Virus record (IMG/VR): IMGVR_UViG_3300042478_001834
Span: 1 to 29,544 of that record
Direction: 5' to 3' (one strand)
Source of the DNA: a virus
DNA length: 29,544 bases
The notes beneath the pieces were generated by a model. That model did no database searches. It was not told the origin of the DNA and saw nothing but the letters and a program-made list of their open reading frames with translations. Below, piece by piece: positions 1-29,544 of this stretch. Position numbers and translations under genes: made by a program. Within the stretch, counting starts at the first letter, position 1; each line of letters opens with the position of its first letter.

Positions 1-444
1 CCTGAAATTGTGGCATACAAATACTATGGTGATTCTTATCGATATTGGATTGTTTTATTTGCAAATCAAATAACAGACCCACAATGGGATTGGCCATTAT
101 CAACTAATGATTTTGATGCTTACATAGCAAATAAGTATACTTCATTTAATCCTTATTCAACTGTGCAACATTATGAAAAAATTGTTACACAATACGATGC
201 ATCAACTCAAACCACTACAACCAAAAACATCGTTATTGATGAAGATACATATAACTCATTGGTCATAGGTACTAGCACTTATGTGTTACCAACAGGAAGT
301 GTAACAATCACTACCACAAAGGCTGCTGTAAGTTATTATGACTATGAATTAAATTTAAATGAATCAAAAAGAAGTATTAGAATTTTAAATTCTGCTTATG
401 TTGACCAATTAGAAAAACAATTTACTGATTTGATGGCTGCTTAA
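1..444 (+). CDS. 53: Baseplate wedge subunit gp53, 5'-truncated by the window
   Basis: The frame is open from base 1, so the true start lies upstream and only the C-terminal 147 residues are visible. A GTG at base 10 is internal and is not the start. The opening residues PEIVAYKYYGDSYRYW followed by ITDPQWDWP match the conserved core of gp53 of T4-like phages: an aromatic 'YGD..YW' segment, then 'ANxITDPxxDWP'. gp53 is a wedge component that joins neighbouring baseplate wedges. The C-terminal part (ILNSAYVDQLEKQF) is also typical. The gene ends 3 bases before the hub gene, consistent with one late operon. The call rests on motif memory; the N-terminus cannot be judged. Confidence 0.8.
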   Translation, partial: PEIVAYKYYGDSYRYWIVLFANQITDPQWDWPLSTNDFDAYIANKYTSFNPYSTVQHYEKIVTQYDASTQTTTTKNIVIDEDTYNSLVIGTSTYVLPTGSVTITTTKAAVSYYDYELNLNESKRSIRILNSAYVDQLEKQFTDLMAA

Positions 445-447
445 AAT

Positions 448-1830
448 ATGGCTGAAATTGACCAAAATATTTACACCGATGTAGAAAATCCTGGTGCGTA
501 TTATCCGCAAGATTATTCTTTAGAATCTATTAATTTTTTAACAGGTTCTGGCCAACGATTTGAAATGAAAAAGTTGTTAATAGAATTATCATATTATGAA
601 GATATCTACAGTTTTTCTGTGTCTGGTTATGTTACGATTGTAGATGCTCAAGGATATATTGAGCTGTTGGATTTGACAGGAAATGAATTTGTTGAAATAA
701 TCTTTGCAAAATCTAAAAATGCTTCAAATACAAATAAACAAGTATATCGAGTATACAAAATAGGAGATAGAAAACCTGTTGGTAACTTAAACTCTGAATA
801 TTATACTTTTTACTTTTGCTCGGAAGAATTATTATTATCAGAACAAACTAAGATTAGTAAGTCATACAAAGGTAAAGAAATTGATAAGGTTATTACTGAT
901 ATATTAGTTGACAAATTAAAAGTAAAAAAAGAGAAAATACGAATTGAGAAAACAAATGGTATAAATGATTTTATTGTGCCTCGTTTCAAACCTTTTGAAG
1001 CAATCAGCTGGTTGTCAACATATGCAAGGCCTAAAGGTGCAGGTGAAATTGGTGCTGATATGTTATTTTTTGAAACAAAGGACGGGTTTAATTTCCGTTC
1101 TTTGCAATCAATGTTTAAAGATAACATTTATACCACATACAAATATCAACAACAAGGTATAGAAGATAAAACACAATCTTTTCAAGAAAAAACAATAAGT
1201 GTTTTAGACTATGAGTTTGTTAAAGTTTATGATATGATGAATGATGTTAATTCTGGCACATTGTCAAATCGACTTATATCTCTTGATACCATGTCTAGAA
1301 CAAGTAAGGTTACAGATTTTAATTATATCAAATATAAATCTCAGGCAAAAACATTAAATCCTGGAAGCCCAACAAATACATTAAAAAATAGACTAGGATT
1401 AACAAATTCTGATTCTTACAATGCCTCATTTAAGGTGGCTACTAGTAATGCTTTTCAACAAAATCAGCCATATATAAAGCAAGTTGTTGATGGTGTTGCC
1501 AAAAACATTGCAATTGAAACATATGTGCCAAATAGAACTGCTCAAATTTCATTGGCAAACTATACTGTGTTAAAGATTAAAATACCTGGTGATTCAGGAA
1601 TTACTGTTGGTCGAACAATTAACTTTAATTTACTAACTTTAAAACCAACCACAGAAACAAAAAACTTGGACGAATTTTACTCTGGTAAATATTTGGTGAC
1701 TGCTGTAAGGCACATTATACAACCAACAGCATTTCAAACTGTCCTTGAAATTGCGAAAGATAGCACACCTAAACCATATACTGGTATCAACAATGATTCT
1801 GGTGTTTGGCAAAATACAGTTAAATTATAA
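448..1830 (+). CDS. Baseplate hub protein, gp27-like
   Basis: This 460-residue protein follows gp53 by 3 bases and overlaps the start of the OB-fold gene by one base (TAATG). Residues about 25-130 look like a beta-rich domain (ELSYYEDIYSFSVSGYVTIVD and onward). Around residues 176-190 there is IVPRFKPFEAISWL, then an 'LFFETKDGFNFRSL' stretch. This is the pattern I associate with hub proteins of T4-like aquatic phages: helix-forming 'PFxAIxWL' followed by 'FFExxxGFxFxSL'. In T4, gp27 forms the trimeric hub ring that joins the tail tube to the gp5 spike. The direct neighbourhood with a gp5 OB fold parallels gp27-gp5 and the fused VgrG. The alternative is another hub or tail-tip protein of the gpD superfamily. 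The family assignment is an inference from motifs and position. Confidence 0.62.
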   Translation: MAEIDQNIYTDVENPGAYYPQDYSLESINFLTGSGQRFEMKKLLIELSYYEDIYSFSVSGYVTIVDAQGYIELLDLTGNEFVEIIFAKSKNASNTNKQVYRVYKIGDRKPVGNLNSEYYTFYFCSEELLLSEQTKISKSYKGKEIDKVITDILVDKLKVKKEKIRIEKTNGINDFIVPRFKPFEAISWLSTYARPKGAGEIGADMLFFETKDGFNFRSLQSMFKDNIYTTYKYQQQGIEDKTQSFQEKTISVLDYEFVKVYDMMNDVNSGTLSNRLISLDTMSRTSKVTDFNYIKYKSQAKTLNPGSPTNTLKNRLGLTNSDSYNASFKVATSNAFQQNQPYIKQVVDGVAKNIAIETYVPNRTAQISLANYTVLKIKIPGDSGITVGRTINFNLLTLKPTTETKNLDEFYSGKYLVTAVRHIIQPTAFQTVLEIAKDSTPKPYTGINNDSGVWQNTVKL

Positions 1831-2120
1831 TGCAAAATTTTATAGGAAAAGATGGTTTTACTTGGTTCATCGGTGTAGTTGAAAACCGAGTAGATCCTTT
1901 GGGTATGGGAAGATGTCAACTTAGAATATTTGGTTGGCACACAGACAATATTAGTGAATTACCTACACAAGATTTACCATGGGCTCAACCAATGTATCCA
2001 ATTAACAATTCAAAATCATTTTCAGCACCACTATTAGGTGATTGGGTGGTCGGTTTCTTTATGGACGGAGATTCAGGACAGGCACCAATTATGATGGGCG
2101 TTTTACCGGGAATAGCATAA
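1830..2120 (+). CDS. Stand-alone gp5-type N-terminal OB-fold protein (hub/spike adaptor)
   Basis: This 96-residue protein matches only the N-terminal OB-fold domain of T4 gp5. The order is FIGVVENRVDPLGMGRCQLRIFG, then a 'PTQDLPWAQPMYP' segment, then 'GDWVVGFFMDGDSGQAPIMMGVLPG' at the C-terminus. In T4 gp5 (575 residues) this fold is followed by lysozyme and beta-helix domains. Here the reading frame stops directly after the OB domain. The start overlaps the hub stop codon (TAATG), which suggests coupled translation and a 1:1 partnership with the upstream hub protein. The needle is supplied by a separate gene at 2942. No lysozyme signature is seen in this or the neighbouring genes. The fold call is strong; the role as adaptor between hub and separate spike is inferred. 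Confidence 0.82.
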   Translation: MQNFIGKDGFTWFIGVVENRVDPLGMGRCQLRIFGWHTDNISELPTQDLPWAQPMYPINNSKSFSAPLLGDWVVGFFMDGDSGQAPIMMGVLPGIA

Positions 2121-2939
2121 ATGGCAAATGAAATTCAATTACCTCCTTCTATTGTATCTGTAACTTTTGTTGGTGGCACAGCCGTTGAATCACCAGCACC
2201 ATCTCCAACTCAGGTTAATGATGGACAAACTAAAGGTAATCCTCAAGTACCTGCTGGTGCAAGAAGTATTGTTGCCAATACTAGTGTTGGTTTTGCCAAT
2301 GATAACTTGGCTCATGTGTGTGATTTTGTTACCGATATACAAAAAAATATTGAATTTAAAAAATATGCAAAGGCTACGGCCAAATATATTAGAGATGCAA
2401 TTAGAGCAGTTTTAAGAGCATTGGGTTTTGCTGACCCTACAGGCGAAACTTCTTGGCTGGCAACCACACTAAAAGCCATTGCTAGAGAAGTTAATCGTAT
2501 CAATAAAGAAATTTTGCAACCAATTTTAGATTTTCAAAAATATGTTATTGCTTACATTGCCAAATTAAGAGCAATCATTGCTTGGATTTTAAGTTTACCT
2601 GCAAAATTTTTAGCACTACTTCAAGATTGTTTGTCAAGATTAATTAAATTAATTGGTTCTGTTTTTTCTGATATTGGTGCTGGTCTTTCAGAAGGTTTTT
2701 CAGAAGGACCTAGTAATTATGATGACATTATTAAAGAAGCAAAAGCCTTAGCCGAGTCGGCAGCCAAAACAGTAACCGCAACAGTTGCTGTTGTAGCAGG
2801 TACAGTTAATATTGCTGGTGCGGCAACAGTTGGTCTTTTGATACCCACAAATCAAACAGAACTTGATGCAGCCAATGCAATTATTGCATCATACGAAGCT
2901 CCGGCCAAACCACCATCACAAAATAAATCGGCACCTTAA
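2121..2939 (+). CDS. Helix-rich protein of unknown function between the gp5 OB-fold and spike genes
   Basis: I do not recognise this 272-residue protein. Its ATG follows the OB-fold stop codon directly and its own stop lies 2 bases before the spike gene, so it is embedded in the hub/spike operon. Residues 1-55 are low in predicted structure and rich in P, S and V. Residues about 70-190 look almost wholly helical and amphipathic. A particularly hydrophobic run covers about 141-180 (AYIAKLRAIIAWILSLPAKF and following 'LLQDCLSRLIKLIGSVF'). The residues after 215 (AESAAKTVTATVAVVAGTVN) are alanine- and valine-rich, and the end is proline-rich. Its place suggests a tail-tip or hub-associated virion protein, possibly one that meets the membrane after contraction. 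That role is inference only. The alternatives are an assembly chaperone or a tape-measure-related plug. Confidence 0.75.
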   Translation: MANEIQLPPSIVSVTFVGGTAVESPAPSPTQVNDGQTKGNPQVPAGARSIVANTSVGFANDNLAHVCDFVTDIQKNIEFKKYAKATAKYIRDAIRAVLRALGFADPTGETSWLATTLKAIAREVNRINKEILQPILDFQKYVIAYIAKLRAIIAWILSLPAKFLALLQDCLSRLIKLIGSVFSDIGAGLSEGFSEGPSNYDDIIKEAKALAESAAKTVTATVAVVAGTVNIAGAATVGLLIPTNQTELDAANAIIASYEAPAKPPSQNKSAP

Positions 2940-2941
2940 TT

Positions 2942-3715
2942 ATGGCAATATTACCACCATCACCTTCAGATAACTCTTGGACAGAACCAGAATCGGCTAG
3001 AAATACCGAAACTCCACCAGTATATCCATATAATAACATACAACAGACGGAATCTGGTCATTCCTTTGAGATGGACGACACTCCAACAAGAGAACGAGTT
3101 CGGTTACAGCACCGTATAGGTACTTTCTTGGAAATGCATCCTGATGGCGATGAGGTGCATAAGGTATATGGTACTGGATACGAGATTTACTTAAAAGGTA
3201 AAAATGTTCTAATCAAAGGTACCTGTAATATTACCATTGAGGGTGATGCCAATATGGAAGTTAAAGGTGACCACAATGTTCAGGTAGCAGGTGATTACAA
3301 TCTATTAGTTGGTGGTAAAATGAACACCAGAGTTGTAGGTGATATTTCTCAATCTAGTGATGGTGATATGTCAATTACTGCTAATGAGAACTTTGGTGGT
3401 GCAATCCGTATGGCTGCGTCTGACCATGTTTACATAGACTCTGATTTGGTAGTTGCTGGCTCTGCTTCGGCTGATTTAATTACTGCTGAAACACGAATTA
3501 ATGCTGGTACTGGATTGTATGCAGGTTTATTGGGTGTATATTCACAAGGACCAATTACTTCATTAACTTCAGTTGAAGCACCTTTGGGAACATTTGGTAT
3601 TATGAATGCTGTATTGATGTCTGATATTATTAACAAAGGCATCTATAACACCCATATACACAATTCACCAAAAGGACCAACCAGTCCGCCTTTGACACCT
3701 TTCTTTGGAGTTTAG
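2942..3715 (+). CDS. Central spike (membrane-piercing needle), gp5 C-terminal beta-helix type
   Basis: This 257-residue protein carries six consecutive octads of the VxGxxNxx type at residues 91-138 (IKGTCNIT, IEGDANME, VKGDHNVQ, VAGDYNLL, VGGKMNTR, VVGDISQS). That is the signature of the triple-stranded beta-helix needle of T4 gp5. Before the helix there is an 'RLQHRIGTFLEMHPDGDE' segment, typical of spike proteins just downstream of the OB or lysozyme region. Glycine-rich beta repeats continue to about residue 225. The C-terminus has H238-I-H240 followed by a proline-rich end (GPTSPPLTP). An HxH pair near the end is known from spike tips that bind iron (P2 gpV, phi92 gp138). The protein should trimerise below the OB-fold hub. 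It lacks its own OB fold and lysozyme, which is unlike T4 gp5. Confidence 0.83.
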   Translation: MAILPPSPSDNSWTEPESARNTETPPVYPYNNIQQTESGHSFEMDDTPTRERVRLQHRIGTFLEMHPDGDEVHKVYGTGYEIYLKGKNVLIKGTCNITIEGDANMEVKGDHNVQVAGDYNLLVGGKMNTRVVGDISQSSDGDMSITANENFGGAIRMAASDHVYIDSDLVVAGSASADLITAETRINAGTGLYAGLLGVYSQGPITSLTSVEAPLGTFGIMNAVLMSDIINKGIYNTHIHNSPKGPTSPPLTPFFGV

Positions 3716-3718
3716 ATA

Positions 3719-4522
3719 ATGGCATTAGTTAATAACGCAACTGGAGTATATGCAACATTAGGTTATAATTTTAGTGACCCAAATGGTGATGTATTAAATC
3801 TTTCTGCAAATACAGTTGCACATCTAAACTCTATGCCGGCGTTTATTGAAACTTGGCAGGCACAAGACATTGCAAATAACGCAGTTGGCGGATATTATCA
3901 AAACCCCGTGGCTTCTAATACCGGTTCAATCATTACAATTTCACAAACCATGATAACTGTGGCAAATACTGGGGCCAGTCAAAACATTGCAAATTGTGAT
4001 TTGATTGTTACAGCTGCAAATACACTTGCGAATGTTGCAACTTCGTTTTTAGCACACACTAACAGAATATCAGGAGTAACACCCTTTGTTGGCCAAGAAG
4101 TTGAGAATCCATATTATGACACGGCCATGGGATTAGGTAAGACTGCCTTGTATATCACCAATCAAACTGACAATATAACCAATACTTCACCTATTTTAGG
4201 TAGCTTTACTAGTATACTGATTGGTCCTCAAGTAGGTTCAACAAATGTTACTTTGGCCAATAGTCTTGTAACTCTAACAAATGGAGTGACAGCCAACAAT
4301 TTGACAGAAGCACAAATATCACAGATTCTTTCTGATATATCAAATACCAACACACTTTTGATAACCAGACAAAATGCTGATGTAACCTACTATACTAATT
4401 TGCGTAGTTTTGTAGACAAATACAATCAGGTGAAGAAATTTACCAATATGGGTGAAACGGAGACCTATTTGGTCAACAACTTTGTTGGTACAGACAAGAT
4501 TAAAGAAAGAATAAACTCATAA
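3719..4522 (+). CDS. Unknown baseplate/tail structural protein
   Basis: This 267-residue protein follows the spike by 3 bases. I do not recognise a named family. It is rich in N, T, A and V (many 'ANT' and 'NIT' segments). About residues 80-120 and 190-250 look helical: 'NTLANVATSFLAHTNRISGV' and 'TEAQISQILSDISNTNTLLI', ending in 'TYYTNLRSFVDKYNQVKKFT'. No signal peptide or membrane segment is evident. Composition and position, last gene before the regulatory gap and directly after the spike, point to a virion protein of the hub or tail tip. The alternative is an assembly factor for the spike. The open frame, codon use and tight packing support it being a real gene; the function is open. Confidence 0.7.
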   Translation: MALVNNATGVYATLGYNFSDPNGDVLNLSANTVAHLNSMPAFIETWQAQDIANNAVGGYYQNPVASNTGSIITISQTMITVANTGASQNIANCDLIVTAANTLANVATSFLAHTNRISGVTPFVGQEVENPYYDTAMGLGKTALYITNQTDNITNTSPILGSFTSILIGPQVGSTNVTLANSLVTLTNGVTANNLTEAQISQILSDISNTNTLLITRQNADVTYYTNLRSFVDKYNQVKKFTNMGETETYLVNNFVGTDKIKERINS

Positions 4523-4526
4523 TTCC

Positions 4527-4542
4527 AAAATTCGAATTTTTT
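4527..4542 (+). terminator. Candidate weak terminator after the hub/spike operon
   Basis: AAAATTCGAATTTT (4527-4540) is a perfect palindrome just after the stop codon at 4520-4522, and its T run extends by two more bases. It has the outline of a rho-independent hairpin plus U tract. However, the stem has only the central CG as strong pairs and a tight loop, so any termination would be weak. Confidence 0.25.
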
Positions 4543-4544
4543 GA

Positions 4545-4600
4545 TTCCGGCCCAAAAATTTTTTAGGCGCATTTCAAGATGCTAAAAAGCAAATTTACTT
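4545..4600 (+). repeat. Recurring intergenic element, copy 1
   Basis: The first 20 bases (TTCCGGCCCAAAAATTTTTT) match 18 of 20 bases with copy 2 at 21362-21381. Similarity continues through a TTTCAA core, an AAAAAG segment and a shared AATTTACTT end. In both copies the region after the A/T palindrome can form a short stem around TTTCAA: GCAT...ATGC here, GACT...AGTC in copy 2. The stem bases differ but pairing is kept. Both copies sit in gaps in front of a new gene block. The function is unknown; a late-transcription or RNA-processing signal is possible. Confidence 0.6.
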
Positions 4601-4609
4601 CCAGAGCAG

Positions 4610-4617
4610 AATAAATA
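4610..4617 (+). promoter_or_regulatory. Late-promoter-like octamer AATAAATA before gene 25
   Basis: AATAAATA matches the T4 late promoter octamer TATAAATA at 7 of 8 bases. It lies only 4 bases before the ATG of gene 25, and initiation about a turn downstream would fall inside the coding region. It therefore may not serve gene 25 as a normal promoter and may be chance in an AT-rich gap. Confidence 0.22.
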
Positions 4618-4621
4618 AACA

Positions 4622-5014
4622 ATGGCAACCATAAAGAACTTATATTCCGACATAGATTTCACATTCACCCGTAAACCGGTGACCAATGATGTCGCTTTAA
4701 GTTATGACGAAATGGCTGTTATAAGGTCGGTTCGTAACCTTTTATTGACGAACCACTATGAAAGGCCGTTTCAACCAGAGTTAGGTTCCAATATTAACAA
4801 TTTATTGTTTGAACCTATTTCACCCATTACATCGTCATCGTTGCAGACCGAAATTGAAAACATGATTACGAACTATGAACCTCGTGCTCTGTTAAAAAGT
4901 GTCACCGTAAATGCACAACCAGACCAAAATGCGTATGAAGTGAGTTTAGAATTTTACATACAAAATGCAACGCTACCAACAACAGTTACCATCCTTTTAG
5001 AGAGAAATAGATAA
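4622..5014 (+). CDS. 25: Baseplate wedge subunit gp25
   Basis: This 130-residue protein has the size (T4 gp25 is about 130 residues) and fold signature of the gp25/lysozyme-like wedge family. The N-terminus is 'YSDIDFTFTRKPVTNDVALS' followed by 'AVIRSVRNLLLT'. Then comes 'ERPFQPELGSNINNLLFEP', and the conserved EPR triplet is at residues 86-88 (NYEPRALL). In contractile machines gp25 forms the core wedge with gp6 and gp7 and nucleates the sheath next to the tube end. The ATG fits the family N-terminus, although no Shine-Dalgarno sequence is seen. The stop is 1 base from gene 6, giving the 25-6 pair found in many aquatic T4-like phages. Confidence 0.92.
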   Translation: MATIKNLYSDIDFTFTRKPVTNDVALSYDEMAVIRSVRNLLLTNHYERPFQPELGSNINNLLFEPISPITSSSLQTEIENMITNYEPRALLKSVTVNAQPDQNAYEVSLEFYIQNATLPTTVTILLERNR

Positions 5015-5015
5015 A

Positions 5016-7088
5016 ATGGCAGGCGAAAATTCAAATATTCAAATTACCGATTTGGATTTTAATACAATTAAAACCAATCTAAAACGGTACTTACAATCTC
5101 AAACCACACTTCAAGATTATAATTACGAAGGTTCTGCACTTTCTACTCTGTTGGATGTTCTTGCATACAATACACAATATCAGGCATACTATCTCAACAT
5201 GGTGGCCAACGAGATGTTCTTGGATTCAGCATTGCAAAGAAGTTCTGTTGTTTCTCATGCCAAACTATTAAACTATACACCACAATCGGCAGCCGCACCA
5301 CGAGCTCAGATTGATTTGGTGATGAACAATGTAACTACCAGTTCTTTAACTTTACCAAAATTTACCAGTTTTCTTTCTGAGGCGATTGATGGCGTCAGTT
5401 ATAGGTTTGTTACACTTAACTCAACGACACAAAACACCGATTTGGCCAACAACACAGTAACTTTTAATGATTTAGTTATCAAACAAGGTGAACCAGTTAC
5501 TCTTTCATTTACCTATGATTCTGCGGCCAATCCAACAGCAATCTTTGAATTACCTGACACCAATGTAGATACGACTACTATCTCTGTTGTTGTTCAACAA
5601 AGCACATCCAATACTTCTTCACAAGTATTCACATTAGTTGATGACTATTTGGCACTCAACGGCACAACCAAGGCTTTCTTTTTACAAGAAGCAACAAATG
5701 GTTTCTATCAAATTTATTTTGGTGATGGCATATTAGGTGAAGCGTTAACAGATGGTAATGTGGTGTCTGTATCATACATCATCACTTCAGGTACAGCTGC
5801 AACCGATGCCAATAACTTTGTGTTGATGGATACAATCTCTGGTTTTTCAAGTTCAACAATTACACCAGTGCAAGCAGCAACTCAAGGTGCAGAAAGAGAA
5901 AGTATTGAATCAATTAAATATACTGCACCAAAATCGTATGCTGCTCAAGGTCGTGCAGTAACCAAAGAAGATTACATTTTCTTAATTCAAAACAATTCGG
6001 GTATATTTCCAATTGATGCGGTCAATGTGTGGGGTGGTGAAGAAAATGATCCACCAGTTTATGGTGTGGTGTTTGTGGCTATTAAACCAAGTGGTGGTTA
6101 TCTATTAACACAATCACAAAAATCAGTCATTGAAGAACAAATCATTAAACCTATTTCTGTTCTGACAGTTCAACCAAGAATTATTGATGTTGATTATAAT
6201 TATTTGGTCATCAATTCAAATATACTATACGATACAAAGTTGACAACACTTACTTCTTCACAGTTACAGACACAAGTATTGACTGCTATTCAAGGATTTG
6301 CAACTGATACACTCAATACATTTAACTCTACATTCCAACTTTCAACATTAATTTCTACGGTACAATCGGTCAGTCCTTCTTTTATTACAAATGATGCTTC
6401 GATTGCTTTACAGAAACGACTTGTTCCGAGTTTAACTTCATCAACAACATACACATTGAAATATGGAACGTCACTAAAAAAAGATATTTTTGGTAAAAGT
6501 ATTAGTGTCACACCAACATTTCAAGTAATTGATGTTGATAATAATAGTGTGGTACGAGATTCTGTATACTTAGAAGAAACTCCATCGTCAACCACATTTG
6601 TTGAATCAATTTCTATTAGTAATCCTGGTTTTGGTTACACATCAACACCAACTGTAACTATCCTTGGTGATGGTACAGGTGCCACAGCAAGAGCAACTGT
6701 TGTGAATGGTCAAGTAGATAGTATTACAATGATTGATGTTGGTGTTAATTATACACAGGCTATTGTGCAAATCACATCAACTGATGGTAATGGTTCTTTG
6801 GCATCTGCTGTGGCTGTTCTTGCTGGTAATAAAGGTACATTGAGAACTTATTATTTTGAAAACAATGTTAAGAAGATTCTCAATGCCAATGCCGGTACAG
6901 TAGATTATGCTCAAGGTATTGTAACACTCATCGATTTCAATCCGTCTGCAATTAATAATCCTTTAGGTGTATTGGGTGTGCAAGCCGTGCCAACATCCAC
7001 GATTGTATCTTCTGCAAGAGATAAAATTATTACTCTCGATAACACCGACCTTAATGCTATCAATATTAGTATTGTAGCCAAAGTTTAA
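5016..7088 (+). CDS. 6: Baseplate wedge subunit gp6 (gpJ-like)
   Basis: This 690-residue protein is close in length to T4 gp6 (660). The N-terminal part reads 'DFNTIKTNLKRYLQSQTTLQ' then 'GSALSTLLDVLAYNTQYQAYYLNMVANEMFLDSA', a clear gp6/gpJ signature. A central 'YTAPKSYAAQGRAVTKEDY' segment (about residue 310) is the other conserved core. gp6 forms the inner iris ring of the baseplate together with gp25 and gp7. An extra beta-type segment begins around N536 (NPGFGYTSTPTVTI and following), with a second partial unit near residue 575. The same repeat type occurs in the gp7-, gp8- and DUF4815-type proteins of this window. It appears to be an insertion relative to T4 gp6. The spacing to the next gene is 3 bases. 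Confidence 0.92.
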   Translation: MAGENSNIQITDLDFNTIKTNLKRYLQSQTTLQDYNYEGSALSTLLDVLAYNTQYQAYYLNMVANEMFLDSALQRSSVVSHAKLLNYTPQSAAAPRAQIDLVMNNVTTSSLTLPKFTSFLSEAIDGVSYRFVTLNSTTQNTDLANNTVTFNDLVIKQGEPVTLSFTYDSAANPTAIFELPDTNVDTTTISVVVQQSTSNTSSQVFTLVDDYLALNGTTKAFFLQEATNGFYQIYFGDGILGEALTDGNVVSVSYIITSGTAATDANNFVLMDTISGFSSSTITPVQAATQGAERESIESIKYTAPKSYAAQGRAVTKEDYIFLIQNNSGIFPIDAVNVWGGEENDPPVYGVVFVAIKPSGGYLLTQSQKSVIEEQIIKPISVLTVQPRIIDVDYNYLVINSNILYDTKLTTLTSSQLQTQVLTAIQGFATDTLNTFNSTFQLSTLISTVQSVSPSFITNDASIALQKRLVPSLTSSTTYTLKYGTSLKKDIFGKSISVTPTFQVIDVDNNSVVRDSVYLEETPSSTTFVESISISNPGFGYTSTPTVTILGDGTGATARATVVNGQVDSITMIDVGVNYTQAIVQITSTDGNGSLASAVAVLAGNKGTLRTYYFENNVKKILNANAGTVDYAQGIVTLIDFNPSAINNPLGVLGVQAVPTSTIVSSARDKIITLDNTDLNAINISIVAKV

Positions 7089-7091
7089 TAC

Positions 7092-9998
7092 ATGATACCG
7101 AACGATTATAAAACATCACTACTGATTCCTCAGCAGCTTCCCGAATTTGTTCGGGATAATATTAACTATTCCACTTTTGTTGATTTTATTCAGGCATACT
7201 ATGAATGGTTAGAAACTGCTTACTCAGCCAACGGATCCGTTACGACAGCCAATACAAGTGGTGAAGGTGTAACTTATGGTGCCAAGAATCTACTCAATTA
7301 TATGGATGTGGATTCTACATTAGATGGTTTTGTTTCATACTTTCTAAAAGATTTTCTACCTTATATACCAGAAGATGCTCTAACAGATAAAAGAAAACTG
7401 TTAAAGATTGCAAAAGAGTTTTATCTTTCAAAAGGTACTGAGAAATCATATCAGTTTTTATTTCGTGCATTGTATGATTCACAGGCCGAGATTTTCAATA
7501 CATCAGATGTAATATTAAAAGCTTCTGATGGTAAATGGATTGTATCTAAATCATTACGAATCAATTCGGTTGATTTGAATTGGTTACAAATTAACAGCTT
7601 AAGGTTGTTTGGTGAAACCTCACAGTCATATGCAACAGTTGATTATTCTGCGGCAGTAGGAGATAAAACAGAAGTTTTCATCTCAAACATTCAACGTCTG
7701 TTTGAATCTGGTGAGTTTGTCCGTGTTGTGGATAATAATAATCTTGATGTATACTTCTATAATGGTGAAGTATACATTCAAAATCAAGGTGTAAGTATAC
7801 CAACTGGCGCCACAATACTTAGAGGTAAAGTTGTAGGTGTTTTATCTTCTATAACAATTAATCCAAGAAATCGAGGATTGTTCTATGAACCTGGCGATCC
7901 AGTTATTGTTGTTGGTGGATTAAGTCCTGATGTAACAAACCCGATTGGTGCAACAGCAGAAGTTGGTCGAACAACAACAGGATCTATTGAGAGTTTAGTT
8001 GTAACTGACCCTTCTCATGGTTATAGAGTATTTCCAAATTCAGCCATCACATTTTCTGGCGGCGGTGGTACCGGTGCCGCTGCTAGAATTAATTTATTAG
8101 ATGATGCTAGATTAGCCAATGTTACACTTATTACAAGTAACACATTAGGCATTGTAGCTAATGTTGCAATTGGAAATTCAACCTTTGCTCAGACATATAC
8201 ATCATTTGCCGTCAGCGCAAACACAAATTCTACTTTGCGTGACACTTTAACTTTTAGAACTCTACAAGTTGGACCAATCGGTTCAATACAAGTTACCAAT
8301 CAAGGTGGAGGATATTCTTCTGCACCTGCTGTCGATGTAAGTTCTTTGTATACAACTGATGTAGGAACTGATTCACTTAGTTTCCTTGGCATACTTCAAC
8401 CAATTCAAGTATTAAATGGTGGCCAAGGATATGGTAATGCAAACACAGTATTAATTACTGGCGGCACGGGTGTTGGAGCATTTGCCAATGTAACTGTTAA
8501 TACGGCTGGTTCAATTATCAATGCACGATATGTTTATGCCAACAACAATACAAATCAATCATTTCCTTTAGGTGGGTTAGGCTATACAAAAGATAGTTTA
8601 CCCACAATCACAGTCACAAGTAGCACAGGTTCTAATGCGTCACTTGTTGTCACAGGAATTATGGGTGCTGATGCAATTTTAACACCTACAACCGATAGAA
8701 CGGGCTCAGTTACATCCATCAACATTATTAATCCTGGTGAAGATTATGTTTCAACACCAAATGTTTATCTAAAAGTAGCCGATGTTGCAGTAAGTAACGT
8801 TTCACCATTAGATTTTCCTTTGGCTGGTGATGTCATGTATCAAGGTGCAACATTTAATGTGGCCACTTATAAAGCCAACGTAGCTTCTGTATTCAAAATT
8901 TCAACGGCATCTCCAGCAAATACGGCAGCCGACATATATCAATTAAGAACATATGATTATACAGGAAATTATGATGCTGCACTTTCAATCAAGATTGACC
9001 ACAACATTTCTAATGTATCTTCTTTGTTGGTTTTAGACCCACAGAATGCCTACACCGATAAAACTACTGGTAGTCCAACAAGTATTATTCGATATGGTGA
9101 TGGTAATGCAAGGGCTAATGCATCATTTTTAGATGGTTTGATTATAGGTGCTGGTACCTATCTGAATGATGATGGCCATCTTTCTTCTTTAGGACTGGTA
9201 CTTGAAAGTCTTGATTATAATAACTTCACTTATGTTTTATCGGTTGAGAAAGCACTTAAAACATACAAAGATTTAGTATTGAATCTATTACATCCTTCTG
9301 GTATGAACCTAAGAGGGCGGAACTTGTTAATAAGTTCCAACGGGTTCTCAATGAACACTCAAACTTCATTCCAAGAAGGTTATCATATGGACACCTTTGC
9401 TGGTCCGTCTGCTCTGGCCCGCATTGAAGCAAATACTCAGGCTGGTCAAATCAGCACCAATATTATTCGGTTTGTCAATACAATCTCCGCCAATATTGGT
9501 AACACCGTCTTTGCAAACGACATCATTGAATATACTGCCACAAATAACCTGAGAGCTTACTCTACGATTACAAATGTGGATTGGGCCAACAATCAGGTGA
9601 CAATGCAGGATAATGTCTTTGTAGTCTTTGCAAATGTTGCTACTGGATCAGCAAACGCCTCCTCAAATGTGATAAATATACAATCGGTTACTGGTCAATT
9701 TGATGGTAATTTTACCAACAAAACACCAGCCAACAATATTATTTTTGCTGGAGATAAAGTTTCTTTAAATGGCGGTCCTTATTACACCGTCACACAGGTA
9801 TTTGCAAATGGTAATTTGTACCTTGCTAATAACTCATTTGGGCCAGTAAATAACGCATTAATTACAGTTGATAAATCAGCAAACACAGAAACTTGTTTGG
9901 TCTATGGTGTCATAGGATTTTATGAATATCCAGAATTATTAACAGAGAGTGGTTACATTTTAATAACAGAATCAGGCATCACAATATTAGCGGGGTAA
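7092..9998 (+). CDS. 7: Baseplate wedge protein, gp7-like
   Basis: This 968-residue protein lies directly behind gene 6, as gene 7 does in T4 (gp7 has 1032 residues). The N-terminus (LPEFVRDNINYSTFVDFIQAYYEWLE, then 'FLKDFLPYIPEDALTDKRKLLKIAKEFYLSKGTEKSYQFLFRALY') is the conserved helical head of this protein in aquatic T4-like phages. At least four beta segments of the 'GGxGYxxxP' type follow, beginning near residues 304, 401, 440 and 545. A 'LNLLHPSGMNLRGRNLL' segment (about residues 735-755) is also typical. The C-terminus ends in a duplicated short motif (LLTESGYILITESG). gp7 links the inner wedge core to peripheral proteins. The position supports gp7 strongly; sequence recognition is moderate because this family diverges from T4. 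Confidence 0.68.
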   Translation: MIPNDYKTSLLIPQQLPEFVRDNINYSTFVDFIQAYYEWLETAYSANGSVTTANTSGEGVTYGAKNLLNYMDVDSTLDGFVSYFLKDFLPYIPEDALTDKRKLLKIAKEFYLSKGTEKSYQFLFRALYDSQAEIFNTSDVILKASDGKWIVSKSLRINSVDLNWLQINSLRLFGETSQSYATVDYSAAVGDKTEVFISNIQRLFESGEFVRVVDNNNLDVYFYNGEVYIQNQGVSIPTGATILRGKVVGVLSSITINPRNRGLFYEPGDPVIVVGGLSPDVTNPIGATAEVGRTTTGSIESLVVTDPSHGYRVFPNSAITFSGGGGTGAAARINLLDDARLANVTLITSNTLGIVANVAIGNSTFAQTYTSFAVSANTNSTLRDTLTFRTLQVGPIGSIQVTNQGGGYSSAPAVDVSSLYTTDVGTDSLSFLGILQPIQVLNGGQGYGNANTVLITGGTGVGAFANVTVNTAGSIINARYVYANNNTNQSFPLGGLGYTKDSLPTITVTSSTGSNASLVVTGIMGADAILTPTTDRTGSVTSINIINPGEDYVSTPNVYLKVADVAVSNVSPLDFPLAGDVMYQGATFNVATYKANVASVFKISTASPANTAADIYQLRTYDYTGNYDAALSIKIDHNISNVSSLLVLDPQNAYTDKTTGSPTSIIRYGDGNARANASFLDGLIIGAGTYLNDDGHLSSLGLVLESLDYNNFTYVLSVEKALKTYKDLVLNLLHPSGMNLRGRNLLISSNGFSMNTQTSFQEGYHMDTFAGPSALARIEANTQAGQISTNIIRFVNTISANIGNTVFANDIIEYTATNNLRAYSTITNVDWANNQVTMQDNVFVVFANVATGSANASSNVINIQSVTGQFDGNFTNKTPANNIIFAGDKVSLNGGPYYTVTQVFANGNLYLANNSFGPVNNALITVDKSANTETCLVYGVIGFYEYPELLTESGYILITESGITILAG

Positions 9999-10001
9999 GA
10001 A

Positions 10002-11645
10002 ATGCCGTCAGTCAAGATATCAGAACTACCAATATTAAACCAGTTATCGGCTAATAATGCCAATACCGTGTTTGTTGCCGTAGATAAGACCACCAATACA
10101 ACTTCACAGTTTTCAACCACCACATTGGCTGGAGGACTATTTGCAAACAATGTATTGAATGTTGGAACATCTGCAACCACAATATATGCTGATGCGATTG
10201 CACAATTCGTTAGTAATACAGCACCTAGTTCTAGAGTATTTTTTCAGAACATCAATCCAAAAGGTACTGGTCAGATTGTAATTGCTACGGATGATGGTGA
10301 TGAAGCCAATGGATTTATTAATATGGGTATTCGTGGTTCAAATATGGACTATGATGCTGAATTTGATTTGCCTAACCGTGATGGCTTCATTTGTATGCAT
10401 GGTAAAGATGGTGAAGTATATGGAAATTTGTGGATAGGCACACACAATTCAAATAATGATATTGTTTTCTATACAGGTTCACACACGATTGCTGCTGAAG
10501 CTGTTAGAGTAGAAGATAATGGGAATTTAAAATTAAGTATACCATTACAATTTAGTGATTCAACAACACAAAATACGGCTGCATCGCCAGCTGCGGTTAC
10601 TTTAGCTGCACAAGCAAATACAATTATTACACAAGGTGTTGATGCTACACAGAACACCAGATTAAATTCTATTGAAACCATCAACACCAATCAAAATACC
10701 AGCATCTCTATCATTGAAGGTGTCAATCTCGCACAGAATACAAACATAACTACTGCTAACAACCATGCATGGGCAGCTTTCACTAAAGCAAATAACGCAT
10801 TAGCAAATACTTCAGGTACTTTTGCTGGTGATTTGACTATTACAGGTAATGTATTAACTACTGGTACAATCAGTTTAAACAATTCATCATTTGCTACCGA
10901 CACCGCATTTGTTAAAATTACCTCAAGCGATGGTTTTGTTACTCAGGCTCCATCAAACACCAACTATATGTTGCACGTTACTGGCAAAGCCAATTCTGTA
11001 ACTCGTGTTGTTTTAGATAGTTTTGGTGCAAACACCTATCCTTTGGTAGCTGGTCGTATGGGTCGAGGATCAGCCGCAGCACCAGTCGCAGTAGCAAACA
11101 ATGATGTGATATTCCGAGTTGTTGGCAACGGTTGGACAGGCACACAGTTTCCATCTTCTAGTCCCACAAAGATTGATTTTGTGGCAGCAGAAAATTTTAG
11201 TGATACTAATCGTGGTACTCGTATTGAGTTCTGGAATACTCCTGTAGGTTCAAACACACTACAAGAAATTGCTTCATTCAATGCAGATTCGGCTGAATTC
11301 CTTGGTACAGTTAATCCAACAAAGGGTTTCATTTTTACACCACGACTACCTGTTGGTAATCAAACGGCCATTACAATCGATTTTTCAAGTGATGTAGTTA
11401 TCAAAGCCAATTTAGCAGCTGACTTAACATTTACACTTACAAATTTTGTTGCTGGTAAAGTGGTTGAAGTTTGGTTAATCAATACGAGTGGTTCAACTAG
11501 AACCATTACACATGGATGTTCAGCAACTAATTCAAGTGAAAATTCCACCACATTTACGATGGCTTCAACTAGTTCTGCATACCTAAAATATTTCAGTATT
11601 GATGGTGATTTAGCAAATACATTTGTAGCAGTCCAATCAGCTTAA
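10002..11645 (+). CDS. Tail-fibre-like protein inserted between wedge genes 7 and 8
   Basis: This 547-residue protein starts with 'PSVKISELPILNQLSANNAN', an N-terminal module known from phage fibre and structural proteins. A coiled-coil-like repeat with QNT motifs runs from about residue 212 to 265 (GVDATQNTRLNSIETINTNQ and following). A recurring phage fibre module follows at about 345-430: 'AGRMGRGSAAAPVAVANNDV', then 'IDFVAAENFSDTNRGTRIEF'. The C-terminal 95 residues (LTFTLTNFVAGKVVEVWLIN and following) form a beta-rich tip. In T4 genes 7 and 8 are adjacent, so a fibre-type gene here is unusual compared with T4. It may encode a short fibre or decoration fixed to the wedge. The alternative is a baseplate protein that replaces T4 gp9, gp10 or gp11. 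Receptor binding is inferred from architecture. Confidence 0.72.
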   Translation: MPSVKISELPILNQLSANNANTVFVAVDKTTNTTSQFSTTTLAGGLFANNVLNVGTSATTIYADAIAQFVSNTAPSSRVFFQNINPKGTGQIVIATDDGDEANGFINMGIRGSNMDYDAEFDLPNRDGFICMHGKDGEVYGNLWIGTHNSNNDIVFYTGSHTIAAEAVRVEDNGNLKLSIPLQFSDSTTQNTAASPAAVTLAAQANTIITQGVDATQNTRLNSIETINTNQNTSISIIEGVNLAQNTNITTANNHAWAAFTKANNALANTSGTFAGDLTITGNVLTTGTISLNNSSFATDTAFVKITSSDGFVTQAPSNTNYMLHVTGKANSVTRVVLDSFGANTYPLVAGRMGRGSAAAPVAVANNDVIFRVVGNGWTGTQFPSSSPTKIDFVAAENFSDTNRGTRIEFWNTPVGSNTLQEIASFNADSAEFLGTVNPTKGFIFTPRLPVGNQTAITIDFSSDVVIKANLAADLTFTLTNFVAGKVVEVWLINTSGSTRTITHGCSATNSSENSTTFTMASTSSAYLKYFSIDGDLANTFVAVQSA

Positions 11646-11658
11646 TAGAGAATATAAT

Positions 11659-13050
11659 ATGGCAACAATAGCAAATACATCAGCACAATTATTACCTAAT
11701 AGCAAGGTATATGAAGTATTACAATACTATTATTCTCCATCACAGGTACATGAAACTACATTATATGCTTTTATTGGTCGTGTAACTCCTTGGCCTGATG
11801 AGAGTAACCCTCCTATTCCAACACAAGACCAAAGGTCAATCAAAGATATTTTTAAAGATATTATTGCAACCAAATTAATTACATCATCTGATATTTCTCC
11901 TGTGATTCCTCGTATTGATTGGGATTCAGGTTTAGTTTATGATTATTATCAAGACACCGAGAATATGTTGGCTGTAGATTCGGATAATATAATTATTAGC
12001 CAATTCTATGTTCGTAATCGATTTGACCAAGTATTTAAATGTTTATGGAATAACAATGGCAGTCAATCTACAGTAGAACCACAGTTTTTACCAGGTACTT
12101 TCGATAGTTCATTTTTAGTTAAGACAGCTGACGGATATAAATGGAAGTTTATGTATTCGTTAGACGCTGGTCTGAAACAAAAATTCTTTGATGCTAACTG
12201 GATGCCTGTGCCAATTGGAATGGCACCAAATCCTGTATCAACTTTTGCGGCCGAAGGTTCAATTGATGTGGTTAATATTACAACTGTTGGTCGAGGTTAT
12301 ACTCCTGGTGGTGCAACGATTACAATTAGTGGTGACGGCCAGTTTGCAAACGGCACACCAGTTATCAATGCTGCTGGTTACTTGTATGATGTTACAATGG
12401 CCAATACAGGTACAGGTTATACCTATGCAGAAGCCGTGATTAATGTTTTACCTGGTTTTTCAACACCGAATGTGGTGGCAATTGCTGAAGCACCAGCCTC
12501 TCCTGTTGGTGGACATGGTTTTGATCCTATTTCTGAACTAGGATGTAACCATATAATGGTGGCACCAGAGTTTATTGAGAGTGAAGGTGGATTGATACCT
12601 ACAGATATGGCCTACCGGCAAATTGGTCTATTGGTTGATCCTGTTTCCCAAGAGTCTGTGGCTGAAGAACCTATGATGATTGCAAATGGTGCAATCTATG
12701 ATGTAACCACCAAACTCTTTGTTTCTCCTGGTACAGGAAATTACAATACAGGACAAACAATCTATCAAGGTTCTAGTCTAGCCACTGCAACTTTTTCTGC
12801 CAAAGTTGTTAGCTTTGATTCATTAAATAATATAGTAAAAGTCATAAATATAACTGGAACACCAGTAAACAATCAAGCGGTAATTCAGGACGCTAGTGGT
12901 GTAGTTGGTACTGCAGTGCGAACCCTCCTAACAACAGAAAATCCAAACTTTATTATATACTCTGGATACATGGCCTACATAGAGAATAGAGAAGGTATTG
13001 CAAGAAGTCCTGATGGAACAGAACAATTTCGTATTGTGTTAAGCTTTTAA
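11659..13050 (+). CDS. 8: Baseplate wedge subunit gp8
   Basis: This 463-residue protein is longer than T4 gp8 (334 residues). The N-terminal half carries the gp8 pattern of aquatic T4-like phages: 'FIGRVTPWPDESNPPIP', then 'VIPRIDWDSGLVYDYY', 'QFYVRNRFDQVFKCLWNNNG' and 'FLVKTADGYKWKFMYSLD'. gp8 is a dimeric outer-wedge protein bound to gp7 and gp6. Two GGxGY-type beta segments are inserted at about residues 207-214 (ITTVGRGY) and 247-254 (MANTGTGY). They account for part of the extra length and match the repeats in the neighbouring baseplate proteins. The family core resumes with 'FDPISELGCNHIMVAPEF'. The start lies 13 bases after the fibre-like gene. No Shine-Dalgarno sequence is evident. 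Confidence 0.85.
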   Translation: MATIANTSAQLLPNSKVYEVLQYYYSPSQVHETTLYAFIGRVTPWPDESNPPIPTQDQRSIKDIFKDIIATKLITSSDISPVIPRIDWDSGLVYDYYQDTENMLAVDSDNIIISQFYVRNRFDQVFKCLWNNNGSQSTVEPQFLPGTFDSSFLVKTADGYKWKFMYSLDAGLKQKFFDANWMPVPIGMAPNPVSTFAAEGSIDVVNITTVGRGYTPGGATITISGDGQFANGTPVINAAGYLYDVTMANTGTGYTYAEAVINVLPGFSTPNVVAIAEAPASPVGGHGFDPISELGCNHIMVAPEFIESEGGLIPTDMAYRQIGLLVDPVSQESVAEEPMMIANGAIYDVTTKLFVSPGTGNYNTGQTIYQGSSLATATFSAKVVSFDSLNNIVKVINITGTPVNNQAVIQDASGVVGTAVRTLLTTENPNFIIYSGYMAYIENREGIARSPDGTEQFRIVLSF

Positions 13051-13062
13051 TGGAAAGAAAAA

Positions 13063-16000
13063 ATGTCACTTAATTTTAACGTAGATCCTTATTTTGATGA
13101 TTTCGATCCTAACAAGAATTTTCACCGCATTCTTTTTAAACCAGGATTTGCAGTTCAAGCTCGTGAATTAACACAATCACAAACAATTCTTCAAAATCAA
13201 ATTACCAGTTTTGCAGATGCAATCTTTGCACAGAACACACCTATCTCTGGTGGTAAAGTTACTGTCAATCAAAATGTTTATTATTTAAAATTAAATGCTA
13301 CTGACAATTCTGGTGCCACCATTTCAGCTGAAAACTTTGATAATGGTGTTGTTCGGTCGGCTGATGGTTCAATTGTAGCTAAAGTTGTTGCAACAGTAGA
13401 AGCAACAACAACAACTGCAGGTGGTGTAGGTGATCCACCCACTCTCGTTGTAAGTTATATTTCAGGTAATAAATTTGTTTCAGGTGACACCGTATTTCTA
13501 AACGGTTCAAATCTAACTGGTACATTGATTACTGCCTCAACAGGTAATCCAGCCACAGGACTTTCTTCTGTTGCCTCCATCTCTCAAGGTATCTTTTATG
13601 TTGATGGTAACTTTGTAGTTGCCAGTGAACAAACTATTATTCTTTCTAAGTATAGTTCTGTTCCATCATTGCGTGTAGGTTTAAATGCATCTGAAACGAT
13701 TGTAGATTCTGTTGATGATTCTTCATTGTTGGATCCAGCATTTAATGCCACAAACTATCAGGCACCAGGTGCTGACCGATATAAAATTTCTTTAGACTTA
13801 CAAACACGAACTCTTGGTCTCGGTGATGATGACAACTTTATTGAACTGGTTCGTCTAGTAGATGGCTCTATTGTTAAACAAGTAGACAGCACCGTTTACT
13901 CGGTGATTGATGATTACTTTGCCAAACGTACCAATGACACCAATGGTGACTTTATTGTTAATGATTATACATTGACACCTAAAGCCAACACAATCAATTC
14001 AGCAAAATATGACATGGGTATTTCAAAAGGTATTGCCTATGTCCGTGGTTATCGTTTAGAAAATTCATCTGATGTAGTTTTAACCAATGACCGAGCAAGA
14101 ACAGAATCAACAGTTACAAACAATCCAGCATTTGTAGATTATGGTAATTACTTCTTTGTCAACTCTGCCAATGGTGTGTTTGATGTAACAACTTCACCAC
14201 AAATTGATTTTCATACTGTAAGTAAAGATAATATTGTATTAACCAATGCAAATTCTTACAACTCTACTAAGGCTGCAACAGGTTATATTCGTAATCTAAT
14301 TTACTCTAGCACATCAAATACATCCAATGGTGCAGCTTACATTTATAAAGCCTATGTTTACAATATTCAAAATCAAACACTATCAGCCAACGTTTCACAA
14401 ATTGCACCAGTCAACGCAAACAATAGTTACATAAGATTGCCTAGTACCAATCAGTTTTCAAATGTGGCAAATGCTTACACTGGAGTAACAGTCAGTATTG
14501 ATACAGGTACTTCTGCTGGTGATTTTAGAACAATCACAACATATGATGCAGCTGCTAAGGTTGCCTATGTTGACCGACCATTTACCACAACATTGGCCAA
14601 CAACTCGGTATTCACACTTCGTTTTGATACTACCGACTTTGAAACAATGATTGGATCTACGGCAGGCGCACCTTATACTGTAACTGCCAATGCTACAATT
14701 GATAATTCAAACAAAGTAAACAATGTTGCAACGGGTGATGTTGTATTACAAAATCCAAATGCACCAGAATTACTGTTTACAATCGGTAACCCATTTGTTT
14801 CATATGCAAACAATTCATCATATACAACCACACAGGTGTTCCGAAATGTTTCTTTCACCGTATCTGGTGGTAATATTACGGCTGCATTAACATTTGGTTC
14901 TGCACCAGCCGCAACGATTCGTTTTCTTGGCACAGGAACTTTATCACAAGATGCCATTGCACAAAACTTTCAAATCATTGTAACGAACCCATTATCAAGT
15001 GGTCTAATAGCTGGTCAAACATTACCATGGGGTATCAATAGTAGAACTTGTTCTATTACTGGTTCAGGTGGTACTGCTACATTCACCACACCAACATCAG
15101 ACTTGGGTGCTTTCACTGCCACCATCATTGCAAAGGCTTTTGTCAGCAATGGTAACGATACATCATTTGTATTGAAAGCCAAAAATTTAGTTGAAGGTAA
15201 TACAACAGGTGTGAATATCACCGGCACAACCGTTTTAACAAACACTAAAGTTGATTTAACAAATGGACAAGTGTATGTTTTAAATGCTGGAGTTGTTGCA
15301 CCAGGTCAACCACAGAAATTGTATATCACCGATGCCAAGCGTATCGTTAAGATTATTGATACAAAAGCTCCTGGTACCGCTGCAACAGATGACATGTTGA
15401 CCAATCCAATCTATGATGTAACCAATCGATTCACATTTGATAATGGTCAACGAGATTCATATTATGATTTTGCTTCTATTACGTTGGGTGTAGGCCAACC
15501 TCAAATTGATGGTAATTTATTAGTTATATTAGATTACTATTCAACAACTGGTGGTGACGGATATTATTCTGTCATGTCTTATTTGTCACCAGTATCATCT
15601 TCGCCAGAGAACTATGCTGAGATTCCATCTTACATGGCTTCTAGTGGTAACTATTATCAGTTAAGAGATTCTTTGGACTTTAGACCATCATTGATTAATG
15701 CTCAGAGTTCATTTACAATTCGCACATCAAGTTCTGGATCAGGTGCCGCAGGCGCATATATTCCAGTTGACTTGACTGAATATGAATCTGATTATGGTTT
15801 CTATCTTGGCCGTTTTGATAAATTGATATTAAGTAAAGACCGTTCATTTGAAATTGTGCAAGGCACACCTTCAGTAAATCCAATTTCACCAATTGAACCT
15901 GATGGTTCTTTGGTCATTGCAAACCTTTATCATGACCCATACACCGCATATATTCCTGGTGAAGAAGTGGGTGTATTACCAAGTTTATCCATTGAACGAG

Positions 16001-19000
16001 TTAAACATAAACGTTGGTTGATGCGTGACATTTCTGGCTTAGAGAGCCGAGTAAACAATATTGAATACTACACAGCTCTTAATCTATTAGAAAAAGGTGC
16101 ATCGTCATTACAGATTCCTGATGGTAATGGATTGAATCGTTTTAAAAATGGTATTCTAGTTGATGATTTCTCAAGCTATGCAGCTTCTGATACAGCAACA
16201 ACTGATTATTTGGTGACAGTAAACCGTAGAATTCATCAGATGACTGCATCACAGAATGTTCAGAACTTTCCATTACAATCGTTGTCATTGGTCTATAACA
16301 TGGGTCAATTGGATTCTACAAGTGCAAACAATCTTGGATATAATATCTCTAAGAGTTCTAGTTCAAACTTCTTTACATTACCATACACGACAGCAAATGT
16401 GGTGACACAACGAATTGCTTCTCGTGTGGTTAATCTAAATCCATTTTCAGTATCTTTAAACTCTGGTACAGTTACATTAAGTCCTCCAATGGACAATTGG
16501 GTTGATACTGAAAGGTCTCCTGATTTATTAATTGTTGATCCAAATTTACAAGTATATCGTGCTAGTGACCAGGTCAATGTGTTACAAGTGGGTGATTGGA
16601 AAACAACTGTTGCTACATCAACAGACAATGTAATTTCAGCTGGTCGTAACTGGCGTACCAATCAAGTTACCACATATACAACACAGCAACAACAAACTGT
16701 TTTAGGTTACTATGATAAACTCAATTCAAGTTATGTTGAAACTGCTGGATTCATTACTGATGTAAGTATTCTACCATATATTCGTTCACAGTTTTTGTTC
16801 TTTAACACTTATGGTTTAACTGTTAACACCGATGTTAATGCTTATTTTGATGGTGATTCTGTTAACAAATATATTCGTAAACCAAACATATTAGAATTAA
16901 CTAATGTTACTGGATCATTTAAAGATGGTGACATTATTGGTTATCTTGCTGGTAGTAATTTTACACCGGCTGCCAAGATTGTTTCATACTATCATTATCC
17001 AAACGACACCACAAAATGGCGTTTGTATGTTGTAGGTGATATTGTTGGCCAAACATTTGGCACTGGTGCAACAATACAAAATGCACAGTTTAATGCTGGT
17101 GGTCAGTATCAAACAACGACTGCAAGTGGAACAATTTTATCATTTACACATAATTCTGGCCAAATTGTAAATGCCAATACAACAACTTCAATTACACTAG
17201 GTGCAACTGCTTCTTTAACCAATAATTTTTATACTGGTAATACAGTTTATATCATTAACGGCACAGGTATTGGGCAGTCTGCATCCATCTCTGCATATAA
17301 TGGTACAACCAAGTTGGCCACACTAAGTTCAACAATTACTACAGCAAATGGTGATATCTATTCTATTGGCACCATGAAAACTAATGAAGCAGGTATGATT
17401 TCTGGCATCTTCGCTGTGCCTGGTGGTATATTTCACACAGGTCAAAGAACATTTAGAATTGATGATTCAGTAGGTGGTAACATTGAATCGGCTCAGACAT
17501 TTGCAGAGGCAACATTCTATGCATCTGGTCTACAACAGACCAAACAAGGTGTAAACTATGCTTCGTCAATTGATTCTGCTAAGAATACTTTCACACAAAC
17601 AAGTGAAAGAACAAACATAACTTCTTACACCTATACAACTGTATGGGATCCTGTAGCACAAACATTTATTATCAACAAAGAAAATTATCCAAATGGATGT
17701 TTTGTTGACTCTGTTAAAATATTCTTTAAAACCAAAGCAAGTCAGTATGCACCAGTAACTTTGTCTATCGTGGGCACACTTAATGGTTATCCAAACGGTG
17801 AAACACTAGATAATTCACAGGTGACATTGACAGCAGAGAATATTAATATATCCAATAATCCACATTATTTGGATCCTACCACATATACTGTGTTTAAATT
17901 CCCAGCACCTGTATATTTGGAATCAAACAAACTATATTCATTGATTGTTAAATGTCCTTCATCAAATGAATACACCATTTACACGGCAGAAAATGGAGAT
18001 ACAGCATTAGCATCTTCTGTTAAAAATCTACCAACTGACTCAACACCTGCAACAATCACAAAGATTAATGCAGCACCTTATGTTGGTTCTTTGTTTGTAT
18101 CCCAGAACTCACAAACATGGACTGCTGACCAAAACGAATCTATGATGTTCACGATTGACCGTTGTGTGTTCTCAGTCGGTACTCAACCAACATTACAGTT
18201 TGTTGTACCAAATCGTTTACCATATCGTAAACTGACTGAACAAGACATTTCATATTACCTCAGTCCAAACACAATCAATACAAATATTTCATCAGCAGCC
18301 AATACGAATGTTGTGGTTGATGCATTTAATATTTCTACATCTGATTTTGTACCAGGTAGTACCACACTTAGTTACTCGTATGGTGCAACATTAAACTCAA
18401 CCAAGACGGCTGCACCAACAGAGGGAGTTAATCCTGGTAAATTTGGTACACCAATGTATGATGACATCTATTTGAATGATGGACTTGGTGAGCGGGTTCT
18501 TGTTGCCAACTCCAATACATCATTCTCTTTATATGCAGTAATGTCTACTGTTGATGATGCAGTATCACCTATAATTTCAGATGATGGATTGGGTGTCTAT
18601 ACGATTGGTTGGAACATTAATAATCTAGAATTATCTAACAGTATAATTACAGTTGCCAATGGTGGTTCTGGTTACAATGTTAATACGACATCCGTAACTG
18701 TTACTTCTGCCAATGGATTTGGTTCTGGTGCAACTGCCACGGCCAATGTGGTTGGTGGCGTAATTAGAAACATCTATATCACGAATGGTGGTTCTGGTTA
18801 TGCAACGACACCTACGATTACTGTTGCTGATGCCAACTCGTCACCTGGTACTGGTGCGACAATCACCGTTGGTGGTGAAACATCATCTTCAGGTGGTAAC
18901 GGAATTGCACGATACATTACCAAGAAGGTTATTCTAGACCAAGGATTTGATTCAGGTGATTTGCGTGTATACTTCACCGCCTATCGACCAGTCAATACAA

Positions 19001-19320
19001 ACATTTATGTCTACTATAAGATACTGTCAAGAAGTGATACACAAACATTTGATTCAGGTAAATGGCAGTTGATGACATTGATTAACAATACCGATTCATT
19101 GTATTCTCAGACAAGAGATGGTACATATGAGTTTGTAGCTGCACCAGGATCTGGTAGTGTGGCACAAAACTATGTAGAGTATATCAGTAATGTAACTGGC
19201 CAGACATATAATAACTTTAGTCAATTTGCAATCAAGATTGTCTTGGCAACATCCGATAAAACGGCTGTACCATTCTTAACTGACATTCGTGCAATTGCTC
19301 TACCATCGGCGTTGACATAA
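13063..19320 (+). CDS. Giant DUF4815-type virion structural protein
   Basis: This 2085-residue protein is the largest in the window. Its N-terminus (FNVDPYFDDFDPNKNFHRIL, then 'FKPGFAVQARELTQSQTILQ') is the hallmark of the DUF4815 family of T4-like aquatic phages. Two further conserved pieces are 'RDSLDFRPSL' near residue 868 and 'FKNGILVDDFSSY' near 1027. A 'YAPVTLSIVGTLNGYPNG' segment near 1560-1580 looks like a carbohydrate-binding or jelly-roll-like beta domain. Two GGxGY repeats occur at about 1864-1872 and 1907-1912. The protein follows gp8 by 12 bases and takes the place where T4 has genes 9 to 12. It is therefore a candidate for the peripheral baseplate or fibre network. The family's function is not established; a role in the baseplate periphery or host binding is inferred. 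Confidence 0.8.
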   Translation: MSLNFNVDPYFDDFDPNKNFHRILFKPGFAVQARELTQSQTILQNQITSFADAIFAQNTPISGGKVTVNQNVYYLKLNATDNSGATISAENFDNGVVRSADGSIVAKVVATVEATTTTAGGVGDPPTLVVSYISGNKFVSGDTVFLNGSNLTGTLITASTGNPATGLSSVASISQGIFYVDGNFVVASEQTIILSKYSSVPSLRVGLNASETIVDSVDDSSLLDPAFNATNYQAPGADRYKISLDLQTRTLGLGDDDNFIELVRLVDGSIVKQVDSTVYSVIDDYFAKRTNDTNGDFIVNDYTLTPKANTINSAKYDMGISKGIAYVRGYRLENSSDVVLTNDRARTESTVTNNPAFVDYGNYFFVNSANGVFDVTTSPQIDFHTVSKDNIVLTNANSYNSTKAATGYIRNLIYSSTSNTSNGAAYIYKAYVYNIQNQTLSANVSQIAPVNANNSYIRLPSTNQFSNVANAYTGVTVSIDTGTSAGDFRTITTYDAAAKVAYVDRPFTTTLANNSVFTLRFDTTDFETMIGSTAGAPYTVTANATIDNSNKVNNVATGDVVLQNPNAPELLFTIGNPFVSYANNSSYTTTQVFRNVSFTVSGGNITAALTFGSAPAATIRFLGTGTLSQDAIAQNFQIIVTNPLSSGLIAGQTLPWGINSRTCSITGSGGTATFTTPTSDLGAFTATIIAKAFVSNGNDTSFVLKAKNLVEGNTTGVNITGTTVLTNTKVDLTNGQVYVLNAGVVAPGQPQKLYITDAKRIVKIIDTKAPGTAATDDMLTNPIYDVTNRFTFDNGQRDSYYDFASITLGVGQPQIDGNLLVILDYYSTTGGDGYYSVMSYLSPVSSSPENYAEIPSYMASSGNYYQLRDSLDFRPSLINAQSSFTIRTSSSGSGAAGAYIPVDLTEYESDYGFYLGRFDKLILSKDRSFEIVQGTPSVNPISPIEPDGSLVIANLYHDPYTAYIPGEEVGVLPSLSIERVKHKRWLMRDISGLESRVNNIEYYTALNLLEKGASSLQIPDGNGLNRFKNGILVDDFSSYAASDTATTDYLVTVNRRIHQMTASQNVQNFPLQSLSLVYNMGQLDSTSANNLGYNISKSSSSNFFTLPYTTANVVTQRIASRVVNLNPFSVSLNSGTVTLSPPMDNWVDTERSPDLLIVDPNLQVYRASDQVNVLQVGDWKTTVATSTDNVISAGRNWRTNQVTTYTTQQQQTVLGYYDKLNSSYVETAGFITDVSILPYIRSQFLFFNTYGLTVNTDVNAYFDGDSVNKYIRKPNILELTNVTGSFKDGDIIGYLAGSNFTPAAKIVSYYHYPNDTTKWRLYVVGDIVGQTFGTGATIQNAQFNAGGQYQTTTASGTILSFTHNSGQIVNANTTTSITLGATASLTNNFYTGNTVYIINGTGIGQSASISAYNGTTKLATLSSTITTANGDIYSIGTMKTNEAGMISGIFAVPGGIFHTGQRTFRIDDSVGGNIESAQTFAEATFYASGLQQTKQGVNYASSIDSAKNTFTQTSERTNITSYTYTTVWDPVAQTFIINKENYPNGCFVDSVKIFFKTKASQYAPVTLSIVGTLNGYPNGETLDNSQVTLTAENINISNNPHYLDPTTYTVFKFPAPVYLESNKLYSLIVKCPSSNEYTIYTAENGDTALASSVKNLPTDSTPATITKINAAPYVGSLFVSQNSQTWTADQNESMMFTIDRCVFSVGTQPTLQFVVPNRLPYRKLTEQDISYYLSPNTINTNISSAANTNVVVDAFNISTSDFVPGSTTLSYSYGATLNSTKTAAPTEGVNPGKFGTPMYDDIYLNDGLGERVLVANSNTSFSLYAVMSTVDDAVSPIISDDGLGVYTIGWNINNLELSNSIITVANGGSGYNVNTTSVTVTSANGFGSGATATANVVGGVIRNIYITNGGSGYATTPTITVADANSSPGTGATITVGGETSSSGGNGIARYITKKVILDQGFDSGDLRVYFTAYRPVNTNIYVYYKILSRSDTQTFDSGKWQLMTLINNTDSLYSQTRDGTYEFVAAPGSGSVAQNYVEYISNVTGQTYNNFSQFAIKIVLATSDKTAVPFLTDIRAIALPSALT

Positions 19321-19321
19321 T

Positions 19322-19543
19322 ATGACTATCGTAAAAGTAGAAGGCACAACTTTTGTAAGGGACACAAAAACAATGGCTCTTATTAATACCGATATTTCTG
19401 GTCTTGAAGAATATAAGTTTAAGTCTAAATTATTAAACAGTCAAAAACAAGAAATAAATACTATTAAAAATGAAATCAATGAAGTAAAAGACGATGTTAA
19501 AATTATCAAAGAACTTTTACTTAAATTGTCAGGAAATCAATAA
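19322..19543 (+). CDS. Small coiled-coil protein of unknown function
   Basis: This 73-residue protein begins 1 base after the giant protein and ends on the TAATG overlap with the fibre gene. The N-terminal half (VKVEGTTFVRDTKTMALINT) is a pattern I have seen in short proteins next to structural genes of T4-like phages. Residues about 36-70 form a likely coiled coil (KQEINTIKNEINEVKDDVKI). No membrane segment or signal is visible. It may be a small virion linker or a chaperone for the flanking large proteins. The function is not known. The tight coupling on both sides makes a real gene likely. Confidence 0.75.
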   Translation: MTIVKVEGTTFVRDTKTMALINTDISGLEEYKFKSKLLNSQKQEINTIKNEINEVKDDVKIIKELLLKLSGNQ

Positions 19544-21351
19544 TGGCCAATACAATACCAATTCTTAGTTTCACCAACACATTTGGTGATTTACTCACAC
19601 AACAAAACCGTCAAGCGGTTGAGTTAAACAATTTAGCTGCAAACAATTATACTAAAGATTCTGGTACATTGTTCTTAGATGGATCCGGTACAGGTTTATC
19701 TGTAACGGCTGCAGCATTGTTAGGTTCTGGTGTTGTTTCGGGTACATTATCTGTGGGCGGAAGTGTATCAGCTGTGTCAAATGTGTTTATTAATGGCACC
19801 GGTAATGGACTAGAGGTTGCCAATAACGCACTAATCCGTGGTGACTTAGTTACAAATCAAATTACAGCTAACACATTAATCAGAGCAAACACATTTAATG
19901 CTGCTGGTAATGTTTATGCTAGAGATATATCTGCAAATAATATCGTAAGAACAACAACACTTAATGCTTCGGGTAATGCTTTTGTAAACACACTACAATC
20001 CAATGGCGCAATTTCTGGAGCTGCAGCAAATATTGTTGGTAGAATTATTACCAATTCTTTGATTTCAAACACTACGATTACAGGTTCAACGTTATTAATT
20101 TCAAATGATGCTACGGTTAGTGGTCAGTTAGCTGTTGGTGGTAATTTTATTATTGTAGGAACAACGGTGTATAACACCAATAGTTTCACTATTAATGCAA
20201 ATAGTTCTGTTGGTTTAAATAGCACCTTTGCAGTCAATCGTGGTACTTCTGGTGCTAATGCAGTAATTCGTTGGAATGAAACCAACAAATATTTTGACAT
20301 GAATGATGTTGATAATGGTTTATTTTATCGTGTATTAACCGATGAATATTTAAGTGACTCAACAAATCTTGCAAGTTCATCAAACGTGGCCACATCTTTG
20401 GCTGTTAATTATTTACAGAATGTTAACAACACTCAGAATACTCAAATATCTGGTATTCAAGGTGTAGACTCAACACAAAATACACAAATTGGTGTTATTC
20501 AAGGTGTTGACTTAGCACAAAACACCAGAATGTCTATCATTGAAGGTGTTGATGCTACTCAAAATACACGCCTGAATTCTATCGAGACCATTAACAGTAA
20601 TCAAAATACCACGATTACACAAGTCAATCAGTTTGCTGGTGGTGCTTATGCAACGGCAAACGGTGCTAATGGTCTGGCTGCCGGTGCTTTCAATACAGCC
20701 AACAACCGTGTTAGTTCTGTATCAGGTACCTCGGGTCGTATCACATCTACTGGTGGTTTAACACCAGTCCTTGATTTGACCACGGCAGGACCTGGTGCCA
20801 CATCAGCAACCAATTCCTCACTAACAATTGATGCCTATGGTCGTGTAACTGCTCTCAGTTCTGGCACTGCACCAGTTACCTCGATTACAGGCACAGCGAG
20901 TCAAATTACTGTATCAGGTACCACGACACCAACATTATCTTTACCACAAAATATCGCAACGGGTTCTTCTGTCCAGTTCGGTTCGTTTGGTGTAGGTACA
21001 GCGGCCTCTGGCACAACAGGTGAGATTCGTGCAACCAATAACATCACCGCATACTATTCGGATGATAGATTAAAAACCAAATTAGGTAACATCCAGAATG
21101 CTTTAGAAAAAATTATGTCACTCAACGGATTCTACCATGAAGCCAATGAAACCGCACAGGCATTAGGATATAAACCTGTTCGTGAAGTTGGTGTTTCTGC
21201 ACAAGAAGTCAATGCTGTTTTACCTGAAGTGGTGGCACCAGCACCAATCGACCCACAGTATATGACTGTTCGATATGAGAGAATGATTCCGTTGTTAATT
21301 GAAGCAATCAAAGAGTTAAAAGCTGAGATTGACTCAATTAAGAAAAATTGA
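19543..21351 (+). CDS. Tail fibre with C-terminal S74 self-cleaving chaperone domain
   Basis: In this 602-residue protein, residues 60-190 are N-rich beta repeats (GNVYARDISANNIVRTTTLN type). About 192-272 is a fibre module (VSGQLAVGGNFIIVGTTVYN, then an NRG...WNE pattern) shared with the proteins at 22288 and 26266. Residues 294-363 are five exact 14-residue units with a QNT core. The last 97 residues are an intramolecular chaperone of the S74 type. It starts at S506 in 'SDDRLKT' with K511 five residues on, the spacing of the Ser-Lys dyad in endosialidase-type chaperones. It ends in a helix (MIPLLIEAIKELKAEIDSIK). The domain should aid trimer folding and then be cut off at S506. The start overlaps the preceding stop. 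The target receptor is unknown. Confidence 0.85.
   Translation: MANTIPILSFTNTFGDLLTQQNRQAVELNNLAANNYTKDSGTLFLDGSGTGLSVTAAALLGSGVVSGTLSVGGSVSAVSNVFINGTGNGLEVANNALIRGDLVTNQITANTLIRANTFNAAGNVYARDISANNIVRTTTLNASGNAFVNTLQSNGAISGAAANIVGRIITNSLISNTTITGSTLLISNDATVSGQLAVGGNFIIVGTTVYNTNSFTINANSSVGLNSTFAVNRGTSGANAVIRWNETNKYFDMNDVDNGLFYRVLTDEYLSDSTNLASSSNVATSLAVNYLQNVNNTQNTQISGIQGVDSTQNTQIGVIQGVDLAQNTRMSIIEGVDATQNTRLNSIETINSNQNTTITQVNQFAGGAYATANGANGLAAGAFNTANNRVSSVSGTSGRITSTGGLTPVLDLTTAGPGATSATNSSLTIDAYGRVTALSSGTAPVTSITGTASQITVSGTTTPTLSLPQNIATGSSVQFGSFGVGTAASGTTGEIRATNNITAYYSDDRLKTKLGNIQNALEKIMSLNGFYHEANETAQALGYKPVREVGVSAQEVNAVLPEVVAPAPIDPQYMTVRYERMIPLLIEAIKELKAEIDSIKKN
20422..20631 (+). repeat. Five tandem 42-base units coding for QNT coiled-coil-like repeats
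   Basis: Residues 294-363 of the S74 fibre divide into five 14-residue units: VNNTQNTQISGIQG, VDSTQNTQIGVIQG, VDLAQNTRMSIIEG, VDATQNTRLNSIET and INSNQNTTITQVNQ. The unit has a fixed QNT at positions 5-7 and hydrophobic residues at 1, 9 and 12. The bases differ more than the residues, so selection keeps the protein pattern. Confidence 0.85.
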
Positions 21352-21361
21352 TTTCCTGTGG

Positions 21362-21416
21362 TTCCGGCTTAAAAATTTTTTGACTGGTTTCAAAAGTCCA
21401 AAAAGTCAATTTACTT
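21362..21416 (+). repeat. Recurring intergenic element, copy 2
   Basis: TTCCGGCTTAAAAATTTTTT here matches copy 1 (4545-4564) at 18 of 20 bases. The shared TTTCAA, AAAAAG and AATTTACTT segments follow in the same order with near-equal spacing. A GACT...AGTC stem brackets the TTTCAA core, replacing the GCAT...ATGC stem of copy 1. The element lies between a stop codon and a promoter-like region in both places. Confidence 0.6.
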
Positions 21417-21420
21417 TTGC

Positions 21421-21443
21421 ATTAAATAGGTATTGACTAAATA
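21421..21443 (+). promoter_or_regulatory. Degenerate late-promoter-like octamers before 21473
   Basis: ATTAAATA (21421-21428) and ACTAAATA (21436-21443) each match the T4-type late octamer TATAAATA at 6 of 8 bases. They stand 29 to 44 bases before the start codon, which would leave room for a leader with the AGGA site. They overlap the hairpin at 21427-21447. The match is weak and the background is AT-rich. Confidence 0.25.
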
Positions 21444-21447
21444 CCTA
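21427..21447 (+). other. Perfect 8-bp inverted repeat (hairpin) in the leader region
   Basis: TAGGTATT (21427-21434) and AATACCTA (21440-21447) are exact reverse complements around a five-base loop GACTA. There is no T tract behind it, so it is not a classical terminator. It could be a protein-binding operator, an mRNA-stabilising 5' hairpin or a processing site. Confidence 0.55.
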
Positions 21448-21472
21448 AGAAATATTATATACAGGATATAAG

Positions 21473-21814
21473 ATGGCTGCAGCATATCAAGAGTTATTTT
21501 TAGAACAAGGAACCACATTTACCACTAATATTACATTAGATGATATTGATGGCGTTCCTTTTGATTTAACTGGTGCAACCGCTAAAAGTCAAATTCGTAA
21601 ATCGTATTATTCTGCCAATACAACCGCAGAGTTCATTGTTATTATACCAACACCAACAGATGGTAACATTAATTTAATATTAAACGCAAACACGACATCG
21701 AATATTGCAGCTGGTCGTTATGTATATGACGTGGCAATTAAAGACACCGCAAACACCGTGACTAGAGTATTAGAAGGAATCGTGAATGTTATTCCTCAAG
21801 TCACCAAGTTTTAA
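21473..21814 (+). CDS. Small Ig-like/beta virion protein, BppU-N-like
   Basis: This 113-residue protein has the pattern 'FLEQGTTFTTNITLDDIDGVPFDLTGATAKSQIRKSY', then a 'GNINLILNANTT' strand and 'AAGRYVYDVAIKD', ending 'VLEGIVNVIPQVTKF'. This layout ('qG.tf...i.l.d.dG.p.DLTGaTa...iR' followed by 'GrYvYDv') is common in small phage structural proteins. It recalls the N-terminal domain of baseplate upper proteins (BppU_N type). It is preceded by an AGGA site six bases upstream. It leads a run of small genes ahead of the fibres and may be a connector or decoration protein. The family label is tentative; a beta-sandwich virion protein is likely. Confidence 0.68.
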   Translation: MAAAYQELFLEQGTTFTTNITLDDIDGVPFDLTGATAKSQIRKSYYSANTTAEFIVIIPTPTDGNINLILNANTTSNIAAGRYVYDVAIKDTANTVTRVLEGIVNVIPQVTKF

Positions 21815-21823
21815 GGAACTGCC

Positions 21824-22048
21824 ATGCCAGGACAAGTAATCGGAACAGTCAATGTTCAAGTTAATCAACAACAAGGTGGTACAGTTCGTCAATTAAATTA
21901 TGGTGTTAAAACCATTAAAAATTCAACGGACTTATCAATGACAGGGGCTCAAGATAGAGATGTTATTGTATATCAAGCAAATACAAATAGTTTTGTAATA
22001 CAATCAGTTGCAGATTTAAACCCAGACTTAGACGCAGGATTTTTCTAA
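21824..22048 (+). CDS. Small virion-associated protein of unknown function
   Basis: This 74-residue protein starts 9 bases after the previous stop, with a GGA upstream, and its stop codon touches the ATG of the next gene. The sequence (GTVNVQVNQQQGGTVRQLNY) continues to 'DVIVYQANTNSFVIQSVADLNPDLDAGFF'. The last part, 'VxQxxxNSFVIQ', resembles short segments found in phage fibre proteins ('lvyd..t..fv'). The C-terminal GFF end is short and hydrophobic. I do not know a function. Position and coupling to the anchor-module gene behind it suggest a connector of the fibre network. Confidence 0.65.
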   Translation: MPGQVIGTVNVQVNQQQGGTVRQLNYGVKTIKNSTDLSMTGAQDRDVIVYQANTNSFVIQSVADLNPDLDAGFF

Positions 22049-22249
22049 ATGGCCAATACAACCATACAAATTCTTCGGTCATATGCAAATACTAGACCAA
22101 CAACACTGGATGATGGTGAGTTAGCGTATTCGTTTGCTTCAAATACGTTGTTTATTGGCAGTAGAGATAGTCAAATAGTAGAAATAGGCGGTCCAAATTA
22201 CATCGCCAACGTTACCATAAATGTGGTTGACGGTGGTACATTTACATAA
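22049..22249 (+). CDS. Orphan N-terminal fibre module (66 residues)
   Basis: The whole protein equals the N-terminal module of the large fibre that follows at 22288. Both share 'MANT.I.I.RS', then 'RP..L..GELAYS.ASNT.FIGS' and a 'V..GG..Y' end; about half of the first 54 residues are identical by eye. Similar N-termini open the proteins at 25081, 26266 and 27685, and resemble the N-terminal domain of phage tropism-determinant (Mtd-type) proteins. After the module the frame stops, so there is no fibre shaft. It may be a capped or competing subunit, a connector, or the relic of a gene duplication. The ATG follows the preceding stop codon directly. Confidence 0.72.
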   Translation: MANTTIQILRSYANTRPTTLDDGELAYSFASNTLFIGSRDSQIVEIGGPNYIANVTINVVDGGTFT

Positions 22250-22252
22250 ATA
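22245..22252 (+). promoter_or_regulatory. Late-promoter-like octamer CATAAATA before the 732-residue fibre gene
   Basis: CATAAATA overlaps the stop codon of the upstream gene and matches TATAAATA at 7 of 8 bases. It lies 35 bases before the ATG at 22288, similar to the 28 and 30 bases seen for the perfect octamers at 26230 and 27647. The equal placement makes a real late promoter plausible. Confidence 0.5.
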
Positions 22253-22287
22253 AAAAAGTGGTAAAATAATAATAAAAGAGAGAAAAA

Positions 22288-24486
22288 ATGGCCAATACTA
22301 ATATTTTAATCAAACGTTCCAGTTCAATTGGAAGACCAGGTTCATTACTTGCTGGTGAATTGGCGTATTCTTATGCCTCAAACACAATATTCATTGGTTC
22401 ACCTACAGGCAACGGTGTTGTCAATGTTGGTGGTCAATACTACACTTCTCAGGTCGATAATGCGACCGATGCAGCTACCGGATCAACACTAGTTAAACGA
22501 GATGCAACAGGTAATGCATCATTTAATTTCATTACTGCAAATATTATTGGTACTATCCAAGGTACTGCAAATTCTGCTCTTCAATTAGAGAATTCTAGAA
22601 ACTTCTCAATTAGTGGTGGTGATATCACCGCTTCAGCCGTTGGTTTTAATGGTACTGCTGATGTAACTCTCAATACTTCTCTTAATGCGGTTCCTGGCCT
22701 TGGTGCTGGTACATACGGTTCCACAACAGAAATTCCAGTTATTCAGGTGGCCGCAAACGGCCGTGTAATGAATGTTACAACCGCAGCAATTTCTACATCA
22801 TTTACTGTTGCAGCCGATTCTGGTGCATCACAAACCGTTTCTGGTGGCGACACACTAACACTCGTTGGTGGTGCCGGTATTACTTCTACTGCAAGTGCAA
22901 CCGACACAGTAACTTTTGATGTTGATGACACAGTTGTTCGTGCCAATGCCTTTACTGGTGGCACACAAACAATCAACACCAACTTAACGATTGGTGCAAA
23001 TAATGACTTAACTGTTACCGGTAATTTAATTGTATTTGGTAATACCTCAACATTAAATATTGTACAATTTGAAATTCAAGATCCATTACTCCTTTTAGGT
23101 GTTGGTAATTATTTCTCCGACACATTTGATATTGGTTTTGCTTCACACTACAATGATGGTTCTAATGCTCACACAGGTTTGATTCGTGATTCCAGCACAA
23201 AAGAATATCATTTCTTCCAAGGTTATACTGGTGAACTTGATGCAAACAACAACATCAACCTAAGTGACCCATCATATCGTGAAGCCAATGTTACTGCAGC
23301 ATATTTCAAAGGCAACACAATTGGCGATACAGTTCAAGCCAATACAATATATGTTGCAAACCGTATTTTTGGTGACACAACCAACAACACACTCTTATTA
23401 GCACCAAGTGTCAATTATGGTCCAGGTGTCAATGACCAATACATCATTCTTGATCCAACAGCAAACGGGCATATTCATGTTCGTGCTGGAGGTACAATTG
23501 ATGCCTCTAGTGCTGAATTGTATTTGGGTGGTGAACAAACTAATGTTCAAGTAAGCGATGGTGCAAAAGAAGTATACATTCGTGCAAACAATGCTCATGT
23601 TTGGACATTTGGAAATGATGGTACATTAGAAGCAGCAGGCAAAATTCTAGCGGCACAAGGTGCTAATACTGCTGGTGGTTATTCATTTAGTGGTACAGAA
23701 GGCGACAACGATTCTGGTATGTTCAGTAATGCAGATGGTAATGTCCATTTCTATGCAGACAGCACAGACGTTGCTTACTTCACACCAGCCGAATTTGTAA
23801 TTAGTAGACCAGCATATCTGACTACAATTACTGCAAACACATTAGCACTCAACAATGCACTTACAGTACCAAATGGTGGTACAGGTGTAACCTCGTTTAC
23901 ATCAGGTCAAATTGTCATCGGTTCTGGTGTAAATGGACTGACACAGATTGCTAACTCATCTGTTGCTATTGGTCAAACCTTTGGTTCAGCATCTTCTGTT
24001 GCTGCCTTTGAAACGGATGTATATGGTCGTGTTGTTGCAGTATCAAACACTTCTATTGCAATCTCTACCTCACAAATTACTTCTGGTACATTAGGATATG
24101 ACCGTGGAGGTACAGGATCAACAAGTTATACAACTGGTGGATTGTTAATTGCTGGTGCCTCTGGCTTGCAATCACTCAGCAATACAACATATACTCAAAC
24201 AGGCACACTTACTTCCAATAATACAATCACAAGCATTACTGTTGATGCATACGGAAGGTTTACTGCTGCTACTGTGGCTGCGATTGGTGGACTGACAGTT
24301 GGCCAAGGCGGTACAGGTCTATCCACAATCACACAAAACGGCATCACATATGGTAATGGAACCGGTGCAGTTGGTGTAACTGCGGCTGCAGGTGGTGCAG
24401 ACCAAACCTGGTCCAATCAGATATTAACCGTTACTAATGCTGGTGTTCCTGTATGGACAACGGCTTTAGATGGAGGCCAGTTTTAA
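22288..24486 (+). CDS. Tail fibre protein with shared N-terminal module and GGTG repeats
   Basis: In this 732-residue protein, residues 1-55 are the N-terminal module shared with 22049. A 'DAATGSTLVKRDATGNASFN' stretch follows, common in phage fibre N-terminal regions. About residues 243-312 form the module 'LTVTGNLIVFGNTSTLNIVQ' plus 'EIQDPLLLLGVGN', which also occurs in altered form at 19543 and 26266. Residues about 435-510 include 'GKILAAQGANTAGGYSFSGT' and 'SGMFSNADGNVHFYADS'. From about 530 to the end there are three 'GGTG' units (VPNGGTGVTSFTSGQIVIGS, 'DRGGTGSTSYTTGGLLIAGA', 'VGQGGTGLSTITQNGITYGN'). No S74 domain is present. It is probably a trimeric host-range fibre; its receptor is unknown. 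Confidence 0.82.
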   Translation: MANTNILIKRSSSIGRPGSLLAGELAYSYASNTIFIGSPTGNGVVNVGGQYYTSQVDNATDAATGSTLVKRDATGNASFNFITANIIGTIQGTANSALQLENSRNFSISGGDITASAVGFNGTADVTLNTSLNAVPGLGAGTYGSTTEIPVIQVAANGRVMNVTTAAISTSFTVAADSGASQTVSGGDTLTLVGGAGITSTASATDTVTFDVDDTVVRANAFTGGTQTINTNLTIGANNDLTVTGNLIVFGNTSTLNIVQFEIQDPLLLLGVGNYFSDTFDIGFASHYNDGSNAHTGLIRDSSTKEYHFFQGYTGELDANNNINLSDPSYREANVTAAYFKGNTIGDTVQANTIYVANRIFGDTTNNTLLLAPSVNYGPGVNDQYIILDPTANGHIHVRAGGTIDASSAELYLGGEQTNVQVSDGAKEVYIRANNAHVWTFGNDGTLEAAGKILAAQGANTAGGYSFSGTEGDNDSGMFSNADGNVHFYADSTDVAYFTPAEFVISRPAYLTTITANTLALNNALTVPNGGTGVTSFTSGQIVIGSGVNGLTQIANSSVAIGQTFGSASSVAAFETDVYGRVVAVSNTSIAISTSQITSGTLGYDRGGTGSTSYTTGGLLIAGASGLQSLSNTTYTQTGTLTSNNTITSITVDAYGRFTAATVAAIGGLTVGQGGTGLSTITQNGITYGNGTGAVGVTAAAGGADQTWSNQILTVTNAGVPVWTTALDGGQF

Positions 24487-24524
24487 TTCGTGACTATATA
24501 ATTTTTTTATGATAGGAGTTTGAA

Positions 24525-25076
24525 ATGGATAACAACAAGTATTTAAATTATTATGTAGAGATATTAACTAGTACAATGACTGATGCAGTTATCAGAAACA
24601 TATCTCTACAAGCTAATGCAAGAGTTACTGAAGATGTTATTAATGAGCAAGTAAAAAGAATTGAAGAATTAAAAAGTAATTTAGAATCAATTAAAACTGA
24701 TAAAAATCAAGAAATTGAATCTAAAATTAATAATCTTGAAAGCGCTGTCAAAGGACATTTAGATACCATTAATCATTTAAATGTTCAAATGGCAGAGTTG
24801 AATAGGATGAAAACTGAATATGAAAATGTTAAACACCAAGTTCAACATGTTAATGTTTTTCGTGATGAATTAAATAAAGAACGAGAAGAACACCAAAAAA
24901 CTCGTACAAATTTTGAAAATCAAATTAAAGAATTAACTAATCAAATTGAATATTTACAATTAACTCCTGCCAAGCGTAAGAAATTAGAAGAAGAAAATAA
25001 AGTTTTGGAAGTACTGAAAGAGTCGTCTGTTTTACCTATTAATGATGATACAACAAAGGATGGCGGAAGTTTTTAA
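24525..25076 (+). CDS. K/E-rich coiled-coil protein, possible fibre-assembly or structural accessory factor
   Basis: This 183-residue protein has the best ribosome-binding site of the window (AGGAG at 24514-24518, six bases before the ATG). The N-terminus (DNNKYLNYYVEILTSTMTDA, then 'VIRNISLQANARVTEDVI') is a conserved head I recall from uncharacterised T4-like aquatic phage proteins. Residues about 40-165 form a long charged coiled coil (IEELKSNLESIKTDKNQEIE and on). The tail after 165 is short and polar. Its composition (K, E, Q, I) differs sharply from the N/T/A-rich fibre proteins on both sides. A chaperone or linker for fibre trimers is possible, by analogy with small assembly factors near T4 fibre genes. 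No homology to gp57A or gp38 is visible. The function remains open. Confidence 0.75.
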   Translation: MDNNKYLNYYVEILTSTMTDAVIRNISLQANARVTEDVINEQVKRIEELKSNLESIKTDKNQEIESKINNLESAVKGHLDTINHLNVQMAELNRMKTEYENVKHQVQHVNVFRDELNKEREEHQKTRTNFENQIKELTNQIEYLQLTPAKRKKLEEENKVLEVLKESSVLPINDDTTKDGGSF

Positions 25077-25080
25077 GTAA

Positions 25081-26229
25081 ATGGCAAATACAACACTACA
25101 GTTAAAAAAATCAGGCGTAACAGGTAATGTACCTTCTTCACTAGAATTTGGTGAGTTGGCGTTAAACTACGCCGATGGAAAACTGTATTACAAAGCTGCT
25201 AACAGTTCTATCACTTACATTCAAAGTGGTTCAACTACTGATTCGTTTGCAACAATCAATGCAAACAGTTCTTTAATTCTTGCAACATCTCCTACAGATA
25301 CTTTGTCAATTGTTCCTGGTAATAATATTACCATTTCAGCTTGCACATCAACAAAAACAATCACAATTAATTCTCAAGATGCTGATGTGGACCAGTTTGC
25401 GAGAAACACCGGAAACTCAGCATTAACATTAGCTCAAGATGCTTACAATTATGCCAATACTCTTATTGTATCTTCAACGGATCAGTTTGCTAGAGATACT
25501 GCCAATTCAGCTTCAGCCAATACTATCATAACGCAAGGCGTTGATTCTTGGCAAAATACACAAATTACGGCTGTTAACCAATTTGCACAATCGGCTTACG
25601 ATCAAGCGAATACTGGCGGCGGCGGTGGTACAACAGTAACAATTTCTAATGATAATACTTCAAATAATGTATACTATATTAACTTTACTGCTAATACATC
25701 AGGCACTGCAAACACATTATTTACATCAAATAATAATTTAACATTTAATCCATCAACAGGAACCATTGGTGTTAAAGCTATAAATCTAACTGCAAATACA
25801 AATATATCTGCAAATACAATAGATTTAACAGATACCAGTCAAGTTACAATAGATTCTTTTTCAACTTCTGTATATAGAAGTGCTTTCTATCAAGTTCAAC
25901 TTTCCAGTCCAAGTGAATTTCATATGTTGAACTTAAATATAATTCACAATGGTATTACAGTTTTTGCAAATACTTTTGGTGATGCATATTCTTCTTCATC
26001 TTTAGGTTCATTTACTGGTTCCATTGTTGGAACAACATTAAATGTTTTGTTTACACCAACCAACAGTTCGGTAACCGTAGCTTTCATTAGAAACGCAATA
26101 GCTAGAATAGGTGTTGAAGCTCCTTCAGGTTCTTTAGGATTTGTTGGGGATCCAGTAACGGCAATATTTGATGCAGGATTTGACTTGGATGCAACAACAT
26201 CTTCATTTGATTACGGCACCGTGGGTTAA
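25081..26229 (+). CDS. Fibre-type structural protein with QNT repeat and YR/HN domain
   Basis: This 382-residue protein starts with the shared N-terminal module (MANTTLQLKKSGVTGNVPSS, then 'FGELALNYADGKLYYK'). About residues 60-105 are a beta segment (INANSSLILATSPTDTLSIV). Coil-like parts with 'DQFARNTGNSALTLAQDAYN' and 'VDSWQNTQITAVNQFAQSAY' cover about 103-180, followed by a glycine hinge (GGGGG). About residues 258-345 form the 88-residue domain that recurs in the next two proteins (DSFSTSVYRS...HNGITVF...). The acidic tail (FDAGFDLDATTSSFDYG) is unique. The start is 4 bases after the previous stop. It is probably a baseplate or fibre protein with a carbohydrate- or partner-binding beta domain; there is no direct evidence for its ligand. 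Confidence 0.78.
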   Translation: MANTTLQLKKSGVTGNVPSSLEFGELALNYADGKLYYKAANSSITYIQSGSTTDSFATINANSSLILATSPTDTLSIVPGNNITISACTSTKTITINSQDADVDQFARNTGNSALTLAQDAYNYANTLIVSSTDQFARDTANSASANTIITQGVDSWQNTQITAVNQFAQSAYDQANTGGGGGTTVTISNDNTSNNVYYINFTANTSGTANTLFTSNNNLTFNPSTGTIGVKAINLTANTNISANTIDLTDTSQVTIDSFSTSVYRSAFYQVQLSSPSEFHMLNLNIIHNGITVFANTFGDAYSSSSLGSFTGSIVGTTLNVLFTPTNSSVTVAFIRNAIARIGVEAPSGSLGFVGDPVTAIFDAGFDLDATTSSFDYGTVG

Positions 26230-26237
26230 TATAAATA
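26230..26237 (+). promoter_or_regulatory. T4-type late promoter TATAAATA before the gene at 26266
   Basis: TATAAATA is a perfect match to the T4 late promoter octamer. It sits directly after the stop codon at 26227-26229 and 28 bases before the ATG, leaving room for a leader with AGGA at 26256-26259. A late promoter implies transcription by host RNA polymerase with a gp55/gp33-type sigma system, which is not encoded in this window. Confidence 0.72.
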
Positions 26238-26265
26238 ACATATAAATTAGATTTTAGGATAAACA

Positions 26266-27651
26266 ATGGCCACACAATTACAACTAAGACGAGGGAATAC
26301 AGCTCAAACGGCGGTGTTTACCGGTGTTATTGCTGAAGTTACCGTTGACACCGATCAAAAAACATTAACGATACATGATGGTACCACGGTTGGCGGAAAT
26401 TATTTAATCACTAAATCTCAATTAGAATCTAATGTTTCTATAATTGCAGGCATCAATTCTACTCAAAACACCAATATTACAGCAGTCAATGGATTTGCTG
26501 CAGGTGCTTTTAATACTGCTAATGGTGCTAATGGTCTGGCTGCTGGTGCATTTAATAAAGCTAATACCAATGCTGATGCGATTGCTGTCATTCAAGGTGT
26601 TAATTTAGGCCAAAATACCACAATTACTGAAGTAAATCAATTTGCTGCAGCTGCTTATGCTACTGCCAATAACAAATTCAATTCATCAGGTGGAACAATC
26701 TCTGGTAATGTTAACGTAACCGGTAATTTAAGTGTTACTGGAACAACATTTTATGCGAACACAGAACAGTTACTTGTTAAAGACAATATCATTACATTGA
26801 ATTCAAATGTAACTGGTGTTCCAACACTTGATGCCGGTATTGAAATTAATCGTGGAAGTGAAACAAATACAGTATTGAAATGGAGTGAAACAGACCATGC
26901 GTGGAAATTCACTAACGATGGCACAAATTTCTTTAGAATTGCTGATACAGACAGAGTTAACTCCGCTTTCTCGTTAGCTAATACGAACGCTAGTAACATT
27001 ACAATTATTCAAGGTGTCGATTTAACACAGAATTCAGCCATTAGTATTATTCAAGGTGTTGATTTAGCACAAAATACCAACATTACTGCGGTCAATCAGT
27101 ATGCACAATCATCTTTTGGTGTCGCAAACTCAGCTTTAACATTGGCTCAAAATGCTTATAACTACGCCAATACAATATCGGTTTTAACAAACAACACCGC
27201 TTCTTTTAGTCTTGAATCTAACGGTATTATTATATTGCCAGCATTGTCTGCATTGTATAATAATACGGCAACGTTTTCAACATCCACGGCAAATCAAATA
27301 TTTGATACTTTTTCAACTACTGAATATAGAACCGCAAAATACTTAATTCAAGGTGTATCTGGAATCGATGTTCATTCTACTGAAGTAATATTGAACCACA
27401 ATGATACTAATGTATTCATGTTGGAATATGGTACCGTATATTCAAGCAGCATTCTATTTAATTTAGATTCATATATTATTTCTGGAAATGTAATTCTTGA
27501 TATTACTCCAGTGGAAACGGACACAACAATAGACTTTGTTCGCACCAGTTTAGTTGCAAGAATTTTGAGTGGAATCGAAGGTGACTTAATGACACAAAGT
27601 GGAACGGACGACTTGAATATTGGTTCAGGAACAGAAGATTTAAATATATAA
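26266..27651 (+). CDS. Fibre-type structural protein with two QNT regions and C-terminal YR/HN domain
   Basis: This 461-residue protein begins with the shared module (TQLQLRRGNTAQTAVFTGVI, then 'VDTDQKTLTIHDGTTVGG'), here in the 'LQLRRG' form that is widespread in phage fibres. The first QNT and 'NGANGLAAGAFN' region covers about 56-140. The module at 149-227 (VTGNLSVTGTTFYANTEQLL, 'AGIEINRGSETNTVLKWSET') matches parts of 19543 and 22288. The second QNT region (IIQGVDLTQNSAISIIQGVD) follows at about 245-300. The 88-residue YR/HN domain lies at 347-434. The end carries a short tandem motif (TDDLNIGSGTEDLNI). A perfect late promoter precedes it and another overlaps its stop codon. It is likely a fibre or adhesin subunit. 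Confidence 0.8.
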   Translation: MATQLQLRRGNTAQTAVFTGVIAEVTVDTDQKTLTIHDGTTVGGNYLITKSQLESNVSIIAGINSTQNTNITAVNGFAAGAFNTANGANGLAAGAFNKANTNADAIAVIQGVNLGQNTTITEVNQFAAAAYATANNKFNSSGGTISGNVNVTGNLSVTGTTFYANTEQLLVKDNIITLNSNVTGVPTLDAGIEINRGSETNTVLKWSETDHAWKFTNDGTNFFRIADTDRVNSAFSLANTNASNITIIQGVDLTQNSAISIIQGVDLAQNTNITAVNQYAQSSFGVANSALTLAQNAYNYANTISVLTNNTASFSLESNGIIILPALSALYNNTATFSTSTANQIFDTFSTTEYRTAKYLIQGVSGIDVHSTEVILNHNDTNVFMLEYGTVYSSSILFNLDSYIISGNVILDITPVETDTTIDFVRTSLVARILSGIEGDLMTQSGTDDLNIGSGTEDLNI

Positions 27652-27654
27652 ATA
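27647..27654 (+). promoter_or_regulatory. T4-type late promoter TATAAATA before the kelch-tip fibre gene
   Basis: TATAAATA is a perfect octamer that overlaps the stop codon of the gene ending at 27651. It lies 30 bases before the ATG at 27685. An AAGGA ribosome-binding site is at 27670-27674. It would give this fibre its own late transcript. Confidence 0.72.
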
Positions 27655-27684
27655 CTAATAACTAATAACAAGGATTAAGTAAAA

Positions 27685-29544
27685 ATGGCAAAGACACTAC
27701 AACTAAGACGTGGAACAACAGCAGAAATTACTGCAAATACGCCTGCATCGGGTGAGCTGTTTGTTGATACGCAAAAGAAAACTGTTACTGTTGGTGATGG
27801 ATCAACAGCTGGTGGTATAATTCTTGCAAGAGATGATAGGGTTTCTGATGTGTTTACCACAGCCAATGGTGCTAACGGTTTAGCAGCTGGTGCTTTTACC
27901 ACAGCCAATGGTGCTAATGGTTTAGCAGCTGGTGCTTTTACCACAGCCAATGGTGCTAACGGTTTAGCGAGTGGCGCATATAATCAAGCCAATGTAACCA
28001 TCGGTGTAGACTCAACTCAAAACACCAGAATTAATTCAATTGAGACCATTAACACCAATCAAAATAATAGCATTACCATTATTCAAGGTGTTGACACAAC
28101 TCAAAACACCAGAATTAATTCAATTGAGACCATTAACACCAATCAGAATACCAGTATCACTGTCATCCAAGGTGTTGATCTTACACAGAACACCAGATTG
28201 AATAGTATTGAAACTATTAATAGCAATCAAAATACCACAATCACAGCAGTTAATCAGTTTGCTCAATCTGCTTATAACCAAGCAAATACTGGAGGATCAG
28301 ACCAATATGCCAGAGATACTGCCAACGGTGCCTATAACAAAGCAAACACGGGCGGCACATTTACCGATTCAGTCACAATTAACCAAAATTTGACCGTTTC
28401 TGGTAATGTTAATATCAATATATCTTCAATAAGCACCAAGACAGCAAATTTAACATCAAACACAGCTAATCAAGTTATTGATTCTTTTTCCTCACTACTT
28501 TACAGAACAGTCAGATATGTTATACAAGGTATTAATTATCAAAATGTTCAATCGATGGGAGTAATGTTAAGCCATAACGATTCTGATGTTTATATCGCTC
28601 AATATGACACAATAGGTTCCAATACAAGTTTATATACCGTATCAAGTAATTTGTCATCAAATATAGTAAATTTGTTAGTAACTCCAGTAAATTCAAATAC
28701 ATTTTTTGATGTGGTTCGCACCAGCATTGTTGCAAGAACATTGACACCTTTCGTGCCTCCACCGCCACCAGTCCTTGCTTGGTCTGCCGGCGGCACCATG
28801 AGTACTGGACGGGATAAGATAGCAGCAGCAGGCACCCCAACATCAACACTAGGCTTTGGAGGATACATTGCGGGCCCAGCAGGCCCTGGCACACAATCTG
28901 CTGCAACAGAAGAATATGATGGATCCACATGGTCTGGAGGAGGCAATTTGCCAACGGTTACAATGAATCATGCTGGGGCAGGAACACAATCTGCAGGACT
29001 GTCATTTGGCGGCCTCGGTGCTGCGTATGCGCCATTAACTGTTGCACAAGAATATGATGGAAGTGCATGGGCTTCCGGCGGATCCTTAGGCTCAGCTAGA
29101 TATGGCCATGGAGGATGCGGAACTCAGACAGCAGCACTGGGTGTTGGTGGCAAATCGGGGCCCTCAGGTGTTCTTAATTCAGTTGTAATATACGATGGAA
29201 CAAGTTGGTCCACCGGGGGCCCGCCAACAAATCTGGCCACCGGCAGACAGAGCAATGCTATGTTTGGAACACAATCTGCTGCAGTAACCTCAGCCGGCCT
29301 TGACGGTTCGTTTGTGCCAATAACGTCTACTGAAAATTGGAACGGTGCCGTCTGGTCGGCAGGCGGAGCCTTACCATCTGGTCGATTGGGTGCAGCCGGA
29401 AGCGGAACACAAACTGATGGATTGATATTTGGCGGCAATTCCGCTGGTGCATTAACAGCAGCGCTAACATACAATGGATCCACATGGACCGCAACTGGAT
29501 CATTGACGACTGGCCGATTCCAACATGGCGGAGCAGGCACAGCA
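27685..29544 (+). CDS. Modular tail fibre with kelch-like propeller tip, 3'-truncated by the window
   Basis: The frame is open from the ATG to the last base (620 codons), so the C-terminus is missing. Residues 1-52 are the shared N-terminal module (KTLQLRRGTTAEITANTPAS, then 'GELFVDTQKKTVTVGDGST'). Residues 57-98 are three copies of a 14-residue unit (FTTANGANGLAAGA). Residues 108-191 are six 14-residue QNT units. Residues 266-353 are the YR/HN domain. A proline hinge (PPPPP, 358-362) leads to kelch-like repeats of about 44-52 residues, each with 'F/V-GG', 'YDGSxW' and 'GGxL' elements. Five are complete and a sixth is cut. Behind the hinge GGC, GGA and other C-ending codons become frequent, while the earlier part prefers GGT and A/T-ending codons. 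The propeller probably binds a surface glycan or protein; this is inference from fold type. Confidence 0.85.
   Translation, partial: MAKTLQLRRGTTAEITANTPASGELFVDTQKKTVTVGDGSTAGGIILARDDRVSDVFTTANGANGLAAGAFTTANGANGLAAGAFTTANGANGLASGAYNQANVTIGVDSTQNTRINSIETINTNQNNSITIIQGVDTTQNTRINSIETINTNQNTSITVIQGVDLTQNTRLNSIETINSNQNTTITAVNQFAQSAYNQANTGGSDQYARDTANGAYNKANTGGTFTDSVTINQNLTVSGNVNINISSISTKTANLTSNTANQVIDSFSSLLYRTVRYVIQGINYQNVQSMGVMLSHNDSDVYIAQYDTIGSNTSLYTVSSNLSSNIVNLLVTPVNSNTFFDVVRTSIVARTLTPFVPPPPPVLAWSAGGTMSTGRDKIAAAGTPTSTLGFGGYIAGPAGPGTQSAATEEYDGSTWSGGGNLPTVTMNHAGAGTQSAGLSFGGLGAAYAPLTVAQEYDGSAWASGGSLGSARYGHGGCGTQTAALGVGGKSGPSGVLNSVVIYDGTSWSTGGPPTNLATGRQSNAMFGTQSAAVTSAGLDGSFVPITSTENWNGAVWSAGGALPSGRLGAAGSGTQTDGLIFGGNSAGALTAALTYNGSTWTATGSLTTGRFQHGGAGTA
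27853..27978 (+). repeat. Three tandem 42-base repeats
   Basis: Units at 27853-27894, 27895-27936 and 27937-27978 encode FTTANGANGLAAGA twice and a diverged third copy ending LASGA. The first two differ by a single base (AAC/AAT for Asn) by eye, so the duplication is recent. Related single copies sit in the proteins at 19543 and 26266. Confidence 0.9.
28006..28257 (+). repeat. Three tandem 84-base repeats (QNT coil-like)
   Basis: Units start at 28006, 28090 and 28174. Each encodes 28 residues made of two 14-residue halves (VDxTQNTRxNSIET and INxNQNxxITxxxx). The first two units are nearly identical at the base level, and the third differs more. The same unit, with synonymous changes, appears in the proteins at 10002 and 19543. 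Confidence 0.88.
28771..29544 (+). repeat. Kelch-like propeller repeats with shifted base composition
   Basis: After the proline hinge the protein shows successive units ending in EEYDGSTW, QEYDGSAW, VIYDGTSW, ENWNGAVW and LTYNGSTW. Each is followed by a glycine pair (SGGGN, ASGGS, STGGP, SAGGA, TATGS) and an R-rich strand such as 'SARYGHGG' or 'TTGRFQHGG'. The unit length is about 44-52 residues. The frame remains open at the window end. Confidence 0.75.

Follow-up and report, generated by a model that had tools for sequence, protein, structure and literature searches.

The gp38 adhesins and long-tail-fibre tips of T-even phages such as T2, PP01 and S16 are distal, exchangeable specificity modules, in which a conserved glycine-rich framework is combined with hypervariable loops (PMC12892980). 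In the metaviromic islands of marine phages, fibre C-termini vary among concurrent, near-identical phages while the N-terminus is conserved, and the tips reported in the accessible part of that account are YadA-, C1q- or lectin-like (PMC3909814). Modular tailspikes and receptor-binding proteins keep an anchor and exchange the C-terminal tip; as far as the excerpted accounts extend, they are beta-helix depolymerases (PMC8262889, PMC10408124). Six-bladed kelch propellers are also known in phages, as giant phages encode kelch virion proteins, among them CBB_552, which mass spectrometry detected in the virion (PMC5259590).

The stretch of DNA analysed here, referred to as the window, is a fragment of 29,544 bases, IMG/VR record IMGVR_UViG_3300042478_001834. 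Its last tail-fibre gene very probably encodes a composite fibre with an exchangeable propeller tip, gained by recombination and putatively binding a receptor. This tip shares with gp38 its distal position, its exchange and its glycine-rich framework with variable loops. However, gp38, a polyglycine-II sandwich, is a protein of its own placed on the gp37 trimer, whereas the kelch propeller of the window is fused to its fibre in one polypeptide through a proline hinge. As in the metaviromic islands and the modular tailspikes, the N-terminal part is kept and the C-terminal tip is replaced, but the accessible part of the island account describes no kelch propeller, no proline-hinge border and no foreign relative of a tip, and the propeller is not a depolymerase of the beta-helix type; no enzymatic signature was found in it. 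Unlike the window fibre, the jumbo-phage kelch proteins are separate, with neither a stalk fusion nor a shown exchange (PMC5259590), and the likeness of the window propeller to CBB_552-type proteins is weak (12-14% in fold matches). Searches of the open-access literature yielded no description of a proline-hinged kelch propeller that is exchanged as a fibre tip. Fibre tips that are exchanged and kelch proteins in phages are both on record; their combination appears to be new.

Organization of the fibre gene

Three fibre genes lie in tandem downstream of baseplate genes (25081-26229, 26266-27651 and 27685 to the window end; features of the third in Table 1). The contig L003 (IMGVR 3300042521_001770) is 100% identical to the window across 4,593 bp, starting at 24952. 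The two possibly represent one population and count as one observation, and all contigs compared here are metagenomic fragments. L003 supplies the rest of the last fibre gene, whose product has 644 aa with the stop directly after ...STEKYN; the gene thus has 72 further coding bases beyond the window. The phage is a T4-like myophage, with matches to the Gp6-like family PF21379 (1.5e-16) and phrog_219 (5e-151), gp6-like and other baseplate proteins in the window, and neck and sheath-stabilizer families in L003. Further downstream of the fibre, L003 carries a gene whose sequence is sulfotransferase-like (L003:5667-6434; phrog_27463, function unannotated), which is missing from the equivalent place in the sister phage described below, and a 2OG-Fe(II) oxygenase gene (L003:6449-7042), a type also present among the metaviromic island genes (PMC3909814).

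Table 1. Features of the last fibre gene, in window coordinates
Feature	Position	Strand	Basis or remark
Third, last tail-fibre gene	27685..29544	+	ORF table; 620 codons inside window, truncated by window end
Mtd_N domain (Major tropism determinant N-terminal domain), virion-proximal fibre end	27700..27807	+	Pfam PF18454
Repeat-built stalk	27845..28254	+	Direct repeats D1, D2; L064 alignment
Stalk C-terminal beta-sandwich domain, about 95 aa	28462..28746	+	Family alignment A4; AlphaFold; PDB match
Junction and proline hinge FVPPPPPVLA	28749..28779	+	Nucleotide alignment with L064; sequence
Kelch blade 1 (WSAGG...YDGST)	28780..28929	+	Blade HMM; AlphaFold model
Kelch blade 2	28930..29067	+	Blade HMM; AlphaFold model
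Kelch blade 3	29068..29205	+	Blade HMM; AlphaFold model
Kelch blade 4	29206..29352	+	Blade HMM; AlphaFold model
Kelch blade 5	29353..29484	+	Blade HMM; AlphaFold model
Kelch blade 6, start	29485..29544	+	Truncated by window end; complete in L003 (to L003:4665)

The head of the protein matches Mtd_N over residues 6-41 (E 4.1e-11, 43 bits against a cut-off of 26.3), which places it among the Mtd_N-type fibres. The stalk behind it is built from three copies of a 42-nt unit (TTANGANGLAAGAF) and three of an 84-nt unit (IQGVDTTQNTRINSIETINTNQNTSIT). As the 84-nt units are missing from the aligned stalk of the sister phage L064 and repeat copy number is unequal, fibre length varies too. Repeats of the TANGANGLAAGAF / QNTNI type are found in several different structural genes (26451-26565, 20423-20703 and 10611-10850), and such units seem to be common to different structural genes of the window. 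The beta-sandwich domain that ends the stalk is common to all three fibres of the phage; its core is modelled with a pLDDT of about 90, and its best PDB match is T4 gp9 (E 3.7e-5, TM 0.63). Since the two neighbouring fibres terminate in this sandwich and have no propeller, the propeller is an addition behind the normal fibre end. T4 gp9 is trimeric, and the gp9-like stalk domain would therefore predict three propellers per fibre. In a related phage, an ORF of >1,165 aa in the fibre region (L083:6325-9819) has SVAIG repeats as in the YadA head and represents an alternative fibre type.

The sequence-only reading had recognized propeller repeats with YDGSxW and GG elements behind the hinge. These are present: the HMM gives six blades, and the ring is closed in L003. 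The propeller begins at the W of a c-d turn and ends in STEKYN, which are two halves of one YDG-W turn; because both ends share this turn, the ring closes between them, and STEKYN completes the outer strand of blade 1. The AlphaFold model is of high confidence (pLDDT 95.9, pTM 0.92), among PDB structures it matches kelch domains best (human NS1-BP, KLHL proteins and the designed SAKe6), and a sequence profile leads to KLHL2 (2e-22). Among 78 aligned propellers the W, G and Y columns are invariant, so that the kelch motif is present. Pfam returned no match in the propeller, and Kelch_1 was matched weakly in only 6 of the 78 relatives; Pfam is insensitive for these propellers, as the profile and fold searches both give kelch. 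All 78 match PHROG 27227, a family without annotation (best E 1.2e-67). The matched part of this family is the kelch propeller, and the family can be so named.

The hinge and the composition break

The five prolines of the hinge occupy 28756-28770 (codons CCT CCA CCG CCA CCA) and are followed by VLA-W. Position 28756, where the hinge had been placed from the letters alone, is exactly the first base of the first of these codons. A sharp border had been claimed at this point as well, and GC changes there: in 300-bp windows GC rises from 0.31 (28450-28749) to 0.55 (28750-29049), stays >0.5 up to the window end, and falls back to 0.366 past the fibre stop codon on L003. The GC of the propeller is 0.540, against 0.493 predicted from its amino acids with the codon use of the phage and 0.365 for the phage itself. 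About 73% of the rise is amino-acid composition (Gly/Ala); GC12 goes from 0.43 to 0.63 across the border, and glycine makes up 21.6% of the propeller residues.

Composition does not account for the remainder. Given its amino acids, the propeller would be expected to have a GC3 of 0.20-0.23, whereas 0.332 is observed (z 4.6-5.6), and the shift lies almost wholly in the glycine codons, whose choice differs between the propeller and the rest of the phage (p=3e-13). GGT is used at 12 of 62 glycines in the propeller compared with 475 of 705 elsewhere (19% vs 67%), GGC at 25 of 62 compared with 90 of 705 (40% vs 13%), and GGA at 22 of 62 compared with 128 of 705. Alanine, threonine, proline and valine codons show no significant difference between the propeller and the rest of the phage (p 0.13-0.84). 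The sequence-only reading, which had GGC, GGA and GCC rising behind the hinge, was thus right for the two glycine codons and not for GCC (0.17 vs 0.18). Likewise, its sharp border exists in total GC and in the alignment with the sister phage, but not in GC3 alone, where the best single change point lies at 29206 and improves the likelihood only weakly, by 4.2. Glycine content by itself does not explain the codon bias, since a synonymous shift with z of about 5 is left over.

Viral contigs coding for relatives of the propeller were collected and their blades called by HMM. Complete ORFs most often have six blades (153 ORFs) or 12 (109), then 18, 24 or 30, with few other counts; the multiples of six indicate that the unit is a six-bladed propeller. 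In many viral contigs (L036, L008, L037, L021 and others) two or three kelch-propeller genes stand in tandem. Each product combines a short module at its N-terminus (EGQIWYN...) with 6 to 30 blades, the count of 30 being reached in a protein of about 1,937 aa, and these genes apparently form arrays of multi-propeller surface proteins. Across 334 propellers, GC3 tracks that of the other genes on the same contig (r=0.83), and its mean is below theirs (0.10 vs 0.15). The sister phage L064 (+5.7 SD) and the window phage (+4.4 SD) deviate upwards further than any other, by values that are descriptive rather than probabilities because many of the sequences are related. The codon shift is not a property of the kelch domain.

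Annotated phage records gave no propeller match in DNA or tblastn searches, to which low-complexity masking of the glycine-rich repeats probably contributes. Scans of all viral contigs for hinge patterns returned 59 and 44 stretches, with kelch propellers only in L003 and the foreign contig L004 described below, so that a propeller behind a proline hinge is rare. Bacterial and archaeal genomes of 84,980 species hold only 14 loci, mostly on MAG contigs, and hence no cellular donor is indicated.

A sister phage and a foreign relative of the propeller

The sister phage (contig 3300042542_002103; L064/L081/L086) is 94% identical in nucleotides to the window phage across 9 kb of baseplate genes. 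Over the last 141 stalk codons before the hinge, L003 and L064 differ with pS 0.061 and pN 0.009 (99% aa identity), compared with pS 0.69, pN 0.38 and 44% aa identity in the propellers. Nucleotide identity stops at 28748 and the break, at 28749, adjoins the hinge, while both sisters keep the reading frame, the proline-rich hinge and the stop-side gene order. Saturated synonymous sites adjoining near-identical DNA mean that recombination replaced the propeller in at least one of the sisters. Comparison of tips among close relatives, which the sequence-only reading had proposed, thus finds a kept stalk, a different tip and a sharp border, and the alternative that all relatives carry the same hinge and propeller does not hold. 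At the level of sequence, the propeller is shown to be an exchangeable cassette between the proline linker and the stop codon. No donor of the sister's propeller was found.

The nearest propeller found for that of the window is on L004 (3300044618_001634, 64 kb), with 76% aa and 79.5% nt identity, exact runs of 52, 40, 39 and 37 nt, and similarity that reaches the stop codon. It is encoded downstream of a T4-type major head protein, as a protein of 307 aa consisting of an unrelated 20-aa N-terminus, eleven prolines and the propeller. The L004 phage has a GC3 of 0.37. Its contig has no match to the gp6-type protein or the stalk domain of the window, and its neck protein is only 27% identical to that of the window phage. 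In a tree of 30 propellers, L003 and L004 are joined with support of 100/100, and forcing L003 together with L064 costs 131 log-likelihood units and is rejected (AU p=1.07e-5). Propeller phylogeny therefore conflicts with phage phylogeny, as the earlier reading would have it, and its claim of two origins with a transferred propeller is supported by the sister comparison, the tree and the synonymous shift together. As judged from the tree and the shared runs, the window propeller is shown to have recent ancestry in common with the propeller gene of a distantly related phage.

Because the propellers are not identical (dS about 0.3), L004 is by its divergence related to the donor rather than being the donor itself. 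The divergence is also uneven, with pS 0.45 in blades 1-2 and 0.16 in blades 3-6 (Fisher p=5e-6), suggesting that part of the propeller was exchanged once more.

Origin and putative function of the propeller tip

Most likely, the propeller serves as a flexibly linked tip for receptor binding, and recombination in or close to the CCN-repeat linker would have exchanged it between phages. From its Mtd_N-type head, the composite fibre would then run through the repeat stalk and the gp9-like beta-sandwich to the proline-rich linker, which carries the six-bladed kelch tip. The direction of transfer, which we infer from composition, would be from a higher-GC phage (GC3 about 0.35-0.4, like the L004 phage) into the recipient, whose codon use the gained propeller would not yet have taken on. 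With its short tract of CCN repeats and its flexible hinge, the linker may tolerate a crossover; with only three proline-hinge propellers known, it is a possible preferred crossover site. The loop face of the propeller may be presented to a cell-surface receptor, so that exchange would alter adsorption specificity and may affect host range. Variation peaks in the b-c loops, where entropy is 2.3 bits compared with 0.7-1.9 at other positions, and between the window propeller and L004 the pN/pS of blades 3-6 is 1.33 in these loops and 0.70 in the remainder. In kelch domains such as Keap1, the b-c loops are part of the ligand face. A wider version, in which a cassette of proline linker and kelch propeller circulates among distant T4-like phages, with crossover in the CCN tract and blade shuffling inside the propeller, is possible but doubtful.

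Three other accounts would dispense with the transfer of a propeller. It is very unlikely that the GC and codon break is merely intrinsic to Gly/Ala-rich kelch repeats. Such repeats do explain most of the raw GC step, as the share due to composition, the rise in GC12 and the glycine content attest, but homologous propellers of like make-up have a GC3 no higher than the phage that carries them, an excess of >0.03 occurs in only 6 of a first set of 209, and the sister comparison, by which this was refuted as a full explanation, is like the tree independent of composition. Less credible still is divergence in place, in which the sisters inherited one propeller that has since been under strong diversifying selection. 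The loops are indeed the most variable part, and in comparison with L004 those between strands b and c of blades 3-6 have a pN/pS above 1; selection at the protein level, however, cannot give a saturated propeller beside a stalk of pS 0.06, and the nearest relative of the propeller sits in another phage lineage, joined with it in the tree. This account was rejected as a full explanation. A diversity-generating retroelement (DGR) or similar targeted mutator acting on the tip can be given hardly any credence. The fibre starts with Mtd_N, and the tropism determinant of the Bordetella phage, which a DGR mutates, is of this family; yet no reverse transcriptase (RVT_1) is found in the window and three related contigs, all of them fragments, and the differences spread across the whole domain, many of them synonymous, rather than being adenine-specific at a few codons.

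That the domain was transferred but serves in virion decoration, assembly or catalysis rather than receptor binding is unlikely, though it deserves consideration. The L004 propeller is a short protein of its own, whose gene lies close behind that of the major head protein, and galactose oxidase is among the kelch folds. Against such a role, the propeller forms the distal fibre end in the window phage, and variation on the loop face together with exchange between sisters is typical of adhesion tips.

The receptor-binding tip exchanged by recombination remains the preferred reading, and the two sisters offer a natural pair with a near-identical stalk domain, two propellers and one hinge border, so that tip exchange can be tested in uncultured T4-like phages with no need to grow them. 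The unannotated family PHROG 27227 gains a structural identity as a kelch adhesin candidate. Comparing the GC3 of a propeller with that of its own phage can further serve to flag recent tip transfers.
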